A stretch of DNA of 64,000 nt from Polymorphum gilvum SL003B-26A1 (GTDB lineage Bacteria > Pseudomonadota > Alphaproteobacteria > Rhizobiales > Stappiaceae), in contig NC_015259.1 in NCBI RefSeq assembly GCF_000192745.1, forward strand, positions 2,991,001-3,055,000, read 5' to 3'. A program made the position numbers and the translations under genes. Of this stretch, positions 1-64,000 are shown piece by piece (position 1 is the stretch's first letter; each line of letters opens with the position of its first letter). The notes under the pieces are model-generated. The model saw only the letters and a program-made list of their open reading frames with translations, did no database searches and had not been told where the DNA came from.

Positions 1-548
1 ATCGTGACGCCGACGCCGTCGGCCGCGAGCCAGCCGCGCAGGGAGTGGCCGTAGGATATCACCGCCGCCTTGGAGGCGCTGTAGGACGGCATGTCCGGCA
101 GGGCGCGCAGGCCGGCGAGCGAGGCGACCAGGGCGATATGGCCGCGCCGGCGTGCCCGCATCTGTTCGACAAGTCCCGTTATCGTATTGACAGTACCACG
201 GAAATTGATCTCGAACTGGCGGTCGGAGGCGTCGTCGGGCTCGCGCGAGCGGCCGGCGCCGAGGCCGGCGGTGACGCCGGCATTGGCGATCAGCAGGTCG
301 ACCGGGCGGCGCGCATCGGCCTCGGCGAGAAAGGCATGCAGCGCCGCGCGGTCGCGGATATCGAGCGCTGCCGTTTCCGCCTCCGCGCCCTTGCGGCGGA
401 CGTTTTCGGCAAGCATGTCAAGGCGATGCGGGTCGCGGGCGATCAACACCAGATGGCGGCCCGGCGTGGCGTATTCCAGCGCCAGCGCCGTGCCGATGCC
501 ACCGCTGGCGCCGGTCAGGACGATGGTGGACGGGTCGAATTTCGCCAT
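1..548 (-). CDS. SDR-family oxidoreductase, cut by the window edge
   Basis: NAD(P)-dependent short-chain dehydrogenase/reductase whose C-terminal part lies outside the window. From the ATG at 548 the protein begins MAKFDPSTIVLTGASGGIG, giving the nucleotide-binding TGxxxGIG motif at residues 12-19. NAG follows at 89-91, the catalytic Ser is near 143, and YSASK gives the active-site Tyr156 and Lys160. The substrate cannot be told from the sequence. It is transcribed on the same strand as the kps-like genes, and the 100-bp gap upstream of its start holds three phased repeats (see 585-614), so it probably has its own control. The family call is safe; the role is unknown. Confidence 0.88.
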   Translation of the reverse strand, partial: MAKFDPSTIVLTGASGGIGTALALEYATPGRHLVLIARDPHRLDMLAENVRRKGAEAETAALDIRDRAALHAFLAEADARRPVDLLIANAGVTAGLGAGRSREPDDASDRQFEINFRGTVNTITGLVEQMRARRRGHIALVASLAGLRALPDMPSYSASKAAVISYGHSLRGWLAADGVGVT

Positions 549-584
549 CTTGCACGCTCTCCAGGGACTTCCGGCGAGGACTGA

Positions 585-614
585 CCGTGTCCTGCCCGTG
601 TCCGATCCGTGTCC
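585..614. repeat. Three CCGTGTCC direct repeats with exact 11-bp period
   Basis: CCGTGTCC occurs at 585-592, 596-603 and 607-614, one helical turn apart, 37 to 66 bp upstream of the SDR start codon (GGACACGG on the coding strand). Tandem boxes at 11-bp spacing are typical of winged-helix response regulators of the OmpR/PhoB type. The repeats are seen directly; the operator role is inference. Confidence 0.5.
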
Positions 615-648
615 TACTTGTCGCCGATACCCTGCCGGCCCGCTGCCG

Positions 649-2568
649 TCAAATGCCGAGACGGCGGCCGAGCCAGGACGCGTGGCGCAGGACGGCAGTC
701 CTGAGACGGTGCCAGCGGCTGGCGCGCTGGCGCATGAGTCGGCCGACCAGATACTCCGGCCGGCAGGGCAGCAGCGACACCGGGTCGATGGTGCGGGTGT
801 AGACGACGAGGGCGAGGTAGACCAGTTCGTCGAGACTGCGCCGGCGCGTGCGGCGCGGACAGGGGGTCAGGTCGTCGCTGAGGCCCCAGCCGGCATAGAA
901 GGGCAGGCCGTGGACGGTGACCGGCTTGCCGCGCAGCAGCGCCTCGAAGCCGGACAGCGAGGAGAAGGTCTCCAGCCGGTCGCTGGCCTCGATCAGGTCG
1001 ATGATGTTGGCGTCGCGGGCGACATGGTCGGCGAGGCCGGCGAGATCGGCGTCGGCGATGCGGCCCTTGCGCAGGCCGGTCTCGACGTCGGGATGGGGCT
1101 TGTAGACCAGGAAGGCGTCCGGATGGCGGACGCGCGCGAGACGCAGCAGGTCGAGGTTGACGTTGTCGGTGCTGGCGCAGGCGATGGTCGCCGACTGCGA
1201 CCGGCGCACGGCGGCGTCGTCGGCGACCTGGCCGGGCACCAGCACGACCGCGCGGTCGGCCGGGAAGGCATGCGTCCGGCTGCGGCCGAAATTGTATTTC
1301 GACAGGCGGGCGGCGACGATGGCGCGACCGAGGGCGGCGGCACGCGCACGCTCGTCGGCGGTCAGTTCGCGGGTCTCCAGCAGGACCTCGAGCCGACTCG
1401 GGCGCGACGGGTCGTAGTAGATGCCGAGGTCGTCAGCGGCGAGCGAGGCGCCGCGGGCGAGGCCGGCGCCGAGGCCTACGGAACGCAGGAAGCCGTCCTC
1501 GATGCGCAAGAGCGGCACGCCGGCGGCCGCGCAGGCGATCTCCAGCTCCGGCGGCGTCTTACCGGCCCAGGACAGGATACGGCCGCCGGCGGCCTGCGCG
1601 GCGGCCAGGGCGGTCGGGGCGGCCTCAGGACCGTCGCAGAAGGTGACCGAGCCGCCGCAGCCGGTGAAGGTGGCGCGGATGGCCGCGTGGTTCCAGGTCT
1701 GGGAGCCGATACAGAAGGACGGCCGGTCGTTGTCGGCCCAGCTCTTCGCCAACAGGGCGGCGGTGTCGAGCGCGTCGCGGGCGGCCATCGGCGCGCCGTC
1801 GTAAGGATCGAGCCAGCGCAGGACCGACAGGACAGAGGCCGCGACACCGTCGCCGTCGATCAGCGCTGCGAGCGAGCCCGGCGGCGCGACGACCGGCCAG
1901 CCGCACAGGCGGGCATAGAGCGCGAGGGTCTCGTCGTCGGCGACCAGGGACGCGGCGCCGCGCAGCAGCGGCAGCGGATTGCCCCCTGCTCCGGCATCGA
2001 TCCCGGTTCCTGCGGTGACGATCCGGTAGCCGCCGTCCGGCGCCGGCGCCAGAACGGTCTGCCCGGCCTCCGGCGGGATCGGCACGTCAGGACCGATAAC
2101 GCGCTGCGCAGCGACGACGGCACCCGACAGGCCCGCCTGCTGCGGATCGAGCGGATCGAGCCGGTACCAGGGATCGGGCGGTGCGGCCCGCCACTGCGCG
2201 AGCAGGCGCGCGGCCTCGCCTCCCTGCGTCGACGCGGCGCCGTCGGCCAGACCGGCGCGCAGGGCCGCGGCGAGGCTGTCGCTGTCGCGCAGGCGGTCGG
2301 GCGACAGCTCGATCAGCCCGAGCGCGGCGGGAAAGGGCGCTGCCGTCTGCGGCAGCGGACCGGGAAAGACCAGGACGAGCGAAGCGCGGCGGGCGAGCGC
2401 CTTGTGCCGCGCCGCCGCGAAGGCCGCGGCACCGAGGCCGCAGAGCAGAACCTCGCCGGTCGCGAATCGCGGCAGCCATGGCGCCCGAAGCCGCCAGCCG
2501 GTCGCACGCGCAATGGCTGCGGCGAGCGGCGCCAACGCCGGGTCGGCAAGACGCGCCGCGCGGATCAC
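649..2568 (-). CDS. kpsC: KpsC-like capsule polysaccharide (Kdo) glycosyltransferase
   Basis: Protein of 639 residues of the capsule polysaccharide biosynthesis KpsC/LipA family. In group 2 capsule systems, KpsC with KpsS builds the beta-Kdo linker on lyso-phosphatidylglycerol at the inner face of the cytoplasmic membrane. The C-terminal domain carries the family blocks LVPGQVADDAA, VYKPHPDVETG, then RLETFSSLSGFEALLRGKP followed by VTVHGLPFYAGWGLSDD. The N-terminal half has a weaker related layout (CIGSQTWNHAAIRATF, LLRIEDGFLRSVGLG), consistent with the tandem two-domain plan. The start is taken as the GTG at 2568, which overlaps the stop of the upstream kpsS-like gene as GTGA, so the two are translationally coupled. 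Last gene of the kps-like block. Confidence 0.85.
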   Translation of the reverse strand: MIRAARLADPALAPLAAAIARATGWRLRAPWLPRFATGEVLLCGLGAAAFAAARHKALARRASLVLVFPGPLPQTAAPFPAALGLIELSPDRLRDSDSLAAALRAGLADGAASTQGGEAARLLAQWRAAPPDPWYRLDPLDPQQAGLSGAVVAAQRVIGPDVPIPPEAGQTVLAPAPDGGYRIVTAGTGIDAGAGGNPLPLLRGAASLVADDETLALYARLCGWPVVAPPGSLAALIDGDGVAASVLSVLRWLDPYDGAPMAARDALDTAALLAKSWADNDRPSFCIGSQTWNHAAIRATFTGCGGSVTFCDGPEAAPTALAAAQAAGGRILSWAGKTPPELEIACAAAGVPLLRIEDGFLRSVGLGAGLARGASLAADDLGIYYDPSRPSRLEVLLETRELTADERARAAALGRAIVAARLSKYNFGRSRTHAFPADRAVVLVPGQVADDAAVRRSQSATIACASTDNVNLDLLRLARVRHPDAFLVYKPHPDVETGLRKGRIADADLAGLADHVARDANIIDLIEASDRLETFSSLSGFEALLRGKPVTVHGLPFYAGWGLSDDLTPCPRRTRRRSLDELVYLALVVYTRTIDPVSLLPCRPEYLVGRLMRQRASRWHRLRTAVLRHASWLGRRLGI

Positions 2569-3893
2569 AGCGGCACGCCCATGGCGCGGGCGCGGGCGAG
2601 CCGCGGCGGCGGATCGACGAAGGCGTCGGGCTCGTTGAGGCTGCGCTCGAGCAGGCGCGTGACCATGTTGCGCGCGGCGGCCTCCAGGCCCTCGCGGTTG
2701 TGGATCGAGCCGCGCACCTGGATGGCGGCGGCGATCGCCCGCACATAGGCGTCGACCAGTCCGGCGTCGGGAGGCTGAGGCGCGCGCCAGAAGCCGTCGA
2801 GGTCGCCCTGGTGGGTCATGCCGACGATGTCGAAATGGGCCGGCACCAGCGTCTTGACTGGGCGACTGGCCTGCAGCGCCTCCAGCCCGGCGGTGCTGTT
2901 GACGGTGACGACGCCGGCGGTGCGCTCGAACAGCGGCCTGAGGCTGCCGCCGTCGAGGAAGACGATCCGGTCGTCGAGGCCGAGGGCTTCGCCGGTGCGG
3001 CGCACGCGATCCGGCCAGCCCTCGACGCCGGCGTCGAGCGGATGGGTCTTGAGGACGAGACGGGCCTCGTTCGGGGCATGGGCGGCGAAGGAAGCCAGTA
3101 CCAGGTCGATCACCTCGCCGAAACTTGCAAAGGGCGAATGGGCGCGCAGCTGGAAATCGCCTTCGAGCTGCAGCGGCAGAACGAAGAAGGGCGCAGCCGA
3201 GGCGAACAGCTCCGCGATCTGCGCGCCGGCCCGCCGGTCGCGCCGGGCCTTGCCGAGCAGGCGCCAGCCGGCGCGCAGATACTCGAGCACGGGATGGTAG
3301 ATCGTGTGGCGGCGGAAGTGCGGATAGAGGAACCAGAGGGCGACGTTGGTCAGGTTGTAGACCACGTCGGGCGCGGCCTCCAGGAAGAAGGAGGTCGGGT
3401 AGCGGGGCGACAGATCGATGGCGCCGGCAGCGGCCGCGATGCGCCGAATATGGCCGGGATCGGTCGGGAAGTGGCTCAGCGTCGACAGGCCGCCGCGTTC
3501 GATGGTCATCCAGCCGGGCCGCAGGTAGCCGAGTTCGGTCGCAGCAACCGCGATGCCGCGCGCCGCCGCGCACTCGACCGCGATGCGGTGATAGACACGC
3601 CGGTCGCCATGCAGGACCAGATCGGTGATCGACAGGTCGTCCATCAGGGCACCGACATGGGCGCGCCAGTCGGCGATGCGGCCGCGATAGGAGCGGCAGC
3701 CGGGCCCCTGCCAGTGCAGCCAGTCGCCGGCGCACAGGTTGACCCGGTGCACCTCGTGGCCGGCGGCACGCAGCAGTTCGCCCATGCGACGGAACAGCGG
3801 ACAGAGCGGCCCCTGCAGGAACAGGAAGCGGCGCGGCAGGGCGGCTGCCGGCAGCGGCGGCGAGCCGAGGTCGAGGTCAGCCGCGCCAAGCAC
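2565..3893 (-). CDS. kpsS: KpsS-like capsule polysaccharide protein (second copy)
   Basis: KpsS-type glycosyltransferase of about 442 residues, predicted to add the first Kdo residue of the capsule linker. Family blocks: RFLFLQGPLCPLFRRMG near the N-terminus, VNLCAGDWLHW, ELGYLRPGWMTIERGG, LVLKTHPLDAG, VTVNSTAGLEAL and FDIVGMTHQGDLDGFW. An open frame reaches back to 4028, but that proline-rich extension would overlap the preceding gene by 152 bp. The GTG at 3893 leaves a 17-bp overlap with the upstream gene and places the start just before the conserved domain, so it is preferred. It is a paralogue of the gene at 3877-5238; both keep the same blocks. Why two copies are needed is not shown by the sequence. 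Confidence 0.82.
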   Translation of the reverse strand: MLGAADLDLGSPPLPAAALPRRFLFLQGPLCPLFRRMGELLRAAGHEVHRVNLCAGDWLHWQGPGCRSYRGRIADWRAHVGALMDDLSITDLVLHGDRRVYHRIAVECAAARGIAVAATELGYLRPGWMTIERGGLSTLSHFPTDPGHIRRIAAAAGAIDLSPRYPTSFFLEAAPDVVYNLTNVALWFLYPHFRRHTIYHPVLEYLRAGWRLLGKARRDRRAGAQIAELFASAAPFFVLPLQLEGDFQLRAHSPFASFGEVIDLVLASFAAHAPNEARLVLKTHPLDAGVEGWPDRVRRTGEALGLDDRIVFLDGGSLRPLFERTAGVVTVNSTAGLEALQASRPVKTLVPAHFDIVGMTHQGDLDGFWRAPQPPDAGLVDAYVRAIAAAIQVRGSIHNREGLEAAARNMVTRLLERSLNEPDAFVDPPPRLARARAMGVPL

Positions 3894-5238
3894 GGGACCA
3901 TCTTTCGGTCTTGCCGCGGGTTGCGAGCTGGTCGGCGAAGGTTGTGGGGATGTTCTGGGCCCTAGCCCTTTCGAGGCGGGGGGGTGGGTCGACGCGGGCG
4001 CCGGGCTGGTTGAGGGTGCCGGCGGCAAGGCGCAGCGCCATGGCGCGCGCGCCGGCGCGCCGGCCGCGCTCGGTGTAGAAGTTGCCCTTGACCTGGATCG
4101 ACGCCGCCAGCAGCCGCTCCAGCGCCTCCAGCAGCTGCGGATCGGGGCGCGTGCGGTCCGACCAGAACGCGTCCAGCGGGCCCTGGCTGGTCAGGCCGGC
4201 GATGTCGTAGAGCGCGATGCCCAGCACCTTGGTCGGGCAGCCGACCCTGAGCGCATGGATGCCGGTCGTGCTGTTGATGGTCAGCGCGCCCTTGGCGTGT
4301 TCCAGCAGCCGGTTCAGGTTGCCGCCGTCGATCACGTAGATGCGCTTGCGCACCCCGTAGCGGCGCGCGATCCCCTTCAGCAGCCGCCGCCACGGCTCGA
4401 TGCCCTGGTCGAGCGGGTGGATCTTGAACACCAGCCGCGCCGACACCGGTGCCGCCTTGGCAAACGAGCGGATCACCTCCTCCGCCGCCTCGCCGATGTG
4501 GTCGTAGGGCGCGTTGTAGCGCAGCTGGTAGTCGCTCTGCAGCTGCAGCGGGAACACGTAATAGGGCAGACCCGTGCCGATCAGATCGTCGATCAGGTGC
4601 TCCGCGTTGGTGTCGCGCCAGCGCGCCAGCGCCAGGCGCGGCGCCATGCGCAGGTATTCCGCCAGCGGATGGTAGAACTTGTCGCGCACGTAGCGCCGAT
4701 AGGCCAGCGGAGCCAGCAGCACGTTGGCCAGGTTGTAGACCACCTCCGCCGCCGCCTCGCGCCAGAACGCATAGGGATACAGCGGCCGCCGGTCGATCGC
4801 CGGCAGACCCGCGGCCGCCGACAGGATCAGCGCCGGATCGTCCGGGAACAGCGAATGCGCCGACATGCCGTTGCGCTCCAGCGTGATCCAGTCCGGCCGC
4901 AGGTAGCCGAACTCGTAGGCCGCGCAGGCGATCCCCAGACGCCCCGCCACCTCCGCCGCCGCCACGTGATAGGGCTGGCGGTCGGCGTAATAGACCAGGT
5001 CGCTCGCCCCGACCCGGCGCAGGAACCCCTCCAGCCAGGCCGGAAACCCCGCAAGGCTGCCCCGGTACGACGTGCAGCGCCGGTCGTGCCAGTCCAGCCA
5101 GTCGCCCGGACACAGGTTGACCCGCAGCGTGCGGTGGCCGAGCAGCTCAAGCTCGTCGGCCAGCGTGCGCGCGAAGATCGACGGCGGTCCCTGCAGGAAC
5201 ACGAACACCCGCTCCGACCCCGTTCCCGCCTCCGCCAT
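3877..5238 (-). CDS. kpsS: KpsS-like capsule polysaccharide protein (first copy)
   Basis: KpsS-family protein of 453 residues, same role class as its downstream neighbour. Conserved pieces: VFVFLQGPPSIFARTLA, VNLCPGDWLDWHDRRC, YEFGYLRPDWITLERNG, YYVFPLQLQSDYQLRYNAP, RLVFKIHPLDQG, LTINSTTGIHAL and LYDIAGLTSQGPLDAFW. The His in HPLD and the NSTTG loop correspond to conserved positions of the family. The ATG at 5238 lies only 5 codons before the domain starts. It sits between the export lipoprotein gene (93-bp gap) and the second kpsS copy (17-bp overlap), forming one minus-strand operon. No kpsF, kpsU, kpsE, kpsM or kpsT is in the window. Confidence 0.85.
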   Translation of the reverse strand: MAEAGTGSERVFVFLQGPPSIFARTLADELELLGHRTLRVNLCPGDWLDWHDRRCTSYRGSLAGFPAWLEGFLRRVGASDLVYYADRQPYHVAAAEVAGRLGIACAAYEFGYLRPDWITLERNGMSAHSLFPDDPALILSAAAGLPAIDRRPLYPYAFWREAAAEVVYNLANVLLAPLAYRRYVRDKFYHPLAEYLRMAPRLALARWRDTNAEHLIDDLIGTGLPYYVFPLQLQSDYQLRYNAPYDHIGEAAEEVIRSFAKAAPVSARLVFKIHPLDQGIEPWRRLLKGIARRYGVRKRIYVIDGGNLNRLLEHAKGALTINSTTGIHALRVGCPTKVLGIALYDIAGLTSQGPLDAFWSDRTRPDPQLLEALERLLAASIQVKGNFYTERGRRAGARAMALRLAAGTLNQPGARVDPPPRLERARAQNIPTTFADQLATRGKTERWSRAWRG

Positions 5239-5293
5239 GCCGCCTTACCGCTTTCCCCGTCCCCGCCCCCGGCCGTCCCCGGGCGCCCTTGCC

Positions 5294-5319
5294 AGATCCT
5301 CCAGACAGATCCTCCAGAC
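5294..5319. repeat. Two tandem 13-bp copies in the gap before kpsS
   Basis: The 13-mer AGATCCTCCAGAC occurs twice head to tail (5294-5306 and 5307-5319), followed by a partial third start (GGATCC). On the transcribed minus strand each copy contains GGAGG, but both lie more than 50 bp upstream of the kpsS start, so they are not its ribosome binding site. No function assigned. Confidence 0.4.
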
Positions 5320-5331
5320 GGATCCGTCCCG

Positions 5332-6486
5332 TCAGTCGTCGAAGAAGGACGAGTTCACCGTCGCCACGTTGCTGATCAGCGGCGCGATGATCTGCAGGAA
5401 CTTGCCGAACTCCGCCGTCGGATGGTTGGCCACGTAGAGGATGTCCTTGTCGCGCATCTCGAAGAAGCGCGCCAGGAAGAAGCCCTGCGGATCGCGCAGG
5501 CTCAGCCGGTACACCAGCGGCACCTGCTCCCCCCCCGACAGACGACCGGCAAGCTCCGGCTTGAGCGCGCGCACAAGATCCGCGTCCTCGAAGCGGAACA
5601 GGAAGATCCCGCCCGCGTCCGCCCGGTAGTCGTTCAGACCGCCCACCGTCGCCAGCGCCTCGGCCAGCGTCACGCTCTTGGTCTTGAACGCCACCAGCTG
5701 GTTCGCCTTCACCGCCCCGAAGGCCGAGAAGGTGCGCGGGCGATGCGACAGCAGCACGTTGTCGCCCGGCGCCACCAGCACGTTGTTCTCCGGATAGTCG
5801 ATCAGGTGCTCAAGCCGCGTCGTCCCCGACCGCGGACCCCGCTTCAGCGTCACAACCGTCTCGTAGGTCGCAGCCCGCGGTCCGCCGGCCACCGCGACAA
5901 GCTCCAGAAGCCGCGTCTGGCGCACCGGCAGCGGATACACCCCCGGCTTGCCGACGTCACCCACCACCACCGCCGTCGAACTCTGCTTGTCGGCAACCAC
6001 CACCAGGACCTGAGGCTCGACCGCCTTGCCGACCAGCTTCTGCTCGATCGACGCCCGCAGACCCTCCACCGTCAGACCCGCCGCCGCGATCCGCCCCGCA
6101 TAGGGCACGAACACGTGACCCGTCTCGTCGATCACCGCGGGAACCAGCGTGCTGTCCGAATCGCCCGGCGAGAACAAACCCTCGCGCGAGGCCTCGAAGA
6201 TCTTGACCTGCAGGCTGTCGCCGACCCCCAGAAGCGCCGACGACCCGCCGCCGGAGCCAACCCCGCGGAACTGGTTCGAAAACGCCAGAGGACGGTACGC
6301 CTTGATCACATCGATGTTCGACGGCTCGATCGACACAACCGCATAGGACTCAGACCCAGTCGGAACCGAACTCCCCTGCGCCGATATCTCCTCAGACGTG
6401 ATCCCGATCGCCGAAGGCCCCTCACCCGGAAGCGCGCCGCAGCCCGAAAGGGCCGCCAAAAGCGCCAGAACGGCCAATATCCGCAT
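5332..6486 (-). CDS. Polysaccharide export outer-membrane lipoprotein (Wza/BexD/KpsD type)
   Basis: Outer-membrane polysaccharide export protein of 384 residues that would form the exit channel for the capsule. The start at 6486 gives MRILAVLALLAALSGCG, a lipoprotein signal peptide with lipobox LSGC. An upstream ATG at 6543 would add 19 charged residues before the signal and is rejected. The Poly_export core follows (GDSLQVKIFEASREGLF, VPAVIDETGHVFVPYAGRI), then SLBB-like repeats (PQVLVVVADKQSSTAVVVG) and a C-terminus with KDILYVANHPTAE. First gene of the minus-strand kps block. A 249-bp gap separates it from the divergent epimerase gene, so promoters for both directions should lie in 6487-6735. 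Confidence 0.88.
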   Translation of the reverse strand: MRILAVLALLAALSGCGALPGEGPSAIGITSEEISAQGSSVPTGSESYAVVSIEPSNIDVIKAYRPLAFSNQFRGVGSGGGSSALLGVGDSLQVKIFEASREGLFSPGDSDSTLVPAVIDETGHVFVPYAGRIAAAGLTVEGLRASIEQKLVGKAVEPQVLVVVADKQSSTAVVVGDVGKPGVYPLPVRQTRLLELVAVAGGPRAATYETVVTLKRGPRSGTTRLEHLIDYPENNVLVAPGDNVLLSHRPRTFSAFGAVKANQLVAFKTKSVTLAEALATVGGLNDYRADAGGIFLFRFEDADLVRALKPELAGRLSGGEQVPLVYRLSLRDPQGFFLARFFEMRDKDILYVANHPTAEFGKFLQIIAPLISNVATVNSSFFDD

Positions 6487-6735
6487 CACGATCCCATCCC
6501 GTCGATCTGTCCCGTCCCTCCCTAGCATCCGGGACGGCCGCATCCAAGAATCGGGACGGCGGCGGGACGAGAGAGGTTACCCTATGTGCCCGGTTTACAA
6601 CACCAATCGAATTCAAATCGTTAAGGCTACCGCCCGACCGGCGTGTCGGTGCCGGTCGGCGCTTTTCCGGGCCGCCGACGCGCCCTATAGTGCGGCGCGG
6701 CACCGCCCCTCCCTCCGTTCCCGAGGACGACCGAC

Positions 6736-7959
6736 GTGACCATCGACCAGCCCCCTGCAGCGCGCGACGCCCCGGCCCCCGACGAAGCCGGGGACGTTTC
6801 CCGCGCCGTCAAGGCGATGGCCGAGGAGATGCGCGGCTGGCTGTTCGCCGCCGCCCTGCCGCGCTGGCATGCGGCCGGCATCGACCGGGAGCGCGGCGGC
6901 TTCCACGAGGCCATCGACGTGGCCACCGGCGCGGCGGTCGACGCGCCGCGCCGGGCGCGCGTGCAGCCGCGCCAGGTCTACAGCTTCCTGGAGGCCGGAC
7001 GCATGGGCTGGGACGGCGACTGGCGCACGCCGGCGCGCGAAGGGCTCGCCCTGTTCCTGGAGCGCTACGGCCTCGGCGACGGCACGGTGGGCGCGCTGGT
7101 GTCGGCCGAGGGCGCCCTGCTCGACCCGGGCTTCGACCTTTACAACCAGGCCTTCGCGCTGTTCGCGCTGGCCCATGCGGCCGCGGAGGACGCCGGGCGG
7201 GCGCCGGCCTACCGCGAACGGGCGGCGCGGCTGCTCGCCCGCCTGAAGGCGGCCTGCGGCCATCCGGCCGGCGGCTTCCACGAGGGCGCGCCGGAGCGGC
7301 TGCCGCTGTGCTCAAACCCGCACATGCACCTGTTCGAGGCCGCGCTCGCCTGGGAGGCGGCCGGCGGCGGACCTGCCTGGACGGCGCTTGCCGACGAGAT
7401 CGCCGGCCTGGCGCTGGAGCGCTTCATCGACGCGACGAGCGGCGGCCTGCGCGAGTTCTTCGACGCCGACTGGCGGCCGATGCCGGACGCGCGCGGGCGC
7501 ATCCTGGAGCCGGGGCACCAGTTCGAATGGGCCTGGCTGCTGGTGCGCTGGGGCACGGCGCGCGGCGAGGCGCGCGCGCTGGCCGCCGCACGGCGGCTGT
7601 TTGCGATCGGCGAGGAGCACGGCGTCTGCCCCGACCGGCAGGTGGCGATGATGGCGCTCGACGAGCGCTTCGCCGTGCTCGACCCGGTGGCCCGGCTGTG
7701 GGCGCAGACCGAATGGCTGAAGGCGGCACTGGCGCTGGCGGAGATCGCGGAAGGAGCGGCGGCGCGGCGCGCCTATCTCGGCTCGGCGCTGCGCGCCGGG
7801 GCGGCGCTGCGCCCCTATCTCGACGTGCCGCTCGCCGGCCTGTGGCGCGACAAGCTGGAGGCCGACGGGCGCTTCCGCGACGAGCCGGCGCCGGCGAGTT
7901 CGTTCTACCATATCGTCTGCGCGCTCAGCGAACTGGACGCCCACGCGCGCAGGCTGTAA
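6736..7959 (+). CDS. AGE-family (N-acylglucosamine 2-epimerase / mannose isomerase-like) protein
   Basis: Sugar epimerase/isomerase of 407 residues with the (alpha/alpha)6-barrel family signature. Recognisable blocks are RVQPRQVYSFLEAGRMGW, SNPHMHLFEAALAW, EPGHQFEWAWLLVRW, RLWAQTEWLKAALAL and ASSFYHIVCALSELDAHARRL. The histidines in NPHMH and EPGHQF are the usual catalytic pair in this family. Family members interconvert N-acylglucosamine/N-acylmannosamine, glucose/mannose/fructose or cellobiose forms, and the sequence does not decide which. Start is GTG at 6736, preceded by GAGGA. Being divergent from the capsule block suggests a part in supplying a sugar precursor, but that is inference. 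folD follows after 40 bp on the same strand. Confidence 0.82.
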   Translation: MTIDQPPAARDAPAPDEAGDVSRAVKAMAEEMRGWLFAAALPRWHAAGIDRERGGFHEAIDVATGAAVDAPRRARVQPRQVYSFLEAGRMGWDGDWRTPAREGLALFLERYGLGDGTVGALVSAEGALLDPGFDLYNQAFALFALAHAAAEDAGRAPAYRERAARLLARLKAACGHPAGGFHEGAPERLPLCSNPHMHLFEAALAWEAAGGGPAWTALADEIAGLALERFIDATSGGLREFFDADWRPMPDARGRILEPGHQFEWAWLLVRWGTARGEARALAAARRLFAIGEEHGVCPDRQVAMMALDERFAVLDPVARLWAQTEWLKAALALAEIAEGAAARRAYLGSALRAGAALRPYLDVPLAGLWRDKLEADGRFRDEPAPASSFYHIVCALSELDAHARRL

Positions 7960-7999
7960 CAGGGCGCCAGACGAGACGCCCTGACACGAGGCCTTCCCC

Positions 8000-8911
8000 A
8001 TGAGCGAGCCCATCCTGATCGACGGCAAGGCGATCGCCGCCTCCGTGCGCGCCGAAATCACCGCCCGCGCGGCGCGGCTGGTGCGCGAGACCGGTCGGCG
8101 GCCGGGGCTCGCGGTGGTGCTGGTCGGCGAGGACCCGGCGAGCGAGGTCTACGTCCGCAACAAGGACAAGGCGGCGGAGGCCTGCGGCTTCCATTCGGTC
8201 AAGCACACGCTGCCGGCGACGACCTCGCAGGCCGAGCTCGTCGCCCTGGTGGCGCGGCTCAACGACGACGCCGACATCCACGGCATCCTGGTGCAGCTGC
8301 CGCTGCCGGACCACATCGACGCCAGCACGGTGCTGCGGCTGATCCGGCCGGACAAGGACGTCGACGGCTTCCATCCGGTCAATGTCGGCCTGCTGACGGC
8401 GGGCGAGCGCGCCAGCGCGCTGGTGCCGTGCACGCCGGCCGGCAGCCTGGTGCTGCTGAAGCGCACGCTTCCCGGCCCGCTGGCCGGGCTGGAGGCAGTG
8501 GTGATCGGGCGCTCCAACATCGTCGGCAAGCCGATGGCGAGCCTGCTGCTGGCCGAAAGCTGCACGGTGACCATCGCCCACAGCCGCACCCGCGACCTGC
8601 CCGCGGTGGTGCGGCGCGCCGACATCGTGGTCGCCGCCGTCGGCCGGCCGCAGATGGTGCGCGGCGACTGGATCAAGCCCGGCACGACGGTGATCGACGT
8701 CGGCATCAACCGCATCCCGGCGCCGGACAGGGGCGCGGGCGCGACGCGGCTGGTCGGCGACGTCGCCTTCGACGAGGCGCGCACGCGCGCCGGCGCGATC
8801 ACGCCGGTGCCCGGCGGCGTCGGGCCGATGACCATCGCCATGCTGATGGCCAACACGCTGACCGCCGCCCGCCGCCAGCTCGGCCTCGCCGAGGAACCGC
8901 CGCTGTTCTGA
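8000..8911 (+). CDS. folD: Bifunctional methylenetetrahydrofolate dehydrogenase / cyclohydrolase
   Basis: FolD, 303 residues, cytosolic. It oxidises 5,10-methylene-THF with NADP and hydrolyses the methenyl product to 10-formyl-THF, feeding purine and formyl-Met synthesis. Family signatures are complete: [20 protein letters not shown] (Tyr/Lys catalytic pair in YVRNK), [39 protein letters not shown] and [19 protein letters not shown]. Length is normal. It is 40 bp downstream of the epimerase gene and could be cotranscribed with it. The region after the stop is a mobile-element remnant. Confidence 0.96.
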
Positions 8912-8933
8912 CCCGGGCGGGGGCAAAGAAGGG

Positions 8934-9165
8934 TGAGCTACTCCCCGACCCTTGGACAGGTTTCAGGTTGATTCAAGCAATTGCCTGGGCCTGTTCCGAT
9001 CGGTTTCGATGGGATTGAAGCAGACCGCTGCGACCTTGCTGTCGGCCATGGGGAGCATGAGGCCGCTGGTGACGGTAGAAGGCGATCCACGCGTCGGCTT
9101 GCCGGCAGTCCCCGCCCGGCCGACCACCCAGGCCAAGTCGGAACAGCATGGGCGCCAAGCCTCAG
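8934..9165 (-). pseudogene. Remnant of an IS3-type insertion sequence (3' end of orfB)
   Basis: Minus-strand translation in one frame gives ADAWIAFYRHQRPHAPHG, the conserved C-terminal patch of IS3-family OrfB transposases (usual form FYNxxRPHxxxGG). The frame then runs on to a stop near 8973. No start codon, DDE core or complete reading frame remains. The outer edge at 8934 begins TGAGCTACTCCCCGACCC, which looks like an IS terminal repeat reading inward. No matching second end is found before tamA. It is best read as a decayed end of an element lying in the folD-tamA gap. The sub-family is not determined. Confidence 0.5.
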
Positions 9166-9421
9166 CTGCACCACGCCGTGGGTCTCGCCGCCGCCTGACA
9201 GCTTTCCCTTAACCCTCTGCGGCTAGACTAAGACTTCGTTAGGGATGACGCCGGGGGTCGACCCGGGGGACGACTTTGGCGACACCCCTGGGAAGATGAC
9301 CCTTGGGAATGACCCGGCGGCGGGGCAACTCGCCTTGGCGGTCTTGCCGTGCCATATAGGGCGTGGCGAGGCGTCCGCGCGGGGCGCTTCCCTGACCGAA
9401 ACACCAAGGCGGCAGCAGGTG
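9166..9421. other. Non-coding leader before tamA
   Basis: Open frames run through here in several phases, but none has a recognisable product or a good ribosome site. The stretch TAACCCTCTGCGGCTAGAC near 9210 is AT-richer than its surroundings and is the likeliest place for a tamA promoter. No confident -35/-10 pair can be named. Confidence 0.4.
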
Positions 9422-11461
9422 ATGCGTCTACCGTCCTTCCGTTCCGGCCGCCCGCTGGCAGGCCGGCCTCGGCGCCCGGCCCCGACAGGGGCCGCCCGGC
9501 GGACGGGCGGGGTATGCGCGGACGGGCCGCATTCGGGCGGGGCGAGTTCGGGCGGGTTTTCCGCGGCCGGGCTATACGCGCGCGCGCCTCATGCGGTCGT
9601 TCTGGCGCTCGCGCTGGCGACCTGGAGCGCGTCGGCGCAGGGCTTCGAGCTGTTCGGCTTCACGCTGTTCGGCGCCGAGACGCCGGCGGAGACGGTGCCC
9701 GACGCCCTGCCCTATGCGCCGACGCTGACGCTCGCCGGCGGCGACGACGACCTCAAGGCGCTGCTGGAGGAGACCTCGCTGCTGGTCGGCGAGACGGACA
9801 ATCCGCCGTCGGGCGAGGCCGGGCTGATCTCGCGCGCGCTCAACGACCTCGACCGGCTGGTCGCCCGGCTCTACACCGCCGGGCGCTACGGCGGCACGGT
9901 CGACATCAGGCTCGGCGGCGTGCCGCTGCAGCGGGCGCTGGACAGCGGCGACATCCCGGACGCGCGGCCGGTGCCGGTGACCATCGCGGTCGACGCCGGG
10001 CCGATCTTCCGCTTCGGCGCGGTGCGCATCGAGACGCGCGGCGCGGCCGCCGGCGCGATCTCGACCGATCCGGCCTTCTGGGGCCTGGCGCCGGGCGCCG
10101 CAGCCGATTCGGTCAAGATCCTCGACGCCGAGCGGCAGATCGTCACCCTGCTGCGCGGGCGCGGCTATCCCAAGGCGCGCATCGCCGAACGGGTCATCGT
10201 CGCCGACCACGCCAGCAACACGCTGGACGTGACGCTCTCGGCCACCGCCGGCGAGCAGGCACGCTTCGGCCCAGTGGCGGTCGCCGGCACCGAGGTGACC
10301 GATCCCGACTTCGTCGCCGTGCAGGCGATGATCCCGGAGGGCGAGACCTACGACCCGGAGGTGCTGGCGCGAGCGCAGAAGCGGCTCAACGACCTCGGCA
10401 TCTTCGCCAGCGTGCGCTTCGTCGAGGGCGACACGGTCGGCCCCGACGGCCGGCTGCCGATCACCATCGAGGTGAGCGAGCGCAAGCGACACGTGATCGG
10501 CGCCGGCGCGACCTGGTCGAGCACGGAAGGCATCGGGCTGGAAGCCTACTGGCGGCGGCGCAACCTGTTCGGACGCGGCGAGCTGCTGAGCGTCGAGGGC
10601 TCGGTCGGGCGCCTCGGCAACACCGAGCTGGGCGACATGGAATATGCCGGCCGGATCGCCTTCGAGAAGCCGGGCGTGTTCGGCCCGCTGACGCGCTTCA
10701 CGACGAGCCTCGGCGCCAAGCAGGAAACCCCGGACGCCTACACCAGCCGCTCGGTGACCGCCGACGCCTACCTGCGGCGCGAGTTCACCGACCAGATCAG
10801 GGGCCGCGCCGGCGTCGAGGCCTATTACGCCGACGAGCAGGACGTCTACGGCAACCATACTTACTTCTTGGTCGGCGTGCCGGGCGAACTGAGCTTCGAC
10901 AGCCGCGACGACCCGCTCAACCCGACCGAGGGCGTGTTCGCCAGCCTGTTCGGCGAGCCGGCCTACGACATCCGCGGCAAGAGCAACATGCTGTTCCTCA
11001 AGGGCACGGCCTCGACCTATGCGGCGCTCGACGACGCCGCGCGCTTCGTGCTGGCCGGCAAGGCGAGCGTCGGCAGCATCCTCGGCGCCAGCATCCAGGA
11101 CGTGCCGGCCAGCCGGCGCTTCATCGCCGGCGGCGGCGGCTCGATCCGCGGCTATGCCTACCGCAACGTCGGGCCGCGGCTGAACGGCGAGGTCACCGGC
11201 GGGCTGAGCCTGATCGAACTGTCCGGCGAGGTGCGCGTCAAGGCGACCGAGACCATCGGGATCGTCGGCTTCGTCGACGCGGGCAACGCCTATGCCGACA
11301 GCGTGCCCGACCTGTCGCGGCCGCTGAAGATCGGCGTCGGCGCCGGATTGCGCTATTTCACGCCCATCGGCCCCTTGCGTCTCGACGTCGCGGTCCCACT
11401 TTCTCCCGAGAAGGACGATCCCGACTTCGCCCTCTATGTCGGCTTGAGCCAGGCCTTTTGA
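9422..11461 (+). CDS. tamA: Translocation and assembly module outer-membrane protein TamA
   Basis: Omp85-family outer-membrane protein that, with TamB, moves substrates (some autotransporters, phospholipids) across the envelope. From the ATG at 9422, preceded by AGCAGG, the product is 679 residues. There is a long basic N-terminus, a hydrophobic signal segment (AVVLALALATWSASAQG), POTRA-like repeats over about residues 140-370, and a 16-strand barrel domain containing FIAGGGGSIRGYAYRNVGP (the conserved RGY loop) and a terminal Phe (LSQAF). Longer in-frame starts exist back to 9245 but encode low-complexity sequence with no signal peptide. tamB begins within 6 bp of its stop, a tight operon. 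Confidence 0.9.
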   Translation: MRLPSFRSGRPLAGRPRRPAPTGAARRTGGVCADGPHSGGASSGGFSAAGLYARAPHAVVLALALATWSASAQGFELFGFTLFGAETPAETVPDALPYAPTLTLAGGDDDLKALLEETSLLVGETDNPPSGEAGLISRALNDLDRLVARLYTAGRYGGTVDIRLGGVPLQRALDSGDIPDARPVPVTIAVDAGPIFRFGAVRIETRGAAAGAISTDPAFWGLAPGAAADSVKILDAERQIVTLLRGRGYPKARIAERVIVADHASNTLDVTLSATAGEQARFGPVAVAGTEVTDPDFVAVQAMIPEGETYDPEVLARAQKRLNDLGIFASVRFVEGDTVGPDGRLPITIEVSERKRHVIGAGATWSSTEGIGLEAYWRRRNLFGRGELLSVEGSVGRLGNTELGDMEYAGRIAFEKPGVFGPLTRFTTSLGAKQETPDAYTSRSVTADAYLRREFTDQIRGRAGVEAYYADEQDVYGNHTYFLVGVPGELSFDSRDDPLNPTEGVFASLFGEPAYDIRGKSNMLFLKGTASTYAALDDAARFVLAGKASVGSILGASIQDVPASRRFIAGGGGSIRGYAYRNVGPRLNGEVTGGLSLIELSGEVRVKATETIGIVGFVDAGNAYADSVPDLSRPLKIGVGAGLRYFTPIGPLRLDVAVPLSPEKDDPDFALYVGLSQAF

Positions 11462-11466
11462 GAACA

Positions 11467-14400
11467 GTGCATCCCCTGCGACGGGTCCTGAAGGGGCTCG
11501 CCTATACCGCTCTTGCCCTCGGCGCGAGCGTCGTCGCGCTCGGCGCGCTGCTGCCGACGCCGCTCGGCGGCATCGTGATCGAGCGCATCGTCAACGCGGC
11601 GCTCGAAGGCGACGGCGGCCGGACGACCGTGTCCGGCGTCGGAATCGGCTGGACGGGCGACCTGCGCGTCGACGCGGTGACGGTCGCCGACGCGGCCGGG
11701 CCGTGGCTGACGCTCGCCGACCTGCGGCTCGACTGGCGGCCGTCGCGGCTTCTCGCCGGCGAAGCCTTCGTCGACACGCTGACGGCCGGCGCCGTCCATG
11801 TCGCGCGCCGGCCGGTGGCTGCCGCCGACGGGAACGACGGCGCCGATCGCTCCGAAGGTTCCCTGTCCCTGCCGGTGCCGCGCCTGCGGCTCGAGCGGCT
11901 CGCCGTCGCGGAGATCCGGCTAGCGGCGCCGGTGGCGGGCACGCCGCTGACGCTCACCGCCAGCGGGTCGGCGCGGATCGACGACGATCCGCAGATCGTG
12001 CGGGCCACGCTCGACATCCGGCGCGCCGACGGCACCGCCGGGACGATCGGCGCCCGGATCGACTTCGCGCCCGGCGACGGCCGGCTCGGCTTCGACCTCG
12101 ACGTGTCCGAGCCGCGCGGCGGATTGGTGGCTCGGCTGATGGAGATCCCCGACCTGCCCGCCCTCGACATCCGGCTCGCGGGCGACGGGCCGCTGGACGA
12201 CTGGGGCGCCGATCTGACGGTCGCGCTGGACGGACGGCAGACCGTGACCGGCACGGCCCGGCTCGGCACGGACGGCGCGGGGCGGATGCTGTCGGTCGAT
12301 CTCGACGGCGACCTCGCCCCCCTCGCCCCGCCGGTCGCCGCGGCATTCCTGCTCGGCTCCACCGAGCTGAAGGGCGAAGCCCGGCTCAACGCCAGCTTCG
12401 AGTTCCTGTCCGGCAGACTATCGCTGACGACGCAGACGGTGCGCCTCGACGCCGACGGCGGCCTCGATCCGCTGAGCCAGCAGCTTTCGGGCAAGGGCAC
12501 GCTGTCCGTCGGCGCCGGCGGCGGCGCGCTGATCGCGCTCGACATCGACGGCCGGCGCGTCGCCTTCGGCGCGGTGAGCGCGGAGCTGACGCTCTCCGGC
12601 GCACTGAGCAAGGCCAACTGGACGCTGGCGGCGACGGCGACGCAGCTGTCGGGCCCCGAGGGCGCGGTCGAGCGGCTGACGCTCGACGCGTCAGGCAGCG
12701 GCGCGGACCTGCGCGCCGAGCATCTGACCAGCCCGCTGCGCGCGCGCCTGGCGCTTGCCGGCGTCGCCGCCGCCGATGGACGCTTGGCGGCACTCGCCGG
12801 CGACACGCTGCTGACGCTCGCCGGCCGCATCGACGGGGCGCAGGCAGCGGCGACGATCGAGGCGGCGGAGCTGAGCGCGCCGGCCGGGCGCCTGGTGCTG
12901 ACGGAAGCCCACTACGCCGGCGATGCCGCCTCGGCCCGCGGCCGGATCGACCTCGCCGACCTTGGCGCGCTGTCCGCCCTGGCCGGCCGGCCGCTCGGCG
13001 GCACGCTCACGGGCGCCTTCGCGGCGACCGGCAGGCCCGCAACCGCAAGCGGCACGCTGGCGGTGTCGCTCGAAGGGCGCGACCTCAAGACCGGCAGCGC
13101 CGAGGCGGATCGCCTGCTTGCCGGCACGGTGACGGCCGAGGCGACGGCGGACCGCGCGGAGGACGGCACCCTGCGCGTCACCGGCCTGTCGCTGACCGGT
13201 CCGGGCCTCGCGCTCGCCGGCGATGCCGCACTCGCGGCCGGGAGCCTGGAGGCCGAGGTGCAGGGCCGGCTGAGCGGCCTGCACCGGCTCGACCCGCGGC
13301 TGGAGGGCGAGATCGCGCTGAACGCGTCGGCGCGCGGCCCGTTCGCGGCAGCAGAGGTGGCGCTCGAGGCGCGCTCCGACCGGCTGGTGCTGACCGGCAC
13401 GCCGGTCGAGGCGGTGACGCTCACGATCTCTGGCACCGCCTCGCCGGAGGCGCCGGCGGGAACGCTTGCGCTTGCTGGGACGATGAACGGCGCGCCGCTG
13501 ACGGCCAGCGCGGATCTCGTGTCCGAAAACGGCGGCGCCCGGATCGACCGCCTGGAGGCGCGCGCGGGCGGCAACCGAATCGCGGGCTCGGCCGAGATCG
13601 GCGACCTGGACCGAGCGCTGGAGACGCTGACCGGCAGGGTTTCGGTCGACGCGCCGCAGCTCGCCGACCTGTCGCCGCTGGTGCTGACGCCGATCACCGG
13701 ACGGCTGAACGCCGAGGTCTCGCTCGCCGCCGAAGCCGGCTTGCCGCGGCTGCGCGTCACGGCGAACGGCGCGGACCTGTCGGTGCCGGGCGCCGATGTC
13801 GCCGGCCTGACGGCCGAGGCCAGCGTGCTCGACCCGTTCGGCGTGCCGCGGGCAAACGGCACGCTGGGGGCTTCCGGCGTCAGGGCCGGGGGAACCGCGC
13901 TCGACACGGTGGCGCTGGAAGCAAGCAGCGACGGGATGCGGACCGACTTCACGCTCGACGCCCGGCTGCCGTCGGCGGGCGGACGCGACGGGCTGGCCGG
14001 AGCGGGCACGCTGACCGCCGCCGACGGCGGCTTCGACCTTGCCGTCACGCGGCTCGACGGCGCCTATGCCGGGCTCACGACCGCGCTGGCGCAGCCGGCC
14101 CGGTTCACCTATCGCGGCGAGGTTCTGCACGTCGATGCGCTGGCGCTTGCGCTCGGCAGCGGCACGCTGACCGTGACGGGCACGGCGGGCGAGCGACTCG
14201 ACCTGACGGCGCGGGTCGCCGACGTCCCGCTGGCGCTCGCCAATGCGGTGGCGCCCGGGCTCGGGCTCGGCGGCAGCGCGAGCGGCACGGTGACGGCGAG
14301 CGGCGCGGCCGGCGCCCCGGTCGCGACCTGGAACCTGTCCGTCACGGGCCTGTCGGCGTCGGCGACCGCCGGCCTCGGCCTGCCCGCGCTCGGCCTGGCG

Positions 14401-15819
14401 AGCAGCGGGCGGTTGTCCGGAAACCGCATCGACCAGACCACGACGGCAAGCGGGCCGGACGGCACGACGCTGACGGCCAAGGGCACGGTCGGGCTCGAGG
14501 GGGCGCGAGCGCTCGACCTAGCGCTCGATGGCACGGTGCCGCTGGCGCTGGCGCGGCGGACGCTGACCGAAGCGGGTTTCCGCGGCGAGGGCGCGATGCG
14601 CGTGACCGGCCGCGTCGGCGGGACGGTCGCCGCGCCGCGTCCTGCGCTGACGGCGGTGCCGAGCGGCGTGCGCGTGACCGAACTGTCGTCCGGGCTGACG
14701 CTGCAGGACGTGACGGGCAGCATCGACATCGACGGCGAGCGGATCGTGCTCAACGGGCTGAAGGCGGCGGTGGCGGGCGGCGGCACGCTGTCGGTCAGCG
14801 GCAGCGTCGGCCTTGGCGGCGACATGGCCGCCGACATCCGCGCGCTGGTCGACAAAGGCCGCTACAGCGACGGGCGCGTCGTCACCGCCGTGGCCGACGC
14901 CGACATCCGCATCAGCGGGCCGCTGGCGGGCAGCCGCACCGGCGCGCTGATGTCGGGAACCGTCAGCGTCGAACGGGCCGACATCGCCATTCCCGAGACC
15001 CTGCCGGGCGGCGTGTCGCCGGTCGCGGTGCAGCACGTCAACGCGCCGGCGGCGGTGCGCGCACAGATGGCGGAGCTGCGCGCCGACGGCGGCGGCGGCA
15101 GCGGCGGTACCGGCGAGGCGCCGATGCGGCTCGACGTGACCGTGAATGCCCCGGGGCGGATCTTCGTGCGCGGCCGCGGCGTCGACGCGGAACTGTCCGG
15201 CAGCCTGCGGGTGGTCGGCACGACGGCCGAGCCGCAGGCGATCGGTGCCTTCACACTCAGGCGCGGCCAGCTCGACGTGCTGACCCGGCGGCTGGCCTTC
15301 TCGCGCGGCAGCGCCACCTTCTCCGGCTCGCTGACGCCGGAGCTCGACTTCCTGGCGACGACCAGCGCCGGCACGACGACGGTCAACGTGACGGTGACCG
15401 GCAGCGCGGCCGATCCGGTGGTGGCGCTGACCTCGGTGCCGAGCCTGCCGCAGGACGAGATCCTGGCGCAGCTGCTGTTCGACCGGAGCATGAGCACGCT
15501 GTCGCCGACGCAGCTTGCCCAGCTCGCCGCCGCAGTGGCGACGCTGACCGGCGGCAGCGACCGCGGACCGCTGGCGCAGCTGCGCCGGTCGCTCGGCCTC
15601 GACGCCATCGACGTCAACGCGGCGGTCGAGGGCGGCCCCTCGGTGGCGGTCGGCAAGTACATCAACGACAACATCTATCTCGGCGTCGAACAGGGCACGG
15701 GCCGCGATTCCAGCCGGGTGACGGTCGACATCGACATCACCAAAGGGCTGAAGATGCGCGGCGAGGTCGGCGCGGATGGCTCGTCCAAGGCCGGCATCTT
15801 CTACGAGCGGGAATACTGA
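11467..15819 (+). CDS. tamB: Translocation and assembly module inner-membrane protein TamB
   Basis: Very large (about 1450 residues) AsmA/TamB-like protein. It has an N-terminal membrane anchor (VLKGLAYTALALGASVVALGALL), a long repetitive beta-rich periplasmic stretch and a conserved C-terminal TamB/DUF490 domain ending GEVGADGSSKAGIFYEREY. It would bridge the inner membrane to TamA as a lipid-conducting groove. Start is uncertain between the GTG at 11467 and a TTG at 11458 that overlaps the tamA stop; both keep the anchor. The C-terminal block LPQDEILAQLLFDRSMSTLS is typical. The family call rests on domain order, length and the tamA neighbour. Confidence 0.92.
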   Translation: MHPLRRVLKGLAYTALALGASVVALGALLPTPLGGIVIERIVNAALEGDGGRTTVSGVGIGWTGDLRVDAVTVADAAGPWLTLADLRLDWRPSRLLAGEAFVDTLTAGAVHVARRPVAAADGNDGADRSEGSLSLPVPRLRLERLAVAEIRLAAPVAGTPLTLTASGSARIDDDPQIVRATLDIRRADGTAGTIGARIDFAPGDGRLGFDLDVSEPRGGLVARLMEIPDLPALDIRLAGDGPLDDWGADLTVALDGRQTVTGTARLGTDGAGRMLSVDLDGDLAPLAPPVAAAFLLGSTELKGEARLNASFEFLSGRLSLTTQTVRLDADGGLDPLSQQLSGKGTLSVGAGGGALIALDIDGRRVAFGAVSAELTLSGALSKANWTLAATATQLSGPEGAVERLTLDASGSGADLRAEHLTSPLRARLALAGVAAADGRLAALAGDTLLTLAGRIDGAQAAATIEAAELSAPAGRLVLTEAHYAGDAASARGRIDLADLGALSALAGRPLGGTLTGAFAATGRPATASGTLAVSLEGRDLKTGSAEADRLLAGTVTAEATADRAEDGTLRVTGLSLTGPGLALAGDAALAAGSLEAEVQGRLSGLHRLDPRLEGEIALNASARGPFAAAEVALEARSDRLVLTGTPVEAVTLTISGTASPEAPAGTLALAGTMNGAPLTASADLVSENGGARIDRLEARAGGNRIAGSAEIGDLDRALETLTGRVSVDAPQLADLSPLVLTPITGRLNAEVSLAAEAGLPRLRVTANGADLSVPGADVAGLTAEASVLDPFGVPRANGTLGASGVRAGGTALDTVALEASSDGMRTDFTLDARLPSAGGRDGLAGAGTLTAADGGFDLAVTRLDGAYAGLTTALAQPARFTYRGEVLHVDALALALGSGTLTVTGTAGERLDLTARVADVPLALANAVAPGLGLGGSASGTVTASGAAGAPVATWNLSVTGLSASATAGLGLPALGLASSGRLSGNRIDQTTTASGPDGTTLTAKGTVGLEGARALDLALDGTVPLALARRTLTEAGFRGEGAMRVTGRVGGTVAAPRPALTAVPSGVRVTELSSGLTLQDVTGSIDIDGERIVLNGLKAAVAGGGTLSVSGSVGLGGDMAADIRALVDKGRYSDGRVVTAVADADIRISGPLAGSRTGALMSGTVSVERADIAIPETLPGGVSPVAVQHVNAPAAVRAQMAELRADGGGGSGGTGEAPMRLDVTVNAPGRIFVRGRGVDAELSGSLRVVGTTAEPQAIGAFTLRRGQLDVLTRRLAFSRGSATFSGSLTPELDFLATTSAGTTTVNVTVTGSAADPVVALTSVPSLPQDEILAQLLFDRSMSTLSPTQLAQLAAAVATLTGGSDRGPLAQLRRSLGLDAIDVNAAVEGGPSVAVGKYINDNIYLGVEQGTGRDSSRVTVDIDITKGLKMRGEVGADGSSKAGIFYEREY

Positions 15820-15985
15820 GCCCGATCGCACCGGCGCGCGGATGCGACACGATCGTGGCCCAAGCGCGACATCGGCGCGACATCGGCGCGACAGCGGCCA
15901 CGCACAGGACCCGCCCGCGGTTGCCCACCCCTGCGCGCCCGTGCAAGGCTTGCCGCCACGACCAGAGCCAGGAGGAGACGCCGCA

Positions 15986-16381
15986 ATGACCATGCAGGGT
16001 TCGAGTATCTTCGCGCCGCTCCGGGGCGGCGGGCCGGAGCGCACGCTGGGCGAACGGATCTGCCTTGCCCGCGACGCCGCGGGACTGTCGACGGCGCAGC
16101 TCGCCCGCCGGCTCGGCGTGCGCACGGCCACGCTGCAGGCGTGGGAAAGCGACCGCGCGGAACCGCGCTCAAACCGGCTGGTGCTGCTCGCCGGCGTCCT
16201 CGGGGTCAGCCCGACCTGGCTGCTGGTCGGGCGCGGCGACGGCCCGATGGAGCCGGACGAGACGGCGGTCGCAACGGCCGGGCTGAGAGCGGACCTCCTC
16301 GCCATGCGCGCGCAGGCGCAGGCCCTGACCGACCAGATCGACTCCGCACTCGGCCGGCTCGAGGTCCTCGGCGACGCCTGA
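15986..16381 (+). CDS. XRE-family helix-turn-helix regulator
   Basis: Small DNA-binding protein of 131 residues. The Cro/C1-type HTH spans about residues 20-75: TLGERICLARDAAGLSTAQL, ARRLGVRTATLQAWESDRAE, then LAGVLGVSPTWLLVGRGDG. The C-terminal 45 residues form a likely helix (LRADLLAMRAQAQALTDQI) that may dimerise. The ATG at 15986 has a strong AGGAGGAG ribosome site. It follows tamB by 166 bp and is convergent with the Ldh-family gene, 13 bp away. Target genes are unknown. Confidence 0.88.
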   Translation: MTMQGSSIFAPLRGGGPERTLGERICLARDAAGLSTAQLARRLGVRTATLQAWESDRAEPRSNRLVLLAGVLGVSPTWLLVGRGDGPMEPDETAVATAGLRADLLAMRAQAQALTDQIDSALGRLEVLGDA

Positions 16382-16394
16382 GCGTCCGCCTGTG

Positions 16395-17444
16395 TCAGCC
16401 GTTCGGGCAGGCGGCGAGCGCGCGGATCTCGGCGAGGATCGGCGCGGGCACCGCGACGCCTTCAGCCCGCGCCCGGGCGCGGGCGGCAAGCCGACTGCTG
16501 CCGGGCAGGCGGGCGCCGGGCTCGGTCTCGACGGCGGCGACCAGGGCGGCGATGCGCTCGCCATAGGCGCCGGCGGAGGTCAGGCCCGGATCGATGGCGA
16601 TAATCGTCTGGCCGAGGTTCGGCGGCGCGCCGTCTCCGGAAAACAGGCTGGAGGCCTCGAAGGCGAGGCTGGCGCCGACCAGCGCGGCAGCCATGACCTC
16701 GACCATCATGGCGAGCGCCGCACCCTTGGCCTCGCCGATCGGGATCATGGTGCCGGCCATGGCCGCGGAGGCGTCGGTGGTCGGGTTGCCGTCGGCATCG
16801 AGCGCCCAGCCTTCGGGGATCGTCCGGCCGGCCTTCTCGGCGGCCATGATCTTGCCCTTGGCGACGCGCGAGACGGCGAGATCGATGACCAGCGGCGCAT
16901 GGCCGGGGTCGACCGAGGCGGCGACCGGGGCGGCGAAGGCGATCGGATTGGTGCCGAACAGCGGCGTCCGCCCGCCCCAGGGCGCGATCGACTTCGGCGC
17001 GTTGCCGAACACGAAGGCGACCAGGCCCTGCTCAGCAAGTCTCTCGCAATGGGCGCCGGCCTGGCCGAAATGATGCGAGCGGCGGACGGCAGCGATGGCG
17101 ATGCCGAGCGCGCGGGCCTTGGCCGGCAGGACGGCGAGCGCGAGATCGAGCGCCGGATAGGCGAAGCCAAGGCCGGCGTCGACGCGCAGCAGCGCCGGCG
17201 TGACGTCCTCCAGCGCCGGCCTGGCGAAGCCGTCGACCTTGCCCGACCGGCTCTGGGCGGCATAGGAGGGCACGCGCGACAAGCCGTGGCCGGACTGGCC
17301 GTCGGCCTCCGCGGCGACAAGGGCGCGGGCGACGCAGGCGGCGTTGTCGGGCGCCGTACGGTTGGCGACCAGCGCGGCGACGACGAGGTCGTGCGCCTGC
17401 GTCAGGGACAGGGTTTCGGTCTCGGCCATGGAACAATCCGTCAT
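16395..17444 (-). CDS. Ldh-family malate/L-lactate-type dehydrogenase
   Basis: NAD(P)-dependent 2-oxoacid/2-hydroxyacid oxidoreductase of the Ldh2/YlbC/ureidoglycolate dehydrogenase fold, about 349 residues. Hallmarks: GQSGHGLSRVPSYA near the N-terminus, AVRRSHHFGQAGAHCERLA (substrate-binding His), GNAPKSIAPWGGRTPLFGTNP, AKGKIMAAEKAGRTIPEGWA and GEAKGAALAMMVEVMAAALVG. Family members include malate, sulfolactate, ureidoglycolate and delta1-piperideine-2-carboxylate reductases, and no residue here decides among them. Start is the ATG at 17444; another at 17429 would shorten it by five residues. Divergent from the aldehyde dehydrogenase gene across a region holding a strong palindrome. Confidence 0.85.
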   Translation of the reverse strand: MTDCSMAETETLSLTQAHDLVVAALVANRTAPDNAACVARALVAAEADGQSGHGLSRVPSYAAQSRSGKVDGFARPALEDVTPALLRVDAGLGFAYPALDLALAVLPAKARALGIAIAAVRRSHHFGQAGAHCERLAEQGLVAFVFGNAPKSIAPWGGRTPLFGTNPIAFAAPVAASVDPGHAPLVIDLAVSRVAKGKIMAAEKAGRTIPEGWALDADGNPTTDASAAMAGTMIPIGEAKGAALAMMVEVMAAALVGASLAFEASSLFSGDGAPPNLGQTIIAIDPGLTSAGAYGERIAALVAAVETEPGARLPGSSRLAARARARAEGVAVPAPILAEIRALAACPNG

Positions 17445-17560
17445 GGGGAGGGCTGCGGGTGCGGCGGCGCATAGCACGCCCGGGCGGACTTGGCGAGAGG
17501 CCCTACCGCTTGAGCCGCGCCGCGCGGCATGCGAGATCTGGGCGGCGGATTCACTGGGAC

Positions 17561-17590
17561 GGATATTATTTAACGTGTTAAGTAGTATCC
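17561..17590. promoter_or_regulatory. 30-bp near-perfect palindrome between two dehydrogenase genes
   Basis: Two 14-bp arms match at 12 positions around a 2-bp centre; the core is TTAAC-GT-GTTAA and the outer ends are GGATA...TATCC. It is a rare AT-rich island in this GC-rich gap, 117 bp upstream of the Ldh-family start and 130 bp upstream of the semialdehyde dehydrogenase start. The symmetry fits a dimeric repressor or activator operator. The factor is not identified. Confidence 0.65.
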
Positions 17591-17719
17591 ATCGCGCCGG
17601 CGGTGCTTCTCGGCGGTGCTTCGGCCTGCCGCATGGCCAGGCCGGCGTTCCGGCGGCACCCTTAAGACGGGCCGGCCGGGCCGGGTCAAGCAGACGAACA
17701 GGAACAGCGGGAGACAGTC

Positions 17720-19177
17720 ATGAGACTTGATGCGAAGCTGATGAAGCAGGCGGTCCATATCGCCGGCAGCTGGACCGGCGCCGACAGCGGCGCCACCATC
17801 GAGGTCAACAATCCGGCCACCGGCGAGGTCATCGGCACGGTGCCGCGCTGCGGGCGAACCGAGACGGCGCGCGCGATCGACGCCGCGGCGGCGGCATTCA
17901 AGGACTGGAAGGCGAAGACGGCGGAGGAACGCGCCACGCTGATGCACCGGCTCGCCGACGAGATCATGGCCGAACTCGACGGCCTGGCGGAACTGCTGAC
18001 CACCGAGATGGGCAAGCCGCTGGCCGAGGCCAAGGGCGAGATCACGCTCAGCGCCAAATACATCCGCTTCCTCGCCGAGGAGGGCAAGCGCATCTACGGC
18101 GACATCATCCCCTCTCCCTGGGCGGGCAAGAAGATCCTGGTCACCAAGGAGCCGGTCGGCGTGGTCGGCGCCATCACCCCGTGGAACTTCCCCAACTCGA
18201 TGATCGCGCGCAAGCTCGGCGCGGCGCTCGCCGCCGGCTGCACCATGGTGATCAAGCCGGCGAGCCAGACGCCCTATTCGGGCCTCGTCTACGGCGTGCT
18301 GGCCGAGCGGGCCGGCATCCCGGCCGGCGTCATCAACGTCGTCACCGGCTCGGCCGGCGAGATCGCCGACGAGATGTGCGAGAACCCGCTGCTGCGCAAG
18401 ATCACCTTCACCGGCTCGACCGAGGTCGGCAAGAAGCTCGCTTCCAACGCCACGCGGCACATGAAGAAGATCTCGATGGAACTCGGCGGCAACGCGCCGT
18501 TCATCGTCTTCGACGACGCCGACCTCGATGCCGCGGTGGCCGGGGCGATCGCCTCGAAGTTCCGCAACTCGGGCCAGACCTGCGTGTGCGCCAACCGGCT
18601 CTACGTGCAGGCCGGCGTCTACGACGCCTTCGCCGAGAAGCTGAAGGCGGCGATCGAGGCGCAGCTCAAGGTCGGCGACGGCCGCGCCGCCGGCACGACC
18701 CAGGGTCCGCTGATCGACGAAAAGGCGATCGCCAAGGTCGAGGAGCACATCGCCGACGCGCTGGCCAAGGGCGGCCGGGTGCTGACCGGCGGCGAGCGCG
18801 CCGGCAACGTCGGCTCGTTCTTCAAACCGACCCTGGTCGCCGACGCCACCGCCGCCATGAAGGTGGCGCGCGAGGAGACCTTCGGCCCGCTGGCGCCGCT
18901 GTTCCGCTTCGAGACCGAGGAGGAGGCGGTCGCGGCCGCCAACGCGACCGAATACGGCCTCGCCTGCTACTTCTACAGCCAGAACCTCGGCCGGGTGTTC
19001 CGCGTCATGGAGCGGCTGGAATACGGCCTCGTCGGCGTCAACGAGGGCATCATCACCACCGAGGTGGCCCCGTTCGGCGGCGTCAAGGACAGCGGCATGG
19101 GCAACGAGGGCTCCAAGTACGGTCTCGACGACTACCTGAACATCAAATACGCCTGCGTCGGCGGCCTGGGCATGTGA
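17720..19177 (+). CDS. gabD: NAD(P)-dependent succinate-semialdehyde dehydrogenase
   Basis: Aldehyde dehydrogenase of 485 residues, GabD group. It oxidises succinate semialdehyde to succinate, the exit of GABA degradation into the TCA cycle. Seen: TPWNFPNSMIARKLGAALAA, FTGSTEVGKKL, the general-base Glu in SMELGGNAPFIVFDDADLD and the nucleophile Cys288 in FRNSGQTCVCANRLYVQAG. The C-terminus has the usual PFGGVKDSGMGNEGSKYGLD. The QTCVCANR context is typical of succinate-semialdehyde dehydrogenases, though close paralogues act on glutarate semialdehyde. No GABA transaminase is adjacent. The 30-bp palindrome upstream is a candidate control site. Confidence 0.9.
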   Translation: MRLDAKLMKQAVHIAGSWTGADSGATIEVNNPATGEVIGTVPRCGRTETARAIDAAAAAFKDWKAKTAEERATLMHRLADEIMAELDGLAELLTTEMGKPLAEAKGEITLSAKYIRFLAEEGKRIYGDIIPSPWAGKKILVTKEPVGVVGAITPWNFPNSMIARKLGAALAAGCTMVIKPASQTPYSGLVYGVLAERAGIPAGVINVVTGSAGEIADEMCENPLLRKITFTGSTEVGKKLASNATRHMKKISMELGGNAPFIVFDDADLDAAVAGAIASKFRNSGQTCVCANRLYVQAGVYDAFAEKLKAAIEAQLKVGDGRAAGTTQGPLIDEKAIAKVEEHIADALAKGGRVLTGGERAGNVGSFFKPTLVADATAAMKVAREETFGPLAPLFRFETEEEAVAAANATEYGLACYFYSQNLGRVFRVMERLEYGLVGVNEGIITTEVAPFGGVKDSGMGNEGSKYGLDDYLNIKYACVGGLGM

Positions 19178-19249
19178 CAGCCGATCCCGCGGATCGCGAC
19201 GCGCCTCGCCTGTCGCGGTCCGCCGGGACCCGCGCAGCCGCATGCCGCA

Positions 19250-22041
19250 TCAGGCGGCGGCCTGCATCCTGCGGGCGATGTCGGCCGCGCCCTGCGGCCG
19301 GCCGAAGTAGTAGCCCTGGCCGACATCGCAGCCGAGTTCGCGCAGCCGGTCGACCTGTGCCGGCGTCTCGACACCTTCGACCACGACCGTCATGCCGAAG
19401 CTGTCGGCCAGATCCACGATGCTGCGCACGATCGCGACACTGCCTGGATCAGTGCAAATCCCATCGACAAAGCACTTGTCGATCTTGATCTTGCCCAGCG
19501 GAAAGCGCGGGATGTAGCCGAGCGAGGAATAGCCGGTGCCGAAATCGTCGAGGGCGAAGCTGCAGCCGAGGCCGGTCAGCGCCTCGACGGCCTCGCGGAT
19601 CGGCCGGTCGTCGCCCATGAACAGGGTTTCCACGATTTCCAGATCGAGCCGTTCGGCAGCGAACGGGCCGCCATCGAGGGCGCCGTGGACCGCCGACACG
19701 AGATCCCCGCGCAGAAACTGAACCGGCGACACGTTGACCGCCAGGCGGATCGGCTGCGGCCAGGCGGCGGCATCGCGACAGGCCTGGTTCAGCACCCAGG
19801 TGCCGAGACTTTCGATCAGGCCGCTTTCCTCGGCGATCGGGATGAATTCGGCCGGCGAAATCGGCCCGTGTACCGGATGCTCCCAACGCAGCAGGGCTTC
19901 CGCGCCATAAAGCGCGCCGTCCGACAGGCGGATCTGCGGCTGGTAGGCGACCCGCAACTGGCCGCGCGGCAGCGCCTGCCACAGTTCCAGCTCCAGCATG
20001 CGCCGGCGGGTCAAAGCCTGTTCCATCGGTGCGTCGAAGTCGCGCCTCTGGTTGACGCCCATCTTGCGGGCGAGGGAGAGGGCCGTGCCGGCCTGGCGCA
20101 GGAGGGTCTGGGCGTTGCCGTTGCCGGCGACCGCTGTTGCCACGCCGAGGGTGATCGAGACATGGACACGATTGCCCTGCAGATCGAAATCGCGCCGCAT
20201 GCGGTCGATCAGCCGGTCGCAGAAGCGGCCCGTGTCGTCCTGCTCCACGCCCTCAAGGACGCAGGCGAAGCGGTTGTCGCCGACGCTGGCGACAAGGCCG
20301 GGATCCCTGCACAGGTCGCGAAGCCGATTCGCCACCGCGGCGCGCAGCGCATCGCCATAGCCATGGCCCAGCGAGCCGACGACATTGTCGAGCCCGTCGA
20401 GCGAGAACAGGATGACGACGCAATCGGACCGGTCTGCACGGCTGCGCATCAGGATCGACTCCAGCCGCTCCTCGAGCGCCGTGCGGTTGATCAGCCCGGT
20501 GACCGGATCGTGACGTGCGAGATAGGCGACCCTGTGCTCCGCCACGCGGCGTTCGGTCACGTCCCGGCAGGTAACGCAGGCAACCCTTGGGGGCGTTCCG
20601 GTTTCGTCGCCGCCGGCGTCGTCCCGACCGGTCTCGTCGGCGAGCACGGAACCCGTGACCACGTATTCGACGATGCGTGGCGCCGCACCGGCGACCGCGA
20701 CGCGGATCTCGCGCAGGCCCGGGTTCCCGGGTGGGCGATCCGGACCGTGCAGAACCTGCCGGACGTCGGCCCCGATTTCCGGCGGCAGGAAGGGATCGGC
20801 CGGCTCGCCCTCGACAAGCGCAGCACCGAGAATGGCGCGAGCGGAGTCCGTGGCCGCGCGGACGGAACCGGTGTCGTCGATCACGACGATGCCGTCAAAA
20901 CTGTCGGCGAAGACGCGGCTCAGGACAGCCTGGGAATTGCGCCTCTGCGCCCGCGCGATGCGCAGCAGGAGCTTGTGCAGGCCGATCTCGCCGAGCACCA
21001 CAAGCACGGCCAGCATGAGCAGGCCCGTGCCTGCCGCCGCCGTGTCGAGCATGACCGGCCGGAGCTGGAGCAGGCCCAACGCCGCGCCCTCGATGACGAC
21101 AAGGAGGCCGATGACCCCCGCCACGCGGATACGCCAGCCGCCGGGCGCCAGAACGATTAGGAGGCCGCCCGCAAGCATCGCGCCAACCAGGGTCTCCAGA
21201 CCGTACGCGGTTCGCACGGCGCGGTCCTGCAGCAGGGATTCCGCGGCAAGGATCTGCAGCACGCTTCCCGGCAGGATGCCATGAACCGGCACGGAGAACA
21301 GGTCCCTGAGTTCCTGCGCGGTCGCGCCGATGACGGCCTTGCGTCCGGCCAGATCGGCCCCAGAGACCCTGCCGGCGATGAGATCGGCGGCCGAGATCCG
21401 GTCGATGCCGTCCGGATCGATGCTGAAGTCGATGCTGAACCGCTCGCCGATCACGCCTGTCCTGCCGGACAGCACGGCCGGCAGCGACAGCACCGGTTCG
21501 CCGTCGATCACATCGCCCCAGACGGCGTTCCACACCCGGCCGTCGGTCTCGACCGGGACGCTGACCACGACAGGCCATGAATGGTCGGACAGGGCCGCGA
21601 TCGGACGGTTGACGATCATGTCATCGGCCCGGCTGCCGCTGCCGGCAACCTGACGGAACACGGCGAGGCTGACGCCGCCGCCGGCGCGCTCAAGGGCTGC
21701 GGCCAGGGCCGCGTCCTCGTCGGGCGACGAGGCAGCACTGAAATCGATATCGAGCACGATCTCACCGGCGCCAGCTTGGGTCAGCCGATCGATCATCGCG
21801 GCATGCAGGCGGCGCGGCCAGGGCCAGACGCCGACCTCCTGCAGGCTGTGGGCATCGATCTCGACCAGCACGATGGAGCCGCTCGGCGCGCGATCCAGAA
21901 GCGAAAAGCGCAGCTCGGCGAGACTGCGCTCAAGGATGCGAAGCGATCCCGAAACCTGCAGCGCCAGCGCCAGCGCGAGGGCCAGCACCGCAGCCGTCAG
22001 CCGGGGCCCTGCGCCCCTCGTCTCGTCCGTTCGGCCACGCT

Positions 22042-22045
<4 letters not shown>
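19250..22045 (-). CDS. CHASE2-PAS-(degenerate GGDEF)-EAL cyclic-di-GMP phosphodiesterase
   Basis: Membrane signalling protein of 931 residues. An N-terminal TM helix is followed by a periplasmic CHASE2 domain (about residues 40-285), a three-helix membrane bundle (about 285-365), a PAS-like segment, then GGDEF and EAL domains. The GGDEF loop reads SVGDNRFACVLEG, so the catalytic Glu is lost and cyclase activity is unlikely. The EAL domain looks active: GAEALLRWEHPVHG, NVSPVQF, LDLEIVETLF, FALDDFGTGYSSLGYIPRFP, KIKIDKCFVDGI and VVVEGVETPAQVDRLRELGC are present. Start is a GTG at 22045 overlapping the fecR stop as GTGA, so it is coupled to the periplasmic FecR protein, a likely CHASE2 partner. 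Confidence 0.9.
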
Positions 22046-23022
<977 letters not shown>

Positions 23023-23375
23023 GACGCCCCTCCCGATGGGTCAGACAAGAACACCTGCCCATGCAACCACGACGTCAGTTAATCCCGATTGAATCGGATG
23101 AGTAAAATCCGCAGACAACACCTATTTTTCAGAGCTTCAACCCTTTTCCCTTACGACATCTTAAGCATCAGATCGGCACCGGCGGTTTTGTCCTCTGCGG
23201 AAGGGCGACCGACCTTGCGACCGGCCAGGATGTCGAACACCGACGCGGAGCTTCGCGGAATTGTTCATCTGACGTGGACGCTCAGTCAAATTGTGCGGCG
23301 CGAAAAATGCCCTAAATCGGATCTGGTTGCCCGCACCGGGCCGACCCCCGATTTCTTCATCCGGAGAGACCTCGC
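23023..23375. other. Divergent intergenic region with a 13-bp palindrome
   Basis: 353 bp between fecR (leftward) and the first yceI gene (rightward), with no convincing gene. It is AT-richer than its neighbours around 23080-23165. CCGATT-G-AATCGG at 23085-23097 is a perfect palindrome, 63 bp upstream of the fecR start. The promoters of both operons should lie here. Confidence 0.5.
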
Positions 23376-23954
23376 ATGATCCGCATCGCCGCATCCGCCC
23401 TCGCCCTGTCGCTCGCCGCCATGCCGGCGCTCGCCGAGCCGGTCGCCTACGCCTTCGACAAGAGCCATGCCAACCTGTCGTTCTCCTACAATCACCTCGG
23501 CTACTCGACCACCGAGGGCCGGTTCGGCGAGTGGGACGGCACGCTGCTGATCGACCAGGACAATCCGGAAAACTCGTCCATCGAGTTCGTGATCGACATC
23601 GCCAGCCTGGACACGTTCTTCGCCGACCGCGACAAGCACTTCCTGAGCGCCGACTTCTTCGACGTCGAGAAGTTCCCGAAGGCAACCTTCAAGAGCACCA
23701 AGGTCGAGAAGGTCGGCGACAGCAAGCTCGCCGTCACCGGCGACCTGACCATCAAGGACGTCACCAAGCCGGTCACTCTCGACGTCGACGTGACCGCCCT
23801 CGGCGAGCATCCGATGGCCAAGACGCCGGCCGCCGGCTTCGCCGTCACCACCGTGATCAAACGCTCCGACTACGGCATGGACATGTACGTGCCCTATGTC
23901 GGCGACACCGTCACAGTCACCTTCCACGCAGAGACGCTGAAGGCCGCCGACTGA
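23376..23954 (+). CDS. YceI-family periplasmic lipocalin-like protein
   Basis: Exported YceI protein of 192 residues. Signal peptide MIRIAASALALSLAAMPALA is cleaved before EPVAYAFDK. The YceI beta-barrel follows: FDKSHANLSFSYNHLGYSTT, EFVIDIASLDTFFADRDKHF, FFDVEKFPKATFKSTKVEK, TGDLTIKDVTKPVTLDVDV and IKRSDYGMD. Family members bind isoprenoid quinone-like lipids in the periplasm. The ATG at 23376 is preceded by GGAGAG. It heads a cluster with a cytochrome b561 and a second YceI protein, a common pairing that suggests quinone handling at the membrane. Confidence 0.92.
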   Translation: MIRIAASALALSLAAMPALAEPVAYAFDKSHANLSFSYNHLGYSTTEGRFGEWDGTLLIDQDNPENSSIEFVIDIASLDTFFADRDKHFLSADFFDVEKFPKATFKSTKVEKVGDSKLAVTGDLTIKDVTKPVTLDVDVTALGEHPMAKTPAAGFAVTTVIKRSDYGMDMYVPYVGDTVTVTFHAETLKAAD

Positions 23955-23961
23955 CGCGGCT

Positions 23962-23986
23962 GCGGCCGGGCCTGGCGCCCGGCCGC
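23962..23986 (+). terminator. 10-bp GC stem-loop after the first yceI
   Basis: GCGGCCGGGC pairs perfectly with GCCCGGCCGC around the loop CTGGC, 8 bp past the yceI stop and 26 bp before the cytochrome gene. No T-run follows, so it may protect or attenuate the mRNA and not end it. Confidence 0.5.
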
Positions 23987-24011
23987 TCCCGCTCCTGCCG
24001 AGGAGACTGCC

Positions 24012-24593
24012 ATGCTGCGCAACAGCCCGAGCGGATACGGACGCGTCGCCATCGCCTTCCACTGGACGATGGCGTTGCTGATCGTCGCCATGCTGGCGCT
24101 CGGCATGGTGATGCACCGCATGCCGCCGACCGATCCGGCGACCTTCGCCCTCTATCAGTGGCACAAGTCGTTCGGCTTCGTGGCGCTCGGGCTCGCCGTC
24201 CTGCGCATGCTGTGGCGGGCGACCAACCCGGTGCCGCGCCTGCCGGAGGGCATGGCGGGCTGGGAACGGGCGGCCGCGCATGCCGGCCACCTCGCCCTCT
24301 ACGGCCTGATGCTGGCGATTCCGCTCACCGGCTGGCTGATGGTGTCGGCCTCGCCCTGGGCCATCCCGACCGTTCTGTTCGGCGCCGTGCCCGTGCCGCA
24401 CCTGCCGGTGCCCGAGGCGCTCGGCAGCAAGGCCGAGGCGGAGACGCTGTTCAAGGACCTGCACGAGCTGTTCGCCTGGCTGCTGATCCTGCTGCTGGTC
24501 GCCCATGTCGGGGCGGCGCTGAAGCACCATTTCATCGCCCGCGACACGACGCTGCGCCGGATGGTGTCGACCGAACCGGCACGCAGCGCCTGA
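24012..24593 (+). CDS. Cytochrome b561-type membrane haem protein
   Basis: Cytochrome b/b561 family, 193 residues with four predicted TM helices. Haem-ligand histidines lie in VAIAFHWTMALLIVAMLALG and YQWHKSFGFVALGLAVLRM, with further His in AAHAGHLALYGLMLAIPLTG and LVAHVGAALKHHF, and the C-terminus ends on the cytoplasmic side. Such proteins pass electrons between quinol and periplasmic acceptors, including superoxide in CybB. The RBS GAGGAG precedes the ATG at 24012. It lies between two yceI genes on the same strand, with 57 bp before and 37 bp after, so an operon is likely. Confidence 0.9.
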   Translation: MLRNSPSGYGRVAIAFHWTMALLIVAMLALGMVMHRMPPTDPATFALYQWHKSFGFVALGLAVLRMLWRATNPVPRLPEGMAGWERAAAHAGHLALYGLMLAIPLTGWLMVSASPWAIPTVLFGAVPVPHLPVPEALGSKAEAETLFKDLHELFAWLLILLLVAHVGAALKHHFIARDTTLRRMVSTEPARSA

Positions 24594-24630
24594 ATCCTTC
24601 CCTTCCTCCCGATTGCCTGGAGTCTTGAGC

Positions 24631-25191
24631 ATGACCCTGCCGACCCTGCGTTCCGCGCTCGTTGCCGCCGCCCTTGCGCTCGTCACGCAGCCGGCCGCTG
24701 CCGCCGACTGGGCGGTCGACGCCGCCGACAGCAGCCTTGCCTTCACCGCCCGCCAGGGCGACACGGCCGTGCCCGGCCGCTTCGAGCGCTTCGAGGTGGC
24801 GATCACGCTCGATCCTCAGGACCTTTCCGGCGCGTCGATCAGCGTCACCGTCGACACCGCCAGCGTCGCCACAGAGGACGCGCAGGTCGGGGCGACGCTC
24901 GCCTCCGACGGCTGGCTGTCGACGGCGGCCTTCCCGACCGCGGCCTTCGCCTCGACCGCCGTCCGCCGCATCGAGGGCGAGCGCTACGAGGCGGAGGGCA
25001 CGTTCACCCTGCGCGGCGTGTCGATGCCGCTGGTGTTGCCGTTCACGCTGGCCATCGACGGCGACACGGCCAAGGCCGCCGGCGCCGTCACGCTGCTGCG
25101 CGCCGACTACGGCGTCGGCGCCGGCATTCCGGCCGACACCGTCGGCGCGCAGGTGGAGGTGAGCTTCGCGCTGACAGCGAAGGCCAGGTGA
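24631..25191 (+). CDS. Second YceI-family protein
   Basis: Exported YceI-like protein of 186 residues, divergent in sequence from the first copy. Signal peptide TLRSALVAAALALVTQPAAA is followed by DWAVDAADSSLAFTARQGDT. Then come FERFEVAITLDPQDLSGASI, LASDGWLSTAAFPTAAFAST, GTFTLRGVSMPLVLPFTLAI and LLRADYGVGAG. The ATG at 24631 is chosen because a GGAG lies just upstream and it starts right before the signal. A TTG at 24613 is an alternative. Third gene of the yceI-b561-yceI cluster, convergent with a small membrane protein gene. Confidence 0.87.
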   Translation: MTLPTLRSALVAAALALVTQPAAAADWAVDAADSSLAFTARQGDTAVPGRFERFEVAITLDPQDLSGASISVTVDTASVATEDAQVGATLASDGWLSTAAFPTAAFASTAVRRIEGERYEAEGTFTLRGVSMPLVLPFTLAIDGDTAKAAGAVTLLRADYGVGAGIPADTVGAQVEVSFALTAKAR

Positions 25192-25201
25192 CGCGATCCG
25201 C

Positions 25202-25702
25202 CTAATCCATCGTCGCAAGCAGGACGACGATGTCGCGGCCGGACTTGCCGCTGGCCGCGGCGACGGCGGCGAGGCTGTCGTTCGGGGACGCGACGCGATA
25301 GCCGTTCTGCTCGAGGACGGCGGTCAGAGTCTCCGGCGTCTTGCCGAAGACGGGCGCGACGGTCGCCACCGAACTCTTCTGAACCGCCCCGGCGAGCGCC
25401 ACCATGGGATTGCCGGCCGGCGCCTCGCCGCCGAGCAGGGGCACCACGAAGGCGACCGAGGCCGCCAGCGAGGCAGCGAGCGCGATCGCCATCGGCGGGC
25501 GCTTGAAATAGGACACGAACGGCCGCCAGTTCTTCCAGAGGTGCAACACGAAGGGCGCGATCAGAACCATGCTCAGCCATTCGTGCATGCCGTGGAACCA
25601 GGCCGACCCGAGATGGAAGAACAGGGCGACGCCGGAGATCAGGGAGACCAGGAACAGGCCGGTGGTGAGCGGCGTGGCGTAGCGGGCGAGAATGCCGGGC
25701 AT
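25202..25702 (-). CDS. DUF4405-type small membrane protein
   Basis: Protein of 166 residues. The first two helices carry the DUF4405 pattern: YATPLTTGLFLVSLISGVAL, FFHLGSAWFHGMHEWLSMVL and IAPFVLHLWKNWRPFVSYF. The conserved His residues (HLG, HGMHEW, HLWKNW) suggest haem or quinone contact as in cytochrome b-like proteins. A third helix (MAIALAASLAASVAFVVPLL) and a soluble tail of about 70 residues without known motifs follow. It ends 10 bp from the convergent yceI gene. Function is unknown; proximity to the b561 cluster suggests a redox link. Confidence 0.75.
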   Translation of the reverse strand: MPGILARYATPLTTGLFLVSLISGVALFFHLGSAWFHGMHEWLSMVLIAPFVLHLWKNWRPFVSYFKRPPMAIALAASLAASVAFVVPLLGGEAPAGNPMVALAGAVQKSSVATVAPVFGKTPETLTAVLEQNGYRVASPNDSLAAVAAASGKSGRDIVVLLATMD

Positions 25703-26017
25703 CGAGGGAACCTTTCAAAACAGGTTGGACAAAGCCATGCGGGCGATCCGGTCTCCGCGCGTCTGCCCCTCAATCCGCCAGCCGCGCACCCTTGACCGAT
25801 ATCGCCGCGGTGCTGATACCACGGCCGCCGTCCGGACGCACGACGGCGCGGCAATCGGTCTCAGCCCGACCTGGGCGCAAGTATGCATCCCGCCTCTCGC
25901 GGACATGGACCTCGACGCTTGGCGGCGCCGGTCCTTTTGCCGTAAAGAGGGGCCACGAACAGTCAAGAGCCCCGTCCGCATGCCGGGCGGGACCGCAAGA
26001 GCCCGAGAGACCCGGAC
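25703..26017. other. Intergenic region before fumarase, no feature recognised
   Basis: 315 bp between divergent genes. Open frames on both strands cross it but lack known motifs and overlap the fumarase gene in antisense. It presumably holds the promoters of fumarase and the DUF4405 gene; no clear -35/-10 pair or hairpin was picked out. Confidence 0.4.
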
Positions 26018-27655
26018 ATGAACGCTCCCCTGACCCCGCCGGCCTATACTCACACCGCGCTGTTTCCGCTCGGCAGCGACACCACGCCCTACCGCAAGCT
26101 GACGGACGACCATGTGTCGACGACCGTGTGCAACGGCGAGGACGTGCTGGTGGTGGCGCGCGAGGGCCTGCGGCTGCTGGCCGAGCAGGCGTTCATCGAC
26201 ATCAACCATTATCTTCGCCCCGGCCATCTGGAGCAGCTCAGAAAGATCCTCGACGACCCGGAAGCGACCGAGAACGACAAGTTCGTCGCCTTCGACCTCT
26301 TGAAGAACGCCGCGATCTCCTCGGCCGGCGTGTTGCCGATGTGCCAGGACACCGGCACGGCCATCATCATGGGCAAGAAGGGGCGGCGGATCTGGACCGA
26401 CGGCTCCGACGAGGCGGCCCTCGGGGAAGGCGCGCGCGATGCGTATTTCCTCAAGAACCTACGCTATTCGCAACTGGCGCCGCTGTCGATGTTCGAGGAG
26501 AAGAACACCGCCAACAACATGCCGGCACAGATCGAGCTCTACGCCGAGGGCGAGGACGCCTACAAGTTCCTGTTCATGGCCAAGGGCGGCGGCTCGGCCA
26601 ACAAGACCTTCCTGTTCCAGGGCACGCCGTCGCTGCTGACCCACGACCGCATGATCGACTTCCTGAAGGAAAAGATCCTGACGCTCGGCACCGCCGCCTG
26701 CCCGCCCTATCACCTGGCCATCGTCATCGGCGGAACCTCGGCCGAGATGACGTTGAAGGCGACCAAGCTCGCCTCGGCGCGCTACCTCGACGCCCTGCCG
26801 ACGCAGGGCTCCGAGCTCGGCCACGCCTTCCGCGACCTCGCGATGGAGGCCGAGATCCACACGCTGACCCAGGCGACGGGCGTCGGCGCGCAGTTCGGCG
26901 GCAAGTATTTCTGCCACGACGTGCGCGTCATCCGCCTGCCGCGCCACGGCGCCTCGCTGCCGATCGGCCTGGGCGTGTCCTGTTCCGCCGACCGCCAGGC
27001 GCTTGGCAAGATCACCCGGGACGGCATCTTCCTGGAACAGCTCGAGATGCATCCGGAGAAATACATGCCGGAGGTGACCGACGAGCACCTGTCCGACCAC
27101 GTGGTCAAGATCGACCTGACCAGGCCGATGCCGGAGATCCTGGCCGAACTCACCCGGCATCCGATCAAGACGCGGCTGTCCTTGTCCGGCCCGCTGATCG
27201 TGGCGCGCGACCTCGCCCATGCCAAGCTGCGCGAGAGGCTGGAGGCCGGCGAGCCGCTGCCGGACTACTTCAAGAACCACCCGATCTACTATGCCGGCCC
27301 GGCCAAGACGCCGGAAGGCATGCCGTCCGGCTCGTTCGGCCCAACCACCGCAGGGCGCATGGACGCCTATGTCGACCAGTTCCAGGCCGCCGGCGGGTCC
27401 ATGGTGATGCTGGCCAAGGGCAACCGCTCGCCGGCCGTGCGCCGCGCCTGCCAGGCCCATGGCGGCTTCTACCTCGGCTCGATCGGCGGCCCGGCCGCGC
27501 GCCTTGCCCAGGACTGCATCAAGAAGGTCGAGGTCGTCGCCTATCCGGAACTCGGCATGGAGGCGATCTGGAAGATCGAAGTCGAGGACTTCCCGGCCTT
27601 CATCGTCATCGACGACAAGGGCAACGATTTCTTCAAGGAGCTGAACCTGGGGTGA
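26018..27655 (+). CDS. fumA: Class I fumarate hydratase (4Fe-4S, homodimeric type)
   Basis: Iron-sulfur fumarase of 545 residues converting fumarate and malate in the TCA cycle. The alpha-type N-terminal and beta-type C-terminal parts are fused, as in FumA/FumB. Candidate cluster cysteines sit in [37 protein letters not shown] and [14 protein letters not shown]. Other blocks are [19 protein letters not shown] and, in the beta part, [35 protein letters not shown] and [20 protein letters not shown]. Length is normal. A 10-bp stem-loop lies just past the stop. No other TCA genes are adjacent, so it is probably monocistronic. Confidence 0.94.
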
Positions 27656-27670
27656 CCAACGCACTCCGCA

Positions 27671-27702
27671 CGGCTGCCGGCCTTGAAGGCTACCGGCAGC
27701 CG
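27671..27702. terminator. 10-bp stem-loop between convergent genes
   Basis: CGGCTGCCGG pairs perfectly with CCGGCAGCCG around a 12-nt loop that itself can pair (CCTT/AAGG). It lies 16 bp past the fumarase stop and includes the last codons of the convergent excalibur gene, so it could end transcription in both directions. No T-run is present. Confidence 0.5.
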
Positions 27703-28073
27703 AGATCCTTCATGATGGACTGAACTCGTTTCACGTTCCGCGGGGTTGACTGGCCGCACACTTTTTCACATGGGACGCCGTCGCGGTCCCGGTCGGCCTG
27801 CGCATATCCGCAAACGCACCAGAGATAGACCGCCTCCTCACAGCTGCGGACGTCGCCGCATTTCGCTCGGCAGGAAACGGATTGCGCCAGTTGAACCGCC
27901 GGCAAAGGCGTAAAATTGCCGGACACCTCCGATGCAGAAGCCGGCCCCGCCCAGCCGGAAACAAACATGAATGTCGAGAGGATCGCCCGCAATTTCCTCG
28001 ATCCCCCAGACGAGACATGGATCGCCGAAAAGCGACTGAACCGGGGCTGAATTCCGTCAATTCCGATATACAT
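27690..28073 (-). CDS. Small exported excalibur-domain protein
   Basis: Protein of up to 127 residues. Its C-terminal part matches the excalibur calcium-binding pattern: CGDVRSCEEAVYLWCVCGYA then DRDRDGVPCEKVCG, with paired cysteines and a DxDxDGxPCE loop. Upstream, RKLRAILSTFMFVSGWAGPASA reads as a signal peptide, so the protein is likely periplasmic. The start is uncertain: the ATG at 28073 keeps the whole signal, while the internal ATG near 27968 would cut into it. Base composition is less GC-rich than neighbours and the flank is a 450-bp gene-poor stretch, hinting at recent acquisition. Function is unknown; related domains occur beside secreted nucleases. Confidence 0.7.
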   Translation of the reverse strand: MYIGIDGIQPRFSRFSAIHVSSGGSRKLRAILSTFMFVSGWAGPASASEVSGNFTPLPAVQLAQSVSCRAKCGDVRSCEEAVYLWCVCGYAQADRDRDGVPCEKVCGQSTPRNVKRVQSIMKDLGCR

Positions 28074-28527
28074 CTTTCCGAGTATTATTGGTCATCCTCA
28101 AGCCTCGACCCCGATATCAAACTATATGCGCACCCATCAATTCGACACAAGCAAGACGTGCGCAGAGCCGCGATGTGCAGGTCAGCAGCTCAATGCAAGC
28201 GTCACCGCGCATACGAGAAGAAAAGCGCCCTTGCGCACGACCGTCGGCATGCGCCCGGGTCAGGCCGTGGCCAGGGTCCGGATCCCGCGGCATCCCATCG
28301 CGCGGGCGATCCGGACCGAGAGGTGGTGACAAGCACCCGCAACCAGAGGGCGATTTTCCGTTGCAGCGGAACAACAGCCGTCCGCGGCGGGATGCGCTCA
28401 CGGCGAAGTGAAGCGTCGTATCGCTTGCCCCGGCGGTCCCGCGTTAAGAAGATCGCAACAGCGCTTTCGTAGGGTAAGACAACCCTGAGCGGGGGCATTT
28501 TTCGGTATTGCGAGGTTGGGAAGAGAC
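28074..28527. other. Gene-poor stretch before the L,D-transpeptidase
   Basis: 454 bp with only short, unconvincing open frames. The left part (28074-28140) is AT-rich and may carry the excalibur gene promoter. AGGGTAAGACAACCCTGAG near 28471 can form a 4-5-bp hairpin (GGGT/ACCC) 50 bp before the transpeptidase start. No RNA gene was recognised. Confidence 0.4.
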
Positions 28528-29127
28528 ATGCGCAGACTACTCATGGCCGTCGCGGCCGTCGTCATCGGACTGGCCAGCACGGCCGCCTCGGCCACGCCGG
28601 GCGGAGGCCGCTTCTTCGATCCCACCTCCCAGTCCTGGGTCGAATACGGTCCGGGCGTCGCCAGCGGCAAGTCGCCGGTCAGGCGGGAAATGGTCAGCTA
28701 CAACGGCCCCCATGCGCCCGGCACGATCATCATCGACACCGGCGAGCGCCGGCTCTACCACGTGCGCCCGGGCGGCAAGGCGATGAAATACGGCGTCGGG
28801 GTCGGCAAGGAAGGCTTCCAGTGGGCCGGCACGCACCGCGTCACCCGCAAGGCCGAGTGGCCGGGCTGGACGCCGCCACCGCAGATGCGCGCGCGCGAAC
28901 GCGCCAAGGGCCGGATCCTGCCGGCGCACATGGAAGGCGGGCCGAATAACCCGCTCGGCGCCCGGGCGCTGTACATCGGCTCGACGCTCTACCGCATCCA
29001 TGGCACCAACCAGCCCTGGACCATCGGCTCCGCCGTGTCGTCGGGCTGCATCCGGCTCGCCAACGAGGACGTCATCCATCTCTACGAGAACGTCGACGTC
29101 GGCGCCAAGGTGGTGGTCAAGCGTTGA
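28528..29127 (+). CDS. L,D-transpeptidase (YkuD/ErfK domain)
   Basis: Periplasmic peptidoglycan enzyme of 199 residues that forms 3-3 cross-links or attaches proteins to the wall. Signal peptide RRLLMAVAAVVIGLASTAASA is followed by the YkuD domain: GTIIIDTGERRLYHV, GVGVGKEGFQWAGTHRVTRK, NPLGARALYIGSTLYRIHGT and the active site GSAVSSGCIRLANEDVIHLY, with His in RIHGT and nucleophile Cys174. The ATG at 28528 is preceded by GGGAAGAG; a TTG 12 bp upstream would add four residues. Alphaproteobacteria typically carry many paralogues, so a specific name is not given. Confidence 0.93.
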   Translation: MRRLLMAVAAVVIGLASTAASATPGGGRFFDPTSQSWVEYGPGVASGKSPVRREMVSYNGPHAPGTIIIDTGERRLYHVRPGGKAMKYGVGVGKEGFQWAGTHRVTRKAEWPGWTPPPQMRARERAKGRILPAHMEGGPNNPLGARALYIGSTLYRIHGTNQPWTIGSAVSSGCIRLANEDVIHLYENVDVGAKVVVKR

Positions 29128-29434
29128 GCGCAGCCGCAACGGCAGAGGTGAAGGCCGGCCCTGCGCCGGCCTGAGGCCGTTGAGAAACCTCCGCCTTCAT
29201 CATCACGCACACAACGAAGCGGAGATCCGGGATCGGCGAGCCGGGGGGCTCTCGATCTCCTTCCTTGACATCATCGACACCGCAGCTCTCCGGTTCCGGC
29301 TCGCAGCTCACGCTTGGCCGGGAGGACCCCGGACAATCTGCGGATTTGTCAGAGTCCAAGGCCGGCCGGGAGGCTCGGCCTATATTCGTTGGCGGGTTCG
29401 TTGGAGCAGCGGGTCGCGTTACGGTCCGTGCGGC
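29128..29434. other. Non-coding region with a stem-loop at its left end
   Basis: 307 bp between convergent genes. GGCCGGC (29153-29159) pairs perfectly with GCCGGCC (29165-29171) around CCTGC, 25 bp past the transpeptidase stop; it is a terminator candidate without a T-run. The rest shows no gene, repeat or RNA that could be recognised. Confidence 0.45.
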
Positions 29435-29803
29435 TCAGCGATCGCGACTCAGGCCCTTTGCTTCGAGTTCCCGGAGGTAGCCGCCCCAATGGCGGTCACG
29501 GTCGCGGCCGAGTTCCAGGAAATAAGCCCAGGTGTAGAGGCCGGTCGCATGCAGGTCGTCGAAGTGGAGGCGGACTGCGTAGTTGCCGACCGGCTCGATC
29601 TTCAGGATGGCAACGGCGCGCTTGCCCGGCACGCTCTTCTTCTGCTCCGGAGAATGGCCCTGCACCTCGGCCGAGGGCGAGCAGACGCGCAGGTATTCGG
29701 CGCTGTACTCGTGGCTCTCGCCGGTATCGAAACTGACGACGAGAGTCTTCTTGTCGGATTTCAGGCGGATTTCAGTCGGCCAGGCGGTGTCGGTGGCGCT
29801 CAC
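29435..29803 (-). CDS. DUF971 (gamma-butyrobetaine hydroxylase-like N-terminal) protein
   Basis: Protein of 122 residues with the DUF971 fold: WPTEIRLKSDKKTLVVSFDTG, SAEYLRVCSPSAEVQGH, KRAVAILKIEPVGNYAVRLH and FDDLHATGLYTWAYFLELGR. The same module forms the small N-terminal domain of gamma-butyrobetaine hydroxylase; stand-alone copies are common in proteobacteria and have been linked to iron-sulfur protein maturation. The start is the GTG at 29803, preceded by GGAGAG; an ATG 54 bp upstream lacks a ribosome site. It lies 60 bp downstream of the photolyase gene on the same strand. Confidence 0.88.
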   Translation of the reverse strand: MSATDTAWPTEIRLKSDKKTLVVSFDTGESHEYSAEYLRVCSPSAEVQGHSPEQKKSVPGKRAVAILKIEPVGNYAVRLHFDDLHATGLYTWAYFLELGRDRDRHWGGYLRELEAKGLSRDR

Positions 29804-29863
29804 GGGTGTCTCTCCGGTTCGGTGAACGGACGATAGGCCGGCGCGGCGCGAGGTCAAGGGCTG

Positions 29864-31306
29864 TCAGCCTCCTTCCGCGCCCGCCTCCCCTGCCCGCCTG
29901 ACCGCCTCGTAGCCCGCGAGAGCCTCGGCGCGCGCGGCTGCGTGGTCGACGATCGGATGCGGGTAGGTCCGGCCAAGCTCGACGCCTGCGGCTTTCAGCA
30001 CCACCGCAGGAGCATCGAAGGGCGCGTGGACATGGTCGTCCGGCAGTCGCGCCAGTTCCGGGCACCAGCGGCGGACATAGGCGCCGCCCGGATCGAAGCG
30101 GCGACCCTGGCCGACGGGACTGAAGATGCGGAAATAGGGCGCGGCATCAGCTCCGCTGCCGGCAACCCACTGCCAGCCTGCGGCGTTGTTGGCGAGGTCG
30201 GCGTCGACCAGCGTGTCGCGGAACCAAGCCTCGCCCAGGCGCCAGTCGAGTCGCAGGTGTTTGACCAGGAAACTCGCCGCGAGCATGCGCACCCGGTTGT
30301 GCATGTAGCCGGTCGCCCAGAGCTCGCGCATGCCGGCATCGACCATGGGATAGCCGGTCTGCCCGCGCTGCCAGACTGCCAGATCGCCCGAGCTGTCGCG
30401 CCAGGGATAGGCGTCGAAGGTCGACTTCCAGTTTCTCTCCGGCAGGCGGGGGAAATGATAGAGCAGGTGATGGGAGAACTCCCGCCAGCCGATCTCGGCG
30501 AGGAACTTGTCTGCATCGCGCTCCAGCCCCGGCGTTCTGCCGGCGGCGAAGCGGGTGCGCGCGACGACCTGGCGCGGCGAGACCTCGCCGAAATGCAGAT
30601 GCGGGGACAGGCGCGAGACATGGGACAGATCCGGGCGGTCGCGCAGGGTCGCGTAGCCGTCCAGGCCGGCCTCGAGGAAGTGCTCCAGTCGCTCCGCCGC
30701 GCCTGCCTCGCCGGGGTGCCACAGGTCGCGCCAGCCGGCGGCCCAGTCGGGTGCGGTCGGGCGAAGCCGCCAGTCGTCGAGCCGGTCGCCGGCTTGTCCT
30801 GCGGCGATCTCGAGCCGCGGCGGCCTCGGCAAGGGCGTGGCAACGGGCCGGGCAAGCGCGGCGCGCCAGTAGGGAGAAAACACCTTGAACGGGCCGCCGG
30901 TCTTCGTTTCCAGTTCCCACGGCTCGTTCAGAAGGGCTGCGTTGAAACTGCGGACCTCGACCCCGGCCGCGATCAGGGCGGCCTTGAGGGCGGTGTCGCG
31001 GCGCACCGCATGGGGCTCATAGCAGCGGTTCCAGTGGACGGCGCCCACGCCGGCGGCGCGCGCGAGTTCCGGGATCAGCCGCTGCGGGTCGCCGTGCAGC
31101 AGCACCAGACGGCCGAGGTCGCGGGCGAGCGCTTCGAGACTGTGGTGCAGCCACCAGCGGCTCGCCGCGCCGAGCGGGTGGGTGTTGTCGCCGGGGCCCT
31201 CGTCGAGAACGAAGACGGGCAGCACGGACCCGCGCGCCGCTGCCTCGAACAGCGCCGGGTTGTCGGCGATACGCAGATCCTGGCGGAACCAGACGAGGGT
31301 GGTCAT
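29864..31306 (-). CDS. phr: Deoxyribodipyrimidine (CPD) photolyase
   Basis: DNA photolyase of 480 residues that uses blue light and reduced FAD to split cyclobutane pyrimidine dimers. The N-terminal alpha/beta antenna domain begins MTTLVWFRQDLRIADNPAL. The FAD domain carries LSPHLHFGEVSPRQV, FLAEIGWREFSHHLLYHFP, WQRGQTGYPMVDAGMRELWA, TGYMHNRVRMLAASFLVK, DADLANNAAGWQWVAGSG and FRIFSPVGQGRRFDPGGAYV. These fit class I bacterial CPD photolyases. The start at 31306 begins exactly at the domain; the longer open frame to 31465 is rejected. Divergent from moaA over a 241-bp gap. Confidence 0.94.
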   Translation of the reverse strand: MTTLVWFRQDLRIADNPALFEAAARGSVLPVFVLDEGPGDNTHPLGAASRWWLHHSLEALARDLGRLVLLHGDPQRLIPELARAAGVGAVHWNRCYEPHAVRRDTALKAALIAAGVEVRSFNAALLNEPWELETKTGGPFKVFSPYWRAALARPVATPLPRPPRLEIAAGQAGDRLDDWRLRPTAPDWAAGWRDLWHPGEAGAAERLEHFLEAGLDGYATLRDRPDLSHVSRLSPHLHFGEVSPRQVVARTRFAAGRTPGLERDADKFLAEIGWREFSHHLLYHFPRLPERNWKSTFDAYPWRDSSGDLAVWQRGQTGYPMVDAGMRELWATGYMHNRVRMLAASFLVKHLRLDWRLGEAWFRDTLVDADLANNAAGWQWVAGSGADAAPYFRIFSPVGQGRRFDPGGAYVRRWCPELARLPDDHVHAPFDAPAVVLKAAGVELGRTYPHPIVDHAAARAEALAGYEAVRRAGEAGAEGG

Positions 31307-31547
31307 GGGACGGGCGGACTCCGGTGACGCGGGCGGCGGAATACATCCTACGGCGATGGAACGACGGAGGATCAGTGCGCGCGGCGACGGCTCCGGCGCG
31401 AGCTGCCTTTTCTTCGCCGGGATGAAGACTACCTTACGCCGAAGCGAGCCTTGCTCCGGCGACAAAATCCGTTACGCTTCGGAACAACGATGAGAAATCC
31501 GCGCCAGAAAGCGGCCAGGCTGGCGGCGCGACGCAAGGGAGAGACCC

Positions 31548-32609
31548 ATGACGGACGGCCCTGCCGCCGATCCCATCCGCCACACGGGCGAGCAAGCGCC
31601 GTCTTCCGGCGCGGCACCGATGATCGATCCGTTCGGCCGCGCGGTGAGCTATCTACGCGTGTCGGTGACCGACCGTTGCGACTTCCGCTGCGTCTACTGC
31701 ATGGCCGAGGACATGACGTTCCTGCCCAAGCGCGAGGTTTTGACGCTTGAGGAACTCGACCGGCTGTGCAGCGCCTTCATCGAGAAAGGTGTCAAAAAGC
31801 TGCGGCTGACCGGCGGCGAACCGCTGGTGCGCAAGAACATCATGAGCCTGATCCGCTCGCTGTCGCGGCACCTCGCCAGCGGCGCGCTGGACGAATTGAC
31901 GGTGACCACCAACGGCTCGCAGCTCGCCCGCCTCGCGCAGGACCTGGCGGACTGCGGCGTGCGGCGCATCAACGTGTCGCTCGATACGCTGGACGCCGAT
32001 CGCTTCAAGGCGATCACCCGCTGGGGCGACCTCGGCAAGGTGATGGAGGGGATCCGCGCCGCCACGGATGCGGGCCTGTCGATCAAGATCAACATGGTCG
32101 CGCTGAAGGGCATCAACGAGCACGAGATCGTGCCGATGCTGGAATGGGCGCACGCGCAGGGCCACGACGTGACCCTGATCGAGACCATGCCGCTCGGCGA
32201 GATCGACGGCGACCGCACCGACCAGTACCTGCCGCTGTCGCTGGTGCGCGCACGGCTCGCCGAACGGTTCACGATGGCCGACATTCCCTACAAGACGGGC
32301 GGCCCGGCGCGCTATGTCGAAATCCGCGAAACCGGCGGCCGGCTCGGCTTTATCACGCCGATGACGCATAATTTCTGCGAGAGCTGCAACCGGGTGCGTA
32401 TCACCTGCACCGGCATGCTCTACATGTGCCTCGGCCAGGACGACAGCGCCGACCTGCGGGCGCCGCTGCGCGCCTCGGAAGGCGACGAACTGCTCCACGC
32501 AGCGATCGACGAGGCGATCGGCCGCAAGCCGAAGGGCCACGACTTCGTCATCGACCGGCGCACCAGGAAGCCGGCCGTGGCCCGCCACATGAGCGTGACC
32601 GGCGGCTGA
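31548..32609 (+). CDS. moaA: GTP 3',8-cyclase, molybdenum cofactor synthesis
   Basis: Radical SAM enzyme of 353 residues that, with MoaC, turns GTP into cyclic pyranopterin monophosphate. The N-terminal cluster motif is Cys44-Cys48-Cys51 in [30 protein letters not shown] binds SAM. The C-terminal second cluster is in [17 protein letters not shown], and the end ARHMSVTGG has the two terminal glycines needed for activity. The ATG at 31548 has a GGGAGAG site. mobA and moeA lie 5-7 kb away on the same strand, but moaB, moaC, moaD and moaE are not in the window. Confidence 0.96.
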
Positions 32610-32656
32610 GGCAAGGCTGGGCGCGTCGGGGAGATGACGGATGCGGCGGGCCGCGG

Positions 32657-33889
32657 TCAGGCGGCGCCCTCATCTTCCAGCAGATAGGCCGCGAAGGCCG
32701 AGACGAGCGTGAGCACGACGCAGACCGACATCACCAGCACCATCGGCCAGACGGTCGCGGGCCACATGGACTGAGACAGCATCCAGGCGACCAGGGTGCT
32801 GCTGACCGCGCCAAGCCCGATCTGCATGCTTCCGGCCAAGCCCGAGGCGGCTCCGGCAAGGTCCGGACGGACACTGACGGCGCCCGAGAGGGCGCTCGGC
32901 AGGCTGATGCCGTTACCCAGCCCGACGAGGAACATGGGCAGGAACAGCGACAGCGGATGAGAGACGCCGGCGCCGAACAACACGGTGAGCGCGACGACGG
33001 CGACCAGCGGCACGGCCGAGCCGACGCCAACCATCTTCATGATGCCGATGCGGGCGGCGTAGCGTCCAGACAGGCCGTTGCCGGTGATGTAGCCCAGCGC
33101 CACGAGCATGAAATAGAGGCCGATCGTCCAGGGCTCCATGCCCAGAACATCGACGGCGATGAATGGCGCGCCGCCGAGGAAGGCGAAATAGACCGACGAG
33201 GTGAACATCGCGGTCGAGGCGAAGGCCCAGAACTGGCGGCTGTGGGCAAGTTGTCGGTAGTTGCGCACCAGACCGCCGAGACCGCCGCCGCTGGTGCGGC
33301 TGTGGTTGGTCTCGTGCAGATTGTACCAAGCCGCGGCGAAGACCAGCATTCCCAGGACCAGCATCAGGTAGAAGCCGCCGCGCCAGCCGAAGGACTGATC
33401 CAGCGCGCCGCCGACGGCCGGGCCGAGCATCGGGCCGACGGCCATGCCCATGGTGACGTAGCCGATCATGCTGGCGGCCTGGTCGCGATCGTAGAGGTCG
33501 CGCACGATCGCCCGGCCCAGCACCAGGCCGGTGCAGCCGCCGAGCGCCTGGACGATACGGCCGAGGATGAGGATCTCGACGCTGGGAGCGACCAGGCAGA
33601 TCAGGCTACCGAGGATGAACACCGCCATGCCCCAGACGATCACCGGCCGGCGCCCGTAGCGGTCGGAAATCGGACCGAGAAAGATCTGGGCGACGCCGAC
33701 AGCGGCCAGATAGAGCGACATGGTGAGCTGGATCTTCGCCGTAGTGGTGGCGAAGGCGGCGACCATGCCGGCCAGCGACGGCAGGTACATGTTCATCGAC
33801 AGGGGGTTGATCGTCGACACGGCAATCAGCACGGCCAGTGACGGCCTGGGCCTGCCGGTGTCTGTCGCGGATGCTGTCGCTTCTGTCAT
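32657..33889 (-). CDS. Bcr/CflA-type MFS drug efflux transporter
   Basis: Twelve-helix major facilitator transporter of 410 residues. It starts at the ATG at 33889, with a short cytoplasmic head before LAVLIAVSTINPLSMNMYLP. The Bcr/CflA group pattern is present: IFLGPISDRYGRRPVIVWGM (motif A), LGRIVQALGGCTGLVLGRAI and YVTMGMAVGPMLGPAVGG (motif C region typical of drug:H+ antiporters). A reading frame to 34297 exists but its first 136 codons are low-complexity and overlap the next gene. Substrate unknown; members export chloramphenicol, bicyclomycin or cyclic peptides. Confidence 0.9.
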   Translation of the reverse strand: MTEATASATDTGRPRPSLAVLIAVSTINPLSMNMYLPSLAGMVAAFATTTAKIQLTMSLYLAAVGVAQIFLGPISDRYGRRPVIVWGMAVFILGSLICLVAPSVEILILGRIVQALGGCTGLVLGRAIVRDLYDRDQAASMIGYVTMGMAVGPMLGPAVGGALDQSFGWRGGFYLMLVLGMLVFAAAWYNLHETNHSRTSGGGLGGLVRNYRQLAHSRQFWAFASTAMFTSSVYFAFLGGAPFIAVDVLGMEPWTIGLYFMLVALGYITGNGLSGRYAARIGIMKMVGVGSAVPLVAVVALTVLFGAGVSHPLSLFLPMFLVGLGNGISLPSALSGAVSVRPDLAGAASGLAGSMQIGLGAVSSTLVAWMLSQSMWPATVWPMVLVMSVCVVLTLVSAFAAYLLEDEGAA

Positions 33890-34011
33890 CGCGCCCACAC
33901 AATCCCTTTTTTCGCCGGCGCGCAAGTCAACCACGCCAGATTGAATAATTCGACCTTCGAAACCCATGGTTTTGGACGCAGCCGCAGCCGCGCCGCGGAA
34001 ATTCCCAGCGG

Positions 34012-34896
34012 TCAGGCGTTCCGGCCAGCGGCTCCGGCCAGGCGTCTTTCCCGGAAGAAGGTGTAGATCCCGGTCGCGACGACGATCGCCGTACCGGCCA
34101 GGGTCAAAACGTCGGGAATGTCGCCCCAGACGACAAAGCCCATCAGCATCGCCCACAGGATGATGGAATAGCGGAACGGCGCGACGACGGCGACGTCGCC
34201 AAGGCGCATGGCGAAGATCAGCGTGATGTAGCCGATGAGCAGAAAGGTCGCCGCCCCGCACAGCAGCAGGAAGGCCTTGCCGGTCATCGGCTGCCACCCC
34301 TCGATCAGGACAAGACCGCCGCCCAGGAGGGAGACGCCGACGCAGGCGACCAGGGTCACGCCGAAGGTCTGGATCTCGCTCGGCATGCGCTGGGTCGACA
34401 TGTCGCGCAGCACGATGAAGGCGAGACTGGCAAGCGCCAGCAGCGACCAGGCATCGAAGCCCTCGAGGCCTGGCCGGATGATCAGCAACACGCCAGCGAA
34501 ACCGACGGCGATGGCGGTCCAGCGCCGCCAGCCGACCGGCGCGCCGAACAGGATCGCCGCGACGGCGGTGACCGCCAGCGGCAGCACCTGAAGGATGGCA
34601 GTGACGTTGGCGATCGGCATGCGGATGAGCGCCGACAGGTAGAGCAGCGTCGCCATGACCTCGCCAAGCGTGCGCCAGGCGACAATCGGGCGCAACAGAT
34701 GGCGGAAGTGCCGCGTCGCGCCGGTGACGACGCAGACGACGTAGATCATCGCCAGGCTGATCAGGCTGCGCACCAGGATGATCTGGCCGAGGGGCAGCTG
34801 GTCGTAGGTCAGCTTGACCAGCGCATCGTTGAAAATGAAGGCCGCCATCGCCAGCAGCATCGCGGCGATGGCCTTGCCGTTGTCTCGAAAATCCAC
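34012..34896 (-). CDS. DMT-superfamily (EamA) transporter
   Basis: Ten-helix drug/metabolite transporter of 294 residues with two EamA repeats: FNDALVKLTYDQLPLGQIIL then VRSLISLAMIYVVCVV in the first, FIVLRDMSTQRM opening the second. RLGDVAVVAPFRYSIILWAM and LTLAGTAIVVATGIYTFFRE close it, as usual. Start is the GTG at 34896, placing seven residues before the first helix. A longer frame to 35100 would add 68 charged residues and is not supported. It is 122 bp upstream of the Bcr-like gene on the same strand. Substrate cannot be inferred. Confidence 0.87.
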   Translation of the reverse strand: MDFRDNGKAIAAMLLAMAAFIFNDALVKLTYDQLPLGQIILVRSLISLAMIYVVCVVTGATRHFRHLLRPIVAWRTLGEVMATLLYLSALIRMPIANVTAILQVLPLAVTAVAAILFGAPVGWRRWTAIAVGFAGVLLIIRPGLEGFDAWSLLALASLAFIVLRDMSTQRMPSEIQTFGVTLVACVGVSLLGGGLVLIEGWQPMTGKAFLLLCGAATFLLIGYITLIFAMRLGDVAVVAPFRYSIILWAMLMGFVVWGDIPDVLTLAGTAIVVATGIYTFFRERRLAGAAGRNA

Positions 34897-35173
34897 CTGT
34901 CGATCCCGGAAATGCGGCGCCGCGAGGAGAGACTCAAGCGCAAACCGTAAGGGGCCCTTACTTCTGTGCCTTTTTCGCGGTGCCGTCAACTGCCCGCTGC
35001 GCGCGACCGATCGCGCGGGGACGGCCAGCTCACGAGCGGATTCAAGCCCTTGCCACGCTGAGTCAACGCCTTCAAGAACTGAGTCGTCCCCGGACGCCAA
35101 CGCCTTGATCCCCTAGCGTTTTCGGCCCCACACACCGGTCCGACCGGCGGGGTCGAGGATGGGGCCCGTCCGG

Positions 35174-36319
35174 TCATTCGATCACGATGGCAGGCGCCGC
35201 CCGGCGCGCGTCGCTGCCGGAGCGCTCGACCGCAGCCCAGACCCTTGATGCAATGTCCCGGTAGATACGGGCATGCGGACCGTCCGGATCGGACACCACC
35301 ACCGGCGTGCCGGCGTCGGAGGTAATGCGGATCTGCATGTCGAGCGGGACCTCCCCGAGGAACGGCACGCCGAGCTTCTCGGCCTCCGCGCGCGCGCCGC
35401 CATGACCGAAGATGTCGTGACGGCTGCCGCAGTCCGGACACAGGAAGTAGCTCATGTTCTCGACGATGCCGAGCACCGGAACCTCGACCCGGCGGAACAT
35501 GTTGAGGCCCTTGCGCGCATCGATCAGTGCCAGATCCTGCGGCGTCGAGACGATCACCGCGCCGGAGAGCGGCACTTGCTGGGCCATGGTCAGCTGCGCG
35601 TCGCCGGTGCCGGGCGGCATGTCGACGACCAGCACGTCGAGGTCACCCCATGCGACCTCGCGCAGCATCTGGGTCAGGGCCGACATCACCATCGGCCCGC
35701 GCCAGATCATCGGCGTATCCTCCTCGACCATGAAGCCCATCGACATGACCTTGACGCCGTAGCCTTCCAGCGGCTTGAGGACGCGCCCCGACACCGGCTC
35801 GGGCCGGCCGGAGACGTGGAACAGGCGGGGGATCGACGGTCCGTAGATGTCGGCGTCGAGCACGCCGACCCTGAGGCCATTGGCCTTGAGCGCGAGCGCG
35901 AGATTGGCCGTCGTGGTCGACTTGCCGACGCCGCCTTTGCCCGAGGCGACGGCGATGATGTGCCGGACCCCCGGCACCCCCGGCTTGGCCGACGACGCCT
36001 CGGGTGCCGCAACGCGGGCGCGAGCCGGCGATGGCGTCGAGCGCGCCGATGCAGCGTCTCCCGATACCTTGCGCTCGGCGGTGAGCGCGACCATGGCCCT
36101 TTCGACGCCGTCGATCTCGAGCACCACCTTCTCGGCGGCCTGGCGCAGCGGCTCGAGTTCGCGCGCCCGGTCGGCGGGGACTGTGATCGAGAAGGCGACC
36201 CGTCCGTCCGAGACGAAAATGTCGGAGACCAGCCCGAGCGATACCAGATCGCCCTCCAGATCCGGTCCCTTGACCCTGGACAGCCGGTCCAGAACGGCCT
36301 GCTTGATCGCGTCGCTCAT
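35174..36319 (-). CDS. mrp: Mrp/ApbC-type Fe-S cluster carrier ATPase
   Basis: P-loop ATPase of 381 residues that carries or inserts 4Fe-4S clusters. An N-terminal MIP18/DUF59-like domain (about residues 5-90) is joined by a proline/alanine linker to the Mrp domain. That domain shows the deviant Walker A ASGKGGVGKSTTTANLALAL, DADIYGPSIPRLF, MIWRGPMVMSALTQML, DMPPGTGDAQLTMAQQV and the cluster motif ENMSYFLCPDCGSRHDIFG (CxxC). Length and layout match alphaproteobacterial Mrp. It has separate flanks on both sides, and the adjacent SDR gene is divergent. Confidence 0.93.
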   Translation of the reverse strand: MSDAIKQAVLDRLSRVKGPDLEGDLVSLGLVSDIFVSDGRVAFSITVPADRARELEPLRQAAEKVVLEIDGVERAMVALTAERKVSGDAASARSTPSPARARVAAPEASSAKPGVPGVRHIIAVASGKGGVGKSTTTANLALALKANGLRVGVLDADIYGPSIPRLFHVSGRPEPVSGRVLKPLEGYGVKVMSMGFMVEEDTPMIWRGPMVMSALTQMLREVAWGDLDVLVVDMPPGTGDAQLTMAQQVPLSGAVIVSTPQDLALIDARKGLNMFRRVEVPVLGIVENMSYFLCPDCGSRHDIFGHGGARAEAEKLGVPFLGEVPLDMQIRITSDAGTPVVVSDPDGPHARIYRDIASRVWAAVERSGSDARRAAPAIVIE

Positions 36320-36502
36320 CCGCTTCTTCCCGTTTCCTCTCCGCCGCCGGTCGAAGGGCCGGCTCGCCTCTCATATGAGCTTCCCGTTCGCGACGTCAAA
36401 TCCTAACGCCCGAACAGCCGAACCGACGCCCGCAAGCGCCACGCTTGCATTCGTCGCACCGCCAGGGCATGGGAGGGTGACAATCCGGGACAAGGAACGA
36501 CC

Positions 36503-37189
36503 ATGGCGACACTGCTCATCACCGGCGCCAACCGCGGTATCGGCTTCTGCCTGGCACGGGTGGCGCTCGAGCGCGGCTGGCGCGTGCTCGGCAGCGCCCG
36601 GACGCACGCGCAGGCAGAGGAGACCGCCGCTGTCCTCGGCGCCGGATTCACCCCGCTCGTCTTCGACGTCACCGATCGCGACGGCCTGCGCCGGGCCGCC
36701 GCCGCGCGGGGCGAGGCGATCGACGTGCTGATCAACAATGCCGGCATCATCGGCCCGAAGCCCGAAGACCAGTCTACCCTTCATATGGACTTCGACGGCT
36801 TCCTTGAGACACTCGCCGTCAACACGCTGGCGCCGCTGGCCGTGGCACAGGCGTTCCTGCCGCATCTCAGGCGGGCGCCGGGCGCCCGTATCCTGACCGT
36901 GTCGAGCCAGATGGCCTACATGGGCTACGCCAAGTCCGACCGGATCGCCTACCGCGCCTCCAAGGCGGCCGTGAACAAGGTGATGCAGGGGCTCGCCACC
37001 GACCTCGCGGCAGAGGCGATCGCCGTCGGGCTGGTCGATCCGGGCTGGGTGCAGACCGACATGGGTGGACCGGAGGCCGAGCTTGCCCCGGCGACGGTCG
37101 CGACCGGGATCCTCGACCTGGCCGAAGGCCTCGACATGAGCCGGACCGGCCGGTTCTTCAAGTGGACGGGCGAGGAACGCCCGTTCTGA
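36503..37189 (+). CDS. SDR-family oxidoreductase (C-factor-like)
   Basis: Classical short-chain dehydrogenase of 228 residues: LLITGANRGIGFCLARVALE (TGxxxGIG), FDVTDRD, VLINNAGIIG, VSSQMAYMG with the catalytic Ser, and IAYRASKAAVNKVMQGLATD with Tyr and Lys. VDPGWVQTDMGGPEAELAP resembles the C-factor/YciK-like subgroup. The substrate is unknown. The ATG at 36503 lies 183 bp from the divergent mrp start, so it has its own promoter. The start is supported because it falls directly before the Rossmann strand. Confidence 0.88.
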   Translation: MATLLITGANRGIGFCLARVALERGWRVLGSARTHAQAEETAAVLGAGFTPLVFDVTDRDGLRRAAAARGEAIDVLINNAGIIGPKPEDQSTLHMDFDGFLETLAVNTLAPLAVAQAFLPHLRRAPGARILTVSSQMAYMGYAKSDRIAYRASKAAVNKVMQGLATDLAAEAIAVGLVDPGWVQTDMGGPEAELAPATVATGILDLAEGLDMSRTGRFFKWTGEERPF

Positions 37190-37398
37190 CGCCGCCGGCC
37201 CGGCGTCGGCAGGTCGCCGCGCGACGAGCTTGGCAAATTTATCAAGACCTTGCCCGCCGCCTTTGAAAATTCGGCAGAAAACAGACTAAATTTGTCTACG
37301 CTCCCTTAACGGTCACGCCGGGCATTTTGCTGTTGGCTTTACAGATCATCCGGAAATCGCGTGTAGCATAGCATCTTGTAACCTTGGAGGGCTCCAAG

Positions 37399-37869
37399 AT
37401 GTCTCACCTCTATCATCTCTGCTATATGAGCCAGATCAGTCCGGACATTCCCGCGTCGGGCGTCGACTCCGAAGTCACGCGGATCATCGACAGCGCCCGC
37501 GTCAACAATGCGCGGGTTGGTCTGACCGGCTGCCTGATATTTACCGGCCGTCACTTCCTGCAGATCCTGGAGGGCGCCGCAGACGACGTGGAGCAGGTGT
37601 TCGGGGCGATCGCCCACGATCCGCGCCACCGCCGTGTCACGGTGCTCAGCCTCGGGTCGATCGAAACCCGGCAGTTCCCGGAAACCTGGATGGGCTTTGC
37701 CGACAGTTCCGGGCTGGCGGCCGCCGACCTCGCGGCGATCACGGCGGCAATCGACGCCTCGTCGCACGCCCTCGACGTCCGCGAGGTCAAGACGATCCTG
37801 GGAGTCCTCGCTCAGACCGGAAACCGCCGCGCCACGGCCGATCTGGGCCTTTCGCTGCAGCAGGCCTGA
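37399..37869 (+). CDS. Stand-alone BLUF blue-light photoreceptor
   Basis: FAD-binding BLUF protein of 156 residues. Key photocycle residues are in place: Tyr9 (LYHLCYMSQ), Asn37 (SARVNNARVGLTG), Gln55 (FLQILEGAADDVEQVF) and the Trp-Met pair in RQFPETWMGF. The usual HDPRHRRVTVL segment is present. No output domain is fused, so like PixD-type proteins it must act through a partner. The start at 37399 is preceded by GGAGGG; a TTG 15 bp upstream is less likely. The 209-bp upstream gap is AT-rich, with AGAC-TAAATTT-GTCT near 37283 as a possible control site. Confidence 0.92.
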   Translation: MSHLYHLCYMSQISPDIPASGVDSEVTRIIDSARVNNARVGLTGCLIFTGRHFLQILEGAADDVEQVFGAIAHDPRHRRVTVLSLGSIETRQFPETWMGFADSSGLAAADLAAITAAIDASSHALDVREVKTILGVLAQTGNRRATADLGLSLQQA

Positions 37870-37887
37870 CCGGCCGCACAGGTTCGC

Positions 37888-37909
37888 GACCGCCGCCTCC
37901 CCGGCGGTC
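37888..37909 (+). terminator. 7-bp stem-loop after the BLUF gene
   Basis: GACCGCC pairs with GGCGGTC around an 8-nt loop, 18 bp past the BLUF stop. No T-run follows, so termination strength is unclear. Confidence 0.4.
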
Positions 37910-38041
37910 CGGCGCCGGCGGGAGCCGCATACCGGCCGAACCGTCTTGCGGGGGCATTCCGGCCGGCTCGCGACTTGCGCAATCCATGCACCCACCGATA
38001 CTCTTGCGTGTCGAGCGGCAGCGGAAGGGATCGGTTTCGAC

Positions 38042-38122
38042 ATGGACAGCGTGCGGATGCAAGACCAGGCGAAGCGGCTCCTGCGCGAGAGCGCCCCGAC
38101 CCGCAGCGCGGAGGCAGGATGA
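38042..38122 (+). CDS. Possible 26-codon leader ORF overlapping mobA
   Basis: ATG at 38042 opens a frame, MDSVRMQDQAKRLLRESAPT and six further residues, whose stop overlaps the mobA start as ATGA. It resembles a translational-coupling leader, but the ribosome site is weak and no homologue is recognised. It may equally be chance. Confidence 0.25.
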   Translation: MDSVRMQDQAKRLLRESAPTRSAEAG

Positions 38123-38772
38123 GCAAGGCGGGCGCGGCCAGGATCGCGCAGGACCCTGTCCTCGGCTGCGTGCTTGCGGGCGGCCAGTCGCGCCGCATGG
38201 GCGGTGGCGACAAGACCCTGCTCGACCTCGGCGGACGCCCCATGCTGGCGCACGTCCTCGACCGTCTGCGCCCGCAGGTCGAGCGGATCGTGATCAACGC
38301 CAACGGCGATCCGGCCCGCTTCGCCGCGTTCGGCCTGCCGGTCGTCGCCGATCCGGTGGAAGGCTTCGCGGGACCGCTCGCCGGCATCCTTGCCGGCATG
38401 ACGCATGCCCGGCGCCAGTGCCCGCAGGTGCGCCACGTGGCGACGGTCGCCGGCGACACGCCGTTCTTCCCGCTCGACCTCGTCGCCCGACTGCTGGCCG
38501 CCGCCGGCGGCAGGCAGGTCATCGCGCTGGCCAGTTCGGCCGGCCGGCTGCATCCCGTCTTCGGCCTGTGGCCCGTCGCGTTCGCCGACGACCTGCACGC
38601 CTGGCTGACGGGCGGCCAGGGCGGCAGCGTGCGCGCCTGGGCTGCCCGGCACGAAACCGTCGAGGTGGAGTTCGCACCGGTCGGGGCGGCCGGACACGAC
38701 GCGTTCCTCAATGCCAACACGCCCGAGGATCTGGACGCCGCCTGCGCGCTGCTCGCGGAGGTTATGCCGTGA
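38119..38772 (+). CDS. mobA: Molybdenum cofactor guanylyltransferase
   Basis: MobA, 217 residues, transfers GMP from GTP to molybdopterin to make the MGD cofactor of DMSO-reductase-family enzymes. Nucleotide-binding signature LGCVLAGGQSRRMGGGDKTL at the N-terminus, GFAGPLAGILAGM, the metal-site region VAGDTPFFPLDLVARLL, HPVFGLWPV and the C-terminal NANTPEDLDAACALL all match. The start at 38119 has AGGCAGG upstream and begins next to the first beta strand. moeA starts 60 bp downstream, so the two are probably cotranscribed. Confidence 0.94.
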   Translation: MSKAGAARIAQDPVLGCVLAGGQSRRMGGGDKTLLDLGGRPMLAHVLDRLRPQVERIVINANGDPARFAAFGLPVVADPVEGFAGPLAGILAGMTHARRQCPQVRHVATVAGDTPFFPLDLVARLLAAAGGRQVIALASSAGRLHPVFGLWPVAFADDLHAWLTGGQGGSVRAWAARHETVEVEFAPVGAAGHDAFLNANTPEDLDAACALLAEVMP

Positions 38773-38832
38773 GCGCCGATCGTCCGCTCGACCGTGGCAC
38801 CGTCCCCGGCCGGATCGTGTCGGAGCGAGACC

Positions 38833-40119
38833 ATGGCTGAGCGCAGGCGCCTCCTGGACGACTGCTTCGTGCACGGTAGCGACAGTCTGCGCCACGACGA
38901 GGCGCTGGCGATTCTGCGCCGCGAAGTCACTGCCGTAGCACGCGCCGAGACTGTGCCACTGACCGCCGCGAACGGAAGGTACCTCGCCGAAGCCGTGACT
39001 GCGCCGCGCGACGTGCCGCTGGCCGACAATTCAGCTGTCGACGGCTACGCGTTCCGCCACGCCGACCATGATCCGGCCGGCGGCTTCTTCCGCCTCGAGA
39101 CACGCATCGCCGCAGGCCATCCGAGCGACGTACCGCTCGGGCCATGGGCAGCGGCGCGCATCTTCACCGGCGCGGTCATGCCGCCGGGCGCCGACACCGT
39201 GGCCATGCAGGAAGACTGCGAGCGGCATGACCAGGACGGTCAGGCCTTCGTCGTGGTACCCGCCGGACTGAAACCGGGCGCCAACCGCCGCAGGGCCGGC
39301 GAGGACGTCAAGGCAGGATCCGTGCTGCTGGAGCCGGGGCGACGCCTGCGGCCGCAGGACGTCGCAGCCATCGCCTCGACCGGCAAGACCGATGTCGCGG
39401 TGTACCGGCGGCTGCGGGTCGCGCTGATGTCGAGCGGCGACGAGCTGCGTCGTCCGGGCGAGGCGATCCTGCCCGGTCAGGTCTACGATGCCAACCACTA
39501 CCTGCTGCGCGCCCTGGTCGAGGCGGCCGGGGCCGAACCGATCGACCTCGGCATCCTGCCCGATCGGGCCGATTCCGTGCAAACGGCGCTGGAAGCGGCC
39601 GCCGCCGGCTGCGATGTCCTCCTGACCACGGGCGGGGCCAGCCATGGCGAGGAGGATCACATCACGACGACTCTGGACCGACTCGGCACACGCTGCCTGT
39701 GGCCGCTCGCCATCAAGCCGGGCCGCTCGATGGCGGTCGGCCGGATCGACGGCTGCGTCTTCCTCGGACTGCCGGGCAACCCGGTCGCGGCCATGGTCTG
39801 CTTCCTGCTCTACGCCCGGCCCGTCCTCAGCGTGCTCGGCGGTGGTGCCTTCGGCGAGCTCCAGCGCTTCCAGGTGATCGCCGATTTCGAGATCGCGCGA
39901 AAGAAGCCCGGCCGCCGAGAGTTCCATCGCGGCACGCTCGGCCGAACGGCAGACGGGCGGACATGCGTGCACAGGTTCGAACGCGACGGCTCCGGCCTGA
40001 TCTCCGGCCTGAGCGAGGCCGACGGACTGATCGAGATCGACGAGGAGACGACCGCGGTCGCCCGCGGCAGCCAGGTCGACTTCATCCCGTTCGGCCAGTT
40101 CGGTATCGCCGCCGGCTAG
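38833..40119 (+). CDS. moeA: Molybdopterin molybdotransferase
   Basis: MoeA, 428 residues, inserts molybdate into adenylylated molybdopterin. Domains: DVPLADNSAVDGYAFRHADH, FTGAVMPPGADTVAMQEDCE, GANRRRAGEDVKAGSVLLEP, the MoCF-binding core with LMSSGDELRRPGEAI, GQVYDANHYLLRALVEAAG and LLTTGGASHGEEDHI, then IKPGRSMAVGRIDGCVFLGL followed by PGNPVAAMVCFLLYARP. The start at ATG 38833 is chosen over an in-frame position at 38794, which adds residues not seen in the family. It follows mobA on the same strand, extending the cofactor set begun by moaA. Confidence 0.95.
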   Translation: MAERRRLLDDCFVHGSDSLRHDEALAILRREVTAVARAETVPLTAANGRYLAEAVTAPRDVPLADNSAVDGYAFRHADHDPAGGFFRLETRIAAGHPSDVPLGPWAAARIFTGAVMPPGADTVAMQEDCERHDQDGQAFVVVPAGLKPGANRRRAGEDVKAGSVLLEPGRRLRPQDVAAIASTGKTDVAVYRRLRVALMSSGDELRRPGEAILPGQVYDANHYLLRALVEAAGAEPIDLGILPDRADSVQTALEAAAAGCDVLLTTGGASHGEEDHITTTLDRLGTRCLWPLAIKPGRSMAVGRIDGCVFLGLPGNPVAAMVCFLLYARPVLSVLGGGAFGELQRFQVIADFEIARKKPGRREFHRGTLGRTADGRTCVHRFERDGSGLISGLSEADGLIEIDEETTAVARGSQVDFIPFGQFGIAAG

Positions 40120-40308
40120 GACTGCCAACACCCGAAACGCCTTTGCCGCGATCGCGTAAAAGTCGGCCGATCCCTTGCGGCAACAACGGCAGGGCGGCGA
40201 TTATCCTTTCCAGGCAGTTGAAATCTTCGGAAATATATTGGGAATATGGCCTTCGGAGCGCGCCGGACCGCAGGACCCGCGCGCGGAAACAAACAAAGGG
40301 GATTTCTC

Positions 40309-41088
40309 ATGCGTATGGTGCGTTTGGCCGCAGCGGTCGCCCTCGTTCTTGCAACCGCAGCCGGCGGTGTCCAGGCGAAGGACTGGTCGAAGGTCCGGAT
40401 CGGCACGGAGGGCGCCTATCCGCCCTTCAACAACCTGACCTCCGACGGCCAGCTGGTCGGCTTCGACATCGACATCGCCAAGGCCCTGTGCGAGGAGATG
40501 AAGGTCGAGTGCGAGTTCATCACCCAGGACTGGGACGGCATCATTCCCGCCCTGCAGGCCGGCAAGTTCGACGCCATCATCGCCTCGATGTCGATCACCG
40601 ACGAGCGCAAGCAGATGGTCGACTTCACCAACAAGTACTACAACACCCCGCCGGCGATCGCCGTGCCCAAGGACAGCCCCATCGCCGGCACCACCGACGC
40701 CGACCTCAAGGGCAAGGTCATCGGCGCCCAGTCGGCGACGACCCATTCCAATTATGCGGAAGAAAAACTGACCTCGGCCCAGATCAAGCTCTACCCGACC
40801 GCGGACGAATACAAACTCGACGTCGCAAACGGCCGTATCGATGCGGTGATCGACGACGTGGTCGTGCTATCCGACTGGCTGGCGACCGCCGATGGCGCCT
40901 GCTGCAAGCTGCTCGGCACGCTCAAGCCGGATCCGGTCATCAACGGCGAAGGCGCAGGCATCGCCATCCGCAAGGAGGACCAGAACCTCAAGGAGATGTT
41001 CAACACGGCGATCACGGCCATCCGCGCCAGCGGCAAGTACAAGGAAATCAACGACGCGTACTTTGCCTTCGACGTCTACGGCGACTGA
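40309..41088 (+). CDS. Polar amino-acid ABC transporter, periplasmic binding protein
   Basis: Solute-binding protein of family 3, 259 residues. Signal peptide RMVRLAAAVALVLATAAGGV is cleaved before KDWSKVRIG. Ligand-binding blocks typical of Lys/Arg/Orn/His-binding proteins: GTEGAYPPFNNLTSDGQLVG, FDIDIAKALCEEMKVECEF, DGIIPALQAGKFDAIIASMS and ITDERKQMVDFTNKYYNTPP. The paired Cys in GACCKLLG also occurs in basic amino-acid binders. The ATG at 40309 is preceded by AAAGGGG. Two permease genes follow on the same strand after a strong stem-loop. Confidence 0.92.
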   Translation: MRMVRLAAAVALVLATAAGGVQAKDWSKVRIGTEGAYPPFNNLTSDGQLVGFDIDIAKALCEEMKVECEFITQDWDGIIPALQAGKFDAIIASMSITDERKQMVDFTNKYYNTPPAIAVPKDSPIAGTTDADLKGKVIGAQSATTHSNYAEEKLTSAQIKLYPTADEYKLDVANGRIDAVIDDVVVLSDWLATADGACCKLLGTLKPDPVINGEGAGIAIRKEDQNLKEMFNTAITAIRASGKYKEINDAYFAFDVYGD

Positions 41089-41110
41089 TCCGAGCTTCCC
41101 GCCGTTCCGA

Positions 41111-41137
41111 GCCGCGGCGGCCTGCAGCCGCCGCGGC
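41111..41137 (+). terminator. 11-bp GC stem-loop between binding-protein and permease genes
   Basis: GCCGCGGCGGC pairs perfectly with GCCGCCGCGGC around CTGCA, 22 bp past the binding-protein stop and 33 bp before the permease gene. Such hairpins commonly stabilise binding-protein mRNA and lower read-through into permeases. No T-run follows. Confidence 0.6.
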
Positions 41138-41169
41138 CTCCCTCCTCCCGCCGGAGCTGCATCGCCATC

Positions 41170-41883
41170 ATGGACGAGGCCTTGACGCTGCTTTCCTTCG
41201 GTCCGCAGGGCTGGGGTGACGAAATCGCCTACGGCGTGCTCGTCACGGTCGGTCTGGCGCTCGCGACCCTGCCGTTCGGCCTCGTCATCGGCTTCCTGCT
41301 CGCCTTGGCGAAGAAGGCGGACGAGCCGTCGCTGCGCATGGCAGCGAACATCTACACGACACTGTTTCGCGGCCTGCCGGAACTGCTGACCCTGTTCCTG
41401 GTCTACTACGGCGTCCAGATCCTGCTCCAGCAGGCGGCCAGGGCTGCCGGCTTCAACGCCTTCATCGAGGTCAATTCCTTCGTCGCCGGCATGGTGGCGC
41501 TGGCGTTGGTGTTCTCGTCCTACGCTTCCGAAGCCTTCCTGTCGGCGTTCCGCGGCATCCCGCAGGGCCAGTACGAGGGAGGCTACGCCCTCGGCCTGAC
41601 GCGCCTGCGCACCCTGCATCTGATCATCCTGCCGCAACTCGTCCGCCTGGCCCTGCCCGCGCTCGGCAATCTCTGGCTGATCCTGCTCAAGGAGACGGCC
41701 CTCGTCTCCGTCATCGGCCTGTCCGACCTGATCCGCCAGTCCGGTATCGCCGCACGGGTGACCAAGGAACCGTTCCTGTTCTTCGGCGTCGCCTGCCTGA
41801 TCTATCTGCTGCTCGCCGTGATCTCCTCGTTCGGGATCGTCCGGATCGAGGCCTGGTCGAAACGCGGCGAGGCGCGGCGATGA
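41170..41883 (+). CDS. Polar amino-acid ABC transporter permease (HisQ-like)
   Basis: Membrane permease of 237 residues with about five helices. The EAA loop that docks the ATPase is FRGIPQGQYEGGYALGLTRL followed by RTLHLIILPQLVRLALPALG. The family hallmark LFRGLPELLTLFLVYYG is present. It overlaps the next permease gene by 4 bp (ATGA), so the two are translated together and probably form the heteromeric channel HisQ/HisM. The start at 41170 is immediately before MDEALTLLSFGPQGWGDEI, consistent with relatives. Confidence 0.92.
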   Translation: MDEALTLLSFGPQGWGDEIAYGVLVTVGLALATLPFGLVIGFLLALAKKADEPSLRMAANIYTTLFRGLPELLTLFLVYYGVQILLQQAARAAGFNAFIEVNSFVAGMVALALVFSSYASEAFLSAFRGIPQGQYEGGYALGLTRLRTLHLIILPQLVRLALPALGNLWLILLKETALVSVIGLSDLIRQSGIAARVTKEPFLFFGVACLIYLLLAVISSFGIVRIEAWSKRGEARR

Positions 41884-42698
41884 CGGGGGCCGCCACGCAG
41901 ATGCCGCCTCCCGCCAAGCCCAGGCGCTGGACCGCGGGACGGATCACCGGCCATGTGCTGGTCGCGCTGTGGGCGGTCGCAGGCGGTGTCCTGCTGCTCT
42001 ATCTGGGGCAAAACGTCGCCAGCCCCTTCGTCCAGAGATACTGGCCGAACTACGTCAGCGGATTCTGGGTGACGATCCAACTGGTCGTCCTCTCGATCGC
42101 CGCCGGGGCGCTGCTGTCGGTGCCGATCGCGCTGGCGCGGTCGATGCGCAACCCGGTCGTGCGCGGCCTCGCCTTTGCCTATGTCTATTTCTTCCGCGGC
42201 ACGCCGCTGCTGGCGCAGACCTTCCTGATCTACTACGGCGCCGGATCCTTCCGCGACGGCCTCGAGGCTGCGGGCCTGTGGTGGTTCTTCCGCGATGCCT
42301 GGTACTGCATCCTGTTCGCCTTCACCCTGAACACCTCGGCCTACCAGGCCGAGATCCTGCGCGGCGCGGTCGAGAACGTGCCGCGCGGCCAGTGGGAAGG
42401 CGCGATGGCGCTCGGCCTGCCGCGCCCGGTGATCTTCTTCAGGATCATCCTGCCGCAAGCGCTGATCGTCGCCCTGCGCCCCTACGGCAACGAGATCATC
42501 CTCATGATCAAGGGCTCGGCGATCGCGTCGATCGTCACGATCTTCGACCTGATGGGCGAGACGCGCCGGGCGTTCTCCCGTTCGCTCGACTTCCAGGCCT
42601 ACATCTGGGCGGCCGTGCTCTATCTGATCATCGTCGAAACCCTGCGCCGGGTCTGGGACCGGCTGGAGGCGCGGCTGACCCGCCATCTCGCGCGCTGA
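41880..42698 (+). CDS. Polar amino-acid ABC transporter permease (HisM-like)
   Basis: Second permease, 272 residues. The N-terminal 25 residues precede the first helix (ITGHVLVALWAVAGGVLLLY). The EAA loop reads VPRGQWEGAMALGLPRPVIF then FRIILPQALIVALRPYGNE. YVYFFRGTPLLAQTFLIYYG is the family hallmark. The usual next gene, an ATP-binding subunit, is absent: a dehydrogenase gene follows after 127 bp, so the ATPase must be encoded elsewhere. Confidence 0.92.
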   Translation: MTGAATQMPPPAKPRRWTAGRITGHVLVALWAVAGGVLLLYLGQNVASPFVQRYWPNYVSGFWVTIQLVVLSIAAGALLSVPIALARSMRNPVVRGLAFAYVYFFRGTPLLAQTFLIYYGAGSFRDGLEAAGLWWFFRDAWYCILFAFTLNTSAYQAEILRGAVENVPRGQWEGAMALGLPRPVIFFRIILPQALIVALRPYGNEIILMIKGSAIASIVTIFDLMGETRRAFSRSLDFQAYIWAAVLYLIIVETLRRVWDRLEARLTRHLAR

Positions 42699-42825
42699 GG
42701 ACAAACTGCAAGTCCGCAGGCGCACGAATCCGGCCCTGACAGCGCGGGATCCATCGCCTATAACCTTGGCATTTCCCGCGTCCCGCGCGGCGCGATCGAT
42801 TGCACGACCATCCGGGGAGACAGAA

Positions 42826-43707
42826 ATGGCCAAGGTTGCATTCATCGGGCTCGGCGTCATGGGCTATCCCATGGCACGGCATCTGAAGACCAGGGGCGGA
42901 CATGACGTCACGGTCTACAACCGTACCGCGGCAAAGGCCGAGACATGGGCCAAGGAGCATGGCGGGCGCGCTGCGGCGACCCCGCGCGAGGCCGCTGAGG
43001 GATGCGACTTCGTGTTCTCCTGCGTCGGCAACGACGACGACCTGCGCGCGGTAATGACCGGACCGGACGGCGCATTTCACGGACTGAAGCAGGGCGCCAT
43101 CGCGGTCGACAACACCACCGCGTCCGCCGAGGTCGCGCGCGAGCTGCATGCCGCCGCGCGGGCCAAGGGCTGCGGCTTCATCGACGCGCCGGTGTCGGGC
43201 GGCCAGGCCGGCGCGGAGAACGGTGCGCTGACCGTCATGTGCGGCGGCGACCAAGCCGACTTCGACAAGGCCAGGCCGGTGATCGAGAGCTTCGCCAAGT
43301 TCGTCGGCCTGATGGGGCCGAGCGGCGCCGGCCAGCTGACCAAGATGGTCAACCAGATCTGCATCGCGGGCCTCGTTCAGGGCCTGTCCGAGGCGATCCA
43401 CTTCGCCAAGAAGGCCGATCTTGACGTGCCGACCGTCATCGCCGCGATCCGCGGCGGCGCTGCGCAGTCCTGGCAGATGGAAAATCGCTGGGAGACGATG
43501 ATGAACGGCAAGTTCGAGTTCGGTTTCGCCGTCGACTGGATGCGCAAGGACCTCGGCATCTGCCTCAAGACTGCCAACGAGACCGGCGCACGCCTACCGG
43601 TGACCGCGCTGGTCGACCAGTTCTATGCCGAGGTGCAGGCCATGGGTGGCCGGCGCTGGGACACGTCCAGCCTGATCGCCCGTCTGGAGAATGCCGACAG
43701 GAAGTGA
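42826..43707 (+). CDS. Beta-hydroxyacid dehydrogenase (3-hydroxyisobutyrate / tartronate semialdehyde reductase-like)
   Basis: NAD(P)-dependent dehydrogenase of 293 residues. The Rossmann start is AKVAFIGLGVMGYPMARHLK, the substrate-binding DAPVSGGQAGAENGALTVMC and the catalytic Lys lies in GPSGAGQLTKMVNQICIAG. KDLGICLKTANETGARLPVT is the usual C-terminal block. The family includes 3-hydroxyisobutyrate dehydrogenase, 2-hydroxy-3-oxopropionate reductase and glyoxylate/succinic semialdehyde reductase; the sequence alone does not settle which. The start at 42826 has GGGGAGA upstream. It may be transcribed with the amino-acid transporter. Confidence 0.9.
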   Translation: MAKVAFIGLGVMGYPMARHLKTRGGHDVTVYNRTAAKAETWAKEHGGRAAATPREAAEGCDFVFSCVGNDDDLRAVMTGPDGAFHGLKQGAIAVDNTTASAEVARELHAAARAKGCGFIDAPVSGGQAGAENGALTVMCGGDQADFDKARPVIESFAKFVGLMGPSGAGQLTKMVNQICIAGLVQGLSEAIHFAKKADLDVPTVIAAIRGGAAQSWQMENRWETMMNGKFEFGFAVDWMRKDLGICLKTANETGARLPVTALVDQFYAEVQAMGGRRWDTSSLIARLENADRK

Positions 43708-43746
43708 GGCGTCGTCGGCGACGCAGCCGCACCCGAACAGGCGGGG

Positions 43747-44247
43747 CTACTGCCCCGCCGCTTCCCTGACGATCTCGTCGAGCAACGCATTGACCTCACC
43801 GATCGCCGCTTTCGAGGCATCCGACCCGGTCTCGGCAAGCCGGCGGAAGCCGACCGTCACCGTGCCGGGCGCATCCGGGGTCTCGTAGACGAACACCGTG
43901 TAGGGGCAATAGGCAATGTTGGCCGGGTCGGCCTCCATGGCCTTGCGCGACAGCACGGCGGAACAGAACAGCATCGACTGGGCGTTGACGAATACGTCCT
44001 TGCTCGCCCCGACATCGGCAGCGGTGCGCGCCAACATGTCGCCGATGTGCGAGGTGTAGTCGATGACCAGGCCGCGGTTGACGATGGCGCCCTCCAGATC
44101 GAAGCGTACATCCTCGAACGGCGCCTCGAGCGTATAGGTCGTGACGCCCTCGATGAGGTCCGCCGCCCGCGCCGCCGGTCCGGAGACGGCCGCCACCGCC
44201 GCGATCAGCGCCAATCCTCCTGCGATCTTCGCACCTGTCCTGGTCAT
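43747..44247 (-). CDS. DUF302 exported protein
   Basis: Protein of 166 residues. Signal peptide AKIAGGLALIAAVAAVSGPA ends at ARAADLIEG. A DUF302 domain follows: TYTLEAPFEDVRFDLEGAIV, NRGLVIDYTSHIGDMLARTA, FCSAVLSRKAMEADPANIAY and CPYTVFVYETPDAPGTVTVG. The FCSA and CPYT cysteines are characteristic of the family. Function is unknown, though DUF302 proteins often sit near sulfur or redox genes. The ATG at 44247 is followed at once by the signal; the longer frame to 44340 is arginine-rich and rejected. Convergent with the dehydrogenase gene, 39 bp away. Confidence 0.85.
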   Translation of the reverse strand: MTRTGAKIAGGLALIAAVAAVSGPAARAADLIEGVTTYTLEAPFEDVRFDLEGAIVNRGLVIDYTSHIGDMLARTAADVGASKDVFVNAQSMLFCSAVLSRKAMEADPANIAYCPYTVFVYETPDAPGTVTVGFRRLAETGSDASKAAIGEVNALLDEIVREAAGQ

Positions 44248-44471
44248 GAAGGCATCCTCCCTTGCGTGCCGGTTCCGCGATCGCCGTCGCGACGGCCATC
44301 CCGACCAGCCACCCGGATCACCGCGCCGGACTCCCATCAAAAATCACGATAACCGACCACGGCCGGCCGATCCATGACATATCGCAAAAATTGAATGCTT
44401 CGCTCCGGTCAACTGCCACGTTCAGCTGCCCGGTTCGATCACGTCGACCGTCCGCGCCGGCAGGGCGGGCG

Positions 44472-44957
44472 TCACTCAGCCCGCGTCTTCTCGACCGCGA
44501 CATAGCCGAGCGGCAGTTGCGTCGTGTACTTGATCTGCTCCATGGCGAAGGTGGTCGACACGTCCGAGATGTCGATCTTAGCGATCAGCCGCTTGTAGAA
44601 GCCGTCATAGGCCTCGATGTCTGGAACCGCCACGCGCAGTAGGTAATCGACCTGGCCGGCCATGCGGTAGAACTCCACCACCTCGGGAAACTCGCGGATC
44701 ACGTCGGCGAATTTCTTCAGCCAGTCTTCCGTGTGCTGGTTGGTGGTGATCGCGACGAAGGCGGTGACCTTCGCATTGACCTTGGCCGGATCGAGCAGGG
44801 CGACGCGCCCGGTGATGACGCCGTCCTCCTCCATCTTCTGGATGCGCCGCCAGCAGGGCGTCGTCGACAGGCCGACCCGCCGGCCGATCTCGGCCACGGG
44901 CACCGTGCAGTCTTCCTGAAGGATGGACAAAATCCGCCGATCGATACGGTCAATCAT
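44472..44957 (-). CDS. Lrp/AsnC-family transcriptional regulator
   Basis: Feast/famine regulator of 161 residues: N-terminal HTH (MIDRIDRRILSILQEDCTVP, VAEIGRRVGLSTTPCWRRIQ) and C-terminal RAM ligand-binding domain (TAFVAITTNQHTEDWLKKFA, VVEFYRMAGQVDYLLRVAVP, ISDVSTTFAMEQIKYTTQLP). The start at 44957 coincides with the family's usual N-terminus. It is divergent from the sulfurtransferase gene, so their 227-bp gap probably holds an Lrp-type operator and autoregulation. The effector is likely an amino acid, not identified. Confidence 0.93.
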   Translation of the reverse strand: MIDRIDRRILSILQEDCTVPVAEIGRRVGLSTTPCWRRIQKMEEDGVITGRVALLDPAKVNAKVTAFVAITTNQHTEDWLKKFADVIREFPEVVEFYRMAGQVDYLLRVAVPDIEAYDGFYKRLIAKIDISDVSTTFAMEQIKYTTQLPLGYVAVEKTRAE

Positions 44958-45184
44958 GGTGGCATCCGTCTGTAAGCCCGCGACAGGGCTGGATTCATTT
45001 TCTTTCCGGCCGGGGCGCGTTGGCATGCCGTTTTACCGGATGCCGCCGCAGGAGAACTTTAGATTTTTGTTCTTATTGAGCCCCTTAATTCGCTTGCCTG
45101 CTTTTCTAACGAATGTCAATTCGTCCTCTCAAGAGAACAATTTTCTTCTCGATCCGACATCCTTCGCATCAAGGAGGCCTCCCC

Positions 45185-46108
45185 ATGTCCCTGTTCAAAC
45201 GACTCGCCGTTGCGCTTGCTCTGGCCCTCACGCCTGTCGTCGCGACGGCCGCCCCCGAGGTCACGCCGCTGGTGTCGACCGGCTGGCTGTCCGACCATCT
45301 CGGCCGAGACGACGTCGTCATCCTCGACATCCGATCGCCGATCGCCAAGTCCGGCAAGGACGATTATGTCAAGGGCCACATTCCCGGCGCCGTGTGGAGC
45401 GAATATCCCGGCTTCTGGCGCAGCGAGCGCGACGGCATCGAAGGCGCCCTGCCGTCGATCGAGAAGCTGGAGGCGAGCTTGTCGGATCTCGGCGTCTCCG
45501 AGGGCAAGGCCGTCGTCATCGTTCCGGCCGGCACCTCGAGCCTCGAATTCGGTGCGGCGGCGCGCATCTACTGGACGCTGAAGTATCTCGGCCACGACGC
45601 AGTCGCCATCCTGGACGGCGGTCACAAGGCCTGGAGCGAGGAAGAACGTGCGCTCGAGACCGGCGAGGTCGTGCCGACCGGCGATCTCTTCGTCGCCGAG
45701 CCCCGGCCCGAGCTGCTCGCCTCGACCGAGCAGGTCGCGGCGAAGCTGAACGGGGCGGCGACGCTGCTCGACGCGCGTCCGCTCGCCCAGTTCTCGGGCA
45801 AGGACAAGCACAAGAAGGCGCTCGCTGCCGGCCACATCCCCGGTGCGGTCCACCTCGACCAGGACGTCTTCTACGACGCCCAGGCCAACCGGCTGAAGTC
45901 GACCGGCGCGCTCGCGGCGCTGGTTCCGGCCGCCGTGCAGCAGAAGGCGGCGGACATCGTCTCCTACTGCAACACCGGCCACTGGGCGGCGACCAACTGG
46001 TTCGTGCTGTCCGAACTGCTCGGCCGCAAGAACGTGTCGCTCTACGTCGACAGCATGGTCGGCTGGACCCGGCAGAGCGGCCTGCCGATCTCGCTGCCGA
46101 CCAACTGA
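45185..46108 (+). CDS. Exported two-domain rhodanese-type sulfurtransferase
   Basis: Protein of 307 residues. Signal peptide FKRLAVALALALTPVVATAA puts it in the periplasm. Two rhodanese domains follow. The first (VVILDIRSPIAKSG, HIPGAVWSEYPGFW) has SLEF where the active Cys loop would be (VPAGTSSLEFGAAARIYWTL), so it is inactive. The second carries Cys262 in IVSYCNTGHWAATNWFVLSE and is the catalytic one. Thiosulfate or mercaptopyruvate may be donors. RBS AAGGAGG precedes the ATG at 45185. The divergent Lrp regulator is a candidate controller. Confidence 0.88.
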   Translation: MSLFKRLAVALALALTPVVATAAPEVTPLVSTGWLSDHLGRDDVVILDIRSPIAKSGKDDYVKGHIPGAVWSEYPGFWRSERDGIEGALPSIEKLEASLSDLGVSEGKAVVIVPAGTSSLEFGAAARIYWTLKYLGHDAVAILDGGHKAWSEEERALETGEVVPTGDLFVAEPRPELLASTEQVAAKLNGAATLLDARPLAQFSGKDKHKKALAAGHIPGAVHLDQDVFYDAQANRLKSTGALAALVPAAVQQKAADIVSYCNTGHWAATNWFVLSELLGRKNVSLYVDSMVGWTRQSGLPISLPTN

Positions 46109-46123
46109 ACGGCCTCGTCCCCG

Positions 46124-46810
46124 TCAAAACCGATCGCCCGGCTCCAGCAGCCGGGCGATGTCGTTTCGAAGCACGGGCAGCAGTTCCGCTTCGAACCAGG
46201 GATGCTTCCTCAGCCAGGCGTTGTTGCGCCACGAGGGATGCGGCAGCGGCACGACCACCGCCCTGCCCGCGTCGGCGGTCTCGGTGCGGATCGCGCGCCA
46301 GTCGGCAACCGTTTCGGTCAGGCTGGCGCGCTTGCGCGCCGGCAGATGATAGGCCTGCGCATACTGACCGACGGCCAGGATCAGTTCCAGTTGCGGCATG
46401 GCCGCGAATACCTGGTCGTGCCACAATCGACGGCACTCGGCGCGCGGCGGCCGGTCGCCGCCCTTGGCGTCGAGGCCGGGAAAGCAGAAGCCCATCGGCA
46501 CAATGGCGAGTTTGGCCGTGTCGTAGAACACCTCCGGGCCGATCCCCATCCAGGCGCGCAGCCGGTCTCCGGAGGGATCCGTGAAGGGCGTGCCGCTGGC
46601 ATGTACGCGCGTGCCGGGTGCCTGACCGCAAATGCAGATACGCGCGGTCGCCGACAGGCGCACGACCGGGCGCGGCTCGTGCGGCAAGGGCGCCTTCAGC
46701 GGCGCCTCCACGCAGCGCCGGCAGGCGGCAATGGCCCGGGCGAGCTCGTCGACCGGTTCGCGTCCGGCACCCGCGCCTCGAACGGCACGGCTTCGGTCTT
46801 TGTTAACCAC
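46124..46810 (-). CDS. Uracil-DNA glycosylase superfamily protein
   Basis: COG1573-type glycosylase of about 228 residues that would remove uracil or related bases from DNA. Motifs: CICGQAPGTRVHASGTPFTD (motif 1, GQAPG), VPMGFCFPGLDAKGGDRPPR, ELILAVGQYAQAYHL and PLPHPSWRNNAWLRKHPWFE (motif 2, HPS). A CRRC pair near residue 30 might be part of an Fe-S site as in family 4 enzymes, but the full Cys set was not confirmed. The start is the GTG at 46810; the open frame runs further upstream without family features. Divergent from the histidine kinase gene. Confidence 0.82.
   Translation of the reverse strand: MVNKDRSRAVRGAGAGREPVDELARAIAACRRCVEAPLKAPLPHEPRPVVRLSATARICICGQAPGTRVHASGTPFTDPSGDRLRAWMGIGPEVFYDTAKLAIVPMGFCFPGLDAKGGDRPPRAECRRLWHDQVFAAMPQLELILAVGQYAQAYHLPARKRASLTETVADWRAIRTETADAGRAVVVPLPHPSWRNNAWLRKHPWFEAELLPVLRNDIARLLEPGDRF
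46133..46159. terminator. 11-bp stem-loop between convergent genes
   Basis: ATCGCCCGGCT pairs perfectly with AGCCGGGCGAT around CCAGC. It starts 25 bp past the sulfurtransferase stop and is built from the last codons of the convergent UDG-like gene, so it could stop transcription in either direction. Confidence 0.55.
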
Positions 46811-46903
46811 GTCTCTGAGCCGCTTCTTAAGGGTTGGTGAGCGAAAACAATCGAACCGGAGCCAATCCGTCAAGCACTTCAGAACCGGTTCATCAGGGGC
46901 GGC

Positions 46904-48457
46904 ATGAGCCTGACCGCAAGCATCAGAACGGACGACAAGACGACGATCAATCGCGAACGCGCGCTCCGCCGCCGCGAGGTCGCGCGCACCGTCCGCACCG
47001 TGCGCGACCGTCTCGGCACGCGCGACGGCCTGCGTCCCGACTTCGACGACGAACTCCTTGTTCTGTTCGCCAAGGCACGCATCAGCGCCGCCTACCCCGT
47101 GCCGATGTTCATCGTCATCGTCGCTGCCATCTCCTTCCTGTGGACAGACGCTGCCCTGGTGGTGCTGTGGGCACTGTTCACGATCAGCATCCACGGCCTG
47201 ACCGTGGCGACCTGCCGCCGCTTCGAGCGCACGCCCGAGGAGGCCCGCACTGCCGCGCGCTGGCGACGCCAGTTCACCATCGGCGACGCCCTCTATGGCC
47301 TGTGCTGGGCCGCCCTGTTCCTGCTGCCGGTGTCGCGCAACGCGACCGAGGGACTCGAGGTGTTCCAGTTCGCCACCATGCTCATCGTCATCGCGATGTG
47401 CACGATGCAATCGTCGACATTGCCGCGCGCGCTGCTGGCCAGCACGCTACCGATCACGCTGGCGATCGCGCTCGCCTTCCTGCAGCAGCAGGCGCCGATC
47501 CACTATGCCATGGCCGCGATGGCAGTCGGCGCACAGGGCTTCTTCCTGGTGCTCGGCAACCAGTTGCTCAATTCCGCCATCACCATGCTGGCCTACCGGG
47601 CCGAGAAGGACCACCTGATCGCCGAACTCGAACAGGCCAACGCCGTCTCGGACGAATCGCGCCGGCGCGCCGAGGAAGCCAACCTCGCCAAGTCGCGCTT
47701 CCTGGCAACCATGAGCCACGAACTGCGCACGCCGCTGAACGCCATCCTCGGCTTTTCCGAGATCATGAAGGACGAAGTGCTCGGGCCGATGGCCAACCCG
47801 ACCTACCGGAGCTACGCCGCCGACATCCACGGCTCCGGCCAGCACCTGCTGAACCTGATCAACGAGATCCTCGACCTGTCCCGCATCGAGGCCGGGCGCT
47901 ACGAACTCAACGAGGAAGCGGTCACCCTCATCGACATCGTCGAGGATTGCCGCACGATGATGCAGATCCGCGCCAAGGCCAAGGACATCACCATCCGCGA
48001 ATCCCACGAGGACGGTCTGCCGCGGCTTTGGGCCGACGAGCGCGCCATCCGGCAGGTGATCCTCAACCTGCTGTCCAATGCAGTCAAGTTCACGCCGTCG
48101 AGCGGCGAGGTGACCATCCGCATCGGCGCCGCGCCCGGCGGCGGCCAGTTCGTCTCCATCCGTGACAACGGCCCGGGCATACCGGAGGACGAGATCCCGA
48201 TCGTGCTGCAGGCCTTCGGCCAGGGGGCGATCGCGATCAAGAGCGCGGAAGCCGGTACCGGCCTCGGCCTGTCCATCGTGCAGGCACTGGTCGCCCAGCA
48301 CGGCGGCACGTTCGAACTCAAGTCTCGGCTGCGCGAGGGAACCGAGGCGATCGTCACGCTGCCGAGCAACCGCGTGCTGCAGGCCATGCCGGCGTTCGAC
48401 GCGGCCGACCAAAGGTCTGCCCCGCGCAAGGCCGGAACGCGACGCAAGGCGTCCTGA
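46904..48457 (+). CDS. Membrane histidine kinase, PdhS/DivJ-like
   Basis: Sensor kinase of 517 residues. About five N-terminal TM helices (residues 55-235: VPMFIVIVAAISFLW through YAMAAMAVGAQGFFLVLGN) are followed by a short coiled coil and a HisKA domain with H-box LATMSHELRTPLNAILGFSE. The N-box is ADERAIRQVILNLLSNAVKF, G1 is IRDNGPGIPEDEIPIVLQAF and G2 is GTGLGLSIVQALVAQHGG. HLLNLINEILDLSRIEAGRY matches alphaproteobacterial DivJ/PleC/PdhS cell-cycle kinases. No response regulator is adjacent, which is usual for that group. It has no periplasmic sensor domain of size, so the signal is likely sensed in or near the membrane. Confidence 0.9.
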   Translation: MSLTASIRTDDKTTINRERALRRREVARTVRTVRDRLGTRDGLRPDFDDELLVLFAKARISAAYPVPMFIVIVAAISFLWTDAALVVLWALFTISIHGLTVATCRRFERTPEEARTAARWRRQFTIGDALYGLCWAALFLLPVSRNATEGLEVFQFATMLIVIAMCTMQSSTLPRALLASTLPITLAIALAFLQQQAPIHYAMAAMAVGAQGFFLVLGNQLLNSAITMLAYRAEKDHLIAELEQANAVSDESRRRAEEANLAKSRFLATMSHELRTPLNAILGFSEIMKDEVLGPMANPTYRSYAADIHGSGQHLLNLINEILDLSRIEAGRYELNEEAVTLIDIVEDCRTMMQIRAKAKDITIRESHEDGLPRLWADERAIRQVILNLLSNAVKFTPSSGEVTIRIGAAPGGGQFVSIRDNGPGIPEDEIPIVLQAFGQGAIAIKSAEAGTGLGLSIVQALVAQHGGTFELKSRLREGTEAIVTLPSNRVLQAMPAFDAADQRSAPRKAGTRRKAS

Positions 48458-48489
48458 CAGCGCCTCGGCAGCGTCAGAACCGCCCTTTC

Positions 48490-49521
48490 TCAGTCTGCCG
48501 ACTTCTCCGAGACGCCAGCAGTAGCGAAGGTCGCCATGCCCGCATGCACTTGTGCCGCCGCCTTGACGAGGCCGGCCGCCAGCGCCGCCCCCGTGCCCTC
48601 GCCGAGGCGCATGCCGAGATCGAGCAGGGCCGTCTTGCCCATCCGGCCGAGCGCGCGGCGATGCGCCGGCTCGGCCGACACATGACCGAACAGGCAATGG
48701 TCAAGGGCGCTCTCGTCCATCCTGTAAAGCACCGCCGCCGCCGCCGTGGCGACGAAGCCGTCGACGATAACCGGCGTGCGCTGCAGGCGCGCGGCGAGGA
48801 TCGCGCCGGCCATGGCGGCAATCTCGCGCCCGCCGACCTTGCGCAGCACCTCGAGCGGATCTGCGGCCGCCGAACCGAGGCGGGAGATCGCCAGTTCGAC
48901 CGCCTGGCGCTTGCGCTCTAGGCCCGCACCGTCGACGCCGGTACCGGGTCCGACCCAGTCCGCGGCCGCACCGCCGAACAGGCCGTTCAGCACGGCAGCA
49001 GCCACCGTCGTGTTGGCGATGCCCATCTCGCCGAGGCATAGCAGATCGGTGCCGCCGGCAATCGCCTCCATGCCGTAGGCCATGGTCGCCGCGCAATTGG
49101 CCTCGTCGAGCGCGTCCTCCTCGGTGATGCAGGGCGTCGGCATGTCGAGGGCGAGATCGAAGATCTTCAGCCCGAGGTCGTTGGCGGCGCAGATCTGGTT
49201 GATCGCTGCGCCACCGGCGGCGAAATTCTCGACCATCTGGCGGGTCACCTCGGCCGGGAAGGCCGACACGCCCCTGGCCGCGACGCCGTGGTTCGTCGCG
49301 AAGATGGCGACCAGCGGGCGGGTCACCTTCGGCACCGGGTTGCCCGACCAGGCCGCCAGCCATTCCGCGAGCTCCTCGAGGCGCCCGAGCGATCCGGCCG
49401 GCTTGGTCAGCTGCCGGTCGCGCGCACGCACGGCCTCGACCGCAGCCTCGTCCGGTCCCGGCATCGCACGCACCAGGTTGCGGATGTCGTCGAAGGGCAG
49501 GGCGGAAGGCGACAGGGACAT
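48490..49521 (-). CDS. cobT: Nicotinate-nucleotide-dimethylbenzimidazole phosphoribosyltransferase
   Basis: CobT (CobU in the aerobic-pathway naming), 343 residues, activates the lower ligand of cobalamin by making alpha-ribazole phosphate. Seen: LTKPAGSLGRLEELAEWLAA, NHGVAARGVSAFPAEVTRQM, GGAAINQICAANDLGLKIFD, GEMGIANTTVAAAVLNGLFG, and the C-terminal catalytic Glu region LLDLGMRLGEGTGAALAAGL. The start at 49521 fits the family. It is divergent from cobS with 92 bp between start codons; no cobalamin riboswitch is visible in so short a gap. Confidence 0.95.
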   Translation of the reverse strand: MSLSPSALPFDDIRNLVRAMPGPDEAAVEAVRARDRQLTKPAGSLGRLEELAEWLAAWSGNPVPKVTRPLVAIFATNHGVAARGVSAFPAEVTRQMVENFAAGGAAINQICAANDLGLKIFDLALDMPTPCITEEDALDEANCAATMAYGMEAIAGGTDLLCLGEMGIANTTVAAAVLNGLFGGAAADWVGPGTGVDGAGLERKRQAVELAISRLGSAAADPLEVLRKVGGREIAAMAGAILAARLQRTPVIVDGFVATAAAAVLYRMDESALDHCLFGHVSAEPAHRRALGRMGKTALLDLGMRLGEGTGAALAAGLVKAAAQVHAGMATFATAGVSEKSAD

Positions 49522-49613
49522 GCGGGAGGCTCCGGCGGGAGATGCGCCGTTGGCGACGCAGGACCGTCGTTCTATAACCGCCGGGGCGCAAAACACAACC
49601 GGGATGGCGGGCA

Positions 49614-50438
49614 ATGGCGGACGGGCACAACAGGGAGCACAGCCGCGAGCGACAGCAGCCCGGCCTGATCGCCGACACCGCCGCCTGCATCCGCTTCTTC
49701 TCGCGCCTGCCGCTGCCGCGCCTGTCGTCCGCCGACGACCCGGCGGCCATGCCAGATTTTACGGTTTCGGCCCGGGCGATGCCGCTCGCCGGGGCGCTGA
49801 TCGGCCTGCCCGCCGCCCTCGTCCTGCTGCTGCTGTCGCTGACCGCCCTGCCGGCGCTCGCCGCCGCCGGGCTCGCGGTCGTCATCCTGGTCGCGCTGAC
49901 CGGCGCCCTGCACGAGGACGGGCTCGCCGACGTCGCCGACGGCTTCTTCGGCGGCACCAGCCGGGAGCGCCGGCTGGAAATCATGAAGGACAGCCGCACC
50001 GGCGCCTTCGGCGCCCTCGCCCTCGCGCTCGCCACACTGCTCAAGGTTGCCCTGCTCGCAGCCCTCGCCGAGCGCCTCGGCCCATCCGGCGCGGCGCTCA
50101 CGCTTGTCTCGGCGGAAGCGGCGAGCCGGGCGCTCGCCCTGTGGCAATGGTCTGCCCTGCCCGCGGCCCGGCCCGACGGACTCGCCGCCCGCTTCGGCCG
50201 GCCGGGACGGAAGGCAGCCACCCAGGGCCTGCTGCTCGCTGCCCTCTGCCTCGTGCCGGCGGCGCTGGCGATGCCGGCGCCCCATCTGTCGCTCGCCGTC
50301 GTCCTCGCCGCGCTCGCCGCCCATGGCGTCGGCAGGCTCGCCGTCGCCAAGATCGGCGGCGCGACCGGCGACGTACTCGGCGCCGTGCAGCAGATCTCCG
50401 GCCTTGCCTTTCTGGCCGGCCTCGCCATGCTGCCCTAG
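49614..50438 (+). CDS. cobS: Adenosylcobinamide-GDP ribazoletransferase (cobalamin synthase)
   Basis: CobS (CobV), 274 residues, integral membrane enzyme joining alpha-ribazole to adenosylcobinamide-GDP. The family signature GALHEDGLADVADGFFGGTS followed by RERRLEIMKDSRTGAFGALA carries the metal-binding Asp/Glu residues. Hydrophobic helices fill the rest, and GATGDVLGAVQQISGLAFL is the second conserved block. The ATG at 49614 is preceded by GGCGGGC only; a nearby ATG at 49604 is out of frame. With cobT it supplies the nucleotide-loop steps; other cob genes are not in the window. Confidence 0.94.
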   Translation: MADGHNREHSRERQQPGLIADTAACIRFFSRLPLPRLSSADDPAAMPDFTVSARAMPLAGALIGLPAALVLLLLSLTALPALAAAGLAVVILVALTGALHEDGLADVADGFFGGTSRERRLEIMKDSRTGAFGALALALATLLKVALLAALAERLGPSGAALTLVSAEAASRALALWQWSALPAARPDGLAARFGRPGRKAATQGLLLAALCLVPAALAMPAPHLSLAVVLAALAAHGVGRLAVAKIGGATGDVLGAVQQISGLAFLAGLAMLP

Positions 50439-50468
50439 GACTGAACACCGGACCGTCAGGACACGCCC

Positions 50469-51683
50469 TTGCCCGCGCCCGCCCCTCCCCTGCCCGTCGC
50501 CGACACCCGCCGACCTCTCCGCGGCGCGGTGCTGGTGCTGCTTATGGGCTGCGTGGTCCTCGCCGGCTGTGCCGCGCGACCCGACGTCGGTGCGCTCAAG
50601 GTGTCCGACCAGCCGGCCGCCGGCGCGACGGAACACACGATCCTGATCGCGACCACGCGGGCGCGCGCCGATGCGCCGGACACCTATTTCAGCGGCGAGC
50701 GCGGCAAGCGGCGCGACTTCGCCCGGGCGACGATCTCCGTACCGCCGGCCCACAAGCCGGGCCGGGTCGAATGGCCGTCCGTCCTGCCCGGCGACCCGAG
50801 CCGGCATTTCGTCGCCCGCGAAGCCGGCTATCTCGACGACGGCGACTCCTTCCGCCGGGCCGTCAATGCCGCCCTGGCGGACCGGCCGGCGCACGAGCGC
50901 GACGTCTTCGTCTTCATCCACGGCTACAACACGCTGTTTGCCGAAGGCCTCTACCGCTTCGCCCAGGTCGTGCACGATTCCGGCTTCACGGGCGTACCGG
51001 TGCTCTTCACCTGGGCCTCGCGCGGCAACGTCACCGACTACGTCTACGACCTCAACAGCGCCACGGTCGCCCGCGACGCGCTTGAGCACACGCTGGCCGA
51101 ACTGATGCGCAGCGACGCGCGGCGGATCCACATCATGGCCCATTCGATGGGCACCTGGCTGCTGATGGAAACCGCGCGCCAGATCCCGTCCGGCGACCTC
51201 ACCCGCAGTGCCGACCGCATCGGCCAGGTCGTGCTGGCCGCGCCCGACATCGACATCGACGTGTTCAAGGCCCAGATGCGGCGCATCGGCAAGCCGCCAA
51301 GGCCCTACATGATCCTGTTGTCGAAGGACGACCGGGCGCTCAGCCTGTCGAGCCGGATCGCCGGCGGCAAGGCGCGTGTCGGCGGCTACGAGAACGACAG
51401 GGAACTGGCCGAGCTCGGTGCCGTGGTTGTCGACCTGACCGATCTCGACGGGCCTGATGCCACCAACCACACCAAATTCACCGCGATCGGCGCGATCGCG
51501 CCGCAACTCCAGTCGGTGCTCGCAGCCCAGGGCCTCGACCCGGGCGAGGCCCAACCCGCCACCGGCCTCGCCGACGCCGGCCGCGACCTCGGCAGCTTCG
51601 TGCGCAGCACGGCGCAGATCGCCGTCACCCTGCCGGTGACGCTGCTGACGATCCCGGTCGCGCTCGCCGGCGCGGCAGAATGA
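50469..51683 (+). CDS. Lipoprotein alpha/beta hydrolase (DUF900)
   Basis: Envelope hydrolase of 404 residues. Lipoprotein signal LVLLMGCVVLAGCAARP has lipobox LAGC. The DUF900 alpha/beta fold follows: VFVFIHGYNTLFAEGLYRFA (oxyanion region), FTWASRGNVTDYVYDLNSAT and the nucleophile elbow IHIMAHSMGTWLLMETARQI with the Ser in HSMG. A likely acid/His pair lies in LSKDDRALSLSS and NHTKF. The substrate is unknown, possibly lipid esters. The start is TTG at 50469, preceded by AGGA; no ATG lies before the signal. A hydrophobic C-terminus (VTLPVTLLTIPVALAG) may add a second membrane contact. Confidence 0.83.
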   Translation: MPAPAPPLPVADTRRPLRGAVLVLLMGCVVLAGCAARPDVGALKVSDQPAAGATEHTILIATTRARADAPDTYFSGERGKRRDFARATISVPPAHKPGRVEWPSVLPGDPSRHFVAREAGYLDDGDSFRRAVNAALADRPAHERDVFVFIHGYNTLFAEGLYRFAQVVHDSGFTGVPVLFTWASRGNVTDYVYDLNSATVARDALEHTLAELMRSDARRIHIMAHSMGTWLLMETARQIPSGDLTRSADRIGQVVLAAPDIDIDVFKAQMRRIGKPPRPYMILLSKDDRALSLSSRIAGGKARVGGYENDRELAELGAVVVDLTDLDGPDATNHTKFTAIGAIAPQLQSVLAAQGLDPGEAQPATGLADAGRDLGSFVRSTAQIAVTLPVTLLTIPVALAGAAE

Positions 51684-51732
51684 TCCGCCGGCGCGGGGTT
51701 GAGAAATCAGGCAGCGCGCCTAGATTGAGGCC

Positions 51733-51903
51733 ATGGAAACGCCCTGCATCGACGTCTGCATCATCGATCCTCTGACCGGCCTGTGCCGGGGCTGCCGGCG
51801 CACACTCGACGAGATCGCCGACTGGTCGCGGCTGACGCCGGCAGAACGGCACAAGATCATGGCCGAGTTGCCGCAACGCACCCTCCCCGCCGGGGAGCCT
51901 TGA
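51733..51903 (+). CDS. Small DUF1289 protein
   Basis: Protein of 56 residues with the DUF1289 Cys pattern: [20 protein letters not shown] followed by [19 protein letters not shown]. Four Cys residues in CxxxC and CxGC form probably bind a metal. Function is unknown; it is common in proteobacteria. The stop lies 2 bp before the start of the membrane protease gene, so the pair is cotranscribed. The start at 51733 begins directly at the family N-terminus. Confidence 0.9.
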
Positions 51904-51905
51904 CG

Positions 51906-52619
51906 ATGGGCACGCCCCGGCAGATCTACGGCATCGCGCTCGCGGTGCTGGTGCTGGTCATGATCGCGGCCGGCCTTGCCTTCCTGTTCGACTTCCCCGG
52001 CGAGGCGGAGTCCTTCGACATGGACAGCAGCGGTCCGCGCCTTATCGCCCTGTCCGCGCTCAGCTTCGTGTTCATGGCGAGCCTGCTGTTTGGCACGCCG
52101 CGGGTGCGTGAGATCCTGCGCGCCACCGTCTTCTGGGGCGGCCTGATGCTGGTTCTGCTCGTCGGCTACGCCTATCGCGGCGACCTCGTCCAGGGCGGCT
52201 ACCGCGTGCTCGGCGCCCTCGCCCCCGGCCTGGCGGTCGAGCAGCCGGACGGCAGCGTCATGGTGGTGCGCAACGCCAGCGGCCACTTCCATCTCGACGC
52301 CACCGTCAACGGTGCCGGCGTCCGCTTCCTGGTCGACACCGGCGCCTCGGCGGTCGTGCTGACCCAGGCGGACGCGCGCGCGGCCGGGATCGCGCCGGAA
52401 AGCCTCAGCTATTCCATCCCGGTGACGACCGCCAACGGCCGCACCCTGGTCGCGCCCGCGCGAATCGACACGATCGCCGTCGGCCCGGTGCGGCTTACCG
52501 ACGTGCGCGCCTTCGTGGCCCGGCCGGGCAGCCTGGAGACCAGCCTGTTCGGCATGAGCGCACTTGGCCGGCTGTCCGGCTACCGCGTCGAGGGCGACCG
52601 GCTGATCCTGACGCCCTGA
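51906..52619 (+). CDS. Membrane-anchored retropepsin-like aspartic protease (TIGR02281 type)
   Basis: Protein of 237 residues. Three TM helices (YGIALAVLVLVMIAAGLAFL, LIALSALSFVFMASLLF, ILRATVFWGGLMLVLLVGYA) are followed by a clan AA aspartic-protease domain in the periplasm. HFHLDATVNGAGVRFLVDTG leads into ASAVVLTQADARAAGI, with catalytic Asp144 in DTGAS, and ETSLFGMSALGRLSGYRVEG holds the glycine flap region. A single Asp means it must dimerise, as retropepsins do. The substrate is unknown. It is tightly linked to the DUF1289 gene upstream. Confidence 0.87.
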   Translation: MGTPRQIYGIALAVLVLVMIAAGLAFLFDFPGEAESFDMDSSGPRLIALSALSFVFMASLLFGTPRVREILRATVFWGGLMLVLLVGYAYRGDLVQGGYRVLGALAPGLAVEQPDGSVMVVRNASGHFHLDATVNGAGVRFLVDTGASAVVLTQADARAAGIAPESLSYSIPVTTANGRTLVAPARIDTIAVGPVRLTDVRAFVARPGSLETSLFGMSALGRLSGYRVEGDRLILTP

Positions 52620-52641
52620 TGCCCCGATGTCCTGGCCGGCT

Positions 52642-53472
52642 TCAGCCGTAGAGGCTGTAGAGGAAGCGCGCGGCGACGATCAGCAGGAAGGTGCCGAAGG
52701 CGTATTCCATCGTCCGCCGCTTCAGCGCATGGGCGATCCTGACCCCGAGCGGCGCAGTCAGGGTGGTGATCGGAATGATCAGCGCGACGCCCAGCAGGTT
52801 GACATAGCCTGCCGAGAACGGCGGCAGCGCGGCTGCGCCCCAGCCGGCCCAGATCATGCCGATCACCCCCGGCACGGAGATCAGGACGCCGGTGCCGGAC
52901 GAGGTCGCCACCGCCTGATGGATCGGCCGGCCGTAGAGCGTCATGAACGTGTTGTTCATCACTCCGCCGCCGATGCCCATCAGCGTGGAGAAGAAGCCGA
53001 TCAGCGCGCCGCACAGCGGCCGGATCGGAAAGCCGGGGATGTCGTCGCCGAGCCGCCAGGACTCGCGGTTGAAGATCATCCTGAGGCCGACGACCGCGGC
53101 GATGACCGCGAAGATGCCCTTCAGCCCGTCGCCGGAGACGGAGGCAGCGACCAGCGAGGCGACGACGACGCCGGCCGGCACCGGGATCGCCCAGGTCTTC
53201 AGCAGCTCCATGTCGACGGCGCCGCGCTTCTTGTGGGCGAGGAACGAGCGGATCGAGGTCGGCACGATGATGCCGAGCGAGGTCGCCACGGAGACATGCA
53301 TGCGCACGCTCTCGTCGACGCCGAGCACAGCGAGGAACTGGTAGAGCACCGGCACCAGCACCGCGCCGCCGCCGATGCCGAACATGCCGGCCAGCAGGCC
53401 GGCGACCGCGCCGGAGGCGAGCAACGCCAGGGCGAGGCCGATCATTTCACCATTGACTGCCGTCAGATCCAT
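52642..53472 (-). CDS. TauE/SafE-family membrane exporter
   Basis: Membrane protein of 276 residues with eight helices and two TauE repeats. The first has AGLLAGMFGIGGGAVLVPVL and the second CGALIGFFSTLMGIGGGVMN; the paired GIGGG loops are the family signature. Members export sulfite, sulfoacetate or other organic anions. No sulfonate genes are beside it, so the substrate is not assigned. The start at 53472 gives the usual short N-terminus. It sits between dusA, 46 bp away on the same strand, and the convergent protease gene. Confidence 0.9.
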   Translation of the reverse strand: MDLTAVNGEMIGLALALLASGAVAGLLAGMFGIGGGAVLVPVLYQFLAVLGVDESVRMHVSVATSLGIIVPTSIRSFLAHKKRGAVDMELLKTWAIPVPAGVVVASLVAASVSGDGLKGIFAVIAAVVGLRMIFNRESWRLGDDIPGFPIRPLCGALIGFFSTLMGIGGGVMNNTFMTLYGRPIHQAVATSSGTGVLISVPGVIGMIWAGWGAAALPPFSAGYVNLLGVALIIPITTLTAPLGVRIAHALKRRTMEYAFGTFLLIVAARFLYSLYG

Positions 53473-53517
53473 GTCGATGTCCTTGCGGGGAGAAGGGAAC
53501 CGCGGGCGGGAACGGGG

Positions 53518-54534
<1,017 letters not shown>

Positions 54535-54703
54535 TGTCCCGTTCGTTTGCAGGGCACGCCGGAGCACACGGTCTCGGCTCCGGTCAGGCGACGAAATCCG
54601 CGTTCACCGCCATGACCGATCTAACTACAGGATACGTGCCGGATAGCAAGCGCGGCACGCCCTTTAGCCCGAACGATCGCGTGCCGGGGTGCCGTGGCGA
54701 CGG

Positions 54704-55504
54704 TCAAAGGCGCGCCCGGAGACGATCGGTTGCGTATTCCATCACGACCACGACGATGAAGATCGTGATGATGATGGTCGCCGCGTTGCGGTACTGGAAC
54801 AGGTCGAAGGCGACCTTGAGTTCCTGGCCGATGCCGCCGGCGCCGACCAGCCCGAGCACCACCGACGAACGGACCGCCTTCTCCAGAGAGAACAGTCCGG
54901 TGTTGATCATCGACGGCAGTGCCGCCGGCAGCACGGCCGCCAGCAAGATGGAGAAGCGCGACGCGCCGATGGCTTCCAGCGCCTGCTGCGGCTCCTTCTC
55001 GGCGTCCTCCATCGCTTCGGCGAAGAAGCGCCCGCAGAACCCGATCGTGTCGACGATGATGGTCATCGTGCCCGCGACGGCGCCCAGGCCGACCGACGAG
55101 ACGAACAGCAGCGCCCAGACCAGATCCGGCACCGTGCGGAACAGGGAGACGATCATCTTGAAGAGGAAGGCGATGGCCGGCACCGGCGTGATGCCGCGCG
55201 CCGCCAGCCAACTGATCGGCACGGACAGCACGATGCCGATGAAGGTACCGGCGATCGCGATCTGGAACGTCTCGATCAGCTTCCAGAACACCCTGACGAG
55301 AAAGTCCGGGTCGAGGTTCGGCGGCGACATGCGCAGGATGAGGTTGCCCATGCGCGGCAGCCCGGAGACGAGCCGGTCCGGCGAGGGCCCGACCTGGGTG
55401 ACGGAGGCAAGGATCAGGGCGCCGACCGCGACGAGGAGGACGAATCGGACGGCCGAGAAGGAGCGGACGCGGGGCATCGGCCGGCCGGCGGCATGATCCG
55501 TCAT
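54704..55504 (-). CDS. phnE: Phosphonate-type ABC transporter permease
   Basis: Permease of 266 residues with six helices: KLIETFQIAIAGTFIGIVLS, FKMIVSLFRTVPDLVWALLF, the EAA loop DAEKEPQQALEAIGASRFSI followed by LLAAVLPAALPSMINTGLF, and LGLVGAGGIGQELKVAFDLF near the C-terminus. The FRTVPDLVWALLF and GAGGIGQEL blocks are typical of PhnE. The start overlaps the phnC stop as ATGA, so translation is coupled. It would import phosphonates or related oxyanions with PhnC and PhnD, but the binding protein gene upstream is broken. Confidence 0.92.
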   Translation of the reverse strand: MTDHAAGRPMPRVRSFSAVRFVLLVAVGALILASVTQVGPSPDRLVSGLPRMGNLILRMSPPNLDPDFLVRVFWKLIETFQIAIAGTFIGIVLSVPISWLAARGITPVPAIAFLFKMIVSLFRTVPDLVWALLFVSSVGLGAVAGTMTIIVDTIGFCGRFFAEAMEDAEKEPQQALEAIGASRFSILLAAVLPAALPSMINTGLFSLEKAVRSSVVLGLVGAGGIGQELKVAFDLFQYRNAATIIITIFIVVVVMEYATDRLRARL

Positions 55505-56322
55505 TGAAAGACCTTCTCGATCTCGCGCATCGACAGGTCCCGCGCCGGGGCATCGATGAACACCCTGCCGTCCTTGAGCGCGACGATGCGCTCGGCGTAG
55601 GAGACAGCATGCTCCATGTCGTGGGACGTGAAGACCAGCGTCGCCCCTTGCGTCCGGCTGAGGTCGACGAGCTGGCGCATGACCTCGTGGCCTGCGCTCG
55701 GGTCGAGGCTTGCTGCCGGTTCGTCCGCGATCATCAGCGGCGGGCGGCGGACAAGGGCGCGGGCGATCGCCACGCGCTGCTGCTGGCCGCCCGACAGCTG
55801 GTCGGCGCGCGCAAAGGCCTTGTCCAGCAGTCCGACGGCGTCGAGTGCTGCGGCAGCCTGCCGGCGCATGTCCTGCGACGCGACCGCCTGGTGCCATGCG
55901 CGCCAGACCCCCGGCAAACCGAACTGTCCGTGAATGACGTTGGTCAGCACCGACTGCCGGCGGACAAGGCTGTGGGCCTGGAAGACGAAGCCGACGCGGC
56001 GCCGGATCGCCCGCTTCTGCCGGCCGCTCGGCCGCGTCGAAAAGGTCTGGTCGAACAGGGTGATCGTGCCGTCGTCGATGTCGTGCAGCCCGATCAGGGA
56101 CTTCAGGAGGGTCGACTTTCCCGAGCCGTTCGCCCCGATCAGGGCGACCGCCTCGCCGGGCCGGATCGCTACGTCGATCCCCTTCAGAACCATCAGGTCC
56201 CGACCGTAGCTCTTGCGCACGCCGCGCAAGGCGAGCAGCGGCTCCGGCATCGCCGCAGCCGAAGCCCGGCCGCCGTCCTCGGTAAACCGGGCTCCGACAC
56301 TCGTTTCGACCAGATCAGTCAC
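55501..56322 (-). CDS. phnC: Phosphonate-type ABC transporter ATP-binding protein
   Basis: ABC ATPase of about 273 residues: Walker A ALIGANGSGKSTLLKSLIGL, Q-loop RRVGFVFQAHSLVRRQSVLT, signature ADQLSGGQQQRVAIARALVR, Walker B PLMIADEPAASLDPS and switch VFTSHDMEHAVSYAERIVAL. PhnC-like features include the long stretch between Walker A and signature (NVIHGQFG). The start is set at the GTG at 56322, overlapping phnD by 8 bp; an ATG at 56250 directly before the domain is possible. The upstream promoter has been separated by an insertion sequence. Confidence 0.92.
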   Translation of the reverse strand: MTDLVETSVGARFTEDGGRASAAAMPEPLLALRGVRKSYGRDLMVLKGIDVAIRPGEAVALIGANGSGKSTLLKSLIGLHDIDDGTITLFDQTFSTRPSGRQKRAIRRRVGFVFQAHSLVRRQSVLTNVIHGQFGLPGVWRAWHQAVASQDMRRQAAAALDAVGLLDKAFARADQLSGGQQQRVAIARALVRRPPLMIADEPAASLDPSAGHEVMRQLVDLSRTQGATLVFTSHDMEHAVSYAERIVALKDGRVFIDAPARDLSMREIEKVFQ

Positions 56323-56945
56323 CAACGAACTGCCCGAAGGTGTCGACGCCGATCGTGCGGTACATGGAGCGGACGTAGTCGTAGTCGCTGTCGTCGATCT
56401 CCGTGAGGAAGTGACCGCCCTTGAACTTCTGATTGTCGTCGCCCTTGAGGACAGCGGCCATCAGATCGGCCCCCCTGGTCACGAAAACCTTGCGGATCTG
56501 GTCGACGATTTCCGGATCGAGGTTCCGCTTGGCGACCAGGATGTCGTTCGGCAGGTCGCGACCGCGGGCGATCACGGTGAAGGCCACATCCGGATAGGTT
56601 TCGCGGATCTTCTGCATGTGGGTGAAGTTCATGCCGATGGCGGCGATGTCGCCGCGAATCAGGGCCTCGACGGCCGTGTTGCGGGAGACGATCTGCCCGT
56701 CATAGTCGGTCCCGAGCGTCAGGCCGAGATCGGCCAGCGCCTGAGCGGGGCCGAGATGCTGCGAGGTCGAGCCGACCGAGCCGAAGGTCACGATCTTGCC
56801 CCTCAGATCCTCGACGGTCTTGATCTTGCCGTCGGCCAGGGTGACGACCTGGGCGAAGTAGTCCGGGCGCTGCCAGCCGACAACGATCTGGGCGTCGGTC
56901 AGTTGCTTGATCACCACGTATTCGGCCGGACCGGTCAGCACCAGG
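56315..56945 (-). pseudogene. phnD: 5'-truncated phosphonate-binding protein gene
   Basis: The surviving 208 codons encode the C-terminal two thirds of a PhnD-type binding protein: LTGPAEYVVIKQLTDAQIVV, LRGKIVTFGSVGSTSQHLGP, IVSRNTAVEALIRGDIAAIG and RDLPNDILVAKRNLDPEIVD. The signal peptide and first lobe (roughly 90 residues) are missing, and the frame runs straight into the IS21 left end at 56946. The sequence beyond the far end of the element does not translate into PhnD, so the 5' part is gone from this locus. The fragment cannot be exported. It is probably non-functional, though phnC and phnE behind it are intact. Confidence 0.85.
56941..56945. repeat. Target-site duplication, left copy
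   Basis: CCAGG directly abuts the TG left end of the IS21 element; the same 5 bp (59468-59472) abut its CA right end. Five bp is within the 4-8 bp usual for IS21. Confidence 0.7.
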
Positions 56946-57080
56946 TGTCAACGGCGGAGCAAAAGTCGTCCATTGGGCGGCGTAAAAGTAGGCCACCTGA
57001 CGCCGCACGCGGGGAACGTCGGGAGGGCGTAGCCCGACCAGAGTTTCCCGCGTGCGGCGTTGGCGACTTTTTGAGGGGCT

Positions 57081-57852
57081 TCAGCCTGCCCTTCGGGCGC
57101 GGCTTTGAGCGAGACGATAGCTGTCGCCGTTCATCTCGAGGATGTTGACGTGGTGGGTCAGCCGGTCGAGCAGTGCGCCGGTCAGCCGTTCCGATCCCAG
57201 CGTCTCGGTCCATTCGTCGAATGGCAGATTGCTGGTGATCAGGGTGGCACCGCGTTCGTAGCGTTGCGCGATCAGCTCGAACAGCAATTCCGCCCCGGTC
57301 TTTGACAATGGCACGAAGCCCAGTTCGTCGATGATCAGGAGCTTGTAGGCTGCCATCTGCTTCTGGAAACGCAGCAGACGTCGCTCGTCGCGCGCCTCCA
57401 TCATCTCGCTGACCAGGGCAGCGGCGGTCGTGAAGCCGACGGACAAGCCCTTCTGGCAGGCGGCCAGACCGAGACCGAGCGCCACATGGGTCTTGCCCGT
57501 GCCGCTGGGGCCAAGCGCGATGACGTTCTCGCGCCGCTCGACCCATTCGCAGCGGGCCAGCTCCAGCACCTGCATCTTGTTGAGCTTCGGGATAGCGGCG
57601 AAGTCGAAGCTGTCGAGGCTTTTTGACGACCGGGAACCTCGCCGCCTTGATGCGGCGTTCGACCTTGCGGCGATCCCGTTCGATCATCTCCTGCTCAGCA
57701 AGCCGAGTGAGGTATCCGACATGGTCCACGCCCTGTGTGGCGCAGAGCCGGGCCAGCTTCTGATACTCGCGCTGGAAGGTCGGCAGCTTGAGGGTCTTGA
57801 GCGTGTGGGAGAGCAGGATCGCAGGGGGATTGTCTGACGCTTGGGTGCTCAT
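57081..57852 (-). pseudogene. istB: istB transposition helper ATPase, frameshifted
   Basis: IstB, an AAA+ helper of IS21 transposition. The N-terminal part starts at the ATG at 57852: MSTQASDNPPAILLSHTLKT and onward to ARFPVVK. The ATPase domain is in another frame: NVIALGPSGTGKTHVALGLG (Walker A), KLLIIDELGFVPLSKTGAEL (Walker B) and LITSNLPFDEW. The frames join at a run of five A on the coding strand (57620-57626 region). With four A the protein would read PVVKSLDSFDFAAIPKLNKM without break, so one extra A is the lesion. The 772-bp span is one more than a multiple of three. It is a true mutation or an assembly error. Confidence 0.88.
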
Positions 57853-59372
57853 GCGGCATCTCCCGCATGCGTCGACAGAAGCCGCATATAGGCCTTTGCC
57901 GATGTCTTCTCGACGGTGGCTCTTGGCAGGTACGGGTAGATGGACAGGTCCAGTCTCGGCGGCCGCCGCTCCACCTGGCACAGGAGAAGATGCTTGACGG
58001 CATCGAAGCCGATGGCCCCGATCTGGAGGGCCTGCTTCACCGCCACATGCAGATCGGCAAGCTCGAAGCTTTCCAGCAGCCGCAGCACCTGCACATACTC
58101 GCGCCGGCCATGCTTTGCCATGCGCGCTTCCATCAGGCGGCGCAGCGTGGCGAACGCCTCGGGCAGATCCCAGCCCTGAAGAGGAGCGGCCTGATCCAGC
58201 GCGTTGATCTTCTGTTCGATCAGCGGCAGGTAATGCAGCGGGTCGAACACAACGTCTTCCCGTTCCCAGCTTCGAGGATGACGAGCGATGATCTCGCCAC
58301 GGCAGCCGATCACCACCTCGTCGACATAGCCCCGGATCCATACATCCTGATGGCCGAAGGCGACCGGGACGGAGTAGTCGTTGGTCCTGTAGCGCACCAG
58401 CGCCTGGGAAGAGACCCGACCGCTGGCCTGATCGCAGGCCTCAAAAGGCGAAGCTGGCAGCGGCCGCATCGCCGCAAGATCGCGCTGCAGCCGTTCTGCG
58501 ATCGTCTCGCTCTCGCCGCGCAGCCTGTCGCGCTGGCGCTTGCGGCATTGCTCTTCCAGCCAGGCGTTGAACTCATCCCACGTCGCAAAGCGCGGGATCG
58601 GCACCATGAAGTTGCGACGGGCATAGCCGACGAGGCCTTCGACGCTTCCCTTGTCATTACCCTTGCCGGGGCGGCCATAGCGATCCCGGATCAGGTAGTG
58701 GGACAGGAAGCCGCTGAACAGCACTGTCCGCTTGCGCGTGCCATCGGCCAGGATCTTCGACACCAGGCAGCGGTCGTTGTCATAGACGATCGATTGTGGC
58801 ACCGCCCCGAAGAAGGCGAACGCATGGACGTGGCCATCAATCCAGGCCTCTGACACCGCCGCCGGATAGGCCCGCACATAGCAGGCGTCGCTGTGCGGCA
58901 GGTCGAGCACAAAGAAGTGCGCCTTCTGCTCCACGCCGCCGATGACAACCACAGCCTCGCCAAAGTCAGCCTGCGCGTGGCCCGGCGGATGCGATAACGG
59001 CACGAACACTTCCTGCCGGCGCTGCTCCCGCTCGCGCATGTAGTCCTTGATGATCGTATAGCCGCCGGTGAACCCGCACTCAGCCCGCAACCGGTCGAAC
59101 ACACGCTTGGCCGTGTGGCGCTGCTTGCGCGGTACCTTCAGGTCTTCGTCCAGCCAATGATCAATGGTCGAAACAAAGGCGTCCAGCTTCGGCCGACGCA
59201 CCGGGGCCTGACGGCGATAGCCCGGAGGCGTCGAATACGACAGCATCTTGGAAACGCTGTCGCGTGAGATATTGAAATGCTTCGCTGCCTGACGTCGGCT
59301 CATCCCCTCCGAGACCGCCAGACGCACCTTCAGATATAAGTCCACGGTGTAGATCCCCTGACCCTCCTGCAC
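57849..59372 (-). CDS. istA: IS21-family transposase IstA
   Basis: Transposase of 507 residues. The N-terminal HTH is LYLKVRLAVSEGMSRRQAAK followed by HFNISRDSVSKML. The DDE integrase core has Asp136 in GHAQADFGEA, Asp198 in QSIVYDNDRCL and Glu245 in KGNDKGSVEGLVGY. A C-terminal Mu-B-like segment ends PYLPRATVEKTSAKAYMRLL. Length is normal and no lesion is seen. Start is GTG at 59372; its stop overlaps the istB ATG. The transposase itself looks functional, in contrast to istB. Confidence 0.93.
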   Translation of the reverse strand: MQEGQGIYTVDLYLKVRLAVSEGMSRRQAAKHFNISRDSVSKMLSYSTPPGYRRQAPVRRPKLDAFVSTIDHWLDEDLKVPRKQRHTAKRVFDRLRAECGFTGGYTIIKDYMREREQRRQEVFVPLSHPPGHAQADFGEAVVVIGGVEQKAHFFVLDLPHSDACYVRAYPAAVSEAWIDGHVHAFAFFGAVPQSIVYDNDRCLVSKILADGTRKRTVLFSGFLSHYLIRDRYGRPGKGNDKGSVEGLVGYARRNFMVPIPRFATWDEFNAWLEEQCRKRQRDRLRGESETIAERLQRDLAAMRPLPASPFEACDQASGRVSSQALVRYRTNDYSVPVAFGHQDVWIRGYVDEVVIGCRGEIIARHPRSWEREDVVFDPLHYLPLIEQKINALDQAAPLQGWDLPEAFATLRRLMEARMAKHGRREYVQVLRLLESFELADLHVAVKQALQIGAIGFDAVKHLLLCQVERRPPRLDLSIYPYLPRATVEKTSAKAYMRLLSTHAGDAA

Positions 59373-59604
59373 ATGTTGCAGAAGGAAAATAGGTGGACGA
59401 CTTTTACGCCGCCCGCGGCAGGACTATCCCGCCGCTACCGTGGCCGAATTTTGCACCGCCGCTCTCACCAGGCTTCTATGTTCGAGTTTTGAACGCAGAG
59501 CCCGAGATTCCTGCAAGAAAAGCATTCCAAACTCACTGAATGTGCTTTCTTGAGTCGCTTTACATTATTCTGATCAGAAGAGCCCTGCCGCCGAATTGAA
59601 GACC

Positions 59605-62247
59605 ATGGGGGAATGCTTGTCGGACAACCCTATATTTTCCCAATCAGGCCTCCCCCTGGGCAAGTGGGACGAGGAGGGCAATCGTCAGCCTCTTGTTGAA
59701 CACAGCCGGGATGTCGCGGCTGTGTTCTCTGCACTGGCTAGACTGCCGGGTATCCGAAAACGACTCACCAGGCTGGCAGCCACCGCGGAGTTTCTCGACA
59801 TCTGGATCGAGCGATTGGCATGGTTCGTCTTCCTCCATGACCTTGGCAAGGCCAATTGGGGCTTTCAGGCGAGGATCGAGTCCACGGCGTGCGCTGTCGG
59901 CCACATCGCCCCGATCGCGGGCGCCTATGACGCCATCGTCGACCAACTGGATCCCGTTCGCATGGCCTCCTGGGGCGACGAGACCATGCTGGGAGACTGG
60001 TTTCATGCCGTTCTATCGCATCACGGTAAGCCTTGGCCTCAGAATCCGGGTCCCAACAAAACCGCATGCTATAAGAAATACTGGCAGGTACGCGGGGATT
60101 ACGACCCGATCGCCGAGGTTCAGCGACTGCGGGAAGCAGCGGACCAGTTCCATGGAACTGCGTTTCGGCAATGCAGTCCCGAGCTTCCCTTCACTTCCCC
60201 CCTGATCCACGCTCTGGCAGGGCTCGTCATGCTGGCCGATTGGATCGCCTCCTCGGACTGGCGGGCGAGCCCCGATGCGGCTCACCTCAGTACGTGGGCC
60301 CAGCGGATCTGTTGTGGCATCGGATTCGACCCGGAGCCTTGGCGTCGGACCATCGTCCCAGACGATTTTCAGGCGGCCTTCGGCTTTACGCCACGCACCT
60401 CCCAACTGGACTTCGTCAATGCCCCGGGAAGCCTCGCGATCCTGGAGGCCGAAACCGGATCCGGCAAGACCGAAGCCGCGCTCTGGCGATTTGTGGAGCG
60501 GTTCCGCGCGGGCGCGGTCGATGGGCTGTACTTCGCGCTTCCCAGCCGCACAGCAGCCGTGCAAGTGCACGGGCGTGTCGAGCGAATGATCCAGGCGCTC
60601 TGGCCGAACGACTCCCCTCCATGCATTCTTGCCGTGCCCGGATATCTCGACGACGCTTCGGGCGGCGGTCTGCCCGTTGCCGCCGACATGCTGGACTGCC
60701 CGGAAGAGGATACGCGCGCCCCGACGCCCTGGGCCTCCGAGCATCCCAAGCGCTACTTCACCGGCATGATCGGCGTCGGAACGCTAGACCAGGCCCTGTT
60801 GTCCGTTCTGCGGGTCAAGCATGCGCACATGCGCAGTGCCGCCCTGATGCGCCACATGCTCGTGATCGACGAAGTTCACGCGAGTGACGCCTACATGAGC
60901 CGCCTGACGGAAATCCTGCTGCGGGATCATCTTGCCGCTGGCGGCGAGGCCGCATTGCTGTCCGCGACACTCGGAGGTCATGCGCGTGCTCGCTATGCCG
61001 CGGTGGGCCGACTGTTCAACCTGAACGACCTCCACCTCGACGACTTGAGCAGAAGCGTTACGGTCCCCTACCCCGCGCTGACCGTTCAGACCAGCACCGG
61101 CAGCGAAACGATGGCCCTCGACCCGAGCGGCCGCAGCAAGCGCGTTTCGATGGCGGTCGAATGCCTGATCGATGATGCCCATCGCATCGCCGGCATTGCG
61201 TTCGCCGCTGCGCGAGAGGGCGCCAAGGTCCTCGTGGTGCGCAACACCGTTCAGGGCGCAGTCGATGTCCAGATGGCACTCGAGAATCTGGCGGGGCAAG
61301 GCGCTCCCGAGTTGTTCCGTGTCTCGGGCGATCCCGCTCGCCATCCCCCGGTGGCGACACTGCACCATGGCCGCTTCGCACGCGAGGATCGCCGATTGCT
61401 GGACGCGGCGGTGGAAAGGGCTGTCGGCAAGGCGAGGCCGCCGGGAGGACTCGTGCTTGTCGGCACACAAACGCTGGAGCAGAGCCTCGACATCGACGCC
61501 GATTACCTGATCACCGACCTCTGCCCGATGGACGTCCTGCTTCAAAGGCTGGGACGGCTGCACCGGCATGAGACCGAAACGGACGGCAGCCTCCGGCTCC
61601 GTCCGGACGCATTCCGGGACGCCCGTGCCCTGGTCCTCGCCCCGGCGGAGGCATTGGCCGGACTGTTGACCACCGTGCCGAGGACACGGCGAAATCGACA
61701 TGGTCTCGGCCCGCGCAAGGATGCTGATGGCGTCCCGCGCGGCGTCTATCCGGACCTGCTTGCGCTGGAAGCGACGCGGCGACTGTGCCTCGACCAACCG
61801 GTCTGGACCATCCCGGAGATGAACCGGATCCTGGTCGAGCGCGCGCTTCATCCCGAGGCGCATGACGAGATCCTCATGACGATGCCCGCAGAGCAGCGCG
61901 AAGCATGGGAGCGGCACTGGCGAGACATCGACGGCGTCCGCTTCGGCGATACCATGACCGCCCGGGGTGCCGCGCTGGATCGAAGAAAGCCGTTCATGGA
62001 CTTGGCCAACGCCCTCCTGCCGCAAGAACATCTCGCCACGCGCCTCGGCGACGAGGGCTACATCCTCAAGCTCCCCGAGGCCACCCTTGGCCCGTTCGGC
62101 ACGCCGATCAGCCGCATTGTCATCCCAGCCTGGTGGCTCGCTGGGATTCCAGATCCATCCAAAATCTCCATAAGTATTTGTTTTGAAAATAATAACTCAA
62201 ATCTCCCAAACGCCATCCCTTACAGCCGCTTGGGCCTGCAGCGATGA
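59605..62247 (+). CDS. cas3: Type I-E CRISPR nuclease-helicase Cas3
   Basis: Cas3 of 880 residues, close to the 888 of the E. coli type I-E enzyme. It nicks and degrades target DNA after recruitment by Cascade. The N-terminal HD domain has His33 (LVEHSRDVAAVF), His78-Asp79 (FLHDLGKANWGF) and LSHHGKPW. The SF2 helicase has Walker A with Lys288 (EAETGSGKTEAALW), the DEVH box 422-425 (MLVIDEVHASDAYM), SATLGG, and motifs V/VI in LVGTQTLEQSLDIDADYLIT followed by DVLLQRLGRLHRH. The last 30 residues are AT-rich and Asn/Ser-rich. The start is the ATG at 59605, with a TTG at 59596 as alternative. It is 132 bp beyond the right flank of the IS21 element; that gap is AT-rich and likely carries its promoter. 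Confidence 0.92.
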   Translation: MGECLSDNPIFSQSGLPLGKWDEEGNRQPLVEHSRDVAAVFSALARLPGIRKRLTRLAATAEFLDIWIERLAWFVFLHDLGKANWGFQARIESTACAVGHIAPIAGAYDAIVDQLDPVRMASWGDETMLGDWFHAVLSHHGKPWPQNPGPNKTACYKKYWQVRGDYDPIAEVQRLREAADQFHGTAFRQCSPELPFTSPLIHALAGLVMLADWIASSDWRASPDAAHLSTWAQRICCGIGFDPEPWRRTIVPDDFQAAFGFTPRTSQLDFVNAPGSLAILEAETGSGKTEAALWRFVERFRAGAVDGLYFALPSRTAAVQVHGRVERMIQALWPNDSPPCILAVPGYLDDASGGGLPVAADMLDCPEEDTRAPTPWASEHPKRYFTGMIGVGTLDQALLSVLRVKHAHMRSAALMRHMLVIDEVHASDAYMSRLTEILLRDHLAAGGEAALLSATLGGHARARYAAVGRLFNLNDLHLDDLSRSVTVPYPALTVQTSTGSETMALDPSGRSKRVSMAVECLIDDAHRIAGIAFAAAREGAKVLVVRNTVQGAVDVQMALENLAGQGAPELFRVSGDPARHPPVATLHHGRFAREDRRLLDAAVERAVGKARPPGGLVLVGTQTLEQSLDIDADYLITDLCPMDVLLQRLGRLHRHETETDGSLRLRPDAFRDARALVLAPAEALAGLLTTVPRTRRNRHGLGPRKDADGVPRGVYPDLLALEATRRLCLDQPVWTIPEMNRILVERALHPEAHDEILMTMPAEQREAWERHWRDIDGVRFGDTMTARGAALDRRKPFMDLANALLPQEHLATRLGDEGYILKLPEATLGPFGTPISRIVIPAWWLAGIPDPSKISISICFENNNSNLPNAIPYSRLGLQR

Positions 62248-62264
62248 GTGAAAAAATCTTGAAC

Positions 62265-62275
62265 TATAATTGGTA
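62265..62275 (+). promoter_or_regulatory. TATAATTGGTA site, identical to the pseudo-spacer seed
   Basis: Eleven bases 18 bp past the cas3 stop recur exactly at 62572-62582, the first part of the crRNA-like spacer. The site contains a perfect -10 hexamer (TATAAT), so it probably is the promoter of the small gene at 62328. The trinucleotide on its 5' side is AAC (PAM position for a type I-E guide). Identity is seen; promoter and target roles are inferred. Confidence 0.6.
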
Positions 62276-62303
62276 CATTAACGTAGAAAGCGAACAGCGG
62301 CAT

Positions 62304-62318
62304 CCTTCTCTCAGAAGG
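62304..62318 (+). promoter_or_regulatory. Hairpin that hides a strong Shine-Dalgarno sequence
   Basis: CCTTCT-CTC-AGAAGG is a perfect 6-bp stem with a 3-nt loop. Its right arm is most of the AGAAGGAG ribosome site (62313-62320) that lies 7 bp before the ATG at 62328. Folding would block initiation. Confidence 0.6.
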
Positions 62319-62327
62319 AGCAGGACA

Positions 62328-62543
62328 ATGCTGAGTCCATTTCGCAATCCCGACTGCACTACCCGGCGCAACCGTCGACTTGCCTTGCGTCTAATGCGGG
62401 CGCGTACTGCGAGATCCTATCGTCGTTTCACCTGTCAAAAAGAAGATGTCTGGTCAAAACCAGATAGCTGCAGGCAGCCTCTCAATTCTGTTGCAGTCGA
62501 ACGACCCGAGAGCGTGCCCTGGCTTTGGTCTGGCCCCATATAA
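62328..62543 (+). CDS. Small ORF in the cas3-casA gap, candidate toxin RNA/ORF (CreT-like position)
   Basis: An ORF of 71 residues starts MLSPFRNPDCTTRRNRRLAL and is Arg-rich in its first half, with a near-ideal ribosome site (AGAAGGAG, 7-bp spacing) that lies in a hairpin. The same frame is open back to an ATG at 62244 overlapping the cas3 stop as ATGA, giving 99 residues, so a cas3-coupled protein is an alternative. No homologue or domain is recognised. It ends 2 bp before the crRNA-like unit. In described CreTA modules the toxin is a short RNA with a strong ribosome site at this position, repressed by the crRNA-like partner. Whether an RNA, a peptide or neither is made here is unknown. Confidence 0.35.
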   Translation: MLSPFRNPDCTTRRNRRLALRLMRARTARSYRRFTCQKEDVWSKPDSCRQPLNSVAVERPESVPWLWSGPI

Positions 62544-62545
62544 AC

Positions 62546-62570
62546 GTGCTCCACAATTTGGAGATGTACC
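62546..62570 (+). repeat. Degenerate type I-E repeat (left)
   Basis: 25 nt: GTGCTCC start, 5-bp stem CTCCA/TGGAG around CAATT, GATGTACC end. It fits only loosely on its own; the spacing to the right repeat supports it. Confidence 0.45.
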
Positions 62571-62602
62571 ATATAATTGGTATTGTTGCCGGCAAGAATC
62601 GG

Positions 62603-62631
62603 CACAGCCCCGCCAACGCGGGGATTATTGG
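62603..62631 (+). repeat. Type I-E-like CRISPR repeat (right)
   Basis: 29 nt with CCCCGC-CAAC-GCGGGG in register with the E. coli repeat and an 8-nt 3' handle ATTATTGG that runs into the casA ribosome site (GGAGGTGAGG). Confidence 0.75.
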
Positions 62632-62641
62632 AGGTGAGGAC

Positions 62642-64000
62642 ATGAACTTGCTCACCGACGCCGTCCTCACCGGGCGGCAAGCGGCCGATCTGACCAAGGT
62701 CCGCCTCACCCTTCCCGAGCTTCTGGCAGGGCTGGTCCGGCAGGACATTGCGGACTATCCGCGCCTCAGACCGCATCAGCGGCATGTCTGGCACGCCCTG
62801 CTGGTGCAACTGGCGGGCCTTGCCCTGGCAAAGGCCGGCGATACCGCGCTGCCGGACGACGCGGCGCGGTGGCGTATCGTGCTGCGTGACCTGACCCCGG
62901 ACCACGCAGACGATGCCCCGTGGCGCCTCGTCACGCCGCCGGAACAGTCCGCCTTCCTGCAGGCGCCGGTGCCCGGCGGCGACCTTTCGGCCTTCAGGCC
63001 GGTCGAAACGCCGGGCGGCCTGGACATGCTCATCATGTCCAAAAACCACGACCTCAAGGCATCGGCGATGCCGGCTGACGACCCGGAACTGTGGCTCTAC
63101 GCCCTGGTCAGCCTGCAGACGCAGGAGGGGTTCCTTGGGGCCGGCAACTTTGGCATCAGCCGGATGAATGGCGGCTTCGCGAGCCGTCCTGCCTTGAGCG
63201 TCGGACCCGGCGACAGCGTCAGTGCGCGCTTCCGCCGCGACCTGCGGCTTGCGCTCGACCTACACGATCGTTGGTCCGAGGAATACGGCTATCGAAGCCA
63301 AGGCGGGCTTGGTCTTGTCTGGCTGGAGCCATGGGACGGCATGCGTTCGCTCGACATCGCTCGCCTCGATCTCTTCTACATCGAGATCTGCCGCCGTATC
63401 CGCTTGGTCAGGACGGACACCGGGCTGCGCGCGCTTGCAGCCGGAAGCAAGGTGCCGCGCATTGAGTCCAAGGCGCTGAACGGCGTCACCGGCGATCTCT
63501 GGACCAGCGTTGTCGACGAAAAGGGCAAGCGCAAGGCCTTCACGCTCGATGCACGCGGCTGGAGCTATCAGCAGATGGTGCGGCTGCTTTTCCCCGCCGT
63601 CCGGCGCGCCAGCGAGGAGATCACGCCTGCGCCCATGCAATCCGAGGCGCCGTTCGACGAAACCACCGGACTCTCCGTGCTGGCCCGTGCGGTCGTTCGC
63701 GGCCAGGGCAAGACGGAGGGCTATCACGAACGGCGCATCCCCGTTTCCCGGACGCTTCGCCTCGGCTTCGGCAAGACGGCGGCATCCGAACCGGCCGCAC
63801 AGGCGGCGCATGAGCGGGTCCGCGACGCGGGCACCTTCCAGTCGAAGGTCGTCTTTCCAGCCGTCCTTGCCGTGTTCACCGCCGCCCCTCGCACAGGCGC
63901 AGGCGAACGGGCACGCGACGACGACACCGCCAAGTCGCGGGCAGGCGCTGTCGCCGCACGGCTCGATGCGCTGATCGACCCGCTGTTCTTCGAGGATCTT
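62642..64000 (+). CDS. casA: Type I-E Cascade large subunit Cse1/CasA (Cas8e), 3' end outside window
   Basis: The first 453 codons are present. Like E. coli CasA it begins MNLL. Family block: SKNHDLKA (residues about 123-130), then WLYALVSLQTQEGFLGAGNF followed by GISRMNGGFASRP (141-172), the L1-like loop region used in PAM reading. The middle part (RFRRDLRLALDLHD, LDLFYIEICRRIRLV) is helical. The ATG at 62642 has a strong GGAGGTGAGG site overlapping the crRNA-like repeat. The rest of the Cascade operon (cse2, cas7, cas5, cas6e, cas1, cas2) and the array are expected to the right, beyond the window. Confidence 0.82.
   Translation, partial: MNLLTDAVLTGRQAADLTKVRLTLPELLAGLVRQDIADYPRLRPHQRHVWHALLVQLAGLALAKAGDTALPDDAARWRIVLRDLTPDHADDAPWRLVTPPEQSAFLQAPVPGGDLSAFRPVETPGGLDMLIMSKNHDLKASAMPADDPELWLYALVSLQTQEGFLGAGNFGISRMNGGFASRPALSVGPGDSVSARFRRDLRLALDLHDRWSEEYGYRSQGGLGLVWLEPWDGMRSLDIARLDLFYIEICRRIRLVRTDTGLRALAAGSKVPRIESKALNGVTGDLWTSVVDEKGKRKAFTLDARGWSYQQMVRLLFPAVRRASEEITPAPMQSEAPFDETTGLSVLARAVVRGQGKTEGYHERRIPVSRTLRLGFGKTAASEPAAQAAHERVRDAGTFQSKVVFPAVLAVFTAAPRTGAGERARDDDTAKSRAGAVAARLDALIDPLFFEDL

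Follow-up and report, generated by a model that had tools for sequence, protein, structure and literature searches.

A putative CreTA-type module in the cas3-casA gap of the type I-E CRISPR-Cas system of Polymorphum gilvum

Modules in which Cascade works with a crRNA-like guide as a repressor are known as CreTA, CreR, and CrePA and have been reviewed (PMC12737573). In the type I-E locus of Citrobacter rodentium, a translated 96-bp toxin open reading frame (ORF) in the cas3-casA gap is repressed by Cascade, and translation of this ORF is needed for toxicity (PMC12055562). Its degenerate guide unit lies upstream on the opposite strand and partly matches a site near the promoter that is flanked by the PAM ATG. 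In haloarchaeal type I-B systems, most two-repeat creA genes have repeats that are worn in opposite directions, and two CreA RNAs pair with their targets at seed positions 1 to 5 and 7 to 11, while position 6 need not pair (PMC8501985). In H. hubeiense, the guide represses the promoter that drives creT and creA, and the toxins characterized in haloarchaea are RNAs that sequester tRNA and contain mini-ORFs (PMC8501985). The Acinetobacter type I-F CreTA has a guide with two degenerate repeats in the gap between cas3 and the effector genes, and its target, flanked by a PAM, lies ahead of a small ORF. This 33-bp ORF is divergent from creA and acts as RNA, and 17 of the 20 guide bases pair (PMC10097628). 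CreR is a crRNA-like RNA adjoining the cas operon that matches a promoter in part and does not lead to cutting (PMC12737573, PMC13131331); it is cited in types I-B, I-E, and V-A (PMC13131331) and, according to the review, generally comes without a toxin gene. In CrePA, the repressed gene encodes a protein, CreP, which typically has a KilA-N domain (PMC12737573).

The locus described here lies in a 64,000-nt stretch of the Polymorphum gilvum SL003B-26A1 (Pg) genome (4,718,963 bp, two contigs), referred to as the window (NC_015259.1, positions 2,991,001 to 3,055,000, + strand). The relevant features, in window coordinates, are as follows.

59596..62247, + strand: cas3, with Pfam Cas3 HD and C-terminal domains
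62262..62264, + strand: AAC, PAM of the guide target, directly 5′ of the seed match
62265..62275, + strand: seed target TATAATTGGTA, an 11-mer matching guide positions 1 to 11, which probably lies within the small gene's promoter region
62315..62320, + strand: AAGGAG, Shine-Dalgarno-like by sequence
62328..62543, + strand: 71-codon ORF, candidate repressed (creT-like) gene, conserved in comparison with an ORF of an uncultured Pleomorphomonas
62543..62571, + strand: psiR1, degenerate left repeat, with a hairpin at 62549-62563 and an 8-nt handle at 62564-62571
62564..62623, + strand: predicted mature CreA-like RNA of 60 nt, assuming Cas6e cuts at both stem bases
62572..62602, + strand: psiS, 31-nt guide, position 1 being the base after the 8-nt handle and positions 1 to 11 the seed
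62603..62631, + strand: psiR2, right repeat with the host stem-loop, its core found elsewhere in the array only
62642..64000, + strand, continuing past the window end: casA (cas8e), PADLOC Cas8e 7e−204

PADLOC models (Cas8e, Cas11e, Cas7e, and Cas6e) place the system in subtype I-E. Downstream of casA are cse2, cas7, cas5, cas6, cas1, and cas2 and, beyond them, 6.3 kb from the unit and past the window end, a 31-repeat array (L002:10917-12784) with the repeat GTCTCCCCCGCCTACGCGGGGATGAACC and a period of mostly 61. One interval of this array is 42 nt, against the usual 33 nt (L002:12260-12330). The host Cas8e (62642 onward) had no Pfam match (PF09481) despite its strong PADLOC match, which points to a divergent I-E subgroup. 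Approximately 160 bp upstream of cas3, an IS21-type element (56953-59435) with IstB and transposase domains and inverted ends seems to truncate a phosphonate-binding transporter gene (56315-56941) at its start.

The right repeat, psiR2 (CACAGCCCCGCCAACGCGGGGATTATTGG), carries CCCCGC at positions 6 to 11 and GCGGGG at positions 16 to 21, in the type I-E register that the original prediction, made from the sequence of the window, had assigned to 62603-62631. Comparison with the host array had been set beforehand as a possible refutation, and the array repeat proved to have the same stem and register. Of the 31 genomic copies of the 16-nt host core CCCCGCCNACGCGGGG, 30 belong to the array and one to psiR2. 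Agreement of psiR2 with the array repeat is 16/21 over the first 21 nt and then falls to 3/8; 1,000 dinucleotide shuffles of the gap, read on both strands, gave at best 15/21. Wear runs the opposite way in psiR1, which matches the array repeat at 8/21 and then 6/8: the left unit keeps the 5′ handle and the right unit the stem half. The stem sequence of psiR1 has been lost and its hairpin kept (5 bp, CTCCA-CAATT-TGGAG), abutting the handle ATGTACCA, which agrees with the array handle ATGAACCC at six of eight positions. The degenerate left repeat foreseen in the original prediction is thus real. Its handle belongs one base to the right of the 62563-62570 first proposed, and the spacing between the repeats is 31 nt instead of 32, the fit to type I-E being retained. 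The unit had also been said to stand apart from any array. Unlike the alike repeats in series of an ordinary array, psiR1 and psiR2 agree at only 12 of 29 positions, and they enclose one guide only, at a distance of 6.3 kb from the host array. Rfam returned four matches over 62200-62800, all under gathering scores. Two other readings were dropped, the first being a tracrRNA-like element; type I-E systems are not known to use a tracrRNA. The second, psiR2 as a terminator, fails because no T run follows psiR2 and no + strand terminator was called there. The best explanation of 62543-62631 is a creA-type gene, that is, a mini-CRISPR with two divergently worn repeats.

A target for this guide, which the original prediction did not name any more than it did the 71-codon ORF, lies in the same cas3-casA gap, on the same strand, 307 bp upstream of the guide. 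The 11-mer TATAATTGGTA occurs twice in the 4.72-Mb genome, once in the guide and once at 62265-62275. A creA or creR gene is recognized by a nearby PAM-flanked seed match with little pairing beyond it; here, 11 of 11 positions match beside AAC, and past guide position 11 identity is just 4/20. No other site in the window scored at least nine of ten seed positions for this guide. In type I-E, repeat base 29 derives from the PAM, and base 29 of the Pg array repeat is C in 28 of 30 copies. The proposal that the unit is of the CreA/CreR type fits this match, and the guide reading is well supported, as judged from sequence comparison.

To place the unit in a wider context, Cas8e protein searches identified loci in 5 of 385 class, 3 of 87 family, and 10 of 397 order genomes (Pg counted in each), together with three genome_contigs loci. 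These gave 16 loci once L016 was merged with G830 and L018 with G682, identities that coordinates and sequence suggested. In eight of the 16, the gap contained a two-repeat unit (Pg, G830 [Pleo, see below], G311, G415, G589, G828, G742, and G540); none was seen by eye in the gaps of the other eight (G405, G467, G007, G034, L017, G682, G587, and G782). A Pfam Cse1 set above the cut-off added four loci, with a unit in one (G024); G029, whose Cse1 match was below the cut-off, was left out of this set. Overall, nine of the 20 I-E loci inspected had a two-repeat unit in the cas3-casA gap. Units were chosen by eye and all nine found were scored, with targets mostly noticed by eye before a fixed-register scan, in which the nine guides were compared with 550 nt (650 nt for G024) upstream of casA on both strands at seed positions 1 to 5 and 7 to 11.

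Six loci (Pg, G311, G589, G828, G540, and G024) scored 10/10 and three (Pleo, G415, and G742) scored 9/10, with guide position 6 mismatched in eight of the nine. The PAM was AAC in Pg, Pleo, G311, G415, G828, and G540, AAT in G589 and G742, and AAG in G024, where base 29 of the array repeat is G in 29 of 30 copies. In the two loci with AAT, base 29 is T in 52 of 148 repeats (G742) and in only 1 of 26 (G589). As a control, 298 array spacers were scanned in the same genomes and gaps; none reached 10/10 and 15 reached 9/10 (Fisher, 8e−11 for 10/10 and 2e−11 for 9 or more). These spacers were drawn via a strict repeat pattern (e.g., 26 of about 30 in G589), and 147 of the 298 came from G742. Shuffled seeds equaled the real score in 0 of 400 cases for Pg, G311, G589, and G828 and in 1 of 400 for G540, G024 being outside the shuffle set; taken alone, the match is weak in Pleo (16/400 as good), G415 (9/400), and G742 (15/400). 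Sliding the register cut the score in all six 10/10 loci and in G415, and some slides tied in Pleo and G742. The direction of wear, with the handle kept in psiR1 and the stem in psiR2, was the same in all eight loci compared and in G024, and the hairpin abuts the handle in all eight folded loci and again in G024. Outside the Pg-Pleo pair, the seeds seem to bear no relation to one another, and seed-target agreement is thus unlikely to reflect inherited sequence. Guide length is only 19 to 21 nt in G311 (L022), G415 (L023), G742 (L072), and G024 (L028) and 31 to 33 nt in the other five. In G024, which belongs to a different I-E subgroup, one more repeat-like hairpin, the third, precedes the unit (L028, reverse complement, about 1980-2400).

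The closest relative, Pleo (L016/L024), is an uncultured Pleomorphomonas with a Cas8e 60% identical to that of Pg and the same order of module parts. Position 5 changed from A in Pg to T in Pleo in guide and target alike; guide position 2 changed alone and is unpaired, and positions 13 to 15 also pair in Pleo.

The 71-codon ORF of Pg lies between target and guide, starting 52 nt past the seed target, and is thus downstream of the putatively repressed site. Pleo has an ORF of the same length in the same place, with no clear Shine-Dalgarno sequence; 29 of 71 residues are identical, most densely at both ends. Nucleotide identity by codon position is 0.63/0.53/0.31, and pS exceeds pN in frame (0.80 versus 0.42; Fisher, 1.1e−6 on rounded counts), an excess missing in the other two frames. 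Action as a protein rather than as RNA is therefore favored. The Pg protein had no family in Pfam (E value up to 0.1), NCBIfam, PHROGs (up to 1), or PADLOC (up to 0.01). AlphaFold gave one long helix (pLDDT, 60; pTM, 0.35), too poor a model for a fold search. A two-row profile of the ORF, for which at most 15 candidates per genome were scored in the order and class sets, was matched across 397 order, 385 class, and 20 family genomes (overlapping sets) only by Pg, Pleo, and G706. The G706 match (E value, 4.8e−4) was rejected as chance: it has an internal TAG and overlaps a longer opposite-strand frame, and no cas gene was recognized by eye at its locus. TBLASTN of the small protein against plasmids and phages returned nothing at an E value up to 1, and none of the 19 pattern matches in viral contigs survived a profile scan.

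Other loci carry small ORFs of their own. Those of G828, G589, G742, and G540 (66 to 75 codons) open between target and guide, and in the last three extend through the guide unit. Shine-Dalgarno-like sites precede a 31-codon ORF downstream of the target in G024 (GGAGG) and a 4-codon ORF in G415. None showed a convincing likeness to the Pg protein: for the nearest, that of G540, 44 of 2,000 shuffles were as good, and G024 did not fall below 60 of 2,000. PHROG matches of the Pleo (E value, 0.32) and G828 (E value, 0.13) ORFs were too weak to name relatives. These small ORFs could be payloads. In G415 (L023:2300-2625), the target lies downstream of the guide, where it overlaps a TATAAT; GAGGTGA, the 4-codon ORF (MEPP), a large inverted repeat, and casA come next, an arrangement that looks like a separate, RNA-type CreT.

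From this arrangement, a mechanism can be proposed. Cas6e would cut below both stems to release a crRNA-like RNA of about 60 nt, which would load into the host type I-E Cascade and bind 62265-62275 through the AAC PAM and the 11-nt seed. The guide-target pairing can be read directly from the DNA, and binding by Cascade would follow from it. Bound Cascade would cover the TATAAT upstream of the 71-codon gene, and, given the lack of pairing past the seed, published CreA work suggests a block of transcription and not cutting by Cas3. Because the guide matches a site just upstream of the small gene, Cascade probably keeps this gene off while the machinery works; placement and precedent suggest that the conserved small protein would probably be harmful once Cascade is lost or inhibited. 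Repression by the guide of a site in the cas3-casA gap appears very likely, and the 71-codon gene is the likely object of it; toxicity of its product is favored by a small margin. With some confidence, we favor the reading as a whole: a CreTA-type module of type I-E, with Cascade-CreA as the repressor of a possibly toxic small gene and perhaps of the Cascade operon as well.

Whether the Cascade operon is included depends on transcription. The Pg target contains TATAAT, for which no good −35 sequence was found, and the best promoter-like pair of the gap (TCCACA-16-TATAAT, 10/12) lies inside the guide unit. By our own rule, applied without a shuffle control, five of the eight loci (Pleo, G311, G589, G828, and G540) have a promoter-like pair overlapping the protospacer, and Pg, G415, and G742 do not. 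The small gene, guide, and casA share one strand along which no + strand terminator-like site was called, so one promoter may feed both the guide and the Cascade operon, and such a promoter could provide feedback as in CreR. The match inside the guide unit could also serve casA, which lies downstream on the same strand, alone, and the odds of transcription shared with casA are about even.

The same single-strand layout is compatible with a pure autoregulator of the CreR kind, in which the guide only tunes the promoter feeding the Cascade operon and the ORF is a leader gene with another function. CreR is cited in type I-E (PMC13131331). In G311 the guide is present with little room for an ORF, indicating that a payload gene is not obligatory. 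This account is nonetheless unlikely, since the ORF is conserved as a protein and, in two species, is flanked precisely by target and guide, with ORFs in the same place at other loci.

Less probable again is that the repressed transcript is toxic as RNA and not through its protein, as described for the haloarchaeal and Acinetobacter CreT mini-ORFs studied (PMC8501985, PMC10097628). The well-conserved start of the ORF (16 of 18 nucleotides) and the presence in the ORF of some codons rare in the cas genes would suit an RNA; however, third positions vary freely and residues are kept across the ORF, above all at its ends. That there is no guide, each TATAAT copy serving as the −10 element of its own promoter and the repeat-like units being what is left of a dead array, is highly improbable: the shared 11-mer does start with TATAAT and a promoter-like pair overlaps the guide, but the 11-mer is absent elsewhere in the genome, the other eight guides lack TATAAT (18 nt scanned) yet have seed matches in the same register beside AAN, and wear has spared handle and stem each in the unit where it is needed.

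The CreTA-type reading can be set against the described systems. With the C. rodentium module the Pg locus shares the I-E type, the cas3-casA gap, a degenerate guide unit, a partly matched PAM-flanked site near a promoter (putative in Pg), and a small ORF; it is set apart by its 71 codons, AAC PAM, and downstream guide on the same strand. Two divergently worn repeats and seed-only pairing recall the haloarchaeal systems, which differ as type I-B of archaea with RNA toxins. The Acinetobacter module has a similar guide, gap, and target upstream of a small ORF, and differs in its divergent, RNA-acting ORF and in pairing beyond the seed. Pg resembles CreR in its guide beside the cas operon and partial match, and differs from it by the conserved ORF between target and guide; as proposed for Pg, CrePA represses a protein-coding gene, whereas the Pg protein had none of the Pfam matches that a KilA-N domain would bring. 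No mention of type I-E or of such an ORF was found in PMC9458426. Among the matches listed, seen as titles and the starts of abstracts, no paper dealt with the Pg locus or an alphaproteobacterial I-E module; the original CreTA, CreR, and CrePA papers and their supplements may hold an earlier prediction. The original prediction did not recognize the unit as described, which holds for this locus and not for its kind, the C. rodentium I-E gap module included (PMC12055562). On sequence grounds, the guide is filed as creA/creR-type, and the whole as a variant with a conserved 71-amino-acid candidate payload on the strand of guide and casA.

A more tentative extension, which we regard as somewhat doubtful, is a fused unit in which one Cascade-repressed promoter would drive an unnamed small toxin protein, the guide, and the Cascade operon. 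Cas6e would cut the transcript into toxin mRNA, guide, and casA mRNA, and the slot, across alphaproteobacterial I-E systems, would act as an exchangeable cassette whose unrelated payload genes are guarded by coevolving seed-target pairs. Loss of Cascade would then raise both replacement Cascade and poison.

If the CreTA-type reading is true, a protein outside all four family libraries would join the small set of Cascade-repressed toxins, and such units would recur in the cas3-casA gap of alphaproteobacterial I-E systems (9 of 20 loci). A sequence test for more of them could combine two oppositely worn repeats with a seed match at positions 1 to 5 and 7 to 11 beside an AAN PAM. It would then become testable by what means the bacteria maintain CRISPR systems despite their cost and how they could detect an anti-CRISPR attack.
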